DNA of 64,000 nucleotides from Pontiella desulfatans (GCF_900890425.1 NZ_CAAHFG010000002.1:558001-622000); one strand, 5' to 3'; counted from the stretch's first letter, positions 1 to 64,000 are shown. A program made the numbers and translations. The notes: generated from the letters alone by a model not told the origin.

Positions 1-2283
1 GAGCGCGATCAGACGCTGTTTGGCACGGAGCTTGAAGCCTGGAGCCTGAAAGACCGGCGCAGGATCTGGTCACATAACGAGTCCTGGAAAATCGATTTTC
101 GAACCGTAGCGATCAATGATCAAAAACTCTATTTCTATGCTGAAGGCCGCCGTCTGGCCTGTCTCGATGCAAAAACCGGCAAGGAACTATGGAGCAATGA
201 GGGCAAAACCTGGATTGCTCAACTTGTCCGGCCCGTTCACATAAAGAACAACAATATTCGCGGGATGAGCACGCTTAAAGTCGCTGATGGTTTAATTCAT
301 CTGGCTGTGATGGAGGGTTCCTGTGGATTGTTTTTCCATGAAGAAAACGGCCGTTATATTACATCTTTCACAACGCCTGTAATGAAGCGTCTGGGGTATG
401 CCGGTCAGCAATCATTAATTCTGAATGGAGAATGCTATAACTCCGGCACCTACATCGATCTGAAATCGGGAAGTCTTCAGCGCGACAATACGATTTCTTC
501 ATCGGCCGGGACCGCCTGGTGCGGAATCACCACCTATGCGCCGGGAACAGGGGTTCTCGGGCATTCCACGCTCGGCTATAAGACGCCTTGCGGGGTCGGG
601 GCCTGGGTCGCGGGAGGTGTTTTGCTTTATTCTCCCTCCATTTGCACCTGCGATAACCACATGCCGGGTTCCGGCGCTTACGTCTCCGGCCGTGAAATCT
701 ATGAGAAGATCAAAAACAAACCGGAACATCCGCTGGTGAAAGGTCCGGAGGGTCAAGGTTCTCCGCCGTCCGGTTCGGAGATAGAAAACGGGGGCTGGAC
801 AGCTTACCGCGGCGGCAGCCGTCATCAGGGTTCCAGTGCGGCAACGGTCGGACGGTCTGTTAAGACCTTCTGGGTTTCGAAGCCCGAACATCCGTTTTCT
901 TATACCACAATTTATAATTCACTTGTGGATCAATACGATGAACGTCCGGTGCCTCCGGTTGTCGTTACAAATCTCGTCTACACTGCGGGGAGCGACGGGA
1001 TTGTCACGGCGCTCAACCTATCGGACGGGTCTATCAAATGGAAACAGCAGATAAATGGATCGGTTCTTACATCGATAGCTTATGAAGCCGGAAGACTGTT
1101 TGTCCCCGGGGCCGATGGATGGGTCTATGCGCTTCATGCCGACACCGGGCAGTTGCTCTGGAAACGCCGGGTCGCTCCGCTGGAACGCCGGATCGCTGTT
1201 TTTGACAATCTGATGAGTACCTGGCCGGTATTATCCCTTGCTGTGGATGAGGGAACGGTTTATGCAACCGCCGGGATGTCGATTATCTGCGGAAGCACGA
1301 CGCTGGCTCTGGATACTGAAACCGGAGAAATCCGCTGGCGCCGCGCAATCGACCCGGTACTGGCAGGATCCCATCTGCCGCCGGACGGGGATGCGGTCGG
1401 GCTGGGAGGCGTGACCGCTGTCATCAACGACGCGGTCTGGGTGGCAGGTTACGGATCGATTCCGCTCTGTCTGAACAAAAAGGACGGAACCGTCGTGCCC
1501 CTTCCGTCGCAGACCGAACAATCCCGGAGTGGCGGGAACTATTTTAATTTCCGTGGCATCTATCATATGCAGGGGCAGAATATTATTGCCGTCAACGACC
1601 GCTGTGTTTTGGGAGGGGGCCGGCCCCTGTTTGAGAATCATCAGCTACGGGAGGGGAAATGGAAGAGAGTCGAATTCAAGTTATACCATGCCGATGAAAA
1701 CGGATGGCTGGACCTTACAAAAGCTCCGGCACGCATGTTGAATATTTCCCGCCTGAGTCCGGCGTGTGATCCGGATCTGATTGCCTATGCCGCGCCGCCT
1801 CCAGTATCAAAAAATAATCAGCCGCAAAGAGAATCTGACCGAAGCACGAGTGGGCTCAATGTCTGGAAAGTCGCAGACTTTGTCGAAGAAAACCGCGTGA
1901 TGATGCAGGAAGACCCGGGAATGGCAGTCATAAAGTGGACAAGTGTGCACCGCCCTCTGAATGAATCGAAAGCGTTATGGTCAAGACCGGATCTGGATAT
2001 GAACGCACTGGCTCTCGCCGGCGATGCGCTGATCGTCACCCATGCCGGCTCAGCAAAGATGGCATCTCCAAGCGAACTTCCGGAAAAACTGGCACAGCAG
2101 AAACCCCTGATTCAGTATAGTGACTGGCGTCTTACAGCATTTGAACGCGAAAGCGGGGAGGAGATGTGGATGGTATCGCTTCCTTCCGAACCGCTTTATG
2201 ATGGATTGGCTGTCGCAGCGGACGGCACAATCATCGTCACTCTCCGGGACGGATCCGTCCTTGCCGTGCGGAAGGAACTTTAG
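1..2283 (+). CDS. PQQ-binding-like beta-propeller protein (5' end outside window)
   Basis: The reading frame is open from the first base to the TAG at 2281-2283, so this is the C-terminal part of a longer protein; the ATG at 265 is internal. Several blades of a BamB/PQQ-dehydrogenase-type propeller are visible, each as 'LD..TGE..W' with an aromatic strand: LDAKTGKELW before residue 70, then LNLSDGSIKWKQ, LHADTGQLLWKR, LDTETGEIRWRR and FERESGEEMWMV. The last blade ends at GSVLAVRKEL. Known family members are exported or periplasmic scaffolds or quinoprotein dehydrogenases. Quinone-binding residues cannot be judged here, so enzymatic activity is not claimed. It converges on the next gene with a 4-bp overlap of the 3' ends. 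Large propellers of this kind are common near sulfatase and GH genes in PVC bacteria (family knowledge). Confidence 0.8.
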   Translation, partial: ERDQTLFGTELEAWSLKDRRRIWSHNESWKIDFRTVAINDQKLYFYAEGRRLACLDAKTGKELWSNEGKTWIAQLVRPVHIKNNNIRGMSTLKVADGLIHLAVMEGSCGLFFHEENGRYITSFTTPVMKRLGYAGQQSLILNGECYNSGTYIDLKSGSLQRDNTISSSAGTAWCGITTYAPGTGVLGHSTLGYKTPCGVGAWVAGGVLLYSPSICTCDNHMPGSGAYVSGREIYEKIKNKPEHPLVKGPEGQGSPPSGSEIENGGWTAYRGGSRHQGSSAATVGRSVKTFWVSKPEHPFSYTTIYNSLVDQYDERPVPPVVVTNLVYTAGSDGIVTALNLSDGSIKWKQQINGSVLTSIAYEAGRLFVPGADGWVYALHADTGQLLWKRRVAPLERRIAVFDNLMSTWPVLSLAVDEGTVYATAGMSIICGSTTLALDTETGEIRWRRAIDPVLAGSHLPPDGDAVGLGGVTAVINDAVWVAGYGSIPLCLNKKDGTVVPLPSQTEQSRSGGNYFNFRGIYHMQGQNIIAVNDRCVLGGGRPLFENHQLREGKWKRVEFKLYHADENGWLDLTKAPARMLNISRLSPACDPDLIAYAAPPPVSKNNQPQRESDRSTSGLNVWKVADFVEENRVMMQEDPGMAVIKWTSVHRPLNESKALWSRPDLDMNALALAGDALIVTHAGSAKMASPSELPEKLAQQKPLIQYSDWRLTAFERESGEEMWMVSLPSEPLYDGLAVAADGTIIVTLRDGSVLAVRKEL

Positions 2284-3599
2284 ATATCCAGCAGCTCCCG
2301 GTTCTGCAAGACCCACTCTCCATTGACTTCGTTCCCCAGTCCCGGCCGGTTGTAATTGAAGTGGACATATCCATCGCTGTCCGTCGGGTAACCGATTGTG
2401 CTTTTGAACCAGGGAGTGCTTTTTTCCACCCAGGCTCCTTCAACGACGCAGGAGAAATCTTCGGCGACCGGCGGAATCCAGCACATGAACTCAATCCACG
2501 GCATCGTGCGCGCATCGCTGACCGGATAGAGGGCGTGTTGATAGTGCCTGTTCGTCACGGCATGCAGATCCAGCGGGATGCCGGCCTCTTCGCAGGCGCG
2601 CAGAATCAGCAGGCACGAGGTGAACCCGCCAAAATTCACATCCGTTCGGTTTATATCGATAGCGCCTCCCTTTAACCAGCGAAGCCGGCTGAAGTGATCG
2701 CCATGGTTGATTTCCGGAGCACATATTTGCGTTTTGACCGTGTCTCGCAGCGTTTTGTAATCGTTGATGCGGTCATCACCCTCCGGCATCGGCGACTCCA
2801 TCCAGCCGTAGTTTAGACTGTCCAGCACTCTGCCGACACGAATCGACTGTTCAAGAGTGTACGTATGGTAGTTGTCCAGCATTTGCACGACATCGGCACC
2901 GAGAACGTTGTGTACTTCGTGGATGACATCAAGATCCTGCTCCGGAAACCCGATCGGATCGCCCGTTTTCCAAGGGCGTTTCTCTATGGGATTGGCTATT
3001 TTTCCACTGGAGGACATGTTCTGCAGTTTCGGGATATACGGATGGAGTTTAAAGCCCTGCAATCCGCGTGCCTTAACTTTCTCGGCTTGCTCAACATATT
3101 CATCGACTGTCAGATTGCAGGCTGTCGATTCATAGCGTTTGACTTTGTCGCGTTTTTTTTCACCAATGAGGGAACTTACATTTTTTCCTTCCCGGCGGCC
3201 GTGCAGATCCCAGAGCGCGACATCCGCTGCGGCATGCAATCGGTGATGGATTCCGGATTCATGCATTTTTAACCACAGGGCCGTGATATCCGCGGAATCC
3301 TGCCCGGCCAGAACCTCCCTTAAAGGTTGGGTATATTGAGACTCAAAGCATTGCCCGAGCCGACCGCCGGCGGGATCAATGTAGAACCCGTCTGCCCCGT
3401 CGCGGGCAACAATTCGGAGGCCGGATATTTTTTTTGAACTGCCACCTGTCTTTTTTATGTAAAAGCACTCTATGCGCTCGATAACGGTTCCTTTCCCGGA
3501 CCCCCCGCGTGTTGCGGCAAATAAGCGTTCCCCCGTTAAGGTGTATGCCGAGGTTATCGATATCGCTCTCAAAAAATTACGCCGGCTGATGAACGTCAT
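2280..3599 (-). CDS. Tat-exported enolase-superfamily (mandelate racemase/muconate lactonizing type) enzyme
   Basis: This 439-aa protein starts with a twin-arginine signal (SRRNFLRA, residues 5-12, then a short hydrophobic stretch), so folded export is expected. The capping domain and (beta/alpha)7 barrel of the enolase superfamily follow: ALWDLHGR near 129-135, a K-x-H pair in FKLHPY (K184, H186), and probable metal ligands D242 (MLDNYH), E269 (MESPMPEGD) and E296 (APEINHGD). A late barrel Asp (D320) and catalytic-type His (H346 in DLHAVTN) are also present. The family abstracts the alpha-proton of a carboxylate (sugar-acid dehydratases, cycloisomerases); the substrate is not readable from sequence. 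It is divergent from the giant secreted hydrolase gene at 3904, and the shared intergenic holds two LacI-type operator candidates. Its export is unusual, because most sugar-acid dehydratases of this family are cytoplasmic. Confidence 0.85.
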   Translation of the reverse strand: MTFISRRNFLRAISITSAYTLTGERLFAATRGGSGKGTVIERIECFYIKKTGGSSKKISGLRIVARDGADGFYIDPAGGRLGQCFESQYTQPLREVLAGQDSADITALWLKMHESGIHHRLHAAADVALWDLHGRREGKNVSSLIGEKKRDKVKRYESTACNLTVDEYVEQAEKVKARGLQGFKLHPYIPKLQNMSSSGKIANPIEKRPWKTGDPIGFPEQDLDVIHEVHNVLGADVVQMLDNYHTYTLEQSIRVGRVLDSLNYGWMESPMPEGDDRINDYKTLRDTVKTQICAPEINHGDHFSRLRWLKGGAIDINRTDVNFGGFTSCLLILRACEEAGIPLDLHAVTNRHYQHALYPVSDARTMPWIEFMCWIPPVAEDFSCVVEGAWVEKSTPWFKSTIGYPTDSDGYVHFNYNRPGLGNEVNGEWVLQNRELLDI

Positions 3600-3681
3600 G
3601 ATGGTTCCTTATTATCACAGGGGCTTCTTTATTTCTTTGCAGTAAACCATGCCGCCCCGACTGGAATCAAAGATTGTATTC

Positions 3682-3695
3682 TGCAAGCACATGCG
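3682..3695 (-). promoter_or_regulatory. LacI-type operator candidate, site 1
   Basis: The minus strand reads CGCATGTGCTTGCA, identical to the sites at 20076 and nearly identical to those at 9150, 13243 and 16674. It is an imperfect palindrome around a central G-C step, with the TGCAAGC half-site typical of LacI/GalR-family operators. It lies 82 bp before the enolase-superfamily gene and about 210 bp before the hydrolase gene. Confidence 0.65.
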
Positions 3696-3723
3696 CCGTT
3701 TTCTCAATGGGATGGCATGTAGA

Positions 3724-3736
3724 GCATGGGCTTGCA
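3724..3736 (+). promoter_or_regulatory. LacI-type operator candidate, site 2
   Basis: GCATGGGCTTGCA differs by one base from the core of the other sites. It lies about 30 bp from site 1, which would allow two repressor dimers to bind in the same divergent promoter. Confidence 0.5.
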
Positions 3737-3903
3737 CGGCGGCGGAGTTGGCTTTGAGGGTGGAGGTTTTGTAAAAGTTGTTTTAACAGTGCGGAATAGC
3801 ATTCGGCCTGATCGTTCGTTTAGGCGGCGGATCAAAGCGGAAAGAAAACAGATGTAAACCGTGTGCTTATTCATTGCGCTGAAACATAAAAAGGAGAAGC
3901 GCA

Positions 3904-6900
3904 ATGAAAAAAACAAACCCCATATTACTGGCAGCTCTGCTTGCTGTAACGGCTTCCGCCGGTGTGATCTTCGATGGATCAACAGATACGGTATTCAAAG
4001 CCACCAGTGATAATTCCAATGTCTCACTAACCAGCCTCGCGGGCATACACACCCTGACTAACAGCAGCGCGTCCGATCAGGATGCCTATATTTTCGGGAC
4101 TTTCCCCGATACGATATTATCAAAAGCAGGAGACTCCCTCACGCTCTCTTTTCGGGTGAACAATATGCCCGACAATGCCGGAATGCGGTTTGTGCTGGCC
4201 GGCGCACGGGGCGCGGCCTTGATTACAAATGATGTCGCTTCAACCGCATTTCCACGTTCCTATGCTTCGTATGGAATTGACAAGAAAGTGGACAATATTG
4301 GTACGGACTTTTTCAATTACGATGGAGGCTCTGCCGGCGACACGACGGCCGACAGGCCTTTACTGGGGGATACAGGCAACAAAATAGGCTCATGGAATTC
4401 CGCAACCGGCGCGGATCGTTTCGACAACGCTTCAACCGCAGATTTCACGTTCACCATCACCCGCGAAACGGCGGCCTTTGATGTCTCTGGAACCATGGAG
4501 GTGGCAGGCGGTAGCGGCATCCAGACGATGACCAACTTTTCCTTCTCGCCGGTGGAGGGCAATAATGACCTGCTGCTTACCGATGCGTTCACCACGTTTG
4601 GGATCGGTTGTCAGGGTTATGCGGCAGCGCAGCTCGACGCCGGCAGCTCGCTCTCTATTTCCGGGCTCTCCGTGAGCCATACGGCCGTCGGAACCGGTGA
4701 CAACCGGGGGTTGCCCTATGCGGCCTGTCATCCGCCCGGTCTGACTTATTATACGGCCGGCCCGTTTGCCAATCTGCTGTGGAGCTGCGGTTCGCTTTGG
4801 AATCCGGTCGGCAATTGGGTGGACAAAACCACAGGGACTCTCATCCGTCGCACTTTGGACACCAATGGAACAGTAACCGCCGGCAGCCAGATTGATCGGT
4901 TCGGCAACCCGCAATATCTCGATCCCGGGCAGGTGATCAATGCGGTGCTGACCATTCCGTCGGACGCGCAGCTGGATGGACATCCTGTGTATGTTGGAAA
5001 AATGGCCCTGACCTGGCAAGGGGCTGCCGACATCCGGCTCAACATCACCGGTACGCAGGTGACCGGCACAACCTCCGGCGTAGTGACAAACGGCCGCCGT
5101 GAATGGGCTGCTTCGCAGACAAGCGGAGCGATACGGGTCGAAATCCATGGCATCGACACCAACAACCCTCCGCACAATATCTGCCTGTGGGCGCCTGATC
5201 CGTCCGACTGGACCAACTCGACTCTGGAGGGCGAGCTGCTGCATCCGTCGATGGAGGCCCGTCTACAGGACGCCGACTGGGGCTATGTGCGCTATATGGA
5301 TCTGCAGTCAACCATTATGACCCGCGAAAAAGAGTGGCAGGATCGCCGCCTGCCGGCGGACTGCTTTCAGGTCGGCCCGATCAACACGGTAATTCCCTCC
5401 TGGCAGTACGTGAATAAAGACGGTGGAACCAACACGGTTCCGGAACAATCGAGCTGTGTCGGCATGGCGTATGAGCACATCATCCGGATGTGCAACGAAA
5501 CGCAGATTGATCCATGGGTCTGCGTGCCGTTCGATGCTTCCCCGGCTTATATGACCAACATGGCCAACCTGTTCTTGCATGGCTCGGACGGGGAGAATCC
5601 ATACACATCAGCCGTCACCAATCCAGCCTATCCACCGCTCGACAGCAATTTGAAAATCTATCTCGAGTTCGCCAACGAAGTGTGGAATTACCGACAGCGT
5701 GATTTGCAGGCAGACCGGGGCACCCTGACCGACGGACAATATACCGCTCGGAAGTTCTCAGACACCTGGGATATTTTCGAATCGGTTCTGGGAACCAATC
5801 GTATTGTGCGCACGGCGGCGGTCTGGACCCTCAACTTCAACGGTTTTGCCACCGACCTGCTGGACGAACTCTATACCAATAGCGTCCTGCTGAAACCCGA
5901 GGTAATTGCCGGGACCACCTATTTCGGCAACGGCATCCAGAACTGGGTCTGGGAGCAGATTCTGGAAACCAATGCGCCGCCGGCCTCCTACTGGACCAGC
6001 CCTCAGTTTACCAATGACATGAACACTGCATTTGACCAGTGGCTGCGCCTGGCTATAACCGGTGTCAAAGTCTCTGGCGACACCGGCCCGGATGGGGTGG
6101 CGATTCAGGGTATCCCGGACTATCTGCGCGATTTCTGCTACAGCAATGATGTGCCGCTGATCTGCTACGAAGGGGGACCTTCGATTTACACCGATCATAT
6201 TGACACGGCCTCCGATACCAACGGTTTTGCCGTGACTGACTTCATGATCGCCATGAATGCCCACCCCCGTATGGCGGAAATCTACGACCTGCAGATGCAG
6301 ATGGCCAAAGAGGACGGGCTCTACAGCCACATGCCGTTCCTTTTGTATGAAGAATGGGGAAAATTCGGGCAGTGGGGGCACCTGCGGGCCCTACATGACG
6401 ATCCGGATGAAGCGGTGAAATACAGCTATATCCTGGACTTTATTGACGAATGTAAAAATAAAGTCCGGCATGTCTACGATCCGCTCAACAATGTGCCTTC
6501 TTTCACGACCGCTGAAGAACTGCCGTATATTTTGGAGGGAGAACCCTGCAGTCTGCAGATCGAAACAACCGGAGGTGACGGTGCGCGTTCGAATAAAGTC
6601 ATCGCGGCGCTGTTGCCCGATGGACTCAGCATTGATTCCTCTCTGTGTATTACCGGCACCCCGACCGAAGCCGGAGAGTTTCATCTCTACGTGCGGGTGA
6701 TCGACGGCGACGGCGACCCGGCCTGGAGCTTTTTCCGGCTGACCGTTCTGGAGGCGGAAGTCGGACTTCCGCTGGTTGAATGGGAGTTTCTCAACGCGGG
6801 CGAACTCGATGCTCGTACAAACGCGTTTCAGGTGCCCGACAGCACCTACAACGCCGGCAACATGATGAGTGGCACAATCGGAAACAGCTCTGGATTGATT

Positions 6901-9063
6901 CATCAGGATAACAGCTTATATAATGATGACTGTTATGCTGTGCGTGAGTTAAACACTGCGTCAATGGACACCAACGCGTATATATACTGGACAGCACAGC
7001 CGGCCAGCGGTTACGAAATGGAACTTCGCAGCCTCGAGTTCGGTATTACAGGAAATAATACCTCCGACGACTTCCATGTGGAGCTTCAATACAGCCTGGA
7101 CGGGTTTGCAACGACAGGAACTGTTATGACGCTCTCGACCAATACCTTTGTCGGCGGAGGAAATACGGCCGCAGGTGTTCCGGTCTTTGTTTCTCTCACC
7201 AACTGTCCCGCACTGCAGAACTGCGATCAGGAGGTGGAATTCCGCCTCTATCTATGGGGACTCGGCAGTGCCTATTACCGCGTCCACTTTGGCAAGCAAT
7301 ACAATACGCTGGAAGGCGATCTGATCGATCTGCGAATCTCCGGGCTCACCGCCGCAGGCGGATCGGCACTCGATGCGCCATCCAACCTGGCCGTCAGTGT
7401 CATTGGATCAACCAGTCTTTCGTTGACCTGGAATGATAATTCCGACAACGAAGACGGGTTCCGGATTGAACGCAAAAGCGGAACCAGCTCGTTTGCGCAG
7501 ATCACCAGCGTTACGGCCGGCACCACGACCTGCATCGACTCCGGTCTTACATCAGGAACAACCTATACCTACCGGGTATGCGCAACCAACAGTAGCGAAG
7601 ATTCCGGCTATTCCAACGAGGCTTCCGGCACACCTGCGGTGCAGGATGCCAACCTGATTCACTACGACGGGTTCGCCTATGGAACCGCTGCCGGAGTGGA
7701 TCTGCCGACCGCGTCCACCGGCATCTACACAAAAGTGAATTCCGGAAGCACGACAACAGATGTCACAACCGACACGGGTATGAGTTTTTCCGGACTCACA
7801 ACCGTTGGTCTGAGCGCCAACCTCGATGCCCAGTCCGGCGGCAGCTGCAGCATGACCAACACCCAAAGCTTCGAGTCGCTGGGAACCGTGTATATGAGTG
7901 CTCTGTTCACCGCCGACACCGGTGGGGCTGGCTGGAGTCAGCTGCCGATGAGTGCTGTCATACTGAATCAGGATGGAGCTGTCGGCACCAGAGGGCTGAC
8001 CTTCGGTATCACCGCCGGGAACACCAGTGGGTCAGCGGACGAACTGCACGCATTTATCGGCATCGATACCGTGAAGCAAACCGCTTCCAGCGGAGTTTAT
8101 TCGCTTGGCAGTACAAACCTGATTGATGGAGCGACCTATTTCATGGTTGCCAAATTCGACATTACCAACGCTTCGGCAAATCAGGCAGCCACTTCACTGG
8201 CTGTCTACGACACCGCAGCCGGACTGCCGTCCAGTGAACCGGCAGCCTGGAACGCCGTCAACGGCCAGTCTAAGGTCTACGCATGGCCGCTGACCGGCAG
8301 CGGGGAACTCGATGAACTGGTAATCTGGCAGGACAATGCTCCCGGCGACAGCAACCAGACGGATGAAATTCGAATCGGTACAACTTGGAGCTCCGTGGTT
8401 CCGGTCTCAACCAGCCAAAGTTCATCCAGTTCTTCATCCATGTCGATGGATCTGTTGGATGCATCGCTTATGCTGGAAGCCGGTACTGAACCTCAGACCC
8501 TGATTCTCTCTACGGTCACAAACGTTACCATTACGTTGGTTCCGGGTGTTAATCTGATCGGTGTAAATGTCGAATCTGACAGCCTGGCCGACCTGCTGGG
8601 AAGCCAGCTGCTCGCCGGAGACACCCTTCAAATCTATGACGAGACTGCGCAGGAGTACCTGACCGTAAGCGACTTGAGTGCCGAGAGCATTCCGGCAGGC
8701 GGAGGTTTTCTGCTCAGTACCGCCAGCGCGCGGGACATCACGCTCACCGGTTCAGCCGGGCAACCTAAAGCGATCAGAATGGTTTCCGGAATGCAGATTG
8801 TAGCCAGCCCGGTTTCGCAAGATGCCATGCTTCAGAGTATGGGGCTTAACGGCACCGGTTCGGCCAATTATACCGGCTGCGACAAAGTCAGTGTCTGGGT
8901 GAACGGCTCGTATCTCATCTACGGACTCAACACCAACGGCATCTGGTACAATGCTGGTGATAAGAAAGTCTGGCGCAGCCAGATTGAAGCCGATGAACTC
9001 ATCGAGGCGGGAGAAGCCTTCTGGTACGAGGCACGGTTCCCCTTTATCTGGAACGCTGAATAA
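3904..9063 (+). CDS. Giant secreted multimodular glycoside hydrolase (family unassigned)
   Basis: 1719 aa with a Sec signal peptide (cleavage near residue 19, TASA/GVIFDG). Visible layout: beta-sandwich module A at 20-260; a catalytic-type domain at about 265-860; a putative-Ig (He_PIG-like) domain at 861-952; a second beta-sandwich module at 955-1152; an FnIII domain at 1157-1246; a LamG-like domain at about 1250-1495; a Ser-rich linker near 1502; and a unique C-terminal region to 1719. The catalytic domain has two candidate acids: E592 in LEFANEVWNY, which resembles the clan GH-A 'NE' acid/base, and E756 in CYEGGPSIY as nucleophile. The same motifs occur in the proteins at 21008 and 25201. 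Retaining glycosidase activity is inferred; the substrate is unknown. The start follows a good Shine-Dalgarno, and the gene ends at the terminator at 9092-9132. Confidence 0.8.
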   Translation: MKKTNPILLAALLAVTASAGVIFDGSTDTVFKATSDNSNVSLTSLAGIHTLTNSSASDQDAYIFGTFPDTILSKAGDSLTLSFRVNNMPDNAGMRFVLAGARGAALITNDVASTAFPRSYASYGIDKKVDNIGTDFFNYDGGSAGDTTADRPLLGDTGNKIGSWNSATGADRFDNASTADFTFTITRETAAFDVSGTMEVAGGSGIQTMTNFSFSPVEGNNDLLLTDAFTTFGIGCQGYAAAQLDAGSSLSISGLSVSHTAVGTGDNRGLPYAACHPPGLTYYTAGPFANLLWSCGSLWNPVGNWVDKTTGTLIRRTLDTNGTVTAGSQIDRFGNPQYLDPGQVINAVLTIPSDAQLDGHPVYVGKMALTWQGAADIRLNITGTQVTGTTSGVVTNGRREWAASQTSGAIRVEIHGIDTNNPPHNICLWAPDPSDWTNSTLEGELLHPSMEARLQDADWGYVRYMDLQSTIMTREKEWQDRRLPADCFQVGPINTVIPSWQYVNKDGGTNTVPEQSSCVGMAYEHIIRMCNETQIDPWVCVPFDASPAYMTNMANLFLHGSDGENPYTSAVTNPAYPPLDSNLKIYLEFANEVWNYRQRDLQADRGTLTDGQYTARKFSDTWDIFESVLGTNRIVRTAAVWTLNFNGFATDLLDELYTNSVLLKPEVIAGTTYFGNGIQNWVWEQILETNAPPASYWTSPQFTNDMNTAFDQWLRLAITGVKVSGDTGPDGVAIQGIPDYLRDFCYSNDVPLICYEGGPSIYTDHIDTASDTNGFAVTDFMIAMNAHPRMAEIYDLQMQMAKEDGLYSHMPFLLYEEWGKFGQWGHLRALHDDPDEAVKYSYILDFIDECKNKVRHVYDPLNNVPSFTTAEELPYILEGEPCSLQIETTGGDGARSNKVIAALLPDGLSIDSSLCITGTPTEAGEFHLYVRVIDGDGDPAWSFFRLTVLEAEVGLPLVEWEFLNAGELDARTNAFQVPDSTYNAGNMMSGTIGNSSGLIHQDNSLYNDDCYAVRELNTASMDTNAYIYWTAQPASGYEMELRSLEFGITGNNTSDDFHVELQYSLDGFATTGTVMTLSTNTFVGGGNTAAGVPVFVSLTNCPALQNCDQEVEFRLYLWGLGSAYYRVHFGKQYNTLEGDLIDLRISGLTAAGGSALDAPSNLAVSVIGSTSLSLTWNDNSDNEDGFRIERKSGTSSFAQITSVTAGTTTCIDSGLTSGTTYTYRVCATNSSEDSGYSNEASGTPAVQDANLIHYDGFAYGTAAGVDLPTASTGIYTKVNSGSTTTDVTTDTGMSFSGLTTVGLSANLDAQSGGSCSMTNTQSFESLGTVYMSALFTADTGGAGWSQLPMSAVILNQDGAVGTRGLTFGITAGNTSGSADELHAFIGIDTVKQTASSGVYSLGSTNLIDGATYFMVAKFDITNASANQAATSLAVYDTAAGLPSSEPAAWNAVNGQSKVYAWPLTGSGELDELVIWQDNAPGDSNQTDEIRIGTTWSSVVPVSTSQSSSSSSSMSMDLLDASLMLEAGTEPQTLILSTVTNVTITLVPGVNLIGVNVESDSLADLLGSQLLAGDTLQIYDETAQEYLTVSDLSAESIPAGGGFLLSTASARDITLTGSAGQPKAIRMVSGMQIVASPVSQDAMLQSMGLNGTGSANYTGCDKVSVWVNGSYLIYGLNTNGIWYNAGDKKVWRSQIEADELIEAGEAFWYEARFPFIWNAE
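4699..6760 (+). repeat. Copy 1 of a ~2.1-kb direct paralogous repeat (hydrolase plus Ig domain)
   Basis: This segment encodes the catalytic and He_PIG-like domains of the 3904 gene. It is highly similar in DNA and protein to 21110-23140, with long stretches differing only at scattered third positions (for example around LQDADWGYVRYMDLQSTIM). The flanking modules differ between the two genes, so this is a duplicated cassette rather than a duplicated gene. Confidence 0.85.
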
Positions 9064-9091
9064 ACAAACGTTCCAGACGCTGGAACTTTTA

Positions 9092-9132
9092 AGGCCGGAT
9101 TTTTCCAATCAATGGAAGATCCGGCCTCATTT
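9092..9132 (+). terminator. Rho-independent-type terminator after the 3904 gene
   Basis: A 9-bp stem (aggccggat 9092-9100 with atccggcct 9119-9127) encloses a smaller palindrome (9103-9117) and is followed by a T-run. A second copy of the TTCCAA...TTGGAA palindrome follows at 9133-9147. Confidence 0.8.
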
Positions 9133-9149
9133 TTCCAATGGTTGGAAAA

Positions 9150-9163
9150 CGCATGCGCTTGCA
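9150..9163 (+). promoter_or_regulatory. LacI-type operator candidate, site 3
   Basis: CGCATGCGCTTGCA is identical over all 14 bases to the site in the lacI/GH2 divergent promoter (16674-16687). It lies 83 bp before the start of the gene at 9246. Confidence 0.75.
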
Positions 9164-9245
9164 CAAAGGGAGGATTGGCATTTTTCGGGCAAGTTGTAGG
9201 ATGCTTCTATTGGTCTTTTTGTAAACAAGGGAAAGAGGGTCGCAG

Positions 9246-12200
9246 ATGAAAAAGTCATGTTTATGGTTCGTGTTGCTGATCACCGCCATTAATGCACAGT
9301 CGGCGATAATTATTGATTCGGGATTTGCCGCTCTAACGGGAACGGAGTTTCCCCCGACGCTCAACAGCAATTCAATATTCCGCAACGGCGCTTACGACTC
9401 AACCGGTGAGGGCTGGCTGGGCGGCCCCGGCATGGCAGGAACAGAAACCGTTGTTGATGCGAATGCAGGCACCATACAGTTCAAAGCTGCCGGTTTTTCC
9501 GGTACAGTGGGAAGTTGGTCCGATGCATTTGGGCAGGTGAATCTCGACAGTAAGGCCACCGTCGGACAGCAGGCCCTTCAGGTTGTTGTGGTGAATATCA
9601 CCGATAATGAAGGGGATTTTGAAGCGTTGATGGAAATACAGTTCTTCTGTTTTAAAGGCACTACGGAGGTGTTCGGTAATGGGATTGCTCTTAATGCAAC
9701 CTCTGTTGGAAGCTGGTGGGAACCCATTGGAACCGTTGTGTCGACCGATACCATTACCTCCAATGGTACCTATTCAACGGGGGCTATTGATTTCGGGACA
9801 AATGGTTATGAAGTCGTTGGGTTTCGTGCCCAGTTTGTCGAATTGAACGGCTCAATCGATTTTAATGATAACATGACGGTCTCAGAAATTTCAGTTTCTT
9901 TGCCGGTTTCCACGTCTCTGCCGGATGCCCCGACCAACCTTGCCGTGACCGTCGTTTCAGGCGCGGAACTTCAGTTGAGCTGGGCAGACAGCTCTTCCAA
10001 TGAGGACGGCTTTAAGATTGAGCGAAAAAGCGGAACCAACTCCTTTTTGCAGATTGACTCAACTGCCGCGAATGTTACGACTTATTCCGATACCGGGCTG
10101 ATAAAGGGCATGCTCTACACCTATCGCGTCCGTGCTTACAACAGTATCGGGGATTCCTTTTACACCGGGGAGGCCTCCGCCGTTCCCGACGGCAACCTGC
10201 TCCCGCAGGCCGATGCCGGAACCGATCAAACCGTGACCGATGACGATTACAGCGGCGCAGAGCCGGTGATACTTGACGGGGCGGGATCCACTGATGCCGA
10301 CGGCACGATTACCAACTACGTGTGGGATATCGCCGGAACACCGATTGCCACCGGTGAAACAGCTCAGGTCTATCTTAACGTGGGTGCGCACAGCATCACG
10401 CTGACTGTGACGGACAACGAGGGGGCCACCGGAGCCGATGCCGTGCAGATCACTGTGGTGAGCCCGGGCAATCTCATCGCCATCGATACCAACACAACAT
10501 TCCAGACGATTAAAGGCTGGTGGATGAATGAGTCCTTTCAGCCGTTCACGACCGCGACAACGCAGGATGAAATTCTGAATGAAATCGTCAACGATTTCGG
10601 TATCACCGGTATGCGCTGGCATTCGCCAGGTGGAAATTCAAACATGGGAGAGCGATGGGAGCGTCGCAACGACAATGACGATGCAGACATGCCGGATTGG
10701 TCGGCGTTTAACTTTAAATATGCGGATCGGGAAATCACGGAACTTGTGCTGCCGTTGAAACGTCTGGTTGAAGCCAACGGCGAACCGTTCAGTATGTATC
10801 TGACACAGGCATTTTATGATACCGGCTCAACCGGAACGTCTCCGGCCTGGCAGATGAACAGCCCCGGTGAACATGCCGAGTTCCTGATTGCGCTGCTTCG
10901 GCGCCTGCGTGAGGTTCATGGAATTGAGGCGGATTATTGCACGATCCTGAACGAGCCGGATTATAAAAGTTCATGGACTCCCGGCATGATCCACGAGATG
11001 GTCAGAACCGTCGGCCCGCGTCTGGAGGCGGCCGGCTTGAAAACCCGGATCCAGTTCCCGGAAAGTCTCAATGTGGATGTTGGCTGGAGCGACTTTATTG
11101 AACCGGTGATCAACGATGAGGAGTTCTGGTCCTATATCGGGCTGATCAGCTATCACCGTTACGGTGGATTCACCAAACTTGCTGATCTAGGGCAGTTTGC
11201 CGCAGAGCGGGGGCTGCCGACGGCCCAGACGGAGTACGGCTATCTGACCACCGATCGGTTGTATGAAGATCTCGCGATCGGCAACAATTCCTATTGGGAC
11301 ATTTATAGCGTTCACAGCCAGATCGAAACATACGGGTCGCCTGAAATTTACAATCGTATCGAAAAAAGTTCGTGGTACTGGCGCCTGCGGCAGGTGATCC
11401 ACTATGTGCGCCCCGGCGCGGTTCGCGTGGAATCGGCTTCAAACAACGCTCAGGTGCGCGCACTGGCTTTTATTAAGGACGGAAGAACAGTTGCGGTCGT
11501 TTTAAATGATCTTGACTCCACCGCACGTTCGATCCGTCTGTCGGGTTTGACTCAGGGAACGTACGGAGTGTGCCGATCAAGGACCTCCAACCGTTACGAG
11601 GAGCTTGGCTTGCAGACGGTTGATGCTTCAGGGGAGCTCACGCTGGACGTTCCCGGCGGAACGGTTCTGACCCTCTATCCCTATCCGGGAAGCAACATGC
11701 CGCCCGTCATCAGAAACTGGAATACGGACACCTCCTGGCTGATCTCCCCTTCGGACAGCGTGAACCTGAGCTCATCCGCCACAGATCCCGAAGGTGATGC
11801 CATCAGTTATCAGTGGTCAGTGGCCCGGGCTCCGGCCGGAGCACCGGTTAATCTGGCCAGTCCGAACGCTTCTTTCTGCCCGGTGTCCGGCCTGACGGTG
11901 CCCGGTGAATATGCCTTTACACTGTCGGTCAGCGATGGGGCCGGCACGGTGCGGCGCGAGGCGCGCACCACGGTTTTTGCGTCCGACCCGCCGCCGGAGA
12001 TCATGACCATTCACAATCGGATTCCCGTGGTGGTCACGCTGCCGCAGGCCGGCACGCAGATGCGCGGGTATGCGTGGGATCTGGGCGGCACAGCCTTGAC
12101 GTATCAATGGACCGTGGTCTCGCAGCCCCCGGGTGCTGCGGCCATTTTTGCGGCTTCGACCAATATGAACAGCGACGTAACCGGCATGACGGTTGCCGGC

Positions 12201-13220
12201 GAGTATGTGTTCAGGCTGGAGGCTTCCGACGGCATCAGCACAGATGCCGAAGAGTTCATGGTGACGGTTCATCCGGAAAATGCCGCGCCGATCATTTCGT
12301 CGGCAACTGCCGATACAAACGTGCTGACTCTGCCGGAAGACAGTGTGACGCTATCTGCCGTGACCGCCGATGCGAACAGCGATCCCATTGCTCACTGGTG
12401 GAGAACGGTTTCTGCACCGCCGGGCTCCTGGCCTGTTTTTGCGGACCAGGATGAGCCGGTCACAGACGTGAGCGGACTGATCGTTCCCGGCAGTTATTCA
12501 TTCAAGCTGACGGTGGCGGATGAAACCGATGTTGTGAATAGCGGTCTTATCAACGTGACTGTTGCTTCCGGATCCTCGCCGGCCATGCTTCATCTGTGCG
12601 CTCCAGCCGGCGGAGAAACCTATAGTGTTTCCCAGCCGGTCGATATTCGCTGGAGCAGCGCTTACTTCTCCGAAGATGTAAAGATCGAACTCTATGACGG
12701 CATCGGCTGGTCGACCCTTACAGCTGCGACAACCAACGATGGAGTCGAGCCCTGGACCACGCCATCGGACTCGCTGAATGGATGCCTTATTCGCATTTCA
12801 GATGCGGCAGACGGCAACCCATCTGCTGTATCCGCTTCCCCGTTCAGGGTCGGAGGTTCGCGGTCTCCGATCGACAGCGATAGAGACGGATTGCCGGATA
12901 CATGGGAAATGGAGTATTTTAATGGTGCCACGAACGCAGTTTCAACCGCAGCAGCCCCCAATGGCGTGAATACGCTGTTTGAAACCTATATTGCCGGGCT
13001 CGATCCGGTCGACCGCTTTGCGGTTTCCAATGTTTGGAACGGGGTGGGCTGGACGGCGGTTCCAGGGCGCGTTTACACCGTGTATGGAACCACCAATCTG
13101 ATGAATAGTTTCCAACCTTTGGAAACCGGCATTGTCTGGCCGCAAAACAGCTGGACCGGTCAGGTTGGCGGGGCCGCCGGAAAGGCCTTTTATAAAGTCG
13201 ATGTGCAAATCGCGCCCTGA
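9246..13220 (+). CDS. Secreted GH30-like multimodular glycoside hydrolase
   Basis: 1324 aa with a Sec signal peptide (residues 1-19). Layout: an N-terminal module at 20-220, nearly identical to the PEP-CTERM protein at 20193; FnIII at 227-316; PKD at 317-408; a GH30/clan GH-A-like catalytic barrel with a beta-sandwich at about 412-815; three PKD/Ig-like repeats at 817-1108; an Ig-like domain to about 1200; a TSP3-like linker (DSDRDGLPDTWE); and a short C-terminal module shared with the proteins at 13360 and 21008. Candidate catalytic residues are E570 (TILNEPDY, acid/base) and E663 (AQTEYGY, nucleophile), at the spacing expected of a retaining barrel. The substrate is unknown. The start is supported by the signal peptide and the upstream purine-rich ribosome site. 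Confidence 0.85.
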   Translation: MKKSCLWFVLLITAINAQSAIIIDSGFAALTGTEFPPTLNSNSIFRNGAYDSTGEGWLGGPGMAGTETVVDANAGTIQFKAAGFSGTVGSWSDAFGQVNLDSKATVGQQALQVVVVNITDNEGDFEALMEIQFFCFKGTTEVFGNGIALNATSVGSWWEPIGTVVSTDTITSNGTYSTGAIDFGTNGYEVVGFRAQFVELNGSIDFNDNMTVSEISVSLPVSTSLPDAPTNLAVTVVSGAELQLSWADSSSNEDGFKIERKSGTNSFLQIDSTAANVTTYSDTGLIKGMLYTYRVRAYNSIGDSFYTGEASAVPDGNLLPQADAGTDQTVTDDDYSGAEPVILDGAGSTDADGTITNYVWDIAGTPIATGETAQVYLNVGAHSITLTVTDNEGATGADAVQITVVSPGNLIAIDTNTTFQTIKGWWMNESFQPFTTATTQDEILNEIVNDFGITGMRWHSPGGNSNMGERWERRNDNDDADMPDWSAFNFKYADREITELVLPLKRLVEANGEPFSMYLTQAFYDTGSTGTSPAWQMNSPGEHAEFLIALLRRLREVHGIEADYCTILNEPDYKSSWTPGMIHEMVRTVGPRLEAAGLKTRIQFPESLNVDVGWSDFIEPVINDEEFWSYIGLISYHRYGGFTKLADLGQFAAERGLPTAQTEYGYLTTDRLYEDLAIGNNSYWDIYSVHSQIETYGSPEIYNRIEKSSWYWRLRQVIHYVRPGAVRVESASNNAQVRALAFIKDGRTVAVVLNDLDSTARSIRLSGLTQGTYGVCRSRTSNRYEELGLQTVDASGELTLDVPGGTVLTLYPYPGSNMPPVIRNWNTDTSWLISPSDSVNLSSSATDPEGDAISYQWSVARAPAGAPVNLASPNASFCPVSGLTVPGEYAFTLSVSDGAGTVRREARTTVFASDPPPEIMTIHNRIPVVVTLPQAGTQMRGYAWDLGGTALTYQWTVVSQPPGAAAIFAASTNMNSDVTGMTVAGEYVFRLEASDGISTDAEEFMVTVHPENAAPIISSATADTNVLTLPEDSVTLSAVTADANSDPIAHWWRTVSAPPGSWPVFADQDEPVTDVSGLIVPGSYSFKLTVADETDVVNSGLINVTVASGSSPAMLHLCAPAGGETYSVSQPVDIRWSSAYFSEDVKIELYDGIGWSTLTAATTNDGVEPWTTPSDSLNGCLIRISDAADGNPSAVSASPFRVGGSRSPIDSDRDGLPDTWEMEYFNGATNAVSTAAAPNGVNTLFETYIAGLDPVDRFAVSNVWNGVGWTAVPGRVYTVYGTTNLMNSFQPLETGIVWPQNSWTGQVGGAAGKAFYKVDVQIAP

Positions 13221-13242
13221 TTCCATCATGAACAGCAAGCAG

Positions 13243-13256
13243 CGCATGTGCTTGCG
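13243..13256 (+). promoter_or_regulatory. LacI-type operator candidate, site 4
   Basis: CGCATGTGCTTGCG differs from site 5 (20076) only at its last base. It lies about 104 bp before the start at 13360. The leader that follows (about 13300-13359) closely resembles the one before the 20193 gene (about 20130-20192), including 'tgaaccgg.agaaa' just before the ATG. Confidence 0.7.
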
Positions 13257-13359
13257 CGGCGAGCGGGTTGGTTTTCAACAGGCGAAGCCATATTATTTTT
13301 TAAATCAGTTTAGATTGTGAATTGGGTACAAGAGTAAATGAATTGAACCGGAGAAAAAA

Positions 13360-15555
13360 ATGAACAAAAAAATGATCTCACTTATGGTTGTAATCGCACT
13401 GCTTACCTTCGGGGCTCAGGCCGTATTGGTCATCGATAACACCTTCACCAATGTGGCTGGAACCGACCTGCCTATCGGTGATTCCAACAACCTTGATCCG
13501 AACGATGAGCTGGACAACGGCTGGTATTCCGGTCCGATCAGTGACACAGAAGCATCCTTTGACCCGGCAGCTGATCAGCTTACGATTGGACCGGCGGCAT
13601 CCATTTATGATTCCCTTAAAGCTTTTGGTCAGATGAATACGGATAATAAGGTAACCACCGGACTGCAGCAGTTTCTGTTCGATGTGGCGGCGGTCACACT
13701 GGGCGGAGGAGAAACCATTTCATTCTCTGTGCAGGTGTTCGGTTCCGATCTGGTCACCGCGGGTCAGGACTGGAAAGGAATCGATTTGAACGGATCAAAC
13801 AACCACGCTCACTGGACGTCTCTCGGCACGGTCAGCACTCCTGCTGTTACCGCTGCAGGAACACACGTGACCGGCAGTGTAGATCTCGGCGACGGCTACA
13901 ACATGCTTGCCTTTAAGATTCTCTGCGTGGATAACGGGTCCGCAGGGTATGGAGACACCATTACGCTCGACGGCATCAGTGCCGCCCCGGTCTCTGTTTC
14001 TTCTGCGCCGGACGCGCCGACCAACCTCACGGCCACCGCCGCCTCCACCTCCGCCATTAACCTGAGCTGGGCGGATGCCTCTTCGAATGAGGACGGTTTC
14101 TACATTGAGCGCGGTGCCGATACCAACAGCTTCGCGGTGATTGCCACCAATGCCGCCAACACGACGGTTTATGCCGACTCCGGGCTGACAGACAGCACCG
14201 AGTACTGGTACCGCGTGAGTGCCTTCAATACCATCGGCACCTCAAGCAATAATCCGGTGGCCTCTGCAACTACACTGGTGCCGACGCCTCCGAACGCTCC
14301 GACAAATCTGGTCGTGGAGGTCCTGAGCGCAACCAGCCTGTTCCTGGAATGGACTGATCTTTCGTCCGACGAGGACGGCTTCAAGATCGAACGCAAAAGC
14401 GGAGCCGGTTCCTTTGCGCAGATCACCAATGTTGCGGCCGATGTCACAACCCTGACAGATTCCGAATTGATCTCTGGTACACTTTATACCTACCGCGTTT
14501 TCGCCTATAACGGTGCCGGTAATTCCGGGTATTCCAATGAAGAGTCCGCCGTGCCGGAGAATATTGTTTTTTCAACCAACGTGGTGTTCAACGGCACCTC
14601 TGACTCTGTGCTGATGGCTGCCGGCGATACGAGCAATGTTGTACTGATCAGTTCTGCTGGTACGCATACCCTGACCAACAGCAGCGGGTCCGATCAGATT
14701 GCATACATATTCGGCAACTTTGCCGGAACCGCACTGACCAATACCGGTGATTCGGTTGTGCTCTCCTTTCGGGTCAGCAATATGCCGGATAACGCCGTGC
14801 TTCGGTTCGGCCTTGCCGGAGCACGCGACGGAGCTCTGCATACCACCAATGTGCCCAACACGGATTTCGCCCGCGCTTATGCGGCATATGGAATTGAAAA
14901 AATCGCAGATAATATCTCGACATTCTTTTACAAGTACAATGGGGGTCCGGCCAATGTAACCACAGAAGACCGGGATGTTTTAAACTTCACAACACTGGGC
15001 CTTCTCGGCAACTGGGACTCGGCGGGTAACCCGGATCGTTTTAATAACGATTCCACTGCGGACTTCACCCTGACGTTGACTCGCGAAGCGACTGCTTTCA
15101 GTCTTTCGGGAACCATGGATGTGGCAGGCGGAACCGGTGTGCAGCAGATGGACAGCATTCAGGTGATCCCGGTTGATAACGACATGGCGTTAACGGATGC
15201 TTTCACCACCTTTGCCATTGGCTGTGCGGGATTGACGGACAGCGCTCTACTTGATTCCGGAACCGCGCTGACTGTTTCAGAGGTCACCGTTGCTCATCTG
15301 GCGCGAGAAGAAGGCGGCAGCGGCCCGATCATTCCGCCGCCGGCGTCAACGGTGAGTTTGAGTTCTCTTGGCGGGGGTCAGGATGTCATCCACTGGACCA
15401 CCGCGCAGGGATCCGGTTATGTCTACAGCGTCTGGTACTCCACCAACCTGCTCGCCGGCTTCCAACCCTTGGAAACCAACCTGGCCGATACGGTTCAGAG
15501 TCTCACCAACACGATTGGTACGTCGCCGGTTTTCTACAAGATCGAAGCGAAGTAA
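13360..15555 (+). CDS. Secreted modular FnIII/beta-sandwich protein without a recognisable catalytic domain
   Basis: 731 aa with a Sec signal peptide (about 1-21, ending GAQA). Visible layout: an N-terminal beta-rich module distantly like that of the 9246 and 20193 proteins; two FnIII domains (about 210-305 and 315-405, the second with the DEDGFKIERKSG signature); one copy of beta-sandwich module A at about 410-650; and the short C-terminal module with NLLAGFQPLETN, ending in FYKIEAK. No GH acid pair, HEXXH or sulfatase motif is visible. It probably binds polysaccharide or cell surface rather than cutting it; this is inference from the lack of a catalytic core and the presence of modules shared with its hydrolase neighbours. 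It has its own operator candidate and a terminator at 15577-15616. Confidence 0.8.
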   Translation: MNKKMISLMVVIALLTFGAQAVLVIDNTFTNVAGTDLPIGDSNNLDPNDELDNGWYSGPISDTEASFDPAADQLTIGPAASIYDSLKAFGQMNTDNKVTTGLQQFLFDVAAVTLGGGETISFSVQVFGSDLVTAGQDWKGIDLNGSNNHAHWTSLGTVSTPAVTAAGTHVTGSVDLGDGYNMLAFKILCVDNGSAGYGDTITLDGISAAPVSVSSAPDAPTNLTATAASTSAINLSWADASSNEDGFYIERGADTNSFAVIATNAANTTVYADSGLTDSTEYWYRVSAFNTIGTSSNNPVASATTLVPTPPNAPTNLVVEVLSATSLFLEWTDLSSDEDGFKIERKSGAGSFAQITNVAADVTTLTDSELISGTLYTYRVFAYNGAGNSGYSNEESAVPENIVFSTNVVFNGTSDSVLMAAGDTSNVVLISSAGTHTLTNSSGSDQIAYIFGNFAGTALTNTGDSVVLSFRVSNMPDNAVLRFGLAGARDGALHTTNVPNTDFARAYAAYGIEKIADNISTFFYKYNGGPANVTTEDRDVLNFTTLGLLGNWDSAGNPDRFNNDSTADFTLTLTREATAFSLSGTMDVAGGTGVQQMDSIQVIPVDNDMALTDAFTTFAIGCAGLTDSALLDSGTALTVSEVTVAHLAREEGGSGPIIPPPASTVSLSSLGGGQDVIHWTTAQGSGYVYSVWYSTNLLAGFQPLETNLADTVQSLTNTIGTSPVFYKIEAK

Positions 15556-15576
15556 TAGGGGTTGGCTCAGGCAAAC

Positions 15577-15616
15577 GCCCCGATTTCCACATATTGGGAA
15601 TCGGGGCTTCATTTTT
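15577..15616. terminator. Terminator between convergent 13360 gene and lacI
   Basis: The stem gccccgat (15577-15584) pairs with atcggggc (15600-15607), extended inward with mismatches, followed by 'ttcattttt'. As at 9092-9147, the hairpin is followed at once by a TTCCAA...TTGGAA palindrome (15615-15629). Confidence 0.75.
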
Positions 15617-15629
15617 CCAATGTTTGGAA

Positions 15630-16658
15630 CTATTCAGTGGGCTCAGGAAAACTTTTTCCCGAGACCCATAGGCAGGGAATGACGGTGGTTTCGGGCTTTG
15701 CGGGAGAGCCTGTTTCATCGTGGCGGATCATGCTGTCCACTTGCTGCACGGCTCGCAGCGCGATCTGATCCATCTGCCATCGGTATCCGGCGATGGCTGA
15801 GCCCTCTTCAATTTTCAGTGCAATTAGCCGGATTTGTTCTGGGGTTTTGATGCCCGACTTTTTCAGAGGCCATTCGATGCTGCTGTTAGGAACAATCGCA
15901 TTGTGAACGCCTTCTTCGGCCAGCCATGAGACCATGGCCTGCTGTGCATCCGGTGAGATTTTGAAAAACTGGGGGGGGGGGCAGGCGATACCGGCTTGTT
16001 TCCATAGTTCGATCACCTGCAGTGCGGCTGAATGGTTGAGCTCATCGGTTTTAGATCGGTGGGGCTGCTCAATCAGGCAGATGGCGGCCGAGGCGGGACA
16101 GCTTTTGAGGATTCTCTTCCCTGCATTCAGCAGAGTCCAGAAAGTGTCGTAACGAACGGTTGAAAGTCCGGTTTCCGCTTCCTCGCCGGTCAGGGTCTGC
16201 ACGGAGGAAAACTGATTCCAGGGGAAGTTCTGCCAGGCGGTTTGATCTTTGGAGGCCATGGCGATGATGCCGGCCACGCCGCGCGATTTTAGCACCCGGG
16301 CGGCAGAAGTCGCATCCGGATAGTCATCGACATACAGCGATTCAAATCCGTAGCCTAGATCCTCCGCGATTTTACGGATACCGTTCTTCAGCAGAAGATA
16401 ATGATTCGGATAATCTTTTTTCGACCACGCCACGAATGCCATGGAAACGGACCGCCCCGAGGGATGGATGGCCCAGCGCCGCTCCGCGAGCCGGCGCAAG
16501 GATGGATCGGGCCGGTAATTCATCTCCGCCGCCTTGGCCTTTACCCGCTCGCGGGTGGCTTTCGGAATGCTGGGAAGATCGTTCAGTGCGCGTGAAACCG
16601 TCGATGGATTAATTCCCAGCGCCGCTGCCACATCTTTGAGTCGAACCACGTTATTCAT
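15630..16658 (-). CDS. LacI-family transcriptional regulator
   Basis: 342 aa when started at the ATG complementing 16656-16658 (MNNVVRLKDVAAALGINP). The frame is open further upstream, but an earlier start would put the operator at 16674-16687 inside the coding sequence. The N-terminal helix-turn-helix (VRLKDVAAALGINPSTVSRAL) and hinge region are typical of LacI/GalR. The rest is a periplasmic-binding-like effector domain with the characteristic LIEQ and 'GxxTPEQIRLIAL' segments near the end. It is divergent from the GH2-sulfatase operon, with one operator candidate between them. Because the same site precedes the other transcription units of the locus, this is the best candidate for the local regulator. 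The inducer would be a sugar from the degraded polymer (inference). Confidence 0.9.
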   Translation of the reverse strand: MNNVVRLKDVAAALGINPSTVSRALNDLPSIPKATRERVKAKAAEMNYRPDPSLRRLAERRWAIHPSGRSVSMAFVAWSKKDYPNHYLLLKNGIRKIAEDLGYGFESLYVDDYPDATSAARVLKSRGVAGIIAMASKDQTAWQNFPWNQFSSVQTLTGEEAETGLSTVRYDTFWTLLNAGKRILKSCPASAAICLIEQPHRSKTDELNHSAALQVIELWKQAGIACPPPQFFKISPDAQQAMVSWLAEEGVHNAIVPNSSIEWPLKKSGIKTPEQIRLIALKIEEGSAIAGYRWQMDQIALRAVQQVDSMIRHDETGSPAKPETTVIPCLWVSGKSFPEPTE

Positions 16659-16673
16659 AAGATAATCATTATA

Positions 16674-16687
16674 CGCATGCGCTTGCA
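16674..16687 (+). promoter_or_regulatory. LacI-type operator candidate in the lacI/GH2 divergent promoter
   Basis: CGCATGCGCTTGCA sits 15 bp upstream of the lacI start and about 30 bp upstream of the GH2 start. This is the expected position for autoregulation plus control of the divergent operon. It is identical to the site at 9150-9163. Confidence 0.75.
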
Positions 16688-16718
16688 TTGTGCAAGGTTT
16701 GAATTCGGATGGGTAAGG

Positions 16719-18491
16719 ATGGATATTAACCGAATGCTGAAAGATCAAATTCCCCGTCCCGAACACCCCCGCCCGCAGTTTTGTCGGAATACCTGGCTTT
16801 GTCTGAATGGTGAATGGAGCTATGAGTTCGATTTCGGTGAAAGCGGTATGGACCCTGTCCGGGGGATGTTTCGGAGCGCCGGGTTTGGCAGAAACATTAC
16901 CGTTCCGTTTTGTCCGGAAAGCGAGTTGTCGGGGGTAGGCCATAAGGATTTTATCCCGGCAATATGGTATCACCGAACGATGGAGGTTCCATCGGAGTGG
17001 GGCGGGAAGAGAATTCTACTTCACTTTGGTGCTGTCGACTATGAATGTGAAGTGTTCATTGATGGTGTATCCGCAGGGCTGCACTTTGGAGGAACCGTTT
17101 CTTTTACGTTCGATATTACGAAATGGATACAACTTGGCAAGACACATCATCTTGTTGTCCGGGTGAAGGACGATCTCCGCGAGGGGAACCAGCCCGCCGG
17201 AAAACAATGTTTTTCATATAAATCAAAAGGCTGCCATTACACGCGTACGACGGGAATATGGCAGACGGTTTGGTTGGAAGCGGTCGCCCCGTACGGCCTT
17301 AAAGATATTCACATTGTTCCGGACTTCGACAGCTCCTCATTTGTCATCATTCCCCGATATCTCTCGGTTCGGCGGCGATTGCGGCTGGTTGTTCTGGCGA
17401 AAGCGAATGGCGCGGTTGCTGCAGAGGCGGATATTCCGGCGGTTGACGGCGTGCCTGCGGTTTTGCAGATGGCTTCATCAATTCCCTGGGACATCGAAAA
17501 CCCTTTTCTTTACGATCTCGAGTTAAAGGTGGTTGATGATGACGGGCGTGTACTGGATGAAGTCAGCAGCTATGCGGGGCTGCGAAAAGTTCACATTGAG
17601 GGCAATCGCATCTATTTGAACAACAAGCCGGTCTATCAACGGCTGGTTCTGGACCAGGGATTCTATCCCGATGGAATCTGGACCGCTCCGAGCGACGAAG
17701 CCTTGAAAAACGACATTCTGCTTGCTAAAAAAGCCGGCTTCAACGGTGCGCGCCTGCACCAGAAGGTTTTTGAGGAGCGGTTTCACTATTGGGCTGATCG
17801 GTTGGGATATATTACCTGGGGTGAGTCTTCGTCGTGGGGCTGCGACTGCAACACCCCCGAGGGGGCTCGTAACTTTATCAGTGAATGGCGCGAAATTATT
17901 GTGCGCGACCGCAACCATCCGTCGATCATCATTTGGACTCCGTGGAATGAAACCCGCTACTATAATAATCCTGGGCAGCACAAGCGGGTGCATATGGATG
18001 CCTATAAGATTTGCAAGGATTTGGATCCGACCCGACCCGTCAATGATGCCAGCGGTTATCTGCATCACATAACCGATGTGTGGACCGTTCACGACTATGA
18101 GCAGGATCCTGAAAGACTCCGTAAAAACCATACGCCCGATCCGGATCGGGGCGTTTTCCGGAACATGCCGGAGTACGAGCCGGAGTATGAAGGTCAGCCT
18201 TATTTGATTGATGAGTATGGCGGTATGAAATGGGTTGGCGGCGAGGCGGAAGAACCTGACAGTGCCGCCTGGGGATACGGTGATGATTCCGGGACGCTCG
18301 ACGCATTCTATACTCGTCTCGAAGGCTTGACCGACGTTATCCTGAGCCGGGATCATATCTGCGGCTACTGCTACACACAGCTCACGGATGTTGAGCAGGA
18401 GCAGAACGGTATCTATTATTTCGATCGGTCGGAAAAGTTTGATATGAAGCGGATTGCGCAAATATTTAAGAAAGAAAGAGCGGCATCATGA
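16719..18491 (+). CDS. Glycoside hydrolase family 2 enzyme (beta-galactosidase/glucuronidase type)
   Basis: 590 aa from the ATG at 16719; the frame also begins at 16677, but that codon lies in the operator. A start at 16734 with a better-spaced purine run is possible. GH2 architecture is clear: an N-terminal sugar-binding jelly roll (LNGEWSYEFDF ... VPFCPESELSGVG ... IWYHRTMEVP), an Ig-like middle domain, and a TIM barrel with R-x-x-H-Q in ARLHQKVFEERFHYWADRLG. The acid/base is E411 (WTPWNETR) and the nucleophile is E499 (LIDEYGG). There is no signal peptide, so it is probably cytoplasmic and acts on imported oligosaccharides. The stop overlaps the sulfatase start in an ATGA tetranucleotide, indicating translational coupling. 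The exact sugar specificity is not readable. Confidence 0.9.
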   Translation: MDINRMLKDQIPRPEHPRPQFCRNTWLCLNGEWSYEFDFGESGMDPVRGMFRSAGFGRNITVPFCPESELSGVGHKDFIPAIWYHRTMEVPSEWGGKRILLHFGAVDYECEVFIDGVSAGLHFGGTVSFTFDITKWIQLGKTHHLVVRVKDDLREGNQPAGKQCFSYKSKGCHYTRTTGIWQTVWLEAVAPYGLKDIHIVPDFDSSSFVIIPRYLSVRRRLRLVVLAKANGAVAAEADIPAVDGVPAVLQMASSIPWDIENPFLYDLELKVVDDDGRVLDEVSSYAGLRKVHIEGNRIYLNNKPVYQRLVLDQGFYPDGIWTAPSDEALKNDILLAKKAGFNGARLHQKVFEERFHYWADRLGYITWGESSSWGCDCNTPEGARNFISEWREIIVRDRNHPSIIIWTPWNETRYYNNPGQHKRVHMDAYKICKDLDPTRPVNDASGYLHHITDVWTVHDYEQDPERLRKNHTPDPDRGVFRNMPEYEPEYEGQPYLIDEYGGMKWVGGEAEEPDSAAWGYGDDSGTLDAFYTRLEGLTDVILSRDHICGYCYTQLTDVEQEQNGIYYFDRSEKFDMKRIAQIFKKERAAS

Positions 18492-19960
18492 AGAAAATGA
18501 ATACAAAACGGATTCGTCCGCTGACTGCAGGCTATGCGTTGTTGAGCGCAGGCTGTTTTTCCTTTATTACGAGCTCGTCTGACGCACAGGCGGATGCCCG
18601 CCAGCAACGGCCGAATATTCTACTGATTGTTTCTGATGATCACGGCTACGGGGACTGGGGCGATGCACTTAAAGATGCCTCAATGCCCAATCTCGACCGA
18701 CTGGCGGCATCCGGTATTCATTTCACGCAGGGTTATGTCTCTGCGCCGATCTGCTCGGCTTCGCGCCTTGGCCTGCTGACCGGTTGCTACCAGCAGCGGC
18801 TGGGAAACTTCTGGTACGGCGACGGGGGGATGGCGACCGATGAGTTTGTTTCCATGCCGGAGATCCTGCGCGAGGCAGGCTATGCCACCGCCATGATCGG
18901 TAAAGTTCATCTGCCGGGGGTGCAGCACGCCCGCAACTTCCCGCTTCATCACGGGTTCGATTATTTTTATGGTTTTGAAGGTGCGGCCAAGCACTACCTC
19001 CAGCATAACGCCGCCGCCCATGAGTCGTTTCAGGAAAAACTGCTCAAATATCACCCGGAGAAAAAGGGATATCCCATCGTTTTCAATCAACCGATGCAGG
19101 TGAATGATTCGCGGAAAGATCAGGAGGGCTTCAGTACGGAACTGTTCGGCGAGCAGGCGCGCAAGTTTATGGCGCAGGCCGATGAAAAACCGTTTTTTGT
19201 TCAGCTCTCATTCAACGCCGTTCACGACCAGACCTATCAGCTGCCGCCGGAATACCTGAAGGAGAGAGGGATTAAGCCGATTGCGGATTGGGACCCTGCG
19301 ATGCAGGATCCGAACACCTTTAATGATAAAGCTCTGCTGCCGGACTGCGCGGAGGCCCGCGACTACCTGCTCGGACAACTCAACTTCCTCGACATCGAAA
19401 TTGGACGGATTCTCGACTTCCTTGATGAACGTGGGTTGCGCAGAAACACGCTGGTGGTCTATGTTTCCGACAACGGCGGTTCGCTGGCCAACGGCTCGTT
19501 CAACACTCCGCTGGCAGGCGGCAAGTTTACTCTGTTCGAGGGCGGCATCCGTGTTCCGTTTATCATTTCACAGCCCGGAACCGTCCAGCAGGGAATGGTC
19601 TGCTCTAACCTTGTCACCTCACTCGATCTGCTGCCCACCTTTGCAAGCACCGCCGGCGTTGCGGCTCCGGAGCTTTGCGACGGGCTTGACCTGACTCCGC
19701 TTCTCACCGGAACCGATCTGTCTGTAGGACACCAGACGCTGTTCTGGGATGTCGGCCAGCAATTCGCCGTCCGCGCCGGCGACTGGAAACTGCGCTTTTC
19801 TGAAACCACCGGACGGAGCCGTTCTCCGGCCGGACTGGGATTCCAGTTAACCAATCTCCAAGACGATCCGGGCGAAAAGCAGAACCGGATTGAAGAGGAG
19901 CCGGAAAAAGCCGCCGAGCTCATGAAGCTCTACCGACACTGGCGTGCCGGTTTGGAATAG
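18488..19960 (+). CDS. Exported sulfatase (Cys-type, motif C-S-A-S-R)
   Basis: 490-aa type I sulfatase. An N-terminal signal segment (residues about 10-35) with LLSAGC hints at, but does not fully match, a lipobox. The alkaline-phosphatase-like fold is visible: metal-binding NILLIVSDDHGYGDWG near 43-58, the modification motif APICSASRLGLLTG with C89 as formylglycine precursor, KVHLPG, and VVYVSDNGG with the C-terminal metal site. The signature has Ala in place of the usual Pro (C-x-A-S-R), a variant known in Cys-type sulfatases and expected to be matured by an anSME-type or FGE enzyme encoded elsewhere. Residues around 410-480 form the usual C-terminal substrate-pocket subdomain. It starts inside the GH2 stop codon, so the two are co-expressed. 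The substrate is unknown. Confidence 0.9.
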   Translation: MKKMNTKRIRPLTAGYALLSAGCFSFITSSSDAQADARQQRPNILLIVSDDHGYGDWGDALKDASMPNLDRLAASGIHFTQGYVSAPICSASRLGLLTGCYQQRLGNFWYGDGGMATDEFVSMPEILREAGYATAMIGKVHLPGVQHARNFPLHHGFDYFYGFEGAAKHYLQHNAAAHESFQEKLLKYHPEKKGYPIVFNQPMQVNDSRKDQEGFSTELFGEQARKFMAQADEKPFFVQLSFNAVHDQTYQLPPEYLKERGIKPIADWDPAMQDPNTFNDKALLPDCAEARDYLLGQLNFLDIEIGRILDFLDERGLRRNTLVVYVSDNGGSLANGSFNTPLAGGKFTLFEGGIRVPFIISQPGTVQQGMVCSNLVTSLDLLPTFASTAGVAAPELCDGLDLTPLLTGTDLSVGHQTLFWDVGQQFAVRAGDWKLRFSETTGRSRSPAGLGFQLTNLQDDPGEKQNRIEEEPEKAAELMKLYRHWRAGLE

Positions 19961-20075
19961 AGTTTTTCGTTTTGCTGCCGTTACCCTCAACCAGGCAGGA
20001 TCGAGAAGGTTGTATGAATGTGCCGGGGAACGAAGATGGCGGCAACCATCACTTGATGGCATTTTTTAAAAATAG

Positions 20076-20089
20076 CGCATGTGCTTGCA
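20076..20089 (+). promoter_or_regulatory. LacI-type operator candidate, site 5
   Basis: CGCATGTGCTTGCA lies about 104 bp before the start of the PEP-CTERM gene, the same distance as site 4 from its gene. The interval 19961-20192 holds no ORF I would support; it contains this site and the promoter/leader shared with the 13360 gene. Confidence 0.7.
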
Positions 20090-20192
20090 TAGAGAAGATG
20101 TTGGTTTATTGCCGGCAGGAAAATACAATGATCCAGTCAATTAACAATGTGAATCAGGTATGGAATAAATGAACTGAACCGGGAGAAACAAA

Positions 20193-20927
20193 ATGAACAA
20201 AAAACAGTTGTCACTCATCGTTGCAATCGCACTGCTGACTGTCGGAGCTCAGGCCGCGCTGATTATCGACACGGGATTTAACGCTCTAACGGGAACGGAG
20301 TTCCCCCCGACGCTCGACAGCAATTCAATATTCCGCAACGGCGCTTACGATTCAACCGGTGACGGCTGGCTGGGCGGCCCCGGCATGCAGGGTACGGAAA
20401 CAACCGTTGACCCGGTTTCCCACGCTGTGACATTTGCGGCAGCAGGTTTTTCCGGTACAGCGGGAAATTGGTCAGATGCATTTGGGCAGGTGAATCTTGA
20501 TAATAAGGCGACTACCGGCTCTCAGACCTTTCAGGTTGTTGTCGATAATATCAATGCTAACGGGTTTGAGGCTCTGATGGAAATGCAGTTTTTCTATTTT
20601 AAAGGTACTGTGGAGACCGCCAACAACGGGATTGCTCTTAATGCAACCACTGTTGGTAGCTGGTGGGAACCCATTGGAACCGTTGTGTCGACCGGCACCA
20701 TTACATCCGAAGGAACCTACACGACTTCTGCCATCGATTTCGGGGCTGGTTATGATGTCATTGGATTTCGCGCCCAGTTTGTCGAGTTGAACAGCTCAAT
20801 TACATTTGAGGAAAGCATGACAATTTCCGACATCAGCGTGACGGCGGTTCCGGAGCCGACGATTATTGGAATGCTCGGGGTCGGCGCGCTGGCAACGATG
20901 TTGATTCGTCGCACGATTACCCGCTGA
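20193..20927 (+). CDS. PEP-CTERM sorting-domain protein
   Basis: 244 aa with a Sec signal peptide (1-21). A single beta-rich module is almost identical to the N-terminus of the 9246 hydrolase (the GTEFPPTL...SNSIFRNGAYDSTG stretch is shared almost base for base). The C-terminus has VPEP, a hydrophobic helix and a terminal RR-rich tail, the PEP-CTERM signal recognised by exosortase. Family knowledge: such proteins are sorted to the surface or extracellular matrix. It is the only protein in this locus with that signal. It probably heads a long unit with the genes at 21008, 25201 and 27932, separated from the first of these by a terminator that may allow partial read-through. Confidence 0.85.
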   Translation: MNKKQLSLIVAIALLTVGAQAALIIDTGFNALTGTEFPPTLDSNSIFRNGAYDSTGDGWLGGPGMQGTETTVDPVSHAVTFAAAGFSGTAGNWSDAFGQVNLDNKATTGSQTFQVVVDNINANGFEALMEMQFFYFKGTVETANNGIALNATTVGSWWEPIGTVVSTGTITSEGTYTTSAIDFGAGYDVIGFRAQFVELNSSITFEESMTISDISVTAVPEPTIIGMLGVGALATMLIRRTITR

Positions 20928-20960
20928 GGTTGATCTTTTTTTATCCGATTTTACCGGGGA

Positions 20961-20988
20961 AACCCGGTCCGCACGGGCCGGGTTTTGT
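20961..20988 (+). terminator. Terminator/attenuator after the PEP-CTERM gene
   Basis: aacccggtcc (20961-20970) pairs with gggccgggtt (20975-20984) over 10 bp with one G-U pair and a gcac loop, followed by a T-rich run. It lies between the stop at 20927 and the ATG at 21008. No operator copy or clear promoter follows, so partial read-through into the hydrolase gene is likely. Confidence 0.8.
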
Positions 20989-21007
20989 TATACTACTGAA
21001 TGCAATC

Positions 21008-24000
21008 ATGAAAAACAAAAAGTCAAGTTGCAGGAGGACAGCAGTCGCTGTTCTGGCCATGAGCTTCTGTGTCGGAATCGCACGGGCTGAATTTACTCCG
21101 ATCGGCCCCGGCGACAACCTCGGTCTGCCTTATGCGGCCTGTCATCCACCTGGCCTGACTTATTATACGCCCGGCCCTTTTGCCAATTTGCTGTGGAGCT
21201 GTGGCTCGCTTTGGAATCCGGTCGGCAACTGGAAGGACAAGGCGACGGGCGCTGACATTCGCCGCACACTGGATGTCAGTGGAACGGTAATTGCCGGCAG
21301 TCAGATTGATCGTTCCGGCAACCCGCAATATCTGGTTCCTGGACAGGTGATGAATGCTCTGCTGACTATTCAATCCGATGCGCTGCTTGATGGGCATCAT
21401 GTATACGTCGGCAAGATGGCGCTGACGTGGGAGGGTTGCGCAGACATCCGCTTAAAGATCACAGGAACGCAGGTGACCGGCTCGACTTCCGGGCTGGAAA
21501 CGAACGGACGCCGGGAATGGATTGCCTCGCAGACTCAGGGGGCGATGTATGTAGAGATTTACGGCATCGATACCAACAACCCGCCGCACAATATCTGCCT
21601 GTGGGCGCCAGATCCGGCCGACTGGAACAACTCCACACTGGAGGGCAAGCTGCTGCATCCTTCAATGGAAGCCCGTTTACAGGATGCCGACTGGGGCTAT
21701 GTGCGCTATATGGATCTTCAGTCCACCATCATGACCCGCGAAAAAGAGTGGCAGGATCGCCGCCTGCCGACGGACTGCTTTCAGGTCGGTCCGATCAACA
21801 CCATCATTCCGGCCACGCCGTGGACCGTGGAAAAAATGAGTTCGGTCGGCATGGCGTATGAGCACATCATTCGCATGTGCAACGAAACGCAGATTGATCC
21901 ATGGATCTGCGTGCCGTTCGATGCTTCCCCGGCTTATATGACCAACATGGCCAACCTGTTCATGTATGGCTCGGACGGGGAGTATCCATACACATCCGCC
22001 GTCACCAATCCGGCCTATCCACCGCTCGACAGCAATCTGAAAATCTACCTCGAATTTGCCAATGAGGTGTGGAACTACCGGCAGGATGATTTGCTGGCAG
22101 ATCGGGGGGTATTGAACAATGGGCAATATGCGGCACAGAAGTTTTCAGACACCTGGGAGGTTTTCGAGTCGGTTCTGGGAACCAATCGCATTGTGCGTGC
22201 GGCGGCGGTCTGGACGGCCAACGGCAACGGCTTTACCACCGACCTGCTGAATGAGCTTTACGGCAACTCCTCGTTATTGAAGCCGGAAGTGATTGCTGGA
22301 ACCACCTATTTCGGCAGCGGCATCCAGAACTGGGTCTGGGAGCAGATTCTGGAAACCAATGCGCCGCCAGACTCCTACTGGACCAGTGCACAGTTCACCA
22401 ACGACATGCACACGGCGTTTGATCAGTGGGAACGGCTGGCTATGACCGGTATTAAGTATGGCGGAGATACCGGCCCCGACAAGCTGGACGCCCAAGGGAT
22501 ACCGGATTATCTGCGCGATTTCTGCTACAGCAAAAACGTTCCGCTGGTCTGTTACGAAGGCGGGCCGTCGATCTATACCGATTCAATCGATAAATCGACG
22601 AATCCGGATGGTGTTGCACTGACCGACTTCATGATTGCTATGAACGCTCATCCCCGTATGGCGGAAATCTACGACCTGCAGCTGCAGATGGCCAAAGAGG
22701 ATGGGCTCTACAGCCATATGCCGTTCCTTTTGTATGAAGAATGGGGAAAGTTCGGGCAGTGGGGCCATCTGGAATCACTTCATGACGATCCGGATAAAGC
22801 GGTGAAATACAGCTATATTCTGGATTTTATCGACGAATGTAAAAACGAAGTCCGGCACGTCTACGATCCGCTCAACAATGTGCCGTCTTTTACAACCGCC
22901 GAGGAGCTACCCTATATTCTGCAGGGACTGCCCTGCAACCTGCAGATCCAAACAACCGGTGGTGATGGCGCACGCTCGAATAAAGTCATTGCGGCGCTGC
23001 TGCCCGACGGTCTCAGCATCGACTCCGACTTCCGCATCACCGGCACCTCGACCGAGACCGGTGATTTCCACCTCTACCTGCGGGTGACCGACAGCGACGG
23101 CGACCCGGCCTGGAGCTTCTTTCGGTTGACTGTTTTGGAGGCAACAATCGGGCTTCCGCTGCTCGAGTGGGAATTTCTGAACGCAGACGAGCTCAATGCC
23201 CGTACGAATGCGTTTCAGGAGCCCGGCAGCACCTACAATGCCGGCAATATGATGAGCAGCTCGGTCGGAATCGGACCCGGCCTTGAAGACCGCGACAACA
23301 GCCTGTACAACGATGATGCCTACACCGTTCTTTCGGCGAATTCCTCGTCCATGGACACCAATGCTTACATCCATTGGACTGTGCAGCCGCAGAGTGAACA
23401 AATAATGCATCTCTACAGCTTATATTTCGGCATCACCGGAACCAGTACCACCGACGACTTCCATCTGGAACTTCAATACAGTCTGGACGGGTTCGCAACG
23501 ACAGGCACCGTTGTGGCGCTTCCGACAAACACATTTGTCGGCGGAGGAAACACCGCCGCCGGGATCCCGGTTTCTGTCCCGTTGACTGCATATTCCGAAT
23601 TACAGAATTGCGACCAGCCGGTAGAGTTCCGCCTCTACATATGGGGGCTTGATAGCGCTTATGCCCGGATCAATTTCGGCAAACTAAGCAGTTTAACCGG
23701 TGATGAAACCGACCTGCGAGTATCCGGTCTTGTGTCCGATGTCGGGCTGCCTCCTTTCGCGCCGTCCAGCCTGAGTGTGACTTCAGTCAATGCATCCACA
23801 CTGTCGCTGTCATGGGTCGACAACGCATTCAATGAAAACGGATTTAACATTGAGCGTAAAAGCGGAACAAACGTATTTTCACAGATTGCTGTGACGGGGA
23901 TGAACAGCGCCGGTTACATCGATTCCGGACTGATGGCGGGGACAACCTATACTTACCGTTTACAGGCCTTTAACGATACCGGAGACTCCGGCTACTCCAA

Positions 24001-25144
24001 CGAGGCTTCCGGCATGCCGGAGGTGAAAGTGATCTCGACGAACATCATTTTTGACGGCCTGTCGGATGCAGTGTTCAAAGCTACAAGTGACAACAACACC
24101 GTTTCGTTGGCCAGCGCCGGCGGCACGCACACGTTACTCAACAGTAGCGCAGGTGATCAGGATGCGTATATCTTTGGAAACTTTTCGGAAACCGTGCTGA
24201 CGAATGAGGGCGAATCGATTACACTTTCTTTCACCGTCAACAACATGCCGGATAATGCCGGTATGCGCTTTGTTCTGGCTGGTGCTCGCGGCGTAAACCT
24301 GACGACCGCCGATGCGGCAGCCGCAATGTTCGCGCGCTCTTACGCTTCGTACGGAATCGATAAAAAAGTCGATAACATCAGTGCCGACTTTTTTAACTAT
24401 GACGGCGGATCCGCTGGCAACACGATTGCAGACCGGCCTCTTTTAGGCGACACCAGCAGCAAGATCGGTTCCTGGAGTTCAGGAATTGGCGGGGATCGTT
24501 TCGACAACGGCGATACCGTCGATTTTACCTTGACCATCACTCGTGAGGCCGAGGCCTTCAATGTGGCCGGAACCATGGATGTGACCGAAGGCAGCGGCGT
24601 TCAGGCCATGACAGGCTTCTCTTTTACGCCGGTGGCCGGTAATAACGACCTTTTGCCCTCCGATGCATTCACCACGTTTGGGGTCGGTTGTCAGGGTTAT
24701 GCGGCGCAGCAGCTCGACGCCGGCAGCTCGCTCTCCATTTCCGGCATCACAGTGATGCATACCGCTGCCGGCGGGTCGGATGACAGCGACACGGATGGAC
24801 TGCCCGACAGTTGGGAAACCCTTTACTTCGGCGGGTCTACCAACGCCAACCCGGCAGCAACTGCCGCCAATGGAATCAATACTGTACTCGAAACCTACAT
24901 TGCCGGCATCAATCCAACGAACCCGGCTGCACTGTTTTGGATTTCTGACTTCAGCTCTCTAACTTCCGAAACCACTCTGCAGTGGCAGAATGTTTCCGGC
25001 CGCATCTATACTGTGTATTGGACCTCGAATTTATTGAGCGGTTTCCAGACTTTGGGAACCAACAACACCGGAATCTTCACAGATTCGGTGCATAGCGCCG
25101 GTTCAGAGGGGTTTTATAAAATTGATGTGGGGCTTGCACCGTAA
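21008..25144 (+). CDS. Giant secreted multimodular glycoside hydrolase, paralog of the 3904 protein
   Basis: 1378 aa from the ATG at 21008 (MKNKKSSCRRTAVAVLAM), chosen because it begins a proper signal peptide ending GIARA; the frame extends upstream through the terminator but without one. Layout: catalytic-type domain at about 30-620 with E353 (LEFANEVWNY) and E517 (CYEGGPSIY); He_PIG-like Ig domain at about 623-712; beta-sandwich module at 715-910; FnIII at about 915-1008; module A at 1015-1260; TSP3-like linker (DSDTDGLPDSWE); and the short C-terminal module ending FYKIDVGLAP. Compared with the 3904 protein, module A has moved from the N- to the C-terminal side and the LamG/Ser-linker tail is replaced. 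Probably a retaining glycosidase of the same unassigned family. Confidence 0.8.
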   Translation: MKNKKSSCRRTAVAVLAMSFCVGIARAEFTPIGPGDNLGLPYAACHPPGLTYYTPGPFANLLWSCGSLWNPVGNWKDKATGADIRRTLDVSGTVIAGSQIDRSGNPQYLVPGQVMNALLTIQSDALLDGHHVYVGKMALTWEGCADIRLKITGTQVTGSTSGLETNGRREWIASQTQGAMYVEIYGIDTNNPPHNICLWAPDPADWNNSTLEGKLLHPSMEARLQDADWGYVRYMDLQSTIMTREKEWQDRRLPTDCFQVGPINTIIPATPWTVEKMSSVGMAYEHIIRMCNETQIDPWICVPFDASPAYMTNMANLFMYGSDGEYPYTSAVTNPAYPPLDSNLKIYLEFANEVWNYRQDDLLADRGVLNNGQYAAQKFSDTWEVFESVLGTNRIVRAAAVWTANGNGFTTDLLNELYGNSSLLKPEVIAGTTYFGSGIQNWVWEQILETNAPPDSYWTSAQFTNDMHTAFDQWERLAMTGIKYGGDTGPDKLDAQGIPDYLRDFCYSKNVPLVCYEGGPSIYTDSIDKSTNPDGVALTDFMIAMNAHPRMAEIYDLQLQMAKEDGLYSHMPFLLYEEWGKFGQWGHLESLHDDPDKAVKYSYILDFIDECKNEVRHVYDPLNNVPSFTTAEELPYILQGLPCNLQIQTTGGDGARSNKVIAALLPDGLSIDSDFRITGTSTETGDFHLYLRVTDSDGDPAWSFFRLTVLEATIGLPLLEWEFLNADELNARTNAFQEPGSTYNAGNMMSSSVGIGPGLEDRDNSLYNDDAYTVLSANSSSMDTNAYIHWTVQPQSEQIMHLYSLYFGITGTSTTDDFHLELQYSLDGFATTGTVVALPTNTFVGGGNTAAGIPVSVPLTAYSELQNCDQPVEFRLYIWGLDSAYARINFGKLSSLTGDETDLRVSGLVSDVGLPPFAPSSLSVTSVNASTLSLSWVDNAFNENGFNIERKSGTNVFSQIAVTGMNSAGYIDSGLMAGTTYTYRLQAFNDTGDSGYSNEASGMPEVKVISTNIIFDGLSDAVFKATSDNNTVSLASAGGTHTLLNSSAGDQDAYIFGNFSETVLTNEGESITLSFTVNNMPDNAGMRFVLAGARGVNLTTADAAAAMFARSYASYGIDKKVDNISADFFNYDGGSAGNTIADRPLLGDTSSKIGSWSSGIGGDRFDNGDTVDFTLTITREAEAFNVAGTMDVTEGSGVQAMTGFSFTPVAGNNDLLPSDAFTTFGVGCQGYAAQQLDAGSSLSISGITVMHTAAGGSDDSDTDGLPDSWETLYFGGSTNANPAATAANGINTVLETYIAGINPTNPAALFWISDFSSLTSETTLQWQNVSGRIYTVYWTSNLLSGFQTLGTNNTGIFTDSVHSAGSEGFYKIDVGLAP
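21110..23140 (+). repeat. Copy 2 of the ~2.1-kb direct paralogous repeat
   Basis: Homologous to 4699-6760 in DNA and protein across the catalytic and He_PIG-like domains. The two copies are about 16.4 kb apart in the same orientation, so they are a substrate for homologous recombination or gene conversion. Confidence 0.85.
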
Positions 25145-25200
25145 TGTTTCCAAACATTGGAAAGTTCCACTGGTTGGAAAAGAAATAGAGAGAAGACTAA

Positions 25201-27912
25201 ATGAAAAAACTGACATATATTTTTGGCCTGTTCGTATTAATCCCTTTGCTGGGCAGCGCACAGACCCGTATAACCGTGACCCCCGCAGTTGTTCGCAGCG
25301 CGACAGAGTTCGAGCCGCTGGGGTTGAATAATTTTGGAGATATCGGCGGCATGTCCGCTTCGAGTGGCAACATCATCCGGCAGGGTGGCTTTGAACTGGC
25401 TCACATGCGGGATCTTTACCGGGTGATCGAATCCGGAAAAGACAAGGGGTATCAGTGGATCACGCTCGATGGCCCCAGTACCTCTAACTGGCTCAAATAC
25501 AATACGGGTGCCTACAGCGGTGCACGGATGCGTGCCTACCGTTTTCTGGATGCCGGAGGCGCGAGCCTTCCGTATAAAGAGGCGAAGGTTGATGGCGGCA
25601 GAATTCTCGACATAAAAAATGTAGCGCAGGTCCGTCCGCTTTTTGACGGAAAGGTGCTGCCGAAAAACACCCCCGGATTCCCGGACGGCGGCTGGCTGGC
25701 CGATTCGGGTGTGGCCGATTTCAACGATTGGAAGGCCAAGTCGAAATCGGAGCAGGCGGAAATCAAAAAAGGGTGGAGAGTCTATTATGATGCGGATGTG
25801 CCGTTGCAGATGGACGACGTTGTTATTTTTGAACAAGAGGTTCTTTGGCCGGATCCGCACGATTTTCATCCGCGAGTGAGAGGCAATGGGGTTTCGTTGG
25901 ACTGGAGCAATGTTGTTGGGACTTCACGTTTAGTCCCCGTTCCCGAAGAGATGCCGGAAGAGGTGGATTTCGGCAAGAGCGTTTGTCGGATTACGCCCGA
26001 AAACGGTGTGGCGCAACTGTGGTACAAATTATTCACCGCCACCGGACGCAAGGATGCCCGCTGGTACGGTCAGCTGGATGAAGGCGTAATCTATCGCTAT
26101 GAAGCATGGGTAAAAGTCGACGGTGCTAAAAGCGGACGTGTTCGTCTCGGACTTGGCGGCAACACCCCCGGGGGATGGCAGACCGGCTATTTCGGTGCCG
26201 CCATCGGACAGGATTTCGAGGCGCAAGATGACTGGACGCTGGTCGGCTTTGAGTTCACCGCGCCCGTAACTCCCGAAAATGGAGGGATCGAAGGAGCTGT
26301 TCTGCGGTACGTCGGCGAAGGAGATCTGCTGGTGGATAATGTAAAGCTTCAGCCGGTGTACAGCCGCGGCGATGCAGAAAAGCCGTTTGTGATTAACCAG
26401 CGACTGCTTAAAACCTTGATGGATAACCAGCCCGCCACCGGACGCAAGGGTGCACTCCGTGCGTGGTCGGGCCTGAATCAGGCATCGATGGACGACTTGT
26501 TGCGCTGGTCGGCTCCGTCTGAATTGAAACTTCAGAGCGGCATTGTAATGACAGATGTCAACGAGCGACCGGTCTTTCCGAAGACCCTCACCATTCTGGA
26601 AGCGACCGGCGACAGTCCGGAAACGCGGATGGTGCCATGGCTGATCGGTCAGGTCACCCACAGCCCTGAAGAGTATTGCCAGCTGGTGGAGTACCTCGCC
26701 GCATCTTACGACCCGGCTGTGGACAGCCCGGAGAGCAAACCATACGCCTACCGCCGAACCCTGCATCGCGGGCATCTGCGCCCCTGGACGGATGACTTCC
26801 GCGAAATCATCATCGAATTCGGCAACGAAAACTGGCACAACCGTAAAATGCCAGAGTGGATCGGGGTGGGGCGCTGGGGAACTGTACATCAGGGAGGTCC
26901 CGAGATGGGCGTCTTCACCCGCTACCTCGCCGAAGAAATGCGCCAGAGCCCCTATTGGGATGAAACGAAGTTCAAAATAAACGTCGGCGGCAACTATACC
27001 GCCGGAGTCAATGCCGATGGATCCGTGAAAGGCTACGGACAGGAAGCCGTGCAGACGGCGGGCGATACGGCGGACTATCACAGCCACGCGACCTACATTG
27101 GTCCGCGCTGGGAAACCGGCGAGAGTAGTCAGACATCCATCGACGATGCGGGGGTTCAGAAAACTCTTTTTGCATACCGCCCTGTGAAGCACAACGAGTG
27201 GCAGTTGCAGGCTGACGCCCATGAGCAGCTCAAAAAACTTGGATTCGATGTCAAAATGACCGCCTATGAAGGTGGCCCGTCCGGCTTTGGCTTGCGCGCT
27301 AAAACGCCGGAAGAGGAATTTGCCGGTGAATACTACGGCAAGTCGTATGCCATGGGTACCGCGATGCTCGATGCATGGCTTGATGCGTGGAGCAAGGGAT
27401 GGACCCACCAGTGTTACCTCAACTTCGGACAGGGGCAATGGTGGAACAGCCACACCCCCATCGCCCAGGGTCACCGCCCGTCACCCGGCTTCCTGATCCA
27501 GACGCTCATTAACCAAACCATTGCCAATCGTGACATGCTCACTACCACGGTCATTGCTTCGCCGACTATGGAGTTCATTGAGGCTCCGCCCAAGTGGAAT
27601 AAAAACGCGTCTCCGGTCGCGCATCAGGTTGATACCATTCAGGCGCACAGCTTTGGGGATGGCCGTGTGGTTGTCGTCGCCATTTCCAACCTGAGTCTGG
27701 ATCAGGCGCAGCCAGTAGAGATCGATTTGCCCTTTAAGCAGACCTTGTCGATCACGCAACACACACTGAAGGGGGATCCGCGCGACACCAACATGGATGA
27801 TCTTAAAGTGGAGCTGACCTCACGGAAGCTTTCGGCTGATCAGCTTAAAAACGGCCAGTTCCGGACCGAGATTGCCGCCGGTAGTCCCGTCGTATTCGTA
27901 TTTGAAAAATAA
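25201..27912 (+). CDS. Secreted glycoside hydrolase, distant relative of the 3904/21008 catalytic domain
   Basis: 903 aa with a signal peptide (1-20, ending GSAQ). Residues about 20-235 contain a conserved N-terminal region; about 240-395 look like a carbohydrate-binding beta-sandwich (WYGQLDEGVIYRYEAWVKV ... LLVDNVKLQPV). The rest is a barrel with E543 in IIIEFGNENWHN as acid/base candidate and E690 in TAYEGGPSGFG as nucleophile candidate, followed by a C-terminal beta domain (VVVVAISNLSLDQAQPVEI). The pair of motifs matches the EFANEVWN and YEGGPS motifs of the giant proteins, which argues for one clan GH-A-like family despite low overall similarity. It starts 56 bp after the 21008 gene stop with no terminator between, and the sulfatase start follows by 19 bp, so these genes form an operon. 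Confidence 0.75.
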   Translation: MKKLTYIFGLFVLIPLLGSAQTRITVTPAVVRSATEFEPLGLNNFGDIGGMSASSGNIIRQGGFELAHMRDLYRVIESGKDKGYQWITLDGPSTSNWLKYNTGAYSGARMRAYRFLDAGGASLPYKEAKVDGGRILDIKNVAQVRPLFDGKVLPKNTPGFPDGGWLADSGVADFNDWKAKSKSEQAEIKKGWRVYYDADVPLQMDDVVIFEQEVLWPDPHDFHPRVRGNGVSLDWSNVVGTSRLVPVPEEMPEEVDFGKSVCRITPENGVAQLWYKLFTATGRKDARWYGQLDEGVIYRYEAWVKVDGAKSGRVRLGLGGNTPGGWQTGYFGAAIGQDFEAQDDWTLVGFEFTAPVTPENGGIEGAVLRYVGEGDLLVDNVKLQPVYSRGDAEKPFVINQRLLKTLMDNQPATGRKGALRAWSGLNQASMDDLLRWSAPSELKLQSGIVMTDVNERPVFPKTLTILEATGDSPETRMVPWLIGQVTHSPEEYCQLVEYLAASYDPAVDSPESKPYAYRRTLHRGHLRPWTDDFREIIIEFGNENWHNRKMPEWIGVGRWGTVHQGGPEMGVFTRYLAEEMRQSPYWDETKFKINVGGNYTAGVNADGSVKGYGQEAVQTAGDTADYHSHATYIGPRWETGESSQTSIDDAGVQKTLFAYRPVKHNEWQLQADAHEQLKKLGFDVKMTAYEGGPSGFGLRAKTPEEEFAGEYYGKSYAMGTAMLDAWLDAWSKGWTHQCYLNFGQGQWWNSHTPIAQGHRPSPGFLIQTLINQTIANRDMLTTTVIASPTMEFIEAPPKWNKNASPVAHQVDTIQAHSFGDGRVVVVAISNLSLDQAQPVEIDLPFKQTLSITQHTLKGDPRDTNMDDLKVELTSRKLSADQLKNGQFRTEIAAGSPVVFVFEK

Positions 27913-27931
27913 CGCCAGTTTGAAGCACAGT

Positions 27932-29497
27932 ATGATTATGGAAATAAAACGTCCCAACCTTTTGTTTATTATGACCGATCAGCATCGTTTTGATGCGCTG
28001 GGGGCTAACGGGAACGATGTGGTGCAGACATCGAATCTCGATGCACTGGCGCTCTCCGGTGCCAACGTGCAGGGGTACTTTACCAATGCCCCGGTTTGTG
28101 TGCCGAGCCGTTGCACGTTGTTCACCGGTCGCTATCCGCATTCGCACTGCATCCGGGAAAACTACAATTTTCTGGAGGCGGGACGTGAAATCCATCTGTT
28201 CCGTGTGTTGAAACAGGCCGGGTATAAAATAGGCTACTGCGGCAAAAACCATCTGCTCGATGCACAGGAGTTTGAAAACTTCGATTATACCGGTTACATG
28301 GACGACAGCCCGCGCGCGACGGCGGAAACAACCCTGCATGAAAAATATATCGCGAACAGTGAAGCGCTCGGTGTGCCGTTTGGAAAACATAAGATCTGGC
28401 GAACCGGATTGGTGCACGATGAACCCAAAGATGCCTCGCGGGCCTGGCTGACCGCACAGGCCGGGGCGGAGTTTTTGAAACAGCAGGACGGGCAGGATCC
28501 GTTCGCACTCTGCGTATCGTTCAAGGATCCTCATGTGCCGCATATGGCACTGCGTGAATATTACGACTGCATCGATCAGAAGCAGATCAAACTTTATCCT
28601 TCAGAAACCGACGACGAACGCGCCCTCAAGGCGCGGCGCTGGGCCATCAAGCGGGCCGCTTTCCACGCCGAAGAAGCAACAGCAAAAGACATTCGCCATT
28701 ACATCGCCGTCTACTACGCCATGATCGGCTGGGTCGATACACAGATCGGCGAGTTGCTTGAAACCCTGCGCGAGCAGGGACTCGAGCAGAACACCCTGAT
28801 CGTCTTCACTTCCGACCACGGCGATTTCAACTTTGAACATGGACTGGCAAAAAAAGATCTCGTGCTCGTCGACAGCCTGCTCCGGGTTCCGCTGATGGTC
28901 TCATGGCCGGGCCGTATTCAGCCGAAAACGCTGAACGAAACCTTTGTTGAAGAGGTGGACATCATGCCGACTCTGCTGGAGTTGCTGGAGATCGAAACGC
29001 CCGTCGGCGTACAGGGAACTTCGTTTGCGCCGCTGCTGCGCGGCGAAACCGCCATGCACAAGGACGCTGTCTTTGCGGAGGCCTGCCCGCCGTATCTTTA
29101 CAATAAATATCCGGACTATGAAGCCTTTGCCGCCGCCCATGGCGGCCGGGATTATGCGCCCTTCAATGTGCCGGGTGATTTCAATAAATCCATTCGGGAA
29201 AAGGATTTTCGCTACACGTGGTACGGTACTGGGGAGGAGGAGCTTTATGACCACCGAACGGATCCGCATGAGCTCAACAACCTTGCGGACGACCCTGCAT
29301 ACGCTGATGAAAAAAACCGGCTCAAACTGCGTCTGCTTGAATGGAACGCGCTGACCGAAGATCCGCTTGATCCCAACCTGCGACGCGACCTGCAGGAACA
29401 GTATTCAAACTGGAATCCGCTTCCTATCCAGCCCGGACACCACTACAGCCCGCTCGGTAAAGAAACCATCCATATGAAACTCGCAAAGCCGGTTTGA
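27932..29497 (+). CDS. Sulfatase (Cys-type, canonical C-V-P-S-R), probably cytoplasmic
   Basis: 521 aa from the ATG at 27932 (MIMEIKRPNLLFIMTDQHR); ATG 27938 is equally possible, and the open frame further upstream overlaps the previous gene. The metal site (LLFIMTDQHRFDALG), modification motif NAPVCVPSRCTLFTGRYPHS (C56), GYCGKNHL and TSDHGDFNFEHG are all present, so the active site looks complete. There is no signal peptide or lipobox, unlike the exported sulfatase at 18488, so it may desulfate imported oligosaccharides in the cytoplasm. It resembles choline-sulfatase/heparan-type members in the motif region, but substrate assignment from sequence alone would be guesswork. It ends the operon begun upstream. 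Confidence 0.9.
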   Translation: MIMEIKRPNLLFIMTDQHRFDALGANGNDVVQTSNLDALALSGANVQGYFTNAPVCVPSRCTLFTGRYPHSHCIRENYNFLEAGREIHLFRVLKQAGYKIGYCGKNHLLDAQEFENFDYTGYMDDSPRATAETTLHEKYIANSEALGVPFGKHKIWRTGLVHDEPKDASRAWLTAQAGAEFLKQQDGQDPFALCVSFKDPHVPHMALREYYDCIDQKQIKLYPSETDDERALKARRWAIKRAAFHAEEATAKDIRHYIAVYYAMIGWVDTQIGELLETLREQGLEQNTLIVFTSDHGDFNFEHGLAKKDLVLVDSLLRVPLMVSWPGRIQPKTLNETFVEEVDIMPTLLELLEIETPVGVQGTSFAPLLRGETAMHKDAVFAEACPPYLYNKYPDYEAFAAAHGGRDYAPFNVPGDFNKSIREKDFRYTWYGTGEEELYDHRTDPHELNNLADDPAYADEKNRLKLRLLEWNALTEDPLDPNLRRDLQEQYSNWNPLPIQPGHHYSPLGKETIHMKLAKPV

Positions 29498-29871
29498 GGA
29501 ATTCAGCGAAACGCAGACGGTTCTTTATACGGTTGGTGTGTTCGGGATCCGGGGCGGGATGGCTCTCGAAAAGGGCGACCCGGCCAACAGGTTGTGTTCG
29601 CCTGTTAGAAGGCGGCTTCATACATTATACATTATGAAACTATTGGTAGCGCTGTCGACCGATACAGCCTATCCAAGGACGATACGCGACCCACGTACGG
29701 TAAGGATGCTGTAATCACCTCCACGTAAATGGCCGACGATCCGGTTAGCGGAAGCATGCCACTGAAACGGTTCATTTTTTGATGAATTGCGGGGGGGCGG
29801 TTAATCGCGTTTAGTTGCGGGGTTTCCGCTTGGTGTTTGCGGGAGCGAACTGAACTGTAAGAGGACGATTT
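29498..29871. other. Intergenic, no gene seen
   Basis: A 374-bp gap between the sulfatase and the GH94 gene. It contains a short direct repeat (tacattatacattat near 29621-29635) and a weak inverted repeat around aacagg...cctgtt (about 29588-29606). I find no copy of the LacI-type operator. A ribosome site (aagaggac) precedes the ATG at 29872. Confidence 0.5.
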
Positions 29872-32259
29872 ATGCAATACGGATTTTTTGACGACAAAAA
29901 CAGAGAGTATGTGATTACGCGCCCGGATACGCCGAAGCCGTGGAGCAACTATATTGGAAGTGCCGAGTTTGGCGGCGTGATCACCAATAACGCCGCAGGA
30001 TATACCTTTTATAAATCGGCCGCGCAGGGGCGATTGACACGCTATAAGTTCAACGCGGTGGCGGCCGACCTCAACGGGCGCTTTGTCTATTTGCGCGATG
30101 AGGCCACCGCTGATTTTTGGACCAACTCCTGGGCGCCGGTCTGCAAGCCGCTTGATGCGTTCAAGAGCGAGTGCCGCCATGGAACCGGCTATACACAAAT
30201 CAAGTCCACCTATGCCGGGATTACATCAGATGTTACCTATTTCGCGCCGGTTGATAAACTCTACGAGGTTTGGCGTATCAAGATCTGCAACGAAAGTTCC
30301 AAGGCTCGGAAAATCAAGGTGTTTCCGTTCGTTGAGCCCCAGTGCAACTGGAACGCGCAGGATGATATGAACAATCTGCAGTACAGCCAGTACATCGCCA
30401 AAACCGAGCGAATTGACGGCATCATTGATATCGGCTCGAATGTCAACATGCCGGAGGATCCGGACAACTTCACCAACAAGGACCAGAAACGCCACACCTT
30501 CTTTGGCCTTGCTGGAATCGAGGCTGAAAATTTCGATGCCAATCTCACGTCATTTCTCGGCGCGTACGGAACTTATGCAAGGCCGGGAGCGGTTTTAAAC
30601 GACGCATGCTCCGGATCAACCGCCAGCGGGGACATGCCTTGCGCCGCCTATGAGATCGAGCTCAAACTCGCTCCCGGCGAAAGCCGTGAATTCGCCTGTG
30701 TCTTCGGGGTTGGCCGCGCTGTCGAGGCCGGCCGGGAGGCGATCACCGAAATGGATGCGCCCGAAAAGATTGAAGCCGCACTGGATGCCATCAAAGCTTA
30801 TTGGCATTCACGCATCGAAACGTTGAGTGCCGAGACCCCGGATGCAAACTTCAACTCGATGTTAAATACCTGGGCACCGTTCAACAGCCTCATGACCTTC
30901 TACTGGTCGCGCACGGCTAGCCTCGTTTACGCTGGTGAGCGCGACGGCCTTGGTTTTCGCGATACGTTGCAGGATTATATGGCTTCATCGAGTCTCGTCC
31001 CTGAGGAGACGCGCGAACGGCTTGAGCTGATGTTGACCGGGCAGTATTCACATGGCGGAGCAAAGCCGGTGGTTCAGCCGTTCAATCATCATCCAGGACA
31101 GGAGGCATTTCCGGATCAATACCGTTCCGATGACTGCATGTGGTTTTTCAACTGTGTTCCCGAATTCGTCAAAGAGACCGGCGATATTGACTTTTTCAAG
31201 AAGATCCTTCCGTTTGCTGACAAAGGGGAAGCACCCGTACTCGGCCACCTGCGCCGTGCCATCGAATTCAACCTCGAACGTTCTGGCACGCACGGTCTTC
31301 CGTGCGGATTAGCAGCCGACTGGAACGACTGCATTCGCCTTGGTGACAAAGGCGAAACCGTTTTTGTTGCCCTCCAGCTGCGTTTTGCATTGAACGAGTA
31401 TGTTTCCATTTGTCAAATGCTCGGCGAGACCTCGGAAATTGAATGGGCCTCCGAACAACTGTCCGCATTGGATGCGAATATTGAGAAGCACGCCTGGGAC
31501 GGCGAGTGGTATCTGCGTGCCTACCGTTTCGACGGTGTGAAATTTGGCTCGAAGGAATGTGACGAAGGAAAAATCTTTATGAACCCGCAGAGCTGGGCGG
31601 TACTTTCCGGTCATGCAACCGGCGCGCGCGCGAGTCAGGTGATGGACTCGATGCACAAATACCTCGCCACCGATTATGGCATCATGCTGTGTTCTCCACC
31701 GTATATCGAAACCGACCCAAACGTTTGTCTCGGTCGTTTGTTCAACCCCTGCATGAAGGAAAACGGAGGTATCTTTAACCACACCCAAGGGTGGGGCGTG
31801 ATGGCCGCCGCGAGGCTTGGCATGGGCGACCGCGCATGGGAATACATGCGTAATGTCATGCCGGCCAGTTTCAACGATAAGGCTGAGATCCGCGAAGTGG
31901 AGCCCTATGCCGTCTGCCAGAGCACACATGGACGGTTGAGCCCGCGTCACGGCACCGGCCGTGTATCCTGGCTCTCCGGTTCCGCTGTCTGGAACTATGT
32001 CGCCATGACCACCGCCATCCTCGGCATCCAGGCCGACTACAATGGATTGCGCATCGACCCCTGCATTCCTTCGTCATGGAACGGGTTTACCGCTATCCGG
32101 AAATTCCGTGGTGCCATTTATCGCATCACCGTCAAAAGCCCGAGCGGAATCTGTAAAGGGGTTTCGTCAATGACGATCAACGGAGAACCCATTGCAGGCA
32201 CCCTCGTTCCCGCCGCCGCTGAAGGCGAAATCTGCAACGTGCTCGTCACCCTGATGTAG
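29872..32259 (+). CDS. GH94-family disaccharide phosphorylase (cellobiose/chitobiose phosphorylase-like)
   Basis: 795 aa, the usual length for GH94 (former glycosyltransferase 36). The N-terminal beta-sandwich starts MQYGFFDDKNREYVITRPDTP with the WSNYIG...GGVITN motif typical of the family. The (alpha/alpha)6 barrel includes GFRDTLQDYM, the AADWNDC motif at residues 481-487 (Asp acid within D-W-N-D) and GIFNHTQGWGVMAAARLGMGDRAW near the phosphate site. There is no signal peptide. It would split an imported beta-linked disaccharide with phosphate into a sugar-1-phosphate and a free sugar, saving ATP. Which disaccharide is not decidable: cellobiose, chitobiose, laminaribiose and others use the same fold. 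The neighbouring phosphomutase (32288) is a logical next step for the sugar phosphate. Confidence 0.9.
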   Translation: MQYGFFDDKNREYVITRPDTPKPWSNYIGSAEFGGVITNNAAGYTFYKSAAQGRLTRYKFNAVAADLNGRFVYLRDEATADFWTNSWAPVCKPLDAFKSECRHGTGYTQIKSTYAGITSDVTYFAPVDKLYEVWRIKICNESSKARKIKVFPFVEPQCNWNAQDDMNNLQYSQYIAKTERIDGIIDIGSNVNMPEDPDNFTNKDQKRHTFFGLAGIEAENFDANLTSFLGAYGTYARPGAVLNDACSGSTASGDMPCAAYEIELKLAPGESREFACVFGVGRAVEAGREAITEMDAPEKIEAALDAIKAYWHSRIETLSAETPDANFNSMLNTWAPFNSLMTFYWSRTASLVYAGERDGLGFRDTLQDYMASSSLVPEETRERLELMLTGQYSHGGAKPVVQPFNHHPGQEAFPDQYRSDDCMWFFNCVPEFVKETGDIDFFKKILPFADKGEAPVLGHLRRAIEFNLERSGTHGLPCGLAADWNDCIRLGDKGETVFVALQLRFALNEYVSICQMLGETSEIEWASEQLSALDANIEKHAWDGEWYLRAYRFDGVKFGSKECDEGKIFMNPQSWAVLSGHATGARASQVMDSMHKYLATDYGIMLCSPPYIETDPNVCLGRLFNPCMKENGGIFNHTQGWGVMAAARLGMGDRAWEYMRNVMPASFNDKAEIREVEPYAVCQSTHGRLSPRHGTGRVSWLSGSAVWNYVAMTTAILGIQADYNGLRIDPCIPSSWNGFTAIRKFRGAIYRITVKSPSGICKGVSSMTINGEPIAGTLVPAAAEGEICNVLVTLM

Positions 32260-32287
32260 CTTTGTTCCAAGGATCTTTTTGTGTTGT

Positions 32288-33613
32288 TCAGGCGCGGATG
32301 AGTGCGAGCACTTCATCGCGCTTTGCGGCCATCTGACTTGCTGTTTTGGCCTCGAGGTTGAGGCGCACCAGCGGTTCGGTGTTGGATGTGCGGACGTTGA
32401 ACCACCAGTCGGTATGCGAATAGGTCGTGCCGTCGAGCTTGAGTTTGTCGGCATCGCCGTATTTTTTGTTGAGGCGCTCGAATACAGCACTCACATCGGC
32501 CACCTTGGAATTGATCTCGCCGGAGGCGAAGTAGCGCCGGATGGGGCGAATCAGCTCGGAGAGTGTTTTGCCCGTTTCGCTGATGAGGTTGGCGACGCAG
32601 AGGGCGGCCAGCGCCGAGCTTTCGGTGTAGTAGTTGTCGCGGAAGTAGTAGTGACCCGAAAGTTCGCCGGCAAAGACGGCATCGGCTTCGCGCATCTGGG
32701 CTTTGATGAAGGCGTGGCCGACGCGGCTCATCATCGCGTTGCCGCCAGCCTCTTCGATGACTTCTCTTGCCGCCCAGGTGCTGCGCAGGTCGTATAAGAT
32801 GGTGCTGCCGGGAAATTTTTCGAGCAGGGCCTGTGCGATCAGCGCGGTGATTATGTCCATGGAGACGTTGTTGCCGTTTTCGTCTAGGAATCCGGCGCGG
32901 TCGGCATCGCCGTCAAATGCAATCCCGAAATCGTAACGGCCTTTTTTGAGTTTGGCAGAGAGGTCTTCCAGTGTTTCAAGATCGAGTGGGTTGGCTTCGT
33001 GGTTCGGGAAGGTTCCATTGAGTTCGTCGTACATCGGGGTGATGTTGAACATGGCATCAGTAAAGGTTTTTCCTTCCAGGATGCCCATGCCGTTGGCGTA
33101 GTCTATGACGACGTTGAGTGACTTCTTGATGTTTGCAAAGGCGCGGATGTGAGCGAAATAGTCCGGCTTGATATCGTATGTGATGACGGTGCCGGGCACC
33201 GAGGAGAGTGCATCGAAGGACTCTTTGTTGACGATGCGCTCGATGTCGGCGATGCCGGTGGCTTCGGAAATCGGAATGGCCTGCTCTCGGCATATTTTCA
33301 TGCCGTTCCACTCGCCGGGATTGTGCGAGGCGGTGATGATGGCCGAACCGTCGGCTCCGAGCTTGCCGTTGGCGTGGTAGCACATCGGCGTGGAAACCAG
33401 ACCAATATTGATCACGTCGACACCCTGCATCGTGAGGCCTTTGGCCATGGCCTCGAAAAGCGGGGTGGAATGCGGGCGCATGTCGTGGCCGATCACAAAT
33501 TTTTTCGGTTTCAGGAACGTGGCAACCGCCCGTCCGATTTTAAAGGCGATTTCATCGGTCAGATCGGTTCCGTAGATTCCGCGAATGTCGTATGCTTTAA
33601 AAATTCCAGCCAT
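32288..33613 (-). CDS. Phosphomannomutase/phosphoglucomutase
   Basis: 441-aa alpha-D-phosphohexomutase. The phosphoserine loop is TASHNPGEWNG (S96), the magnesium loop is DGDADR (D234, D236, D238), the sugar-binding GELSGHYYFRD loop is intact, and the C-terminal phosphate-binding RTSNTEPLVRLNLEA is complete. It interconverts hexose-6-phosphate and hexose-1-phosphate and would connect phosphorolysis products with glycolysis or nucleotide-sugar synthesis. It is the last gene of a minus-strand operon, 12 bp after the YdcF-like gene, and converges on the GH94 gene. Confidence 0.93.
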   Translation of the reverse strand: MAGIFKAYDIRGIYGTDLTDEIAFKIGRAVATFLKPKKFVIGHDMRPHSTPLFEAMAKGLTMQGVDVINIGLVSTPMCYHANGKLGADGSAIITASHNPGEWNGMKICREQAIPISEATGIADIERIVNKESFDALSSVPGTVITYDIKPDYFAHIRAFANIKKSLNVVIDYANGMGILEGKTFTDAMFNITPMYDELNGTFPNHEANPLDLETLEDLSAKLKKGRYDFGIAFDGDADRAGFLDENGNNVSMDIITALIAQALLEKFPGSTILYDLRSTWAAREVIEEAGGNAMMSRVGHAFIKAQMREADAVFAGELSGHYYFRDNYYTESSALAALCVANLISETGKTLSELIRPIRRYFASGEINSKVADVSAVFERLNKKYGDADKLKLDGTTYSHTDWWFNVRTSNTEPLVRLNLEAKTASQMAAKRDEVLALIRA

Positions 33614-33625
33614 TGGGGCTCCTTG

Positions 33626-34432
33626 TTATGAAAGTTTTTTCCGGATTTTGGAGGCGTGCGTGCATTGCAGTCTGGCGAATGCGGATTCGATATGGGCGGG
33701 AATATCTACGTGTCCGATAAAGCCGGAGCCGTTCGGGCCATAGCCGTGTTCGTCGTCGCGCAGGCGCGGGATTTCACCGAGGACGAGCTGCAACTGGTAT
33801 TCAAATGGCGCCGGGTCCAGTTTTTGCGGATGGTCACAGGTCAGGGTTTCGCCTTCTGATCGGAAATGCGGGATCGATAGCGCAAAGTTTGTGAACTGGG
33901 CTCCTGTTTCTTTCCATTCGTGCAGGAAGCATTCATAGGTGCGACGTTGCATGGCGGCTTCCTGAATAAGAATGACGCTGCGGGGGAAAGGTCCGTCGGT
34001 GCGGGCGACCTCCAGCGCAAGGGCGGCATTTTTGCCGCAGTTGGTGGAGTGGTTTTCGATCAGGATTTTATCCGCCGGCACGTTCAGATGGTGAATCATC
34101 AGGTCGGCTACCATGTCGGCTTCTGCGCGGTCGTCGGTCGGTACGGCGTGGTAGATCGGGTGGTGGCGGAAGCCGCTGCGCAGATTTTCGGTCGAGTGTC
34201 CTTTGCCGCCAACCACCATGATTTTTTTTGCGATCCCGCTCCACCATGCTTCGGCCACGGGAACGGCGAGATCTGGGGTGGAAAGCCCCGCAACGAAAAT
34301 AAGCAGATCGGCACGCGCCTCGCCGCAATGATTCTGGAATGCTTCTTTCGAGAGTTCCGGAATATCGCGGCGGGCGAGAAATTCGAGGATCCGGTTCAGA
34401 TCCCCGGCTTTTTCTTTGGGGCCTGGCTTCAT
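33626..34432 (-). CDS. YdcF-like (DUF218) family protein
   Basis: 268 aa with the DUF218/YdcF fold: a LLIFVAGLSTPDLA strand near residues 42-55, IMVVGGKGHSTENL, a conserved NHSTNCGKNAALALE motif, and SVILIQEAAMQRRTYECF. Family knowledge: Rossmann-like proteins including E. coli YdcF (binds S-adenosylmethionine) and SanA/ElyC. No transmembrane helix is visible, so this is the soluble YdcF type. Its biochemical role is unknown. It sits 6 bp after deoC and 12 bp before the mutase, so it belongs to the sugar operon. Confidence 0.8.
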   Translation of the reverse strand: MKPGPKEKAGDLNRILEFLARRDIPELSKEAFQNHCGEARADLLIFVAGLSTPDLAVPVAEAWWSGIAKKIMVVGGKGHSTENLRSGFRHHPIYHAVPTDDRAEADMVADLMIHHLNVPADKILIENHSTNCGKNAALALEVARTDGPFPRSVILIQEAAMQRRTYECFLHEWKETGAQFTNFALSIPHFRSEGETLTCDHPQKLDPAPFEYQLQLVLGEIPRLRDDEHGYGPNGSGFIGHVDIPAHIESAFARLQCTHASKIRKKLS

Positions 34433-34438
34433 GCGGGT

Positions 34439-35206
34439 TTAGTATCCGCCCCCACCGAGCGGGTTGCCACCGAGATCGGCGAGATCTTCGCCTTCTGCGA
34501 TGCGCTTAGCCGCTTCGTCGAGGATGGCTGCCGTGGCGGTTGCGCCGATACGGGTGACGCCCATTTGGCGAACGCGGACGAGGTCGGGCAGGGTGCGCAC
34601 CCCGCCGGCCGCTTTGACCTGCACGGAGGGCTTGGAGTGTTCGCGCATCAGTTTCAGGTGCGGTTCGGTTGCGCCTTTGTAGTTGTAGAACCCGTTGTCC
34701 TGCTTAACGAATCCGTAACCGGTGGAGGTTTTGACGAAGGCGATGTTGTGCTCACTGCAGATTTCGCATAAGCGGATAATCTGGTCGTCACAGGTCAGGA
34801 AGTCATTTTCGAAGATAACCTTCAAGATCGCTCCCTCGGCGGTGACGGCATCGTTAACGGCTTTGAGTTCGGCGCTGACATAATCCCAGTCGCCGCCCAG
34901 CACCTTGCCGGTGTTGCTGACGATATCGATTTCCAGTGCGCCTTCTTTGCAGGCACGCACGGCTTCGGCGATGATGATTTCGGTGTGGCTGTTGCCGTGC
35001 GGGAAGCCGGCGACAGCGCAGACTTTCACATCGCTACCGTTGAGGATTTCGGCGGCCATCGGAACCGCATGGGGTTTGATGCAGACGGTAGCGCAGTCGT
35101 ATTTCAGCGCCAGCTCGCATTCTTTCTTGAGAATGGTGTCGGTCATGGTCGGATGCAGCAGGGAGTGATCAATCATTTTGGCCAGATCATGTACGGTAAT
35201 GCTCAC
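34439..35206 (-). CDS. deoC: Deoxyribose-phosphate aldolase
   Basis: 255 aa from a GTG start at 35206, chosen because a strong Shine-Dalgarno (gaaggag) lies 6 nt upstream; the open frame extends further without one. Class I aldolase signatures are complete: CVKPH-like VCIKPHAVP, the Schiff-base lysine K159 in FVKTSTGYG, the second lysine K198 in VKAAGGVRT, and IGATATAAIL at the C-terminal phosphate site. DeoC cleaves 2-deoxyribose-5-phosphate to glyceraldehyde-3-phosphate and acetaldehyde. In this operon, beside an oxidoreductase and an epimerase, it may instead act on another deoxy-sugar phosphate (inference). Confidence 0.93.
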   Translation of the reverse strand: MSITVHDLAKMIDHSLLHPTMTDTILKKECELALKYDCATVCIKPHAVPMAAEILNGSDVKVCAVAGFPHGNSHTEIIIAEAVRACKEGALEIDIVSNTGKVLGGDWDYVSAELKAVNDAVTAEGAILKVIFENDFLTCDDQIIRLCEICSEHNIAFVKTSTGYGFVKQDNGFYNYKGATEPHLKLMREHSKPSVQVKAAGGVRTLPDLVRVRQMGVTRIGATATAAILDEAAKRIAEGEDLADLGGNPLGGGGY

Positions 35207-35234
35207 GGAATTCTCCTTCAGATTAATGGATACG

Positions 35235-36257
35235 TTAGAAATCGATCGCAACGCGCGAGCCCGGCTGTTTTTCAACCAGGCGCACCAGTTTAATATCTTC
35301 GAGAGCCTCCTGAATGGAGGGGATGTCGGCCGGCAGGCTGTCCGCGCCGCTGTCGAGCGCTGCGGCGAACTGCTGGTACGCATTCTGCGGCAGCGGCTCC
35401 ACTTTCCACTCGCGCTTTTCTCCTTCGCGCGATGCCGTGATCACCTGTCCTCCGTCGGCCCACGCGTGCGTCAGACGCCAGCCTTTTTCAGAAACCGAGT
35501 AGCAGATGTCGATGTGCTCGCGGTCGTTTCCTTCCGTGCTGAACACCTGCAGGTCGGCCGCCCAGGTGATAAACAGATGCGCAGAACCGTTGTCTTCGAA
35601 GTCGAGTTTCATGAACTCGGTGTCACCGCATTTCAGATCCGGATGCGCGTGTTTGTCTGAGAAGTAGGTGGCGGCCTTCATCGGGCGGCCCATCAGGTAG
35701 CGCGCAATGTTCTGATTATGAATCATCGCATCCATGAACGGTCCGCCGTTCTTTTCCGGATCGAGTGCCCAGTCATTCCACTGTGGGTAGTGGTGGAGCC
35801 AGTCCTGTTTGTAGAGCGCGAGCCGGCCAATTTCCGGATCGGCAAAAATATTTTTGTAGGTTTCGATCAGCGGATTGGCGGTGCGGTTGTAGCCGAGGCC
35901 GCACAATACACCAGCCTTTTCGACGGCGGCCACCATGGCTTCACATTCTTCTGCCGTCGCGCCGAGCGGTTTGGTGGTGAAGATGTGTTTGCCGGCGGCG
36001 CAGGCGCGCTCGACCAGGCCGCGACGGATCCACGGCGGAACGAAGAGCGCGACGATATCGATTTCCGGATCATCGAAACAGATTGCGTCGCTGTCGACAG
36101 CCTGACCGCCCAGCTCGGCAGCATATTTTTCCGCCTGTTCTTTGCGCGGGTCGAACAGATATTTTACTTCAATGTTTTCGGCGTCCTTGATGTCGCCGGA
36201 CTGCCAGCGCAGGAAATCGCCGCAACCGAGAATTGCCATTTTGTATGTTTTGCTCAT
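35235..36257 (-). CDS. Gfo/Idh/MocA-family oxidoreductase
   Basis: 340 aa. The N-terminal Rossmann fold (KMAILGCGDFLRW, residues 6-18) precedes the family motif FTTKPLGAT, equivalent to the EKP loop with its conserved Lys, and GLGYNRTANP. The C-terminal beta-sheet domain includes DWLHHYPQWNDWALDPEKNGGPFMDAMIHNQNIARYLMG with the catalytic-type Asp/His pair. It would oxidise or reduce a sugar or cyclitol with NAD(P). No Tat signal is present, in contrast to many PVC members, so it is cytoplasmic. It is second in the operon, 23 bp after the epimerase. Confidence 0.88.
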   Translation of the reverse strand: MSKTYKMAILGCGDFLRWQSGDIKDAENIEVKYLFDPRKEQAEKYAAELGGQAVDSDAICFDDPEIDIVALFVPPWIRRGLVERACAAGKHIFTTKPLGATAEECEAMVAAVEKAGVLCGLGYNRTANPLIETYKNIFADPEIGRLALYKQDWLHHYPQWNDWALDPEKNGGPFMDAMIHNQNIARYLMGRPMKAATYFSDKHAHPDLKCGDTEFMKLDFEDNGSAHLFITWAADLQVFSTEGNDREHIDICYSVSEKGWRLTHAWADGGQVITASREGEKREWKVEPLPQNAYQQFAAALDSGADSLPADIPSIQEALEDIKLVRLVEKQPGSRVAIDF

Positions 36258-36280
36258 GTTGTTCTCCTTGAATTGAATAA

Positions 36281-37288
36281 TTACTTAATTGCGTCGAGGC
36301 CGACCTGATAGGCCGCCAGAATAGAGTCAATCAGTCCGTTGTTGAAATCGGAGATCACCATGCGCTCCGGCTCGGCTTCAAACCATTTGACGGTTTCTTT
36401 GATGCCTTCAGCGAACGGGATGGTCGCCTCGAACTCCGGCACAAACTTTTTGATTTTGGAGTTATCAAAAATCGCACTGACCGACTTATCGCCGAGGAAG
36501 TTTCCAACGAGCCAGTCATGGCCTTGCGATACGGCGACGGTGGCGATGAAGTCGGACGCGACATGCACGATGTTGGCTTCTACCCCGGCAGCCGCAGCGA
36601 CCGCCTGATAGATCTGGTCCCAGGTCAGCAGTTCGTCGGAAGTGATATGGAACGCTTCGCCGATGGCGGCTTCGTTGCCGATCAATCCGACAAATCCTTT
36701 GGCGAAATCTTTGGAGTGGGTGATGGTCCACAGCGAGGTGCCGTCTCCGTGCACAATGACCGGTTTGCCCTGTTTCATGCGGTCAATGATGGTGTAGTCG
36801 GTCCAGCTGCCGAGTGCGACGGGAATGACGGTATCGTAAGTCAGCGACGGACGGACGATGGTGACCGGGAAGTCTGCTTCATCTGTCAGCAGCTTTTCAC
36901 AGGCGGCTTTGTTGCGCGAGTAATCCCAGAAGGGGTTTTCGAGCGGGGTCTCTTCGGTGATGAACGGTGTTTTCGGCGGCTTCTGATAGGCCGAGGCCGA
37001 GCTGATGTAAATGTACTGTTTGGTTTTGCCTTTGAAGAGGGCAATGTCGCGCTCGACTTCAGACGGGAGGAAGCCGATCCAGTTTACCACGCAGTCCCAT
37101 TCCTGTCCTGCCAGCGCTGTAGCGGTCTGTTCCGGATCGCTGATGTCGCACACGAGTGACTTGGCACCCGGAATATCGATTTTGCGGGTTCCGCGATTCA
37201 GCAGATACAGATCCATTCCTTTTTTAACCGCCAGCCGGCTGGTCTCCGTGCTGATATTTCCGGTTCCACCGATAAACAATACCTTCAT
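36281..37288 (-). CDS. NAD-dependent epimerase/dehydratase-family protein
   Basis: 335 aa atypical SDR. The nucleotide-binding motif is MKVLFIGGTGNIST (GxxGxxS); the active-site region is YISSASAY followed by YSRNKAACE (Y-x3-K); and the substrate-binding end carries TWDQIYQAVAAAAG. It probably acts on a free or nucleotide-linked sugar. It is the first gene of the minus-strand operon and starts 267 bp from the divergent AraC regulator gene. Confidence 0.85.
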   Translation of the reverse strand: MKVLFIGGTGNISTETSRLAVKKGMDLYLLNRGTRKIDIPGAKSLVCDISDPEQTATALAGQEWDCVVNWIGFLPSEVERDIALFKGKTKQYIYISSASAYQKPPKTPFITEETPLENPFWDYSRNKAACEKLLTDEADFPVTIVRPSLTYDTVIPVALGSWTDYTIIDRMKQGKPVIVHGDGTSLWTITHSKDFAKGFVGLIGNEAAIGEAFHITSDELLTWDQIYQAVAAAAGVEANIVHVASDFIATVAVSQGHDWLVGNFLGDKSVSAIFDNSKIKKFVPEFEATIPFAEGIKETVKWFEAEPERMVISDFNNGLIDSILAAYQVGLDAIK

Positions 37289-37331
37289 GTTGTCTCCTTA
37301 GTTAAATAGAGCGTTCCGCAGATAAGTCCAT

Positions 37332-37406
37332 TGTAGGACAGGCTTCTCTGTATCCAGAGAGCCTGTGTCCATCACACGCTCCCGAATACGGGAAGCGTGT
37401 CCTACA
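37332..37406. repeat. Double-hairpin REP/BIME-like element, copy 1
   Basis: TGTAGGACA (37332-37340) and its inverse TGTCCTACA (37398-37406) bracket two stem-loops: ggacaggcttctctg/cagagagcctgtgtcc and cacgctcccg/cgggaagcgtg. The same architecture with different stem sequences occurs at 46421-46501. It lies in the divergent intergenic region 37289-37555, whose remainder shows no gene. Confidence 0.7.
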
Positions 37407-37555
37407 GGTGCTATCCCGTCACTGCATACTCTGACTGATTAAGAGCCATATTATATGAGGACACCCTTTTCCCGGCTAACCGGATTCGATCAAAATCTAT
37501 GCGTATTCGGACAGTTGTTGTTTGAATCTGTGCCATAAGATGAGAATATGCGCAT

Positions 37556-38392
37556 ATGAAATCGGTTTTTTGGCAGACAAAACCTTATGAAAATGTTTTT
37601 CGGATCAACCGGCAGCCCGAGCTGGTTTTCCGTTGGCATCATCATACCTACTGGGAGATCTTCGGTGTGGTGACTGGGGAGGGGCAGGTGCTCATTGGCG
37701 ACTGTCAGCAGCACGTGCAGGCCGGCGAAGTCTACGTGGTTGCCCCGGGCGTCCCGCATTCGTTTTTTGCACTCACCAACCCGGAACAGGAGCAGAAAGC
37801 CGGCGACTTCCTGATTTTTGTGATCGATCTGGATGCAATGGGCCCCCTTGCCGGCGAAGCCCGGCTTCAGCGCTGGGAGAAAGCCGCCAAAGGCGGGCTT
37901 TGTTATCGCGGAGAGGCGGCGCGCGAAGCGCTGGATTTGCTGGCCTTCGCCGAACAGAAAGAAGGCCTGCCGCAGACCATCGCCGCCCTGCAGGTCGTTG
38001 AACACTTAATGACCACCCGCCACGGCGGCGCACTGAGCGGCTTCGCGCTCACCGAAAATGTTTCGCAACGCGACACCGAACGCATTGAGCGCGTGCTCGA
38101 AGATCTGCATCACCGCTTTGCCGAACCCGTCAGTCTGCCGGAGCTCGCCGCCGCCCACGGCATGAGCGAAAAAACGCTCGCGCGAATTTTCAAAAAATCA
38201 ACCGGACAGACCGTTGTTGAATACCTCAACCGCCTGCGAATCTCCACCGCCTGCCAGCGGTTGACCGCCACCGATCAGCTCGTTACCCAGATCGCCTACG
38301 ACTGCGGCTTCGGATCGCTCTCCAGCTTCAACCGCATGTTCAGACGCTACCAGAACACGACCCCCTCCGCCTGCCGCAAGTCCGCTCCTTGA
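37556..38392 (+). CDS. AraC-family regulator with N-terminal cupin domain
   Basis: 278 aa. Residues about 20-110 form a cupin sensor (FRWHHHTYWEIFGVVTGEGQ ... GEVYVVAPGVPHSF) with the histidines seen in AraC-type cupins. Residues about 175-275 contain the two helix-turn-helices (VSLPELAAAHGMSEKTLARIFKKSTG and QIAYDCGFGSLSSFNRMFRRYQNTTP). It is divergent from the five-gene sugar operon, so it is the likely activator of that operon. The ligand is probably a monosaccharide or its phosphate (inference). Confidence 0.9.
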   Translation: MKSVFWQTKPYENVFRINRQPELVFRWHHHTYWEIFGVVTGEGQVLIGDCQQHVQAGEVYVVAPGVPHSFFALTNPEQEQKAGDFLIFVIDLDAMGPLAGEARLQRWEKAAKGGLCYRGEAAREALDLLAFAEQKEGLPQTIAALQVVEHLMTTRHGGALSGFALTENVSQRDTERIERVLEDLHHRFAEPVSLPELAAAHGMSEKTLARIFKKSTGQTVVEYLNRLRISTACQRLTATDQLVTQIAYDCGFGSLSSFNRMFRRYQNTTPSACRKSAP

Positions 38393-38732
38393 GCCCTCTG
38401 GGGTGCGGAAATGAAGAGTACGATAAAAAATAAATCATTCTAACGGATAAAAGAAGTTTTAAGACGAGTTTCCGCAGTTGGGAACGATTTTCTCCGGGGA
38501 ATTGGTGTGTGCGAAAACGAAACGCACGATGAAATATGACTGAGTCTAGCGGATTACAATAGATTTGAAGAGCCAATTTTAACCCTTCTTTCGCTATTCG
38601 CGGGCAAACCCGCCTTTTTCGAGGGGGGAAACCTTCGTTCCACCCAATGTTTTCAGGGGTGTATGTTCGAAAACAGGCTGTAGTGAAGACCTTGCCCGTT
38701 GACGATCCGTTTTTCTGTGGAAAAATCGGAGC
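38393..38732. other. IS-flanking noncoding region
   Basis: A 340-bp gap between the AraC gene and the transposase fragment. It contains a hairpin-like 'cgggcaaacccg' and probably the left end of a transposable element, but I could not match a terminal inverted repeat to a partner. Confidence 0.4.
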
Positions 38733-39343
38733 ATGTACCTGAGAGCGTATAAGCGAATCAATGACGGCAAGGAGCATCGCTATTGGAGCGTGGTGGAAAG
38801 CGTTCGCACCAAGCGCGGCGTTCACCAACGTCAGCTTCTTTATCTGGGCGAACTCAATGACAGCCAGAAGGCGCAGTGGTGCTCGGCGCTGGATGTGTTC
38901 GACGAATCGAATGCTTCGGTCCGGCAGATGAGTCTCTTTCCGGAGGACCGGACTCCTCCTCCGGAGGTCTCCAATCCCGTTCAGATCCGGCTCAGCCAAA
39001 TGACGTTTCATCATCCGCGCCAGTGGGGCGGGTGCTGGCTGGCGACGGAGCTGTGGAATCAGCTTGATCTGGATCGCTTCTGGGAGCCCCGGCTGCCGGA
39101 GAGCCGCAAAGGAACCGGCTGGCTCAGCGTTCTCAAAACGCTGGTCTGTTATCGTCTGCTCGATCCGGGCAGCGAATGGCGGTTGCACCGCGACTGGTTC
39201 AAAACCTGTGCAATGGCCGACTTGCTGGGCGAAGATGACTCCATTGCCGCCAAAGACACGCTGTATCGCTGTCTCGACAAACTCTGCGAACACAAGAACG
39301 ACCTGTTTTCGTTCCTGAAAACACAATGGAGTCTGCTGTTCAG
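38733..39343 (+). pseudogene. IS1634-type transposase, N-terminal fragment
   Basis: MYLRAYKRINDGKEHRYWSV followed by VRTKRGVHQRQLLYLGELN is the characteristic beginning of IS1634/IS4-superfamily transposases. The frame continues with SRKGTGWLSVLKTLVCYRLLDPGSEW up to about residue 203 (FLKTQWSLLF), then runs into the antisense of an IS1182-type fragment. No first catalytic Asp segment (VLLYDLT) is reached. About two thirds of the protein is missing, so it cannot be active. The likely junction is near 39340. Confidence 0.8.
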
Positions 39344-39867
39344 CCTTGGCCGTGAGTTGAGCGACTTCCTTGCGTAGCATTTCAATCTGCTCCCCGGCGC
39401 GTTTATAGCTGACGGCCGCATGTTTGCTGGCGTTGGCCTTGATCTTGGTGCCGCGCCGACCTTCTTGAGCCCGGCGGGGTTTCCTGCGCCATAAGCAAGA
39501 CCTCCACGAAGGCCTTCTCGAAGAGTTCCCGGTTCTTGCGCCGGAAGGTGCAAAGGGTGTCATGGTCGGGATGCAGGCTGCCTCCGCAGATGTAGCGCAC
39601 CACCACATCCGAATGGGTGGCATCCTCGATGACGCGTGATGAGAACCGCCCGGTCGCATAGCAGTAGATCAGCAGCGTGAGCATCATTCGTGGCGGATAC
39701 TGCTCATCGCCCGTTCCTCGGCAGTTGGTGCTAAAGTATTCGGCAGGGAGTCGATCGACCGCATCGATCAGAAAATGAACAATGTGATTTTCTGGAATCC
39801 AGTCGCGCAGATCCGGCGGCAAAAGCATCGGGGTGTCCCGGTCGAGATTTTTGAGTCGCGTGGCCAT
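39340..39867 (-). pseudogene. IS1182-type transposase fragment, frameshifted
   Basis: The start MATRLKNLDRDTPMLLPPDL plus MMLTLLIYCYATGRFSSRVIE and SLHPDHDTLCTFRR is the N-terminal (DUF772-like) half of an IS1182-type transposase. The frame shifts near 39460: the expected continuation (GTKIKANASKHAAVSYKRAG ... EMLRKEVAQLTAKAEQ) is in another frame. The 3' half with the catalytic domain is absent, cut at the junction with the IS1634 fragment. Confidence 0.8.
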
Positions 39868-39884
39868 AAGCCTTCTTCATTAAG

Positions 39885-40485
39885 ACAAGAGAAGTCTGGC
39901 ACGTTTACTAAAGTATTAATAGATGAAATGTCGGCTAAGTCCGACAGACTGCTAGCCCAAAAGATGCTTCCTTTGAGGTTCAGCAAATTGTTGAGTGGAT
40001 TGATGGCGCAAGTCAGTTGCTGGGAGTGAAATTGGATGAAGCGTACAAACCTCCAGTCATGGCTACGGCAAACCGCCTGCCTCGTTTTGTCATTAATTAT
40101 GTCCAAAAAAACGCAGATATTCCTGACTTCCCCTCGCCGGTTTTACCATCTCCAAAGCAATACAAGCTTGCCCGGAAGAAGTTGGCGCATGTGTTTAAGG
40201 CGGGAGGAGCTGTCGAAGGTAGTTATGCGCTTCAGGATGCAAAAAAGATAATCGACCCGGCACGGGATGCTTAAAGAGGTATGTGAAACTCATCGCGCGT
40301 ACGATAAAATTGACCTGACACAAATGCCTGCGGACTATTTGCCGCGCACGAATTACGTGCCTGCGTGCTCCTTCTCTGAATACAGACGACGTGTGCCGGC
40401 TATTCCTTGGGACAAGACCGAAAGTGTAAAACTGACAGATTACTATCAGGTAATTCATAGAAGAATGTTAACCCAAGTTTCTTAA
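39885..40485 (+). pseudogene. Remnant of an unrecognised gene (frameshifted)
   Basis: Pieces in three frames read like one eroded coding sequence: SGTFTKVLIDEMSAKSDRLLAQ (about 39897-39960), then KDASFEVQQIVEWIDGASQL to PARDA (to 40274), then MLKEVCETHRAYDKI to MLTQVS (to 40485). Codon use and composition look protein-like, but no complete start-to-stop frame exists and I do not recognise the family. It abuts the intact IS1634-family transposase and may be the upstream part of the region whose far side is the UvrD-like tail at 42474. Confidence 0.45.
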
Positions 40486-40543
40486 CGGCTCGCGTAAGTT
40501 ACTCGTAATCAACGATCGGACCTTTTGTGGCACTACAAAGTCG

Positions 40544-42343
40544 TTAGCGTTTCAGTTCCGTTTTGCGCGGTGGATACGCGCGTTTCCAGTCGATTCCCAG
40601 CAAGGCATAAACTCGCTCTTGTTCTGCATCCGGCTGACTGGGCTTGCGGATGGATATTTCGTTTCCGCTTTCAAGTGGCAGCCGGGTGGTTGCCACAACA
40701 TGGGTGCCGAGTAGGCGGCGCAGAGTGCGCCACTCCCGAAGGTCACCGGAGGTTTCAAGCCGGTAGCCGATCCAGCGCAGCAGGTGATAGGCGAGTACGC
40801 TGATAAAGATGTGCCCGTCGACGCGCTTTTCGAGTTGGTGGAAGTTTGGACGCAGCCCGAGTGTGCTCTTGAGCATGCGGAACCCTTTTTCAGCTTCGAG
40901 CAGGGTCATGTAGAGCTCCCAGAGCGTTTCGGCTTCCATGCTTTTGTCGGTTTTGAGGACGTAGTCGCCGCATAGCGCGAGCGCTTCGTCGAGCTTCTCA
41001 TCGTTGCGGGCAAGAAGTAGGGTTTGGTCTTTGTGCTCGGCTTTATAGAAGCGGGCAACCCGAGGGTGTTTCTTCAGGAAGGCTCCGATCTTGCGTTCGA
41101 TTACATCCGGCTTTTTGAGCCTTCCTTTTTCAATACGCCTGCGCAAGGATTCGCCGTCGGCAAGGAACCATTTTTCGGCGTTGGAAATCATGGCGCGTTC
41201 TTTTTCCCCGCGTTGGGCACTCCGGCAGAGCACGAGACAGCAGTTTTTATTTTCCGGATCGGCGATACGCTTGACCTCTACCTGCTTGTCCGCTTTGCGC
41301 CCAGGGAGCGCACAAAAGGTTTCATTTGCGAAGTATTCGGCATAGCGACTCCGGCTCCCTCGGGTGATGTTTACGATGTAGGAGCATCCGCGTTGTTCAA
41401 GTAGCTTCAGGTTTTCTTCCGAGACGAACCCGGCGTCGAGGATTACGACGGGCTTGAGCTCTTGGTCGCCGAGCTCCAGCCGGTCGAGCATGGCCAGTAG
41501 CGTTTTTGTATCGGCGATGTTCCCCTCGAACACCTCGTGCGCCAGAGCAAACCCATGTTCGTCGAATGCCATGCCGACCGCGACTTGGCGGCAGTCGTTG
41601 CGCTTCTGTTTATTCTTGCCGTGCTTCGCCTTCGGGTTGCTTTGGCAAAGACCTTCAAAATGAGTATTGGTGACGTCGTAAAGCACGATGCTTCGGCGCA
41701 AGCTGAAGAGTTCCTGCTCACTGGAACGAAGCTCCTTCTCGATTTTTCGCCGGATTTTAAGGAGTTCGTCACTGGTTTTGTAGAGTCGATCTTTTGTGGT
41801 TTTCGTAACGCCCACTCCGAGGATCTCCGGCAGCGCTGTCCGGTTCGACCAATCAATTAGCGCCCATTCGCTGAGCGGCTCGACCAATCGGTTAATCACC
41901 ATTAGCTGAGCAATGGCTATGTGCTCCGGCTTCATTCCAAGACTGCTTAAAATCGCCGAAAGCCCCAGCGCCTCCCACGCCTTAAGCGCCACCAAATGAG
42001 GCCCGAACCCCACCACATAATCGGTTCGAATCCTCTCAACCAGTACGCCATCAAGCCGGGTTGTGCCAGGAGCCAGCGCAACCGCCTTGGACTGCTCCGC
42101 AATTTTATGGATCCGTACAACCCATTCAGCACCCACCCTCGAAAGCCTTGCTGGAAAAAGTGATTGCTCGCCACGCAGGCGCAACTCCACAGCCTTTGCA
42201 ATTATTCCCCGCTCATCGGTCGGAACCGCAGCATCGCCAAGCGATGCCAAAACCCGTTGACGCGGCAACCCCTCCTCATTTCGGTAGGACTCCACCAGCT
42301 GAAGCACCGACGTTGCGCGAACCGTCTTTTCCCTGAAGAACAT
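40544..42343 (-). CDS. IS1634-family transposase (intact)
   Basis: 599 aa, full length for the family. The DDE catalytic core is readable: first Asp in SIVLYDVTNTHFEG, second Asp in VVILDAGFVSEEN, and Glu in LLEAEKGFRMLKS, followed by the HIFISVLAYHLLRWI segment conserved near the C-terminus. It differs clearly from the IS1634-type fragment at 38733, so these are two separate elements. It is probably mobile, because nothing is broken. I did not find convincing terminal inverted repeats; 'ggcactac' occurs on both sides, but in direct orientation. Confidence 0.9.
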   Translation of the reverse strand: MFFREKTVRATSVLQLVESYRNEEGLPRQRVLASLGDAAVPTDERGIIAKAVELRLRGEQSLFPARLSRVGAEWVVRIHKIAEQSKAVALAPGTTRLDGVLVERIRTDYVVGFGPHLVALKAWEALGLSAILSSLGMKPEHIAIAQLMVINRLVEPLSEWALIDWSNRTALPEILGVGVTKTTKDRLYKTSDELLKIRRKIEKELRSSEQELFSLRRSIVLYDVTNTHFEGLCQSNPKAKHGKNKQKRNDCRQVAVGMAFDEHGFALAHEVFEGNIADTKTLLAMLDRLELGDQELKPVVILDAGFVSEENLKLLEQRGCSYIVNITRGSRSRYAEYFANETFCALPGRKADKQVEVKRIADPENKNCCLVLCRSAQRGEKERAMISNAEKWFLADGESLRRRIEKGRLKKPDVIERKIGAFLKKHPRVARFYKAEHKDQTLLLARNDEKLDEALALCGDYVLKTDKSMEAETLWELYMTLLEAEKGFRMLKSTLGLRPNFHQLEKRVDGHIFISVLAYHLLRWIGYRLETSGDLREWRTLRRLLGTHVVATTRLPLESGNEISIRKPSQPDAEQERVYALLGIDWKRAYPPRKTELKR

Positions 42344-42473
42344 GCCAAAATCATACCAAGACCGAGTTGTGCGTCAACCGGCTCAGGCAAATTGCAGGCA
42401 CTACGCCGCGACCTCCACGTTGGAAACACGTGACTTACAACAAAAACGGCACCGAAATGGGGTGAAAAAGTCG

Positions 42474-42659
42474 CTTTTTCCCATTTTAAAACGAGCTTCT
42501 AAGAAGCTTGGGCTAGCAGTCTCTGGCCAGGATAATGTCATTGCAGGTAAGGAGGCAGAGGCAAAAGAGAGAGCTCTTTTGTATGTTTCCCTTACTCGTG
42601 CCCGAAAAAGTGCCTACATGACCAGTTGCGGCGAACCGAGTCCATACCTCGTTGCTTAG
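42474..42659 (+). pseudogene. C-terminal remnant of a UvrD/Rep-type helicase
   Basis: The last ~45 codons read KEAEAKERALLYVSLTRARK followed by SAYMTSCGEPSPYL and a stop, which is motif VI and the tail of UvrD-like helicases (the Arg of LTRAR is the arginine finger). No helicase motifs I-V are present upstream, where IS sequence begins, so only the tail survives. Confidence 0.75.
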
Positions 42660-42696
42660 CGAAAAATTTATAAACTGCGACTACTTTTGAGTAGTG

Positions 42697-42879
42697 ATGG
42701 AAGCAGATCAGCAGAGTGCCCCCTATGCACTCGAAGAAAAACTTGCGGCGATGGAATGCCATTTGCGTGATATCCGGACGGATGTGTCCTGGATTCTGAC
42801 GGCAGTTCGCGATGAACTCGAAGCTATCAGGCAGCGCGATTTTTGGCAGGAGTACCGCGAGACCTACCAACAGGAGTAG
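42697..42879 (+). CDS. Small hypothetical protein
   Basis: 60 aa from ATG 42697 (a GTG directly before it is also possible): EADQQSAPYALEEKLAAMEC ... LEAIRQRDFWQEYRETYQQE. It is predicted all-helical and charged, with no recognised domain and no clear Shine-Dalgarno. It could be a short remnant of the disrupted region. Confidence 0.4.
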   Translation: MEADQQSAPYALEEKLAAMECHLRDIRTDVSWILTAVRDELEAIRQRDFWQEYRETYQQE

Positions 42880-43239
42880 AGGCGATTATGTCTTTGCTCC
42901 TTTTTTTATTTCCGACCACGGAATACACCGAACACACGGAACAGAGCGGGAATTATTTTGACCGCGAATGACGCGAATGGGCGCGAATTAAGAACGGGAA
43001 ACTAAGCGGAAATGATGTTGGCCACGAAAAGGCACAAGAAATCACAAAAAAGCGGAAGTATATTTAACCGCAGATGAACGCCGATAGGAAATAAACGACT
43101 CGGGTTCCCCGTCACCTGCACGCAGGGTTTGGATTAAATGGCGCAGGTCGCGACAAACCAGTTTGCCGATCCCGGCTCCAAAAATCCAATTGCGTTTATT
43201 TCCAGAACAGCCATCTCCTATTAGTGAAAATCAGTGTCC

Positions 43240-43298
43240 ATTGAACCGTGCCTCCGGCACTATTTCCTTTCGGAAATTATTTATCGCTGCGCTTTCAG
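43240..43298 (-). repeat. Structured double-hairpin element, copy 1 (minus orientation)
   Basis: This is the near-exact reverse complement of 44041-44100. It contains two adjacent hairpins, gtgcc-tcc-ggcac and tttcc-ttt-ggaaa, with conserved flanks. Confidence 0.75.
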
Positions 43299-43334
43299 GT
43301 GCCTTTTTGTGGCAAACATTTCCCCCTCGGTTTT

Positions 43335-43388
43335 ACTCGGCTGTCCCTCACCTGTCCGCCGTAGCCTCTCGGGCGAAGGAGGAAGCGA
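43335..43388 (+). repeat. 54-bp direct repeat, copy 1
   Basis: It matches 44222-44275 with only a few differences; the shared core is cacctgtccgccgtagcc followed by gggcgaaggaggaagcga. Confidence 0.8.
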
Positions 43389-44040
43389 TAGCGGGGGGTG
43401 AAAAATATCCCATACCGATAACCGGTAACGATTAACTGATAACTGAAATTGCACCCCAGAAAATGAGTGCAATTTCCCCATATGAAAACGATTCAAAAAA
43501 TCCGTTTGATGCCATTTGCTTGAACGGTAACACCGCGAAGGAACTGATGCCAAACTCTGGCTGAACACAGTGGATTCGCTTTGAGGTTTACGGCTTCGCC
43601 AAACCTTGTCTTGTACACGCGTTCCCCGTCGAGAGGAACCATCTATGTAGCGACCGCTACGAATTCTACAAAACACCATTTCACCACGGAAAACACTGAC
43701 TACACGGAAAGTTTTGACCGCTAATTGACGCGAATTTCAACAACCGTTTTTAGCCATAAAAAGGCACGAGACCGCCGAAGGCAGAGGCTGGCGCAAAGCG
43801 ACGGCAACGAACGAAGTGAGAGGCAACACACAAGAATTTCAACGGAAACCCCAAAGATTTCTTAACCACGAAGCACACGAATAGACACGAAAAATTTCAG
43901 TCGCGAATGAAGATTTTCTACAACCACTCCCGCCGGTCGTTAGAGGGGCTCCGAGGAATAGAGAGAAGATTTAATCCGCAGATTTTTGAGATGCTCGCAG
44001 ATGAAGGAACCCGATGCGTCTTGATAAATCCATTGTGCCG

Positions 44041-44102
44041 CCTGAAAGCACAGCGATAAATAATTTCCGCAAGGAAATAGTGCCGAAGGCACGGTTCAAT
44101 CA
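44041..44102 (+). repeat. Structured double-hairpin element, copy 2
   Basis: Hairpins TTTCC-gcaa-GGAAA and GTGCC-gaa-GGCAC are followed by cggttcaat. It is inverted relative to copy 1, and copy 3 at 45727-45784 has different stem bases with the same pairing. Confidence 0.75.
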
Positions 44103-44109
44103 TAACTTG

Positions 44110-44200
44110 TGCCCCGAATCTCGATTCGCGCCCCAAGAGTTTTTGATCCGCACGACCTCGATGAGGTCAACCAACTCCGTTGGTCGGTTCCCTTTTATGG
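44110..44200 (+). repeat. Cluster of short perfect hairpins
   Basis: Three back-to-back hairpins: cgaatc-tc-gattcg, gacctc-gat-gaggtc and ccaac-tcc-gttgg, within about 80 bp and directly before the second 54-bp repeat. Confidence 0.55.
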
Positions 44201-44221
44201 CACCAGCACCCCCTCTGCCTT

Positions 44222-44275
44222 GCTCGGCTGTCACTCACCTGTCCGCCGTAGCCTTTCGGGCGAAGGAGGAAGCGA
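44222..44275 (+). repeat. 54-bp direct repeat, copy 2
   Basis: Partner of 43335-43388. Both copies follow a copy of the structured element at a similar distance, so the two together may be one composite repeat that was duplicated and partly inverted. Confidence 0.8.
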
Positions 44276-44391
44276 AGCGGCCCGAAGGTTCGGGCTCTGC
44301 GAGGTTGTGAAAAACATCCAATCTCAAATCCTGACCATCGAGTTTATCCGGTCAGAAAATTACCAAGCCAACAAACAGAAAGGAGATTCAG

Positions 44392-45687
44392 ATGAATCAG
44401 ATTACATTGGATACAGTCCGGCAGATGATGAAGCGCGAGCTAGGCGCAGATTCATTTATTGCCGGCATGGTTCAGTCGGTTACGGCTGACCCGAAGATTC
44501 CTACGGCATGTATCAATGCCAAGGGAGAAATGAAATACAGTCCGGCGTTTGTGTCGGAGCAGGTAAAGACGGAGCAGGATCTATTCTGCCTGATCTTTCA
44601 CGAAATTCTACACCCGGCGTTTGGCCATTTCATCTATGGCCGCGATGAGGTGAGTAACATCGCCTGCGATGCGATTATTAATGCGCTGATCAGTCAGTTC
44701 TACGCAGCAGCATCCGGAAAAGGATCGCTGTTTGAACGGCTGTATGAGTCTCAGGGGCTGGAGTCGATCCTTCGTCCGGAAAGCAAATGCACCAATGGAC
44801 GGTATCGGTATCTTTATCAGCACCTTTACCCGAAGTGGACGGCTTATGATGAGCTGAGTGCGGGTGAGGTGATCCGGACATTAAAAATGCTGATGCCGCA
44901 GCAGGAAGCCGCACCGCTGCTGGTCGGATCACATGGATCTGCAACAGAAGGATCAGGGAGTTTCGGAACGGAACAACTTCAGGGCATTGCCGGAGAAATT
45001 GCGGAGCATGTGGCCAATCATCAGGGCTGTACCGGAAGTATGTTCGGCGGCCTGAAGAAGATGATCATCGAGATCATGAAGACCAAGCGAAGCCTGCGGC
45101 AGGAGCTGCTGCTCAACTACACCACCCGCAAGCGGCTGGACGGGTTTTTCTGCACTGAGCAGAGTCAGCGCCGAGCCACCTCGCCCTTTCCGCTCAATCC
45201 GAGCCGACGCGATATGGTGCTTTTGAGTGCGGACATTTGGCCGGGATTCTTTCGGAACCGTCAGCCGGAACTGAAACATCGACGCGAAGGCATTGCTGTT
45301 TTCCTGGATGTATCCGGATCGGTGAATCAACACCTGCCGGAAATTGCCGGGCTGCTGGCCCGTTACCGTAAGGAGATCCGCTCGGTCTATCAGTTCAGTA
45401 ACGCGGTGTCTGAAATCACGATGGATGCGTTGTTGCGCGGCTATGTCGAAACCACCTACGGAACCGACTTCAACTGTGTTGCCCAGACCATTCTAAGAGA
45501 ACAGCTGGAACGGGCGGTGATCATCACCGACGGCCACGCCTCGCTGTCGGAGCTCAACGCTATCGGGCTGAGGGATGCCGGGGTGCATCTGCTGACGGTG
45601 CTGTTTGGATTTCGCTGCAACGGGGAAGTCCTGCGCCCCTTTGGGGATGTTATGGCACTGAATGAAATAACGGAAGGAGAAGAATGA
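44392..45687 (+). CDS. HEXXH-metallopeptidase-like/vWA domain protein (DUF2201 type)
   Basis: 431 aa. The N-terminal domain has a zinc-peptidase-like helix, H70-E-I-L-H74 in LIFHEILHPAFGHF. The C-terminal domain is a von Willebrand A fold with the MIDAS motif D306-V-S-G-S (FLDVSGSVNQHLP) and later TTYGTDFN and VIITDGHASL. This combination is the DUF2201/putative metallopeptidase plus vWA arrangement usually encoded with a MoxR ATPase, here at 46514. Known MoxR-vWA pairs act as chaperone-like remodelling or conflict-system modules; the substrate here is unknown. The start has a strong Shine-Dalgarno (aaaggagattc). It may be the first gene of the island's functional cluster, expressed from the region after the hairpin cluster. 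Confidence 0.82.
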   Translation: MNQITLDTVRQMMKRELGADSFIAGMVQSVTADPKIPTACINAKGEMKYSPAFVSEQVKTEQDLFCLIFHEILHPAFGHFIYGRDEVSNIACDAIINALISQFYAAASGKGSLFERLYESQGLESILRPESKCTNGRYRYLYQHLYPKWTAYDELSAGEVIRTLKMLMPQQEAAPLLVGSHGSATEGSGSFGTEQLQGIAGEIAEHVANHQGCTGSMFGGLKKMIIEIMKTKRSLRQELLLNYTTRKRLDGFFCTEQSQRRATSPFPLNPSRRDMVLLSADIWPGFFRNRQPELKHRREGIAVFLDVSGSVNQHLPEIAGLLARYRKEIRSVYQFSNAVSEITMDALLRGYVETTYGTDFNCVAQTILREQLERAVIITDGHASLSELNAIGLRDAGVHLLTVLFGFRCNGEVLRPFGDVMALNEITEGEE

Positions 45688-45726
45688 AACTGGAAACTTG
45701 AAACTGGAAGAAGGTTTTGGTCGCCG

Positions 45727-45784
45727 CCCGAAGCGAAGCGCAGATAATTTCTGAAAGAAATAGAGCTATAGGCTCGGTTCAAAA
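45727..45784 (+). repeat. Structured double-hairpin element, copy 3 (covarying stems)
   Basis: Same layout as copies 1-2: gccgcc.gaag...cagataa, then TTTC-tgaaa-GAAA, then GAGC-tata-GGCTC, then ggttcaa. The stem sequences differ but pairing is kept, which implies selection on structure. Confidence 0.65.
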
Positions 45785-45804
45785 GGCACAAAAAACGCAG
45801 AAGA

Positions 45805-45853
45805 GAAATCGAGAGTCGATTGGGCGCTAATGTCTGATCGGCTTTTTTTGTGA
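45805..45853 (+). terminator. Terminator-like hairpin, copy 1
   Basis: gagtcgatt ... gatcggct is followed by seven T. It is homologous to the hairpin at 46308-46357 after the next gene, including the 'tgggc..aatg' loop. Confidence 0.65.
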
Positions 45854-45911
45854 AGCGGATGGATTCGCGTCAATTCGCGTTCATTCGCGGTTAAAAAATA
45901 AGGAGAAGAAA

Positions 45912-46292
45912 ATGAAGAGTCATGTAGGTATGGAACAAAAGGTTTGTCCGGTGTGTGGACAGGCATTTGATACAGGAACAATCCTGCTGGATAAGCGGCT
46001 GCGCAATAGTTTGGAGCGTAAAACCGTCACCGGTTGGGATCTGTGTCCGAAACACGCGAAGCTGTGGCAAAAGGGATACATCGCCCTGGTGGCGTGTGAT
46101 CCTGAAAAGTCCACGTTCACCGGAAATGCAATCAAGCCGGGAGATGCCTATCGAACCGGAGCGATCGCCCATGTCCGCAAGGCGGTGGCCAGAGAAATAT
46201 TCAATGTGGAGATGACCGGTCCGGTGGCATTTGTTGAGCCGGCTGTGGTCGACATGCTGGAGGAAATGCAGGAGGAAAATAGCGGAGACTGA
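45912..46292 (+). CDS. Small zinc-ribbon protein
   Basis: 126 aa from ATG 45912 with Shine-Dalgarno aaggagaaga. A putative zinc site is formed by C12-x2-C15 (KVCPVCGQ) and C45-x2-H48 (DLCPKHAK). The rest (GYIALVACDPEKS ... VRKAVAREIFNVEMTGPVAFV) is a conserved but unnamed fold, I believe of plasmid/phage-type accessory DNA. It lies between the vWA and MoxR genes and is flanked by homologous terminator hairpins, so it may be transcribed on its own. Confidence 0.65.
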   Translation: MKSHVGMEQKVCPVCGQAFDTGTILLDKRLRNSLERKTVTGWDLCPKHAKLWQKGYIALVACDPEKSTFTGNAIKPGDAYRTGAIAHVRKAVAREIFNVEMTGPVAFVEPAVVDMLEEMQEENSGD

Positions 46293-46307
46293 AGATGAGA
46301 CATGTAA

Positions 46308-46357
46308 ATCGATGAGAGCCGATTGGGCAGCAATGCCGGGTCGGCTCTTTTTTTGTG
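46308..46357 (+). terminator. Terminator-like hairpin, copy 2
   Basis: gagagccgat ... gtcggctc is followed by seven T. It closes the zinc-ribbon gene and is a relative of 45805-45853. Confidence 0.75.
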
Positions 46358-46420
46358 TAGCCGTGCTTTGCACGGCAGTTATCAGAGATCGGTTATCAGT
46401 TATTGGGCCGACAACCAAAT

Positions 46421-46501
46421 TGTAGGGCTGAAATGGTCATCCGACCTTTCAGCCTTTTTCGTAATAACGGCGGGAAGGTCTGCGACCGTTTCCGCCCTAC
46501 A
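46421..46501. repeat. Double-hairpin REP/BIME-like element, copy 2
   Basis: TGTAGGGC (46421-46428) and its inverse GCCCTACA (46494-46501) bracket two hairpins: ggctgaaatggtc/gacctttcagcc and ggcgggaaggtc/gaccgtttccgcc. It has the same plan as 37332-37406, with unrelated stem sequences. Confidence 0.7.
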
Positions 46502-46513
46502 AAATAAGGAAGA

Positions 46514-48010
46514 ATGAAAATGAAGAAATTACTGGAACAACTGGGTATCTATGGATGGAGCATGGGAGATGAAAATCTGGCGATGGCGTCATTGCTGACG
46601 GGCGATCCGCTTTTAATGGTGGGTGCGCACGGTGCGGCAAAGACACATGCGGCTGGTAAAATCGCGCAGGCCATGGGCTGGAAGTTTATGGCCTATGACG
46701 CCAGTAAGGCGCTGTTTGAAGACGTACTGGGTTTCCCGAACGTCGAAAGCCTCAAACAGGGGCGAGTGGAATACGTACCGAGTGCGGTCACGGTTTGGGA
46801 TAAGCAATTCGTGCTGATTGATGAAATCAACCGTGCGGTTCCCGAACTGCAGGCCAAGTGGCTGGAGATTATCCGCTCCCGGAAGATCATGGGCTTTGAG
46901 ACTGAAGTCAAATGGGTCTGGAGCGCCATGAACCCAATGGGCGGCCGCTACAACGGAACACAGCAGATGGACGCCGCATTGATCGGGCGTTATGCAACGT
47001 TCCTCTATCCGCCGGAAGCACTGGATATGGATGAAGTAGACCGCATCAAGGTGCTGCGCCATATCAATGGTGACGATGCGCCGAGCATCGGCGAATGGTG
47101 CCCGCAGTCGGAAACCAAAACCGTCAGCAAAGCAGAAACCGAAGAAGCCGGGCGTCAGATCCGTAAGGTGTTGCAAAAGGCCGGGCCGCTTTTCCAAACC
47201 TTGGAAAATGATTTCCAGAGTCTGGGAGAGTTCCTGAGCCGGCTGGCGGTGCTGGTGATGAAAGAGACCGACGGCAGCGTGAAACTGGATGGACGACGAC
47301 TGGGATTCATGTATCGCAGTCTGCTGGCCAACCGGGCGGTTGAATTATCACGGACAGCCCTGCTGGGCGAAAGCCTGCCTGAATTTGCGCAAAGCGCCAA
47401 ACAGGTGATTCTGGCAAGCATCCCGATGGGTCTCAATGACGAAGGGATCAACCGCGAGAACATGCTGCACAAGGTGGAAATCTGCCTCGATCTGCTGAGT
47501 GACTATTTCAGCGAAGGCGGGAATTTCCAACGGGTGGAAACGGTCTACCGGCTGTTCACCACGACCGACCTGTTCGAAAAGGCGGAAATCCTGCTCGGAG
47601 AGGATCTGTCGGAGATGGTGAAGCTGAAAGCGTGGAACGATCTGTGCGATACCCCGGAAAACATCACGCCGCTGGCATACATCGCGCTCAAGGTGGAGTC
47701 GCTCCATCCCGGAAAGATTCCGTCCGAGCTGCTAGAAAAGGTCGGCGGAAGCATAGATCTGCAAAACCTGCAGACCGACACCATTCCCGGCCTGACCGGA
47801 GCCAACATCGAGCTGATTGAATCTGTAGAGGCCTTGCTCGATCAGCCCGACGACCTGCGCCGGATGATCGCCTATGAAACCGTGCGCCGACTGGTTGTAC
47901 AATCAGGACTCACGAAAGAGCGGCTTGACCGGACCGCGAAGAAAATCACGCAAACAGCAGAGAAAATCGAAGGGTTGTTAAATAAAAACAGACATGAAAG
48001 TGAGGGATAA
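46514..48010 (+). CDS. MoxR-type AAA+ ATPase
   Basis: 498 aa. Walker A is G37-AHGAAKT44, Walker B is FVLIDEINRA (D103-E104) and sensor 1 is WSAMNP (N140), followed by the ALIGRYATFL arginine-finger region. The MoxR-specific beta-hairpin region precedes VWDKQFVLIDE. The C-terminal 250 residues are helical and less typical. MoxR ATPases partner with vWA proteins (gene 44392) to remodel target proteins. An alternative start lies at 46520. The stop is one base before the next gene's ATG, so the SAP-motif protein is translationally linked. A TTCCAAACCTTGGAA palindrome lies within the coding sequence at 47192-47206. Confidence 0.88.
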   Translation: MKMKKLLEQLGIYGWSMGDENLAMASLLTGDPLLMVGAHGAAKTHAAGKIAQAMGWKFMAYDASKALFEDVLGFPNVESLKQGRVEYVPSAVTVWDKQFVLIDEINRAVPELQAKWLEIIRSRKIMGFETEVKWVWSAMNPMGGRYNGTQQMDAALIGRYATFLYPPEALDMDEVDRIKVLRHINGDDAPSIGEWCPQSETKTVSKAETEEAGRQIRKVLQKAGPLFQTLENDFQSLGEFLSRLAVLVMKETDGSVKLDGRRLGFMYRSLLANRAVELSRTALLGESLPEFAQSAKQVILASIPMGLNDEGINRENMLHKVEICLDLLSDYFSEGGNFQRVETVYRLFTTTDLFEKAEILLGEDLSEMVKLKAWNDLCDTPENITPLAYIALKVESLHPGKIPSELLEKVGGSIDLQNLQTDTIPGLTGANIELIESVEALLDQPDDLRRMIAYETVRRLVVQSGLTKERLDRTAKKITQTAEKIEGLLNKNRHESEG

Positions 48011-48011
48011 A

Positions 48012-49391
48012 ATGAAGATACAGGGAATAAAACTGTGGCTGGAGCCGGATCATCTGATTCCGGTTTTTTTGCGTTTAAGGGCTCAGGCGGTCGAAGTACC
48101 GGTTGCGGATGTGCTCCTGAAAGGGATTCATCCGGAATCGGCGATCGGACTGGGCGGCGACTGGTGCCAGGCAGGCGAACTGCTGGCTCAGACGCTGAAC
48201 CGGGAGCGTTTCCGGTTCGATCCGCTGAGTGTGCATCGGTTGAACGCTGACATCGTCCCGTTGAAGGACGGGTTTCATCACGACCGGAGAACCGGGTTGC
48301 AGCGAGGCATCGACTCGGTGTGTGGCTCGGTTTATTTCGCAGAACAGGCGGATTACAGCCTGATTCTGAAAAAAGCTGTCGAACGGCTTCGGGATCATTG
48401 GCGCAATGATGTTGCATGGAATCTGCTGCGGGCAAATGGCGGGCGCTTTTCAGAAATGCGTACGTTTCTGAAGAAGAAGCATCCGGATTTAGCCCTTCGC
48501 AGCTATGACGACATGAACGCCCTGTTCCTGAGCGAGCTGCTGTCGGTGAATGATTTCCTCGACCAGGAACAGAGCCTCATCAGTGAGGCACTGGCCTGCA
48601 TGAACTTTCGGCGGGCATCAGCGATCAGTGAGATCACGGATGATCAGGGCCGGTTGCGGTTTGCCAACCGGATCGAGTGGTTCGAGCTGCTGGTCAATCC
48701 AAGATGTTTACCCAACAGCGGGCTGGTGAAATATGCCTGCGAGGTGCGCGGAAACTTTGTGCATTTCACGCCGGAGCTGGGGTTTGAAACATCGCAGCGG
48801 CGGTTTGCAAAACAGTTTGCTCAGAAATACCGGACAGCGGGTGGTGATTACTGCTTTGCCATGCCGGTGAGCGAGCTGCAGGAGTTGCTGAACCGCGAAG
48901 AAGTTTCGGTCAAGTTTTCCAACGTCCGCTACCTTCAACGGCTGAAGTGCTTGCGCACGACGGCGCGCTTGCGTAAGGAGAAAATTCCAAGGTTTGGAAT
49001 TTCCTGGCGGAAGATGGAAACGCTGGAGCAGTTCCGCGATGCGCTGCGTGTACACGGAGCCAAGATTTCGGGAACAAAGTCCCAGCTGATCAAACGCACG
49101 GCGCAGCTTGCAGCGGAGCGGTATGACGCGGTGACAGAAGAGCTGTCGGGCTGGTTTGCCGAAAACCCGTTTGTACGGGTTCCAAAGGAACAAAATTTCG
49201 CCGAGCCGTTTCCCCTGCTGACGGATGATCCGCTGAAGGATCTGCTGCTGAGCATGTTTCTGATGCGGCACCTGCGGGGCAATACGGTGGTGGATGTGAA
49301 CCATGAAAATCAATCGGTACAACCTGAGGATATGGCGGAAGCGTTGCTGAACGGCAAGGCCAAGCTCTCGGGTTGTTTTATCAAAGCATGA
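48012..49391 (+). CDS. Unrecognised protein with a SAP-like DNA-binding motif
   Basis: 459 aa from ATG 48012, preceded by 'gtgaggg'; an ATG at 47994 in the same frame overlaps the MoxR gene. Residues about 337-371 (FRDALRVHGAKISGTKSQLI) match the SAP motif, a helix-turn-helix found in DNA-binding and DNA-repair proteins. Around it I see no named domain: the N-terminal half has LGGDWCQAGELLAQTLNRER and the C-terminal part has NPFVRVPKEQNF. Gene order suggests a third partner of the MoxR-vWA pair, perhaps targeting it to DNA (inference). A palindrome TTCCAAGGTTTGGAA lies at 48985-48999. Confidence 0.65.
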   Translation: MKIQGIKLWLEPDHLIPVFLRLRAQAVEVPVADVLLKGIHPESAIGLGGDWCQAGELLAQTLNRERFRFDPLSVHRLNADIVPLKDGFHHDRRTGLQRGIDSVCGSVYFAEQADYSLILKKAVERLRDHWRNDVAWNLLRANGGRFSEMRTFLKKKHPDLALRSYDDMNALFLSELLSVNDFLDQEQSLISEALACMNFRRASAISEITDDQGRLRFANRIEWFELLVNPRCLPNSGLVKYACEVRGNFVHFTPELGFETSQRRFAKQFAQKYRTAGGDYCFAMPVSELQELLNREEVSVKFSNVRYLQRLKCLRTTARLRKEKIPRFGISWRKMETLEQFRDALRVHGAKISGTKSQLIKRTAQLAAERYDAVTEELSGWFAENPFVRVPKEQNFAEPFPLLTDDPLKDLLLSMFLMRHLRGNTVVDVNHENQSVQPEDMAEALLNGKAKLSGCFIKA

Positions 49392-49405
49392 AAGGAGAAC
49401 TGGAG

Positions 49406-49696
49406 ATGGCAAAAATACTCACAGATAAAGAAATGGGGCAGATCGTCTTTGATGCGACGCATCGGAACGATGTGATCGAGTGCGCGGATGCATATCTACA
49501 CTTCCTTGAGGATCTCGGGGAGTTGATTGCGGCGCACTTCGGAGGAGTCCGGGGCGGGATCGGTCTGCCGGATGGCGACGGGCTCGGCTGGACGTGCGGG
49601 TTTCACATCAACGAATGCGTTCCGTCCGATGGCGGCGTGTTCCGCGATTACGACCCGGATGTGATCTGGAAAGACGGCGTTGAAAACCAAGATTGA
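49406..49696 (+). CDS. Hypothetical accessory protein
   Basis: 96 aa from ATG 49406 (Shine-Dalgarno ctggag). Begins MAKILTDKEMGQIVFDATHR and contains a Gly-rich central motif (HFGGVRGGIGLPDGDGLGW). No recognised domain. It lies 14 bp after the SAP-motif gene and 11 bp before the next, so it is part of one unit. Confidence 0.6.
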   Translation: MAKILTDKEMGQIVFDATHRNDVIECADAYLHFLEDLGELIAAHFGGVRGGIGLPDGDGLGWTCGFHINECVPSDGGVFRDYDPDVIWKDGVENQD

Positions 49697-49707
49697 AAGG
49701 AGACAAC

Positions 49708-50199
49708 ATGAACACATTCAAACCCGAAGACATCCTTGTGGTGCTGGAAGGCGGACTGGTGCAGAGCGTCTGCATCGGCAGTCGCGAATTACGCGAACAA
49801 GTCGGTAATGCCGTTGTGATCGATTACGACACAGAGGGAGCAGATGCCGACGAGATTGTGTCGATTCCTCAGTCTGACGGAACAACGGCTGATGCGGTTG
49901 TGCGTACCGAACCGGTTGGCGAACCGAAGATCGGGCCGGGCTGTGGAACGATGAAAACGACGGTCGGCAAAACGCTGTATGTGAACGTAGAGCGTGTTTC
50001 GCTGGTGGATGGCTTTGAGCGCAGTGCGCCTTATTGCCAGATGACCGGCGAGCGGCAGGTGATGATCGATGCGGAATGTTTTGAGGTCGGCCTCAAAGAA
50101 GGACAGTTCAATGACCCGCCGGAACTTCGCCGGGCGGCTGAAGAGATTGCCAAGGCCGTGGCGGCAAAGAGTCCCAATGACATCAATATCTATTGCTGA
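49708..50199 (+). CDS. Hypothetical accessory protein
   Basis: 163 aa from ATG 49708 with Shine-Dalgarno aaaggagac. The first 45 residues (ILVVLEGGLVQSVCIGSREL ... VIDYDTEGAD) resemble a short beta-rich module found in many plasmid/phage hypothetical proteins. The rest is unrecognised, with several Cys (GPGCGTM, PYCQMTG, NIYC). Confidence 0.6.
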   Translation: MNTFKPEDILVVLEGGLVQSVCIGSRELREQVGNAVVIDYDTEGADADEIVSIPQSDGTTADAVVRTEPVGEPKIGPGCGTMKTTVGKTLYVNVERVSLVDGFERSAPYCQMTGERQVMIDAECFEVGLKEGQFNDPPELRRAAEEIAKAVAAKSPNDINIYC

Positions 50200-50213
50200 A
50201 AGGAGTCAAAACG

Positions 50214-50870
50214 ATGAAGCAAGTTAAAGCGGCTGAAAAGGGAAGTGCCTTCACGGTCTGCGGAACGCATGGCGAACTGACGGTGCGGCTGGCTGACGGG
50301 AACGTCATCGGGCGTTCACCGGAAGAGGCATACCTCGGAGCGGTTGTGCGGGTGGACGTGGATGAATGGCAGCGAGCCTATCCTGCCGAACAACTGAAGC
50401 CTGGAAGTTCGCATGACATTTTGGACTTCGGAAGCTGGGATGAGCACGGGTTGTACGAAGAACCGGCCTATTCATGGCGGAAAGAGCGGGCCGAAGCCAT
50501 TGCGGAGAACCGGGGAAAGCAGCAACAGATTGCAAGGCCGGAATATGTCGCGCCGTATACCTGTCCGCAGTGCAGAAATAAAGATGTGCGCGTGATGGAC
50601 GAAGACCGCGATCCGCAGGGAATGGAAAAGCAGGTGCTGTGTTGCGCCCGCTGCTCAACTGAATGGAAGCAGACGGCAGTATCCCGCGACTCTTTGCTTT
50701 TCGGCATAGAGGTCAACGGGCAGGAACACCGCTTTGCCGAGGATCAAATCAATGCGGAGACCGTGGAGATCCATGTGCGCGGCGGAGTTGCTTATGCGCC
50801 GGACGACGAAGATCTGCCGTCGGGCATCCGGGTGGTGATCATTGATCACGATAATGAGCAGCATGAATAG
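50214..50870 (+). CDS. Zinc-ribbon hypothetical protein
   Basis: 218 aa from ATG 50214 with Shine-Dalgarno aaaggagtc. A zinc ribbon is formed by C117-x2-C120 (YTCPQCRNKD) and C144-x2-C147 (CCARCSTEW). The C-terminus (VRGGVAYAPDDEDLPSGIRV ... IDHDNEQHE) echoes the 'EGG..V...IDYD' module of the preceding protein. Function unknown; this type is typical of integrative elements. Confidence 0.6.
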   Translation: MKQVKAAEKGSAFTVCGTHGELTVRLADGNVIGRSPEEAYLGAVVRVDVDEWQRAYPAEQLKPGSSHDILDFGSWDEHGLYEEPAYSWRKERAEAIAENRGKQQQIARPEYVAPYTCPQCRNKDVRVMDEDRDPQGMEKQVLCCARCSTEWKQTAVSRDSLLFGIEVNGQEHRFAEDQINAETVEIHVRGGVAYAPDDEDLPSGIRVVIIDHDNEQHE

Positions 50871-50954
50871 AGAATGAAAGCGGGCTGCGAGGATCGCAGC
50901 CTGGTTTCAAATCAGTAGAAAACAGTCGCGTGTGCGGCTGGTGAAGTGTGAACG

Positions 50955-50984
50955 AGGCGTCCCATGGAGGGGCGCCTTTTTTAT
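50955..50984 (+). promoter_or_regulatory. Leader hairpin before the 51003 gene
   Basis: aggcg-tcccatggagg-ggcgcct is followed by TTTTTT, then a Shine-Dalgarno (aaaggaaa) and ATG within 20 nt. It is similar in layout and in the 'aacgagg...gccttttttatt' flanks to the hairpin before ardC (51911-51940). It could be a terminator or attenuator. Confidence 0.6.
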
Positions 50985-51002
50985 TAACGAAAGGAAAAGA
51001 CG

Positions 51003-51290
51003 ATGATTATGAAAGCAAAACCTAAATTCAGCCCGGGGCAGCTCCTGTCGACACCCGGCGCACTGGAAGCAATGAATGAAGCTCAGCAGAGTCCAATGGA
51101 TTTTGTTGGGCGGCATGTTTATGGCGACTGGGGCGATGTGTGCGAAGAGGATCAGCAGACTAATGAAGAGGCTCTGGAGCACGGGCTCCGGCTGCTCAGT
51201 TCGTATCGGACGACGGAGGGCGTGAAGCTTTGGGTAATTACCGAAGCGGATCGCAGCGCAACCATCATTCTTCTTCCTGAAGAATATTAA
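51003..51290 (+). CDS. Small conserved mobile-element protein
   Basis: 95 aa. The body (FSPGQLLSTPGALEAMNEAQ, GDWGDVCEEDQQTNEEALEH, LWVITEADRSATIILLPEEY) is nearly the same as a protein family I recognise from plasmids and integrative elements across phyla, where it lies near ardC-like genes. Function unknown. A second Met at residue 3 is possible. Strong support for the element-borne nature of the region. Confidence 0.8.
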   Translation: MIMKAKPKFSPGQLLSTPGALEAMNEAQQSPMDFVGRHVYGDWGDVCEEDQQTNEEALEHGLRLLSSYRTTEGVKLWVITEADRSATIILLPEEY

Positions 51291-51301
51291 CGAATCGGTC
51301 T

Positions 51302-51329
51302 GAACAGGCTTCAGGGCTGGAGCCTGTTC
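51302..51329 (+). promoter_or_regulatory. Leader hairpin before the 51351 gene
   Basis: gaacaggct (51302-51310) pairs perfectly with agcctgttc (51321-51329); a Shine-Dalgarno (ggagg, 51338) follows 8 nt later. Confidence 0.6.
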
Positions 51330-51350
51330 GGGCCACCGGAGGAAATCAAC

Positions 51351-51701
51351 ATGAGTCGATACTATGAAATGAAACTGGAAATCGCGGGGTTCGATGAATC
51401 CCGAAAGGAGGCCATTCAGCAGGCGTGCTTTGAGGAGTGGAGTTTTGAGCAGTCCGATTGGTTCTGCTTTGAACGTCACGCCGATGGCATGCGCTGCATG
51501 GAGGCATCTGCCCAGGGGAACCTGTGCGGCGGCGAAGGGGAAGATGAGTTTGCTGACCGAATATCCAAAGTGATTTGGAAGGCAAACGGCGCGTTCTGCC
51601 CTGTCACCGTCAAAGCGGTCTATCTGGATGAGCTTCCATACGAAAGCTACACGATGGACGAGGAGGATTACGCAAAAGCGATGGAGGTGAAAAATGAGTG
51701 A
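51351..51701 (+). CDS. Hypothetical accessory protein
   Basis: 116 aa with Shine-Dalgarno ggaggaaatc. Sequence SRYYEMKLEIAGFDESRKEA ... GGEGEDEFADRISKVIWKANG ... YLDELPYESY. Similar short proteins accompany ardC in integrative elements. No domain named; probably a ferredoxin-like fold (weak inference). Overlaps the next gene by 8 bp. Confidence 0.65.
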   Translation: MSRYYEMKLEIAGFDESRKEAIQQACFEEWSFEQSDWFCFERHADGMRCMEASAQGNLCGGEGEDEFADRISKVIWKANGAFCPVTVKAVYLDELPYESYTMDEEDYAKAMEVKNE

Positions 51702-51885
51702 AGAGCAGTACATGCGATCCCATTTGGGGCAGCTGGTTGGCCGCAAGGTAATCGGGCTGGTGAAAGATCCATCAGATGAGTTCGCGCCGGTCTGGGGGCT
51801 GCGTTTCGATGACGGAACGATGGCATTCATCCTGTGCGATCCCGAAGGCAACGGCCCAGGGCACCTGGAGATTGAAAAACACTGA
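51694..51885 (+). CDS. Small hypothetical protein
   Basis: 63 aa. GRKVIGLVKDPSDEFAPVWG and LRFDDGTMAFILCDPEGNGP suggest a small beta barrel. The start overlaps the upstream gene by 8 bp, so it is translationally coupled. Function unknown; accessory-element type. Confidence 0.6.
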   Translation: MSEEQYMRSHLGQLVGRKVIGLVKDPSDEFAPVWGLRFDDGTMAFILCDPEGNGPGHLEIEKH

Positions 51886-51910
51886 ACAAATCAAGTTGAA
51901 GAATGAAACG

Positions 51911-51940
51911 AGGGCATCCTGTGACGGGGTGCCTTTTTTA
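51911..51940 (+). promoter_or_regulatory. Leader hairpin before ardC
   Basis: agggcatcc (51911-51919) pairs with ggggtgcct (51926-51934) with G-U pairs, followed by TTTTTT and then the Shine-Dalgarno ggagg and ATG 51956. It resembles 50955-50984. Confidence 0.6.
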
Positions 51941-51955
51941 TTGGAGGTAAATGCA

Positions 51956-52543
51956 ATGAAAAATGGACGAAACAAAATTAATGAGATGATTACAGAGCGG
52001 ATGATTGAGCGGATTCAAACGACCGGGGAACTGCCTTGGCATAAACCATGGGTGTCGCAGGATGCGCGACCGCAAAACCTGATCAGTCGCAAGCCCTACC
52101 GGGGCGTGAATACGTTCCTGCTGCACATGATGGGCTACGCACAGCCGTTTTTCCTGACGATGAAGCAGGTGAACGGGTTGGGCGGCCATGTGCGCAAGGG
52201 CGAGAAGTCAATGCCGGTGATCTTCTGGAAGTTCGTGGATGCGGACAAGAAAGACCCGGAGAGCAAAAGCTATGCGATATTGCGCTACTACCATGTATTC
52301 AACGTGGCGCAGTGTGACGGAATTCCAGAAGGCAAGGTGCCGGAGTTGGAAACACCGGATCGGGAGATCAATCCGATTACAGATGCCGAGCAACTGGTGG
52401 CGGATATGCCGAACCGACCGGAAATCAAGTATGGACGGTCGTATGCAGCCTACAGCCCGCTGGGTGATGAGGTGCGTATGCCGTCGCCTGAAATGTTCCT
52501 GTCCGATGAAGCGTTCTATTCGACGCTTTTTCATGAGCTGACC
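51956..52543 (+). pseudogene. ardC: ArdC-like antirestriction protein, 5' part (split by RIT element)
   Basis: 196 codons of an ArdC-type protein: the N-terminal ssDNA-binding domain (LPWHKPWVSQDARPQNLISR, PYRGVNTFLL, GGHVRKGEKSMPVIFWKF, YYHVFNVAQCDGIP) and the beginning of the metallopeptidase domain up to FHELT. The frame then enters the inserted element at 52544 and stops at 52621. The rest of the gene resumes at 55999, and deleting 52544-55998 joins HELT to HSTGHKSRL in frame, giving 291 aa, normal for the family. ArdC proteins protect incoming DNA from restriction during conjugation. As it stands the HEXXH helix is broken (HELTH becomes HELTHY from element bases), so the truncated product is probably non-functional. 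Confidence 0.92.
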
Positions 52544-52570
52544 CATTATGCCGACACTGGGATTATGCCG
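52544..52570 (+). repeat. Left 27-bp terminal inverted repeat of the RIT element
   Basis: The exact reverse complement of 55944-55970; it begins CATTATGCCG and ends GATTATGCCG. A hairpin follows at once (gtaccgaa 52570-52577 with ttcggtac 52605-52612; inner stem caccctt/aagggtg). Confidence 0.95.
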
Positions 52571-52627
52571 TACCGAATGATTTCACCCTTGCAGTCAAAG
52601 GGTGTTCGGTACGGCCATTAGGCATAA

Positions 52628-53623
52628 TTATAGGCCTTCGAGGAAGGCGAGTAGCTTGTCAGCGGGGAGATACCGCCCTGGTTTCGAGGCCGTTGCCATC
52701 ACTTTTTCCAACGCCTTTTCCTTAAGGTGCAGATCGGCGTGCAGGTAGATTCTCGTTGTTTCAACGGATTCATGGCCAAGCCATAGCGAGATAACGGTTT
52801 GATCCACCCCGTGGTGCAGCAACTCCATGGCGGTGCTGTGCCGAAGCACATGCGGACTCACCCGCTTGGTCGCCAGCGAGGGGCAGGTTTTCGAAGCCGT
52901 GAGCGTATGCTTTCGCACAAGATGTTCCAGGGCGTCTCGACTGAGTTTCCCTCCCCTGATGGTTGGAAAGAGCGGCCCGTCTTCAGTTCCGCCATACCGC
53001 CGAAGCCAGTTCTTCATGACCAAAAGGGTTTCTTTCCTGAGAGGCGTGAGGCGCTGTTTTCGACCTTTACCCATACACTGGACATGCGCACCAGTTCCGG
53101 CAATGAGATCGCATTGGCATAGGTTGATTAGCTCCGATGCTCGAAGTCCGGTTTGCAGTGCCAGTGTCAGGATGGCATGATCGCGTTGCCCGATCCATGT
53201 GGACCGGTCCGGCGCAGACAGCAGCGCATCCATTTCCCGGCGGTCCAAAAACTCCACTGTACGTTGCTCATGGCGCTTGCTGGGCATGGACAGTATTCGC
53301 TGGCATTGGAGCAGGTATGCCGGTTCGGTCATGGCCACGAATTTGAAGAAGGACCGGATGGCGGCCAACCGGGCATTGCGGCTGCGGGCGCAGTTGCGGC
53401 GCTTGTTCTCAACATAGGCGAGGAAGTCGCCCACCAGTTCGGTATCCAGATCTTCGACCCGGAGTTTCGTCGGCACCTTGCCGTGTTGTTCCCCGGCAAA
53501 GCGCAACAGCAGGCGGAAGGTATCCCGGTAGCTGGCGATCGTATTGGGACTTGCGTTTATCTGGATGGTGAGCCGGTCGGTGAAGAACAGTTGAACCAGA
53601 GCGGGTAGTGTCAGCGCGTTCAT
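52628..53623 (-). CDS. RIT tyrosine recombinase C (third gene of trio)
   Basis: 331 aa. The catalytic tetrad is visible: Arg in LQTGLRASELINLCQ, Lys in CMGKGRKQRL, H-x-x-R in VSPHVLRHSTAMELL, His in WLGHESVETTRIYLH with the nucleophile Tyr. The N-terminal SAM-like core-binding domain is present. The start overlaps the stop of the second gene in an ATGA tetranucleotide (53620-53623), with Shine-Dalgarno gggaggtgg upstream. Family knowledge: the three recombinases of RIT elements act together; individual roles are not established here. Confidence 0.9.
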   Translation of the reverse strand: MNALTLPALVQLFFTDRLTIQINASPNTIASYRDTFRLLLRFAGEQHGKVPTKLRVEDLDTELVGDFLAYVENKRRNCARSRNARLAAIRSFFKFVAMTEPAYLLQCQRILSMPSKRHEQRTVEFLDRREMDALLSAPDRSTWIGQRDHAILTLALQTGLRASELINLCQCDLIAGTGAHVQCMGKGRKQRLTPLRKETLLVMKNWLRRYGGTEDGPLFPTIRGGKLSRDALEHLVRKHTLTASKTCPSLATKRVSPHVLRHSTAMELLHHGVDQTVISLWLGHESVETTRIYLHADLHLKEKALEKVMATASKPGRYLPADKLLAFLEGL

Positions 53624-54567
53624 GATTCCACCTCCCTTGCTGCGGATTCTTCCGCACGGCGGGACGCCAGTTCTAGCAGTTCAGGAGCCGCCTCGATGTA
53701 CCAGTAGGTGTGTGCGGGCTTTTCATGCCCGAGGTAGGTGACGAGCTTGATCATTTCCTGGGCCGGATCCTTTCCATCCCGGTACCAGTTGAGCATCGTG
53801 CGGACGGCGAAAGTATGCCGCAGGTCATGGATGCGCGGCCCGCGCCCGTGCCGGAAAAACTTCTGAACCGGTCGCAGCCCGACACGCTGACATACGATGG
53901 CGAAGTTGTAGCGGGCGGCGCAGGCGTCCAGCCGTTCCCCATGATCCGAGATAAAGAATGCCGAGGGTGTCGATTCGTTTAGCCGATCCCTTTCGACGGC
54001 ATAGGCAACCAGCCGTTCCGCTGTATCCGTAGAGACCGGCAGCAAGCGTTCCTTGCCCAGCTTTCCTTTTCGTACGGCAACGACTCCATTCTCGAGATCG
54101 ACATCGGCAACATTGAGCGAAACGGCTTCGCTGATTCTCATGCCGGTAACGGCGATGAGTCCGAAGAACGTCGAGTAGGTCAGCGGACGGATGCCGTTGC
54201 GGGAAGGAAGCTCCGCTGCGGCTTCAACGATCATCTTGATTTCCTCTTCGCTGTAGATGTAAGGCCGGGAGCGGCGGACATGGCCGGGTATCAGTGATTG
54301 CGGCGGCACTTCGTGGCGGGGGTCGATGCCGTGCATCCACTGGGCGAAGATTCTGACCACTGTCAGTCGTCTCGACCAGGTTTGCGTGTTTGCATGCCCG
54401 AATGCCTCCTTCCAGCGAAGGAAACAGCCGGTGCTGATGTGCGCCGCTTCTTCCTGCTCCATGAACTCGATGAACCTGCGAAGGATTCGTTCATCCGTAT
54501 TCAGTTTATACCCAAGGCCTCGCCGGATGGACAGGTAGCGCTCAAGCTCTCTATTCAAGGTTTTCAT
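53620..54567 (-). CDS. RIT tyrosine recombinase B (second gene of trio)
   Basis: 315 aa from ATG 54567, chosen for a strong Shine-Dalgarno (aaggaggtg) and ATGA overlap with the upstream stop; the frame extends to 54591. Catalytic residues: Arg in AVTGMRISEAVSLN, Lys in VRKGKLGKERLLPV, H-x-x-R in IHDLRHTFAVRTML, His in TYLGHEKPAHTYWYIE with the terminal Tyr. It is translationally coupled to the genes on both sides. Confidence 0.9.
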   Translation of the reverse strand: MKTLNRELERYLSIRRGLGYKLNTDERILRRFIEFMEQEEAAHISTGCFLRWKEAFGHANTQTWSRRLTVVRIFAQWMHGIDPRHEVPPQSLIPGHVRRSRPYIYSEEEIKMIVEAAAELPSRNGIRPLTYSTFFGLIAVTGMRISEAVSLNVADVDLENGVVAVRKGKLGKERLLPVSTDTAERLVAYAVERDRLNESTPSAFFISDHGERLDACAARYNFAIVCQRVGLRPVQKFFRHGRGPRIHDLRHTFAVRTMLNWYRDGKDPAQEMIKLVTYLGHEKPAHTYWYIEAAPELLELASRRAEESAAREVES

Positions 54568-55811
54568 TGGGCACCTCCTTCTCCGGGCCAAGGCAAGGCG
54601 ATTGATCGCAGGCCGTCCACATCCATCCGCGCATAGAGCATGGTTGTTGTCTGGCTCCGGTGGCGAAGCAGGTTGCTGACCTCGTCGAGTGATGCGCCCT
54701 GCCGCACGAGGTTGGTCGCCAGGCTATGCCGCAGTATGTGCGTACAGGTATACGGTATTGGCGGCGTCAGTCCGCTTTTCGCGAACGCTTTCACAAGAAC
54801 CGTATTCAGTACCTCGGCGTTTTTGAATGGCTTGTGCGGCGCGTGGTTCGACACGAAGAGCGTTCTCGACTCCGTGACCCGGTCGTTCCGGATGTACTCC
54901 ACAATGGCTTCGCCCACGTCGGTCGGAAGGGGAAGCCGGTCATGCCGACCGCCCTTGCCCCTGATGACGATCTCACCGGCCCTCCAGTCGATATCATCGA
55001 CTTGAATACGGATCACCTCCTGTGGACGCAACCCGAGCCGGGCGAGCAGCAGCACCATCGCATGGTTCCGTCGACTCGTAGGTTTATTGCCACGAACCGC
55101 ATCGACCAGGACTTCGGTTTGTTCGGAAGTCAGATGCACGGGCAACCGTTTCCCGTAGCACTGGGCCACGCTTGGAATGCCCTTGGCGAGGTTGGCCCCG
55201 TTTCGCTTGGTCTGGAACAGGAAGCGAAAGAAGCTCCTCAGGTGAGTGGAAACCGTCTTATTCCGTACCGGCGGTTTTCTGCCGGTTACATGCTGGAGGA
55301 AGTCAATGATGTCGGTCGCCGTGATTTTTGAAAGGTCTCCAGCCTCTTCACCGAAGCGGTATTCAAGAAAACGGTTTGCCTGGTGCCAGCAACCAAAGAT
55401 CGTACTTTCACTCAATCCGCGTTGTCGGCGCAGGTAGGATTCGTATTCCTTACGCAGTTCCTTTCTTGCGATTTCCTTCTCCGTCGGGGGAGGTGGAAGC
55501 TGTCCCACTCCCCGGTCATGCAGGAAGCGAACAAAGCGCTTTGCGATCGTGACGGCGTAGTAGTGACGTCCTTCGGGCCATCCCTGCCTGTCCACAAGAT
55601 CCAGAACCAATGCCTCGTTCAACTCCCCGACGGCGATTCCGTCTGCTTTCATGGTCGCCGCAAGAGCCCCCACGCACCGCATGTATTGCTGGACAGTATT
55701 GGTCACATAGTTGTGGCCGACAAGATATTGCCGGAAGGAGGACACGTGCTCCCCGAACAGTTCGCGGGCGGTTACATGGGCTTCATTCGTTGTTTGTTGA
55801 TGCGTATTCAT
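54564..55811 (-). CDS. RIT tyrosine recombinase A (first gene of trio)
   Basis: 415 aa from ATG 55811 (MNTHQQTTNEAHV), which follows aaggagcaaca; an upstream ATG at 55862 lacks a ribosome site. There is a long N-terminal extension with a SAM-like core-binding domain (LRKEYESYLRRQRGLSESTI). Catalytic residues: Arg in LARLGLRPQEVIRIQ, Lys in VIRGKGGRHDRLPL, H-x-x-R in THILRHSLATNLV, and RHRSQTTTMLYARM with Tyr. The Shine-Dalgarno is enclosed by a perfect 8-bp inverted repeat (55817-55824/55832-55839), suggesting translational repression. Confidence 0.9.
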   Translation of the reverse strand: MNTHQQTTNEAHVTARELFGEHVSSFRQYLVGHNYVTNTVQQYMRCVGALAATMKADGIAVGELNEALVLDLVDRQGWPEGRHYYAVTIAKRFVRFLHDRGVGQLPPPPTEKEIARKELRKEYESYLRRQRGLSESTIFGCWHQANRFLEYRFGEEAGDLSKITATDIIDFLQHVTGRKPPVRNKTVSTHLRSFFRFLFQTKRNGANLAKGIPSVAQCYGKRLPVHLTSEQTEVLVDAVRGNKPTSRRNHAMVLLLARLGLRPQEVIRIQVDDIDWRAGEIVIRGKGGRHDRLPLPTDVGEAIVEYIRNDRVTESRTLFVSNHAPHKPFKNAEVLNTVLVKAFAKSGLTPPIPYTCTHILRHSLATNLVRQGASLDEVSNLLRHRSQTTTMLYARMDVDGLRSIALPWPGEGGAQ

Positions 55812-55816
55812 TTGTT

Positions 55817-55839
55817 GCTCCTTATCGTTGTTAAGGAGC
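55817..55839 (-). promoter_or_regulatory. Hairpin sequestering the Shine-Dalgarno of the RIT operon
   Basis: On the minus strand GCTCCTTA is followed 7 nt later by TAAGGAGC, which contains the AAGGAG of the first recombinase gene, 5 nt before its ATG. The 8-bp stem is perfect. Confidence 0.75.
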
Positions 55840-55943
55840 AAATCGGAAACAAAACACAACATCTTGCAAGATCGATTCTTGCAATGTTATGCCGAATCAG
55901 TTTCTCGAATTCACCCGGCAATCAATTCCATTGAAACTCAATT

Positions 55944-55970
55944 CGGCATAATCCCAGTGTCGGCATAATG
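55944..55970 (-). repeat. Right 27-bp terminal inverted repeat of the RIT element
   Basis: Exact inverse of 52544-52570. The interval 55863-55943 between it and the recombinase leader is noncoding and holds one more TTATGCCG copy. Confidence 0.95.
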
Positions 55971-55998
55971 CGCCTTATGCCGATATCGGCATAAGGCG
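55971..55998. repeat. 28-bp perfect palindrome at the right edge of the RIT element
   Basis: cgccttatgccgat followed by its exact inverse atcggcataaggcg. It lies between the right terminal repeat and the resumed ardC codons and has no left counterpart. Confidence 0.9.
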
Positions 55999-56286
55999 CA
56001 CTCAACCGGCCATAAATCGCGTCTTGCGCGAAAAGGGATCACCGAAGTCAACCGGTTCCGATCGCATGAGTATTCTAAGGAAGAACTCGTCGCGGAAATG
56101 GGCGCGGCGTTTCTGTGCGGACATTGCGGGATTCTCCCTGAAGTTCAGGACAACTCAGCAGCCTATCTAAACTGCTGGCTGGAGCGACTGAAAGCGGACT
56201 CATCCATGCTGATCACTGCCGGACAGCAGGCTCAGAAGGCCTATGACTACATCACAGATTACAAACCCGCTATAGCAGTTGCCTGA
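55999..56286 (+). pseudogene. ardC: ArdC-like antirestriction protein, 3' part
   Basis: 95 codons and a stop continuing ardC: HSTGHKSRLARKGITEVNRF, EYSKEELVAEMGAAFLCGHC, NSAAYLNCWLERL, AGQQAQKAYDYI. The third zinc ligand region (EEL..E) is intact. There is no own start signal; an ATG at 56098 could give only a fragment. See 51956-52543. Confidence 0.92.
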
Positions 56287-56328
56287 CCCGCAACCGAACG
56301 AATAACGAATCCCTAATAACAAAGAACA

Positions 56329-56358
56329 GCCTCAGCCCTGCATCCCGGGGGCTGAGGC
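56329..56358 (+). promoter_or_regulatory. Leader hairpin before the 56374 gene
   Basis: gcctcagccc (56329-56338) pairs perfectly with gggctgaggc (56349-56358); the Shine-Dalgarno cggagg begins 2 nt later and the ATG is at 56374. It is the fourth example of this layout in the island. Confidence 0.65.
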
Positions 56359-56373
56359 CCGGAGGTAAATACA

Positions 56374-57030
56374 ATGAAGCGTTTTTATAAAAAAGTAGAA
56401 CTAAGAAGCCGGAAGGCTATGGCTGATTTTCTGGCCGGCCATTTTCGGTACAACACGATGAACAGCTGGAACCGCAGCACATCCTATGCGAACTGCCTGA
56501 AGATCCATCGGCTGGAATTGCCGGAAGAAATACAGCAGAAAGCGTGGGACATGCTCGAATGCACCGAGGTCTACGATGTGTTCAACCGGCTGATCAGGGA
56601 TTGGGCCGATGCTCATGACTGGGAATGGCAGGCTGGATTCAACGGACGGAGCGGAGGATACCTCGTGCTCTATCGCGGCGGACTCGACTGGAAGAATGCC
56701 AAAACCGCGCGGTGCGACCATTGCGGAAAGCTGACCTGGCATAAGCAGGCGACTCCGTGTACGTCTGAATACTGCAACGGGATACTCCAAGTATTGGAAA
56801 AACCGAAGCCGCAGATATTCAGCCAGCCCGGCAAACCGGTTGATCAGGATGAAGACTTCAGCGAGTGGGACATCGATGCCCTGAGGGATCGAGTTCAGCT
56901 GGTTCAGGAATTTGACCGCCTGTGCGATCAGATCGTGGATGAATTCATTCACTTCTGCCGGAACTATGATGCCGTGGACTCCGACATTCTGGTGCCTAAA
57001 CGCGTCAAGGTTCTTGAGCCCGCTTCCTGA
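56374..57030 (+). CDS. Hypothetical zinc-binding accessory protein
   Basis: 218 aa with Shine-Dalgarno ggaggtaaat. A probable zinc site is formed by C-x2-C (ARCDHCGKLTWH) and C-x4-C (TPCTSEYCNG). The N-terminus (MADFLAGHFRYNTMNSWNRS) and AHDWEWQAGFNGRSGGYLVL are conserved features of proteins placed next to ardC in integrative elements. Function unknown. The gene contains a CTCCAAGTATTGGAA palindrome at 56785-56799. Confidence 0.7.
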   Translation: MKRFYKKVELRSRKAMADFLAGHFRYNTMNSWNRSTSYANCLKIHRLELPEEIQQKAWDMLECTEVYDVFNRLIRDWADAHDWEWQAGFNGRSGGYLVLYRGGLDWKNAKTARCDHCGKLTWHKQATPCTSEYCNGILQVLEKPKPQIFSQPGKPVDQDEDFSEWDIDALRDRVQLVQEFDRLCDQIVDEFIHFCRNYDAVDSDILVPKRVKVLEPAS

Positions 57031-57045
57031 TTTCTTTATCTTTTT

Positions 57046-57077
57046 CCCGGAGCATCCATATGTTCCGGGTTTTCTTT
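57046..57077 (+). terminator. Terminator after the 56374 gene
   Basis: cccggagcat and atgttccggg pair over 10 bp (one G-U) around a ccat loop, followed by 'ttttcttttt'. It marks the end of the ardC-linked unit. Confidence 0.8.
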
Positions 57078-57114
57078 TTGCGGGGTAGCGACAGCTCTAT
57101 TTAAGGAGAGAGAA

Positions 57115-57258
57115 ATGAGAAGTAACGAGTCAGCAACAGAAATGGACAGGGATGAAAAAGTTGAGCCTTCCGAAAAAGGCCAAGAAGAAAATCCTTTAGC
57201 TCCCGACCTGCCTTGGGCGGAAACGCTGATAAACTTATTTGAAGATGGGCATTGTTGA
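57115..57258 (+). CDS. 47-aa acidic small protein
   Basis: Starts MRSNESATEMDRDEKVEPSE and ends LPWAETLINLFEDGHC. It has a good Shine-Dalgarno (aaggagagag) 6 nt before the ATG and lies 54 bp before the caspase-like gene. It is acidic and probably disordered, with a short hydrophobic C-terminal helix. No homology recognised; it may be a regulator or partner of the downstream protease (inference). Confidence 0.5.
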   Translation: MRSNESATEMDRDEKVEPSEKGQEENPLAPDLPWAETLINLFEDGHC

Positions 57259-57312
57259 GCGATTCTAAACAGAAGAGGAGTTGGGTCGGCTCTGATCTGC
57301 TGGAGGCCTAAA

Positions 57313-58881
57313 ATGAAAAAATACGCCTTGGTTGTGGGCATTGAAACATATAAAAAGCGAGATTTCATACAGTCGCTTGATTATGCGGTGGATGATGCAG
57401 AGCGTATTAATAATTTTTTATCTGCCGCGGGATATAGGACTAAATTTCTTCCGGGAGAAAAAGCCGACAATGAGACCATTTCTGATCATTTGGAACGGAT
57501 TTGTAAAAAAATAAAATCGGAAGACACGTTTCTTTTTTATTTTTCAGGGCATGGTGTTCAAAAAGAAAACATGCAATACATATTACCATATAATGCAGAC
57601 GCATGGAGTCTTAAGAATGGTGGTGCGGGGAATGCGCTAACTCTAGATGAAATTGCGTCCGCGAGCTGCAAGCCTGGGGTGCATCGAATATTAATCATCG
57701 ATGCCTGTCGGAAGCCCTTGGAAAAAGGGAAAACAGCATCGGGTGAGTTTGATGGTGTTAGTGAAAAAGCAATTGCCGGGGTCCTGAAACAGGCTAACAA
57801 GCATTCACCGTTAAGTATTCTTTGTAGTTGTTATCCTGGACAATGCTCTTATGAGCTTCAGGCTCTTGAAGGAGGGGTTTTTACTCATGCACTTGAGCGG
57901 GTTTTTTATCAGTATCGGGAGCGCGGAGACAGAATAGATTTGCCACATATTACAGGCCCTGTAAGAGCAGAAATGGCGCGTTTGCTTAAAGAAAAAGCTG
58001 GGTCTCATTCGCAACCGTTTGAGCAGGATCCGTATATTACGGGTGGGTATGCTGTGATTCTGGATGGGCACCCTGCCTACGAGGTGTCTGATGGCACTCT
58101 AAAGGTGAAAGGATCCGACAAGCCCCTTGGTTTTGGCGACAAGCCAGGCGTAGAAAAAGAAATTGTAATTGCACCTTCTGTCTCAATGACCTTTTGCTGG
58201 TGTCCATCTACAGATTCTGAAGATTGGAAAAATAACAACGGCGATCATGACTTTTTTATGATGGGAATGCCGGCAAGTAGAGCTTTGAATGTGAACTCAT
58301 CGGAGCAGCAGGAGACCCGCATTAAGCAAGGTTTTTGGATTTCAAAATTTCCGGTTACACAAACGCAGTATTTGGCTGTAACGAAAATTAACCCGTCATT
58401 TTTTCAAGAAGGTGATGAGCGGGATCGCTGTCCGGTAGAATCTGTGTCATTTTGTGAGTGCAGTGACTTTATGCATCGTTTATCGCCGCCGACCAACTGG
58501 AAGTTTCGGCTCCCATCCAATGTCGAATGGGAATATGCGGCCCGAGCCGGGGCAAAAGGAGTTCTTCCCATAGAGCTTCAGCGTGATTCGTTATATGGGC
58601 TCGTCGTGGCTTTGAGTAGAAGCGCATGGGTTGAGATGCCGGAGTCTATCGGAACGGTTCCGGTGGGATCAAAGAACTCTAATGAATGGGGTCTTTGCGA
58701 TATTTTGGGGAATGTGTGGGAATGGTGCGAAGGATCGGGGAATTCCGTTCTTCGTGGTGGTTCCTGGTCAACCCGTAGCACTGAATGCCATTTATCCTCT
58801 GAAATGAACTGCAAGGAGGATTTCAAAAACAACACGACCGGGTTTCGGTTGGTTTTGGCACCCTCAGGTCAGAATTTATAG
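57313..58881 (+). CDS. Caspase-like (peptidase C14) protease fused to FGE-sulfatase-type domain
   Basis: 522 aa. Residues 1-250 are a caspase/metacaspase-like p20 fold: KYALVVGIETYKKR, the His of the dyad in FYFSGHGVQ (H80) and the nucleophile in IIDACRKPL (C132). Residues about 285-518 are a formylglycine-generating-enzyme (SUMF1) fold: GFWISKFPVTQTQYLAV, PVESVSFCECSDF, FRLPSNVEWEYAARAG, GLCDILGNVWEWCEG, VLRGGSW...TGFRLVL. The paired active-site cysteines of true FGE are not clear near the end (TECHLSSEMNC), so this domain is more likely a recognition module than a sulfatase activator. Such caspase-FGE fusions are known in bacterial conflict systems. Composition is more AT-rich than neighbours. 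The 3' end overlaps the convergent gene by 13 bp. Confidence 0.85.
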   Translation: MKKYALVVGIETYKKRDFIQSLDYAVDDAERINNFLSAAGYRTKFLPGEKADNETISDHLERICKKIKSEDTFLFYFSGHGVQKENMQYILPYNADAWSLKNGGAGNALTLDEIASASCKPGVHRILIIDACRKPLEKGKTASGEFDGVSEKAIAGVLKQANKHSPLSILCSCYPGQCSYELQALEGGVFTHALERVFYQYRERGDRIDLPHITGPVRAEMARLLKEKAGSHSQPFEQDPYITGGYAVILDGHPAYEVSDGTLKVKGSDKPLGFGDKPGVEKEIVIAPSVSMTFCWCPSTDSEDWKNNNGDHDFFMMGMPASRALNVNSSEQQETRIKQGFWISKFPVTQTQYLAVTKINPSFFQEGDERDRCPVESVSFCECSDFMHRLSPPTNWKFRLPSNVEWEYAARAGAKGVLPIELQRDSLYGLVVALSRSAWVEMPESIGTVPVGSKNSNEWGLCDILGNVWEWCEGSGNSVLRGGSWSTRSTECHLSSEMNCKEDFKNNTTGFRLVLAPSGQNL

Positions 58882-60518
58882 CGCTCCTTTTCTGTTGCGG
58901 GACAGGCATCACAGATTGGGATATCGGCTGGGTTTGCAAAAGTTTCCCAATATTCATCACGAAATGTCTGATCAAATCCCTGCAGAGAGTGCGAAATCAG
59001 ATCCACGTAGTCTTTTCGGATAAATGCACGTTTTGAGAATGTATCCAGAGGCCCTCGCGGGATAGATGAGTATGTATAAACCGGTATGTCCGGTTTTGTA
59101 TCGATTAAGTCGGTCACATTGACCCGGCAGTAATTACGTTCCCGTGCGTCAAAAAATTTTAATTCACTACGTTTGACCTTAAATAGGACGCCATTACATC
59201 GTCCTCCCTGTGCCGGGTGCACATTGGCGTATGCCATGTAATCAGGGCAGAAGTCGATATTACCTGCACAGCCGGTGGTTAGCCGGCTGAAAGCCGTCCA
59301 TTCCCTGCGGTAATCATGTAATACCGCCGTTTTTAAATCTGAATCGGTGACTTTTCGACCTAAGGTTCCGGAAATCTGATCCGCAGAAAGCAGAGATGCG
59401 TACGAAAAAATATAGACTTCATCATCATCTGTAGGCTCACAAAGCTCCCATTTGATTTTCAATCTGAAGATTCTGTTAGGATTCGAGTTGTCTGGTGAAA
59501 CTTTTGCAAACCAGAGAGAGGAATCTGTTGAGCGTGTGATTGGAATATTTTCGGGTGGGTTTGTCGAAAATCGGGTTTCTTCAAGCCATGCGCTGGGAAG
59601 TTGTTTAAAGTCAACGGTTCCTAAAATCGAAGAGAAGTCGATCGCCAGAAGAAGATCCGTTGTTGTCCCCAAGCGAGTTGTTACTGCAAAATCCTGTTCT
59701 GATCCTTGGAATCCGTTCCATGTCTTCTTGGCATAGTTGAGATCTTTAGAAAGCACCGGGATCTCTGCATCAATTTGTCCTTCCCTCCGATATGTATCGT
59801 TATCCACTTGATAATCTGTAGGCAGGAGCGAATCCAGGCACTGGATGCCTGAAGACTTCATTTGGAGAACAAAGTTGGGTTTGTCGTAAGCATCAATTGA
59901 ACGATGTGTGATAACCATTGCTTCATCGTAAACGTCAAAGGTCTGCTCTTTTCCTGCGAAGGAGATACTTCTTTCGTAGAAAGGCAAGCTGGTCTCTCTG
60001 TTTCGCCATTTTTGGAGGTTAACCAGCACAAATGTGGCCCGAAAATCATTGCGAGACTCAGGATGTTTGGACGCTTCAGGCGAAGTCTCTCGGGGTAAAA
60101 CAAGTTGTTTAGTCAACTCAATAGATTTTTCGCAAAGCTCAGGGTTAGGCTTAATGCGCCCCTCCATTTCTGAGACCAAGCGATATTCTCGATCTAGATC
60201 CTGAAGGGTGTCTATATCTTTTTTTGAGACACCTCCGTTACAGTGAAGAAGAATTTCACCCCACTGTTCCAGTGAATCAGTGTCATCTACTGATAGGATG
60301 GCTGTGTAATCGTTGAAGGCCAGTTTCTGTTCTGCAACAGGGAGTGATGAGAAGTGTTGCCAGAACCGACTTTTAAGTACAGCCTTAATGGTTTCGTACA
60401 GATTGATTAAAAACGGGTGATATGTTTCTGGAGAGTCTGAGTTTTGCATAGTCTTTGCATTCTCAATAAGTCGGTGGACTGACTGGATAATATCATTTTT
60501 CTTGGTCTGAGTGTTCAT
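58869..60518 (-). CDS. Unrecognised protein with gamma-glutamylcyclotransferase-like C-terminus
   Basis: 549 aa. Residues about 1-360 show no named domain: helical at the start, then beta-rich (FVLQMKSSGIQCLDS ... TTDLLLAIDFSSILG). Residues about 365-490 resemble the GGCT/AIG2-like fold: VYIFSYASLLSADQI, where YGSN-type residues normally bind, then GVLFKVKRSELKFFDARERN with the expected acidic residue, and YCRVNVTDLI. The last part has a C-x2-C (ICDACPATE). Substrate unknown; the canonical enzymes release 5-oxoproline. It is convergent with the caspase-like gene and shares its AT-rich composition, so the two may have been acquired together. Confidence 0.6.
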   Translation of the reverse strand: MNTQTKKNDIIQSVHRLIENAKTMQNSDSPETYHPFLINLYETIKAVLKSRFWQHFSSLPVAEQKLAFNDYTAILSVDDTDSLEQWGEILLHCNGGVSKKDIDTLQDLDREYRLVSEMEGRIKPNPELCEKSIELTKQLVLPRETSPEASKHPESRNDFRATFVLVNLQKWRNRETSLPFYERSISFAGKEQTFDVYDEAMVITHRSIDAYDKPNFVLQMKSSGIQCLDSLLPTDYQVDNDTYRREGQIDAEIPVLSKDLNYAKKTWNGFQGSEQDFAVTTRLGTTTDLLLAIDFSSILGTVDFKQLPSAWLEETRFSTNPPENIPITRSTDSSLWFAKVSPDNSNPNRIFRLKIKWELCEPTDDDEVYIFSYASLLSADQISGTLGRKVTDSDLKTAVLHDYRREWTAFSRLTTGCAGNIDFCPDYMAYANVHPAQGGRCNGVLFKVKRSELKFFDARERNYCRVNVTDLIDTKPDIPVYTYSSIPRGPLDTFSKRAFIRKDYVDLISHSLQGFDQTFRDEYWETFANPADIPICDACPATEKERYKF

Positions 60519-60868
60519 AGAAACCTTCCTGCACGTTTATTGCATCATAACGCTGTATTTGGGTGTTCCAAGAATGATTTGTTTGAAAAAGCGAGTCCCG
60601 CAGTCTTGATGCATTTCTGAAAAGTTTTTGGGTGGTCAGTAATTTGGGTGGTCAGTAATTTGTCGGATGCCGAATCTGGCAAATTGTGATTGCCGGCCAA
60701 TATCTGGAAATGTCTCAGTCAGACGATAAGGGGCAAAATCGAAAGATGTATTTTAGATGTATTTTGAGCGGTCTAACAGTTGGTCTTTGTGTGATCATGG
60801 AAAAGCAAATGGGAGCACGATTTTTAAATAAAAAACCCTATATCATTGAATATTACGGGGTTTTAGGA
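60519..60868. other. Intergenic with a 16-bp tandem duplication
   Basis: No gene seen. tgggtggtcagtaatt occurs twice in tandem (60629-60644, 60645-60660). The short ORF running into the tRNA gene is not credible. Confidence 0.6.
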
Positions 60869-60945
60869 TGGTGGGCCCGGAGGGACTTGAACCCCCGACC
60901 AAGAGATTATGAGTCTCCTGCTCTGACCGACTGAGCTACGAGCCC
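60869..60945 (-). tRNA. tRNA-Met (anticodon CAT)
   Basis: 77 nt including an encoded CCA. On the minus strand it begins GGGCTCGTAGCTCAG and ends with a gggcccacca acceptor end; the acceptor stem pairs with one G-U. The D arm, anticodon arm (GACTCATAATCT, anticodon CAT) and T arm (GTTCAAGTC) are canonical. It could be elongator Met or an Ile tRNA with modified C34. Confidence 0.95.
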
Positions 60946-61042
60946 TTTTTGTTCAAAAGCGGACGGTAGAAATACAGGAATCGGAATGGACAACGCAAGG
61001 GGCATTTCGTGTTTTGTGGTGCCAGTCCCCGAGGCCGAAAAA

Positions 61043-61068
61043 AAGGCCCGATCCGAAGATCGGGCCTT
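61043..61068. terminator. Bidirectional terminator-like hairpin
   Basis: aaggcccgatc pairs perfectly with gatcgggcctt (11 bp, loop cgaa). An A-run precedes it, so it could terminate transcription of the minus strand. Confidence 0.8.
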
Positions 61069-61430
61069 GAATTGGTGGAGGATAACGGGGACCAGATTTT
61101 TGACCCGATTAACACACTCATTAGCAATACGTTATAATTGCAAGAACAGCCCCGATCTGAGCTGTTTATGTCTTTGGTGTACCACCTTCGGTGTACCAAT
61201 TTGAAGTCCGAAGTTTGTCATCGTTTGTAGATCCGTGTTTTTGGAATGCTGTTCCAAAGATGATTTGACGGCATCTGGTTGAGCACTCTTAAATTCACAC
61301 TAAATTCATTCTGGGTCAAACCGCAACACAAGAACGATGCCGCCCTATGGTGGACGGCGCTGGTCGGTCTTTGTCTAACGGGGCGTGAGCCAAATCGAGG
61401 GCCGTTTGTTGGGTTGTCTGAAAATACGGG

Positions 61431-61458
61431 TTGACAAACCGGTGTAAGTAAATAATGT
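61431..61458 (+). promoter_or_regulatory. Sigma-70-type promoter candidate for the GH3 gene
   Basis: TTGACA (61431-61436), a 16-bp spacer and TAATGT (61453-61458), about 120 bp before the GH3 start. No LacI-type operator copy is visible nearby. Confidence 0.5.
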
Positions 61459-61581
61459 TACTAAGAACGGATGCCATGCGGTAGGTGGGGTGCGCAGGGG
61501 GCGGATCGGGCATGTGGTGCCGATCCCGGAGTACGAGCGGGCAGGCTTTTCAGAGTGCTGTCTGGAAGTGAATGGACTAAA

Positions 61582-64000
61582 ATGAATTTAACGAAGATAC
61601 AAATTTGGAAAGATCCGTCTCAATCCGTTGAGCAGCGCGCGGTGGATCTGGTTTCACGGCTGTCGCTGGATGAAAAACCCGGGATGCTGATGATGCAAAG
61701 TCCGGCGATTGATCGGCTGGGTATTCCGGCCTACGATTGGTGGGGTGAGGCGTTGCATGGGGTGGCGCGCAATGGGATCGCAACGGTTTTTCCACAGGCC
61801 ATCGGGATGGCGGCTACCTGGAATCCGATTTTGATCGAGCGGATTGCCGACACCATTTCCACGGAAGCGCGAGCAAAGCACCATCAGGCTGCGCGCGAAA
61901 ACGGCGGCGCAACGGAGCGGTATCAGGGGCTCACTCTCTGGTCGCCCAATGTCAACTTGTTTCGTGATCCGCGCTGGGGCAGGGGGCAGGAGTGCTACGG
62001 CGAGGATGTCTGTTTGACCTCCCGGCTGGGTACTGCCTTTGTCCGGGGCATTCAGGGCAACGACGACCGGTATCTTAAGGCTGTGGCGACGCCGAAGCAT
62101 TTTGCCGTGCACAGCGGTCCCGAGGGCGGCCGGTTCAGCTTCGATTCCGTGGTCTCTGATCGCGACATGTGGGAAGAGGAACTCAGCGTGTTTGAGTTTG
62201 TTGTCCGGGATAGTAACCCTGCCGGAATGATGACGGCGTATAATGCGATTAACGGCACCGCCTGCTGTGCAAACCGCTGGCTGATGACCGATCTGCTTCG
62301 CGACGAGTGGGGGTTTGACGGGGCCATTGTCGGCGATGTCGACAATGTGGCCAACCTGGCCGACCATATGAAGGTGGCTGCCGACCATGCCGAGGGCAGT
62401 GCCCTGGCGATTCTCGCGGGGCAGGATCTGTGCAGCGGCTGGGCGTTTGAGCATCTTGGAGAAGCGGTGGAGCAGGGACTGATCAGCGAGAATGATCTGG
62501 ACGAGGCCCTGGTTCGTAACCTGTCGGTGCGCTTCCGGCTCGGGCAGTTTGATCCGCCGGAAACGGTTGCCTATAGTTCGATTCCTGCCTCCGAGGTGGC
62601 CACGCCGGCAAATGACCAACTGGCGCTCGAAGCCGCGCGGCAGTCGACTGTACTGATGAAAAACGACGGGGTGCTTCCGCTGGATCCCTCAACGCTTAAT
62701 AAGGTGGTGGTGCTGGGGCCGACGGCGGACAGTCGGGCCGCTTTGCTGGGCAACTATTTTGGCGTTCCGGATCAGCCGGTGAATCTGCTGGAGGGACTGA
62801 GGAAAAAGTTTGAACCTGCGGGTGTCGAGGTGTGCCATTACCGAGCCGTTCCGCTCGTTAAGGGGCTGGAAAAAAGCGGGCAGTCATTTGAGTCCGCCTC
62901 GTGTGTTTTTGCTGATGAGGAGGGTGTGCAACCAGGATTGGTTGCTGAAGTTTTTGACAATCCGGATTTTGACGGGGAACCCGCCCAAACGCAATGCGGG
63001 TTGGAACTTTTCTGGAATATCTACCAGCCGATACCACCGATTCCGGCTGATGATGCATCGATCCGTTGGAAGGGTTGCATCACTCCCATCGCCTCCGGGG
63101 AATACACCTTTTCCATCGAACGTATCGGAGGTTTCCGCCTGACCGTGGGCGATGAGGTGTTGCTGGACGAACTGTATGTCAATGATGCCGGCGAGCGGCG
63201 GGCACGGACTGTTTCGACGGAACTGGTCGCCGGCCAGACGGTTCCGGTTTTGATTGAATACCGCCAGACCTGCGGGGAAGGGCTGGTCTCCATGTGGTGG
63301 CAGACGCCGCTCGACCCGGAAGACTCCCTGCCGGCGGCGCTGGATTCGGCGAAAGATGCCGACCACATTATACTTTGTCTTGGACTGACCCCCGAGGTGG
63401 AAGGCGAGGAAATGCCGGTTAATTTTGAGGGCTTTGCGGCGGGAGACCGTACCACCATTCAGCTGCCGGCTTCGCAGCGCGAACTGCTCGATGAAGTTTC
63501 CAAACTTGGGAAACCGTTTACCGTGGTGCTGACGACCGGCAGTGCGGTCGCCTTTGATACGGACAGTCCCGATGCGATTCTCTGCGCCTGGTATTATGGC
63601 CAGCGCGGCGGCGATGCGGTGGCCGAAATCCTGACGGGCAAGGTCAATCCCTCCGGTCGCCTGCCGGTCACCTTCTATCGTTCGGATGATGATCTGCCTT
63701 CGTTCGAGGACTATTCCATGGATGGCCGTACCTATAAATATTTCCAGGGCGATCCACTGTTCGCGTTCGGCCATGGGCTGAGTTATACGAACTTTGAATA
63801 CGGTGAGCCGCATCTTCTGACGGATAAACCGGTCGCCGGGGACGAGGTTATCCTGGTTGTTCCTGTAACCAATGCCGGTTCCCGCGATGGGGCCGAAGTG
63901 GTGCAGGTATATGCCGGCAATCCGCAGGCCGATTCAGGGCGGCCGCTCCGCCAATTGATCGGATTTTCACGGCAGGTAATTCCCGCCGGAAAAACGGTCG
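61582..64000 (+). CDS. GH3 beta-glycosidase with PA14 insertion (3' end outside window)
   Basis: Open from ATG 61582 to the window end (more than 806 codons). The GH3 N-terminal barrel has GIPAYDWWGEALHGVARNG, LWSPNVNLFRDPRWGRGQEC, the substrate-binding KHFAVHSGP, and the nucleophile Asp in AIVGDVDNVANL. The GH3 C-terminal sandwich has ARQSTVLMKNDGVLPL, then a PA14 domain inserted at about 440-575 (GLVAEVFDNPDFDGEPAQTQ ... GLVSMWWQTP), then LGLTPEVEGEEMPVNFEGFAAGDR with the acid/base Glu region, FAFGHGLSYTNF, and the start of the FnIII-like domain. No signal peptide, so probably cytoplasmic. Specificity (glucosidase, xylosidase) is not readable. Confidence 0.93.
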   Translation, partial: MNLTKIQIWKDPSQSVEQRAVDLVSRLSLDEKPGMLMMQSPAIDRLGIPAYDWWGEALHGVARNGIATVFPQAIGMAATWNPILIERIADTISTEARAKHHQAARENGGATERYQGLTLWSPNVNLFRDPRWGRGQECYGEDVCLTSRLGTAFVRGIQGNDDRYLKAVATPKHFAVHSGPEGGRFSFDSVVSDRDMWEEELSVFEFVVRDSNPAGMMTAYNAINGTACCANRWLMTDLLRDEWGFDGAIVGDVDNVANLADHMKVAADHAEGSALAILAGQDLCSGWAFEHLGEAVEQGLISENDLDEALVRNLSVRFRLGQFDPPETVAYSSIPASEVATPANDQLALEAARQSTVLMKNDGVLPLDPSTLNKVVVLGPTADSRAALLGNYFGVPDQPVNLLEGLRKKFEPAGVEVCHYRAVPLVKGLEKSGQSFESASCVFADEEGVQPGLVAEVFDNPDFDGEPAQTQCGLELFWNIYQPIPPIPADDASIRWKGCITPIASGEYTFSIERIGGFRLTVGDEVLLDELYVNDAGERRARTVSTELVAGQTVPVLIEYRQTCGEGLVSMWWQTPLDPEDSLPAALDSAKDADHIILCLGLTPEVEGEEMPVNFEGFAAGDRTTIQLPASQRELLDEVSKLGKPFTVVLTTGSAVAFDTDSPDAILCAWYYGQRGGDAVAEILTGKVNPSGRLPVTFYRSDDDLPSFEDYSMDGRTYKYFQGDPLFAFGHGLSYTNFEYGEPHLLTDKPVAGDEVILVVPVTNAGSRDGAEVVQVYAGNPQADSGRPLRQLIGFSRQVIPAGKTV

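What the first reader, a model, noticed from the sequence alone, without database searches (positions are those of the whole stretch)
52544..55998. RIT element splitting ardC with precise, in-frame restoration on removal
The three coupled tyrosine recombinases, 27-bp perfect terminal repeats and ardC halves fit exactly: joining base 52543 to 55999 gives HELT-HSTGHKSRL and a 291-aa protein. This defines the element's edges to the base and shows insertion into the active-site helix of an antirestriction protein, so the insertion is probably recent.
Basis: partly seen in the sequence, partly recalled or inferred. Interest (0 to 1): 0.7.

Follow-up and report, generated by a model that had tools for sequence, protein, structure and literature searches.

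The report
RIT elements that home into ardC
A small jumping element made of three recombinase genes has inserted itself into the metal-binding codons of an anti-restriction gene, and its relatives in at least six bacterial phyla keep choosing exactly that spot, apparently carrying a six-letter copy of a previous target with them.

Summary
An intact RIT (recombinase-in-trio) element interrupts ardC between HELT and H of the zinc motif HExxH; removing it restores a 291-aa ArdC. The genome holds four copies (99.9-100% identical) in four ardC genes that are only 56-72% identical, all at the same codon. Of 69 RitA relatives whose insertion site could be read, 61 lie in ardC, in six named phyla plus the window organism. 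A near-identical Agrobacterium plasmid pair gives the empty site. The terminal repeats are not the edges: the crossover segment is a 6-bp core (NNNNCA), and a 20-bp palindrome flanked by two inverted cores lies on the ardC 3' side, while the recombinase genes face either way (24:21). This fits a circular form with a symmetric double-core attachment site, either core usable. The inner core, which never touches ardC, still reads as an ardC codon (32/32 distinct cores), so it looks like a fossil of an earlier target; two sister-copy pairs show the predicted core swap. RIT elements are known; recurrent ardC targeting and this attachment logic were not found in the literature held (one key paper unavailable).

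The parts
51956..52545 (+). ardC 5' part (ArdcN ssDNA-binding domain and start of zincin domain, up to HELT-CA); ends at the 6-bp core
   Evidence: start codon choice (291-aa form) by alignment to PDB 6I89
52540..52545 (+). 5' junction core GACCCA (6-bp crossover segment; encodes ..T-H; probably the target's own core here)
52546..52570 (+). left terminal repeat: two direct TTATGCCG sites 17 bp apart
   Evidence: spacing 17 in 58 of 59 5' junctions of the set
52621..52627 (+). third, inverted GGCATAA site of the left end (ends 82 bp inside the core edge)
   Evidence: sequence; spacing 81-84 in 54 of 59 5' junctions of the set
52628..53623 (-). ritC, 331 aa tyrosine recombinase
53620..54567 (-). 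ritB, 315 aa tyrosine recombinase (ATG start in ATGA overlap with ritA; ATGA overlap with ritC)
54564..55862 (-). ritA, up to 432 aa tyrosine recombinase with two N-terminal SAM-like matches (start codon uncertain; alternative ATG at 55811)
55944..55968 (+). right terminal repeat (inverse of 52546-52570)
55969..55974 (+). inner core TGCGCC (= inverted GGCGCA), proposed fossil of an earlier ardC target
55975..55994 (.). 20-bp palindrome TTATGCCGATATCGGCATAA, two inverted TTATGCCG sites
   Evidence: conserved in relatives
55995..56000 (+). 3' junction core GGCGCA
56001..56286 (+). ardC 3' part (from second His of HExxH on: H-STGHKSRL ... stop)

Best explanation
This is a RIT element of a kind that integrates site-specifically into the codons of the ArdC metallopeptidase motif HExxH. 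Proposed mechanism: the element circularises to a form whose two ends are joined by a symmetric attachment site, end-[core1]-20-bp palindrome-[core2]-end. The Rit recombinases exchange strands over a 6-bp core, NNNNCA, within CAY GAR NN|NNNNCA|Y of ardC. Because the site is symmetric, either core can be used, so the gene trio lands in either orientation; because the ardC core is directional, the palindrome ends on the ardC 3' side. One junction then holds the element's core and the other the target's; the unused core stays inside as a fossil of an earlier target. The reverse reaction would restore ardC in frame. Shown by sequence: anatomy, recurrent target, polarity, orientation mix, one empty site, core swaps. 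Inferred: the circle, the order of strand exchange, the role of each Rit protein, and excision. The benefit (a conserved landing site on conjugative DNA) is a hypothesis.
For: Four copies in the genome, 99.9-100% identical, all at the same ardC codon, while the four ardC genes are 56-72% identical in protein. RitA relatives from plasmids and GTDB genomes: 61 of 69 readable sites are ardC. Palindrome at 59 3' junctions and at 0 of 59 5' junctions; orientation 24:21. Joined flanks read in frame through the motif in nearly all 45 complete loci. Empty site: two Agrobacterium plasmids match the joined L043 flanks at 804/807 nt, with core TGTCCA = the 5' junction core of L043. Inner cores decode to the small or nonpolar residues of HExxH position 4 in 32/32 distinct cases, composition-matched p about 4e-7; other frames give 11-25/32. 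Core swap in L073/L125 (identical element, opposite orientation) and L108/L109. Loci with ardC 5' halves on both sides have no palindrome; L079, with 3' halves on both sides, has two.
Against: No circle, excision or transposition was observed; only assembled genomes were available. Exceptions: L045 lies in a yafY-like regulator gene, L077 and L119/L120/L124/L127/L128 in other or unread targets, L123 has an ardC 3' junction without the palindrome, and L110 has a shifted core. L045 also has cores ending in CA, so part of the codon signal may be a recombinase preference. In three further near-identical pairs of opposite orientation the core swap is only partial or absent (L088/L089, L066/L067, L107/L109), which requires extra jumps.
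Confidence: 0.8

Rival explanations
1. A chance RIT insertion into ardC, one of many possible genes.
For: RIT elements are reported in other genes (radC, IS66 tnpA, a Tn6049-related transposase), and some relatives here sit in IS66 or a yafY-like gene.
Against: Four of four copies in this genome and 61/69 readable relatives are in ardC, at the same motif.
Confidence: 0.02
2. One ancient insertion inherited with ardC (co-inheritance), not repeated targeting.
For: Some pairs are orthologous insertions, e.g. L098/L102 and L114/L116.
Against: Elements 100% identical over 3.2 kb sit in ardC genes of 37-41% protein identity (L073/L125, L108/L109); both orientations occur; a near-identical empty site exists; other ardC genes of the same genome are intact.
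Confidence: 0.03
3. The orientation mix comes from inversion of the trio after insertion (recombination between the 5' core and the inverted inner core), not from integration through either of two cores.
For: The 5' core and inner core are inverted relative to each other and flanked by the same TTATGCC sites, so inversion is geometrically possible; L108/L109 fits both models.
Against: In L073/L125, inversion alone would leave the inner core unmatched, whereas the two-core model explains all three cores.
Confidence: 0.15
4. The inner core and its CA are a fixed recombinase recognition sequence rather than a fossil of an earlier target.
For: CA is almost invariant in all three cores, also in L045, whose target is not ardC.
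Against: The other four bases vary widely (33 distinct inner cores), keep the ardC codon constraint, and swap with junction cores between sister copies.
Confidence: 0.12

Closest known systems
RIT (recombinase in trio) elements, Cupriavidus metallidurans and others (PMC2864759, PMC3414803; Ricker et al. 2013, not available here)
   Same: ritA-ritB-ritC order, ATGA overlaps, about 3.5 kb, 28-9 bp inverted repeat with overlapping palindrome, multiple identical copies.
   Different: Reported targets are radC, IS66 tnpA and a Tn6049-related transposase; ardC is not mentioned in the passages read. [quoted passage not shown] here they are read as a symmetric double-core site.
GInts and strand-biased circularizing elements (PMC5385486, PMC10214605)
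   Same: Several tyrosine recombinases act together; target-specific; circular form; GInts make imperfect direct flanking repeats and SEs have a 6-bp spacer.
   Different: Other gene content (GinD/Srap, a non-catalytic Tfp/GinC protein), much larger; the word palindrome does not occur in either paper.
Tn554
   Same: Target-specific tyrosine-recombinase transposon with a 6-bp footprint (PMC10214605).
   Different: Different recombinases (TnpA/B/C).
Inteins and homing endonuclease genes (analogy, own knowledge)
   Same: Exploit conserved active-site codons as a landing site shared by many hosts.
   Different: Splicing or double-strand-break homing, not tyrosine recombination; the RIT breaks its gene.

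Membership tests
RIT element | Three consecutive tyrosine recombinase genes, same direction, with short (4-8 bp) overlaps | tested here: met
   both overlaps are ATGA (4 bp)
RIT element | All three recombinases keep catalytic residues | tested here: met
   (R, HxxR, LRH/LGH, Y in each)
RIT element | RitA with two consecutive core-binding domains | tested here: inconclusive
   SAM-like matches at 30-75 (E 2e-5) and 136-217; no structure predicted
RIT element | RitC with an extra C-terminal helix | not tested
   no structure predicted
[quoted passage not shown]
   insert of 3455 bp, 27-nt repeat, 20-bp palindrome
RIT element | Signs of mobility (multiple identical copies) | tested here: met
   four copies in different loci; movement itself not observed
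GInt / SE | Conserved fourth gene (GinD/Srap) and large size | tested here: not met
   only three genes between the junctions of the window copy
ICE/IME | Relaxase or other transfer genes within the element | tested here: not met
   the three recombinase genes fill 52546-55994

The most novel reading that the evidence does not exclude
Many RIT elements use the catalytic codons of ArdC, a gene that travels on conjugative DNA, as a shared landing site across phyla, through a symmetric palindromic attachment site with two interchangeable cores that keeps a six-base record of an earlier target at each jump.
Probability: 0.6. Interest if true: 0.82.

Novelty: new variant of a known kind. Interest (0 to 1): 0.7.

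Why it matters
RIT elements were named around 2010; the papers read state that their mobility had not been shown experimentally and that their ends did not fit known attachment sites. The anatomy here gives a concrete, base-level model (target, core, polarity, circle junction) that a plasmid assay can test. It also shows an element family targeting the metal-binding codons of an anti-restriction protein that matters for plasmid host range. [quoted passage not shown]

Tried and rejected
Exact palindrome in viral contigs: no match. Wider palindrome scans in 398, 397 and 395 genomes: rare, in 5, 6 and 1 genomes including genomes already known. Empty-site search with the Jiella plasmid ardC gave no near-identical empty plasmid. 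Search of the window's genus for an uninterrupted near copy of the L018 ardC found only 64-70% relatives. Literature searches linking ardC or DUF1738 with recombinase insertion found nothing relevant by title and abstract. Ricker et al. 2013 and Nielsen et al. 2017 are not held, so prior description of the ardC target cannot be excluded. Clustering of targets on the RitA tree was weak: other targets are scattered, so 'ardC-only clade' was dropped in favour of 'mostly ardC'.

Full report
WHAT IS IN THE WINDOW. The interval holds three minus-strand tyrosine recombinase genes (ritA 54564-55862, ritB 53620-54567, ritC 52628-53623) with ATGA overlaps and complete catalytic boxes. It is flanked by a perfect 27-nt inverted repeat. 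Upstream lies the 5' part of ardC (ArdcN, and the start of the zincin domain), downstream its 3' part. Removing 3455 bp gives a 291-aa ArdC with HELTHSTGHKSRL that aligns almost from end to end with the crystallised R388 ArdC. In that protein H201 and H205 of HExxH and E229 bind the metal (PMC7213743); the insertion falls between the two histidines.

THE EDGES. The terminal repeats are not the edges. Read in the ardC direction the order is: CATGAGCT-[GACCCA]-TTATGCCG...element...CGGCATAA-[TGCGCC]-TTATGCCGATATCGGCATAA-[GGCGCA]-CTCAACCGG. There are thus three 6-bp cores: a 5' junction core, an inner core (inverted), and a 3' junction core, with a 20-bp palindrome between the last two. Each element end carries two direct TTATGCC sites 17 bp apart (58 of 59 5' junctions) and an inverted one about 82 bp in (54 of 59 at 81-84).

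FOUR COPIES IN ONE GENOME. The genome has four copies of the 3.4-kb element, 99.9-100% identical, on three contigs. All four interrupt an ardC gene at the same place. The ardC genes are only 56-72% identical in protein, so these are independent insertions. Seven further PF18818 loci in the same genome are uninterrupted; the HExxH sequence of five of them was read. Trio orientation relative to ardC differs (two and two), yet the palindrome is always on the ardC 3' side.

RELATIVES. RitA relatives were collected without reference to ardC: 7 plasmid loci and the 80 best of 178 GTDB loci. tblastn with intact ArdC proteins shows that most are inside ardC, broken at the second His of HExxH. In the RitA tree (window copies and some near-duplicates collapsed), 61 of 69 rows whose site could be read are in ardC; 14 more could not be read, mostly because the contig ends at the element. 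ardC insertions occur in Pseudomonadota, Bacteroidota, Verrucomicrobiota, Acidobacteriota, Thermodesulfobacteriota and Planctomycetota, besides the window organism. Exceptions: L045 in a yafY-like WYL regulator gene, joined in frame; L077 and L119/120/124/127/128 elsewhere or unread; L126 without recognisable ends. Other RITs with a similar palindrome lie next to IS66 transposase genes (L146, L147), matching the published IS66 target (PMC2864759).

POLARITY, ORIENTATION, FRAME. 59 3' junctions with the palindrome were found, and none of 59 5' junctions has it; L123 is an ardC 3' junction without it. The 3' search required the palindrome by pattern, so the independent facts are its absence from the 5' side, L123 as the one clear contrary case seen, and the hybrid loci: with ardC 5' halves on both sides (L053, L090, L099) there is no palindrome, and L079 with 3' halves on both sides has two. 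Of 45 loci with both junctions, 24 have the trio opposite to ardC and 21 along it. Joined flanks translate in frame through HExxH in nearly all 45; downstream breaks in some (L067, L075, L093, L094, L103, L108, L109) have other causes or contig ends, and L089 is too short to read.

EMPTY SITE. The joined ardC of Agrobacterium plasmid pAt12D1 (L043) matches one uninterrupted ORF in plasmids of strain But002 and A. vitis F2/5 at 804/807 nt. Their core is TGTCCA, equal to the 5' junction core of L043; its 3' core CTTGCA and inner core TGGCCA therefore came with the element. This fixes the exchanged segment to at most 6 bp with no other change at the site.

FOSSIL CORES. Inner cores never touch ardC, yet 32 of 32 distinct ones ending in CA encode, in the HExxH frame, only residues of the set G, S, I, V, T, C, A, M, L, as real ardC position 4 does; composition-matched p about 4e-7, other frames 11-25 of 32. 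The residue set was chosen after seeing the data, so the p value is indicative only. L073 and L125 carry a 100% identical element in different ardC genes and opposite orientation; their element cores are the same pair, with inner and junction roles exchanged. L108 and L109, in one MAG, show the same. L088/L089 fits in part; L066/L067 and L107/L109 do not fit without further jumps.

MECHANISM. A circle with a symmetric site, end-core-palindrome-core-end, recombining at either 6-bp core with a directional ardC core explains polarity, random orientation, three cores, fossil codons and swaps. Inversion after insertion is a rival for orientation but does not explain L073/L125. Circle, excision and the division of labour among RitA, B and C are inferred.

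KNOWN AND NEW. Van Houdt et al. (PMC3414803) noted the inverted repeat and overlapping palindrome and could not fit them to the usual sites; PMC10214605 lists RIT movement and target specificity as not tested. ardC as target was not found in the papers searched, but Ricker et al. 2013 could not be read. Verdict: a true RIT element, new variant in target and attachment logic.

Noticed in passing
L067, L075, L094, L108, L109 (ardC 3' halves): A second, different element (starting CCTTATCTGGACAGTCTG or a near variant; in the loci examined it encodes a XerC/D-like recombinase and further large ORFs) interrupts ardC again, always at the EEL[VIL]A codons of the glutamate-helix motif, so both ArdC metal-binding motifs appear to be targeted by recombinase elements.
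   Followed up: partly
L045:680-8777: An 8.1-kb RIT in a yafY-like gene of Rhizobium lusitanum p_3 encloses genes annotated as ChrB, MFS transporter, PAP2 and DedA/PAP2, so RITs can carry cargo.
   Followed up: partly
L064:4944-11853, L087, L110, L092, L068 (ardC orientation): 20 of 45 ardC::RIT insertions exceed 4 kb, nearly all with extra genes; by eye these include a MerA-like reductase with a MerR-like regulator, a SulP-like transporter, an OYE-like flavin oxidoreductase, a KdsA-like protein and a LysR-type regulator; names not checked by profile search.
   Followed up: partly
L053, L090, L099; L079: RITs with ardC 5' halves, or 3' halves, on both sides, suggesting genome rearrangement between two ardC::RIT loci.
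   Followed up: no
L098, ardC 5' half: ardC is also interrupted upstream by sequence that looks like a group II intron 3' end.
   Followed up: no
window 57313-58881: Caspase-like peptidase (PF00656) fused to a sulfatase-modifying-factor-like domain (PF03781), near the ardC locus.
   Followed up: no
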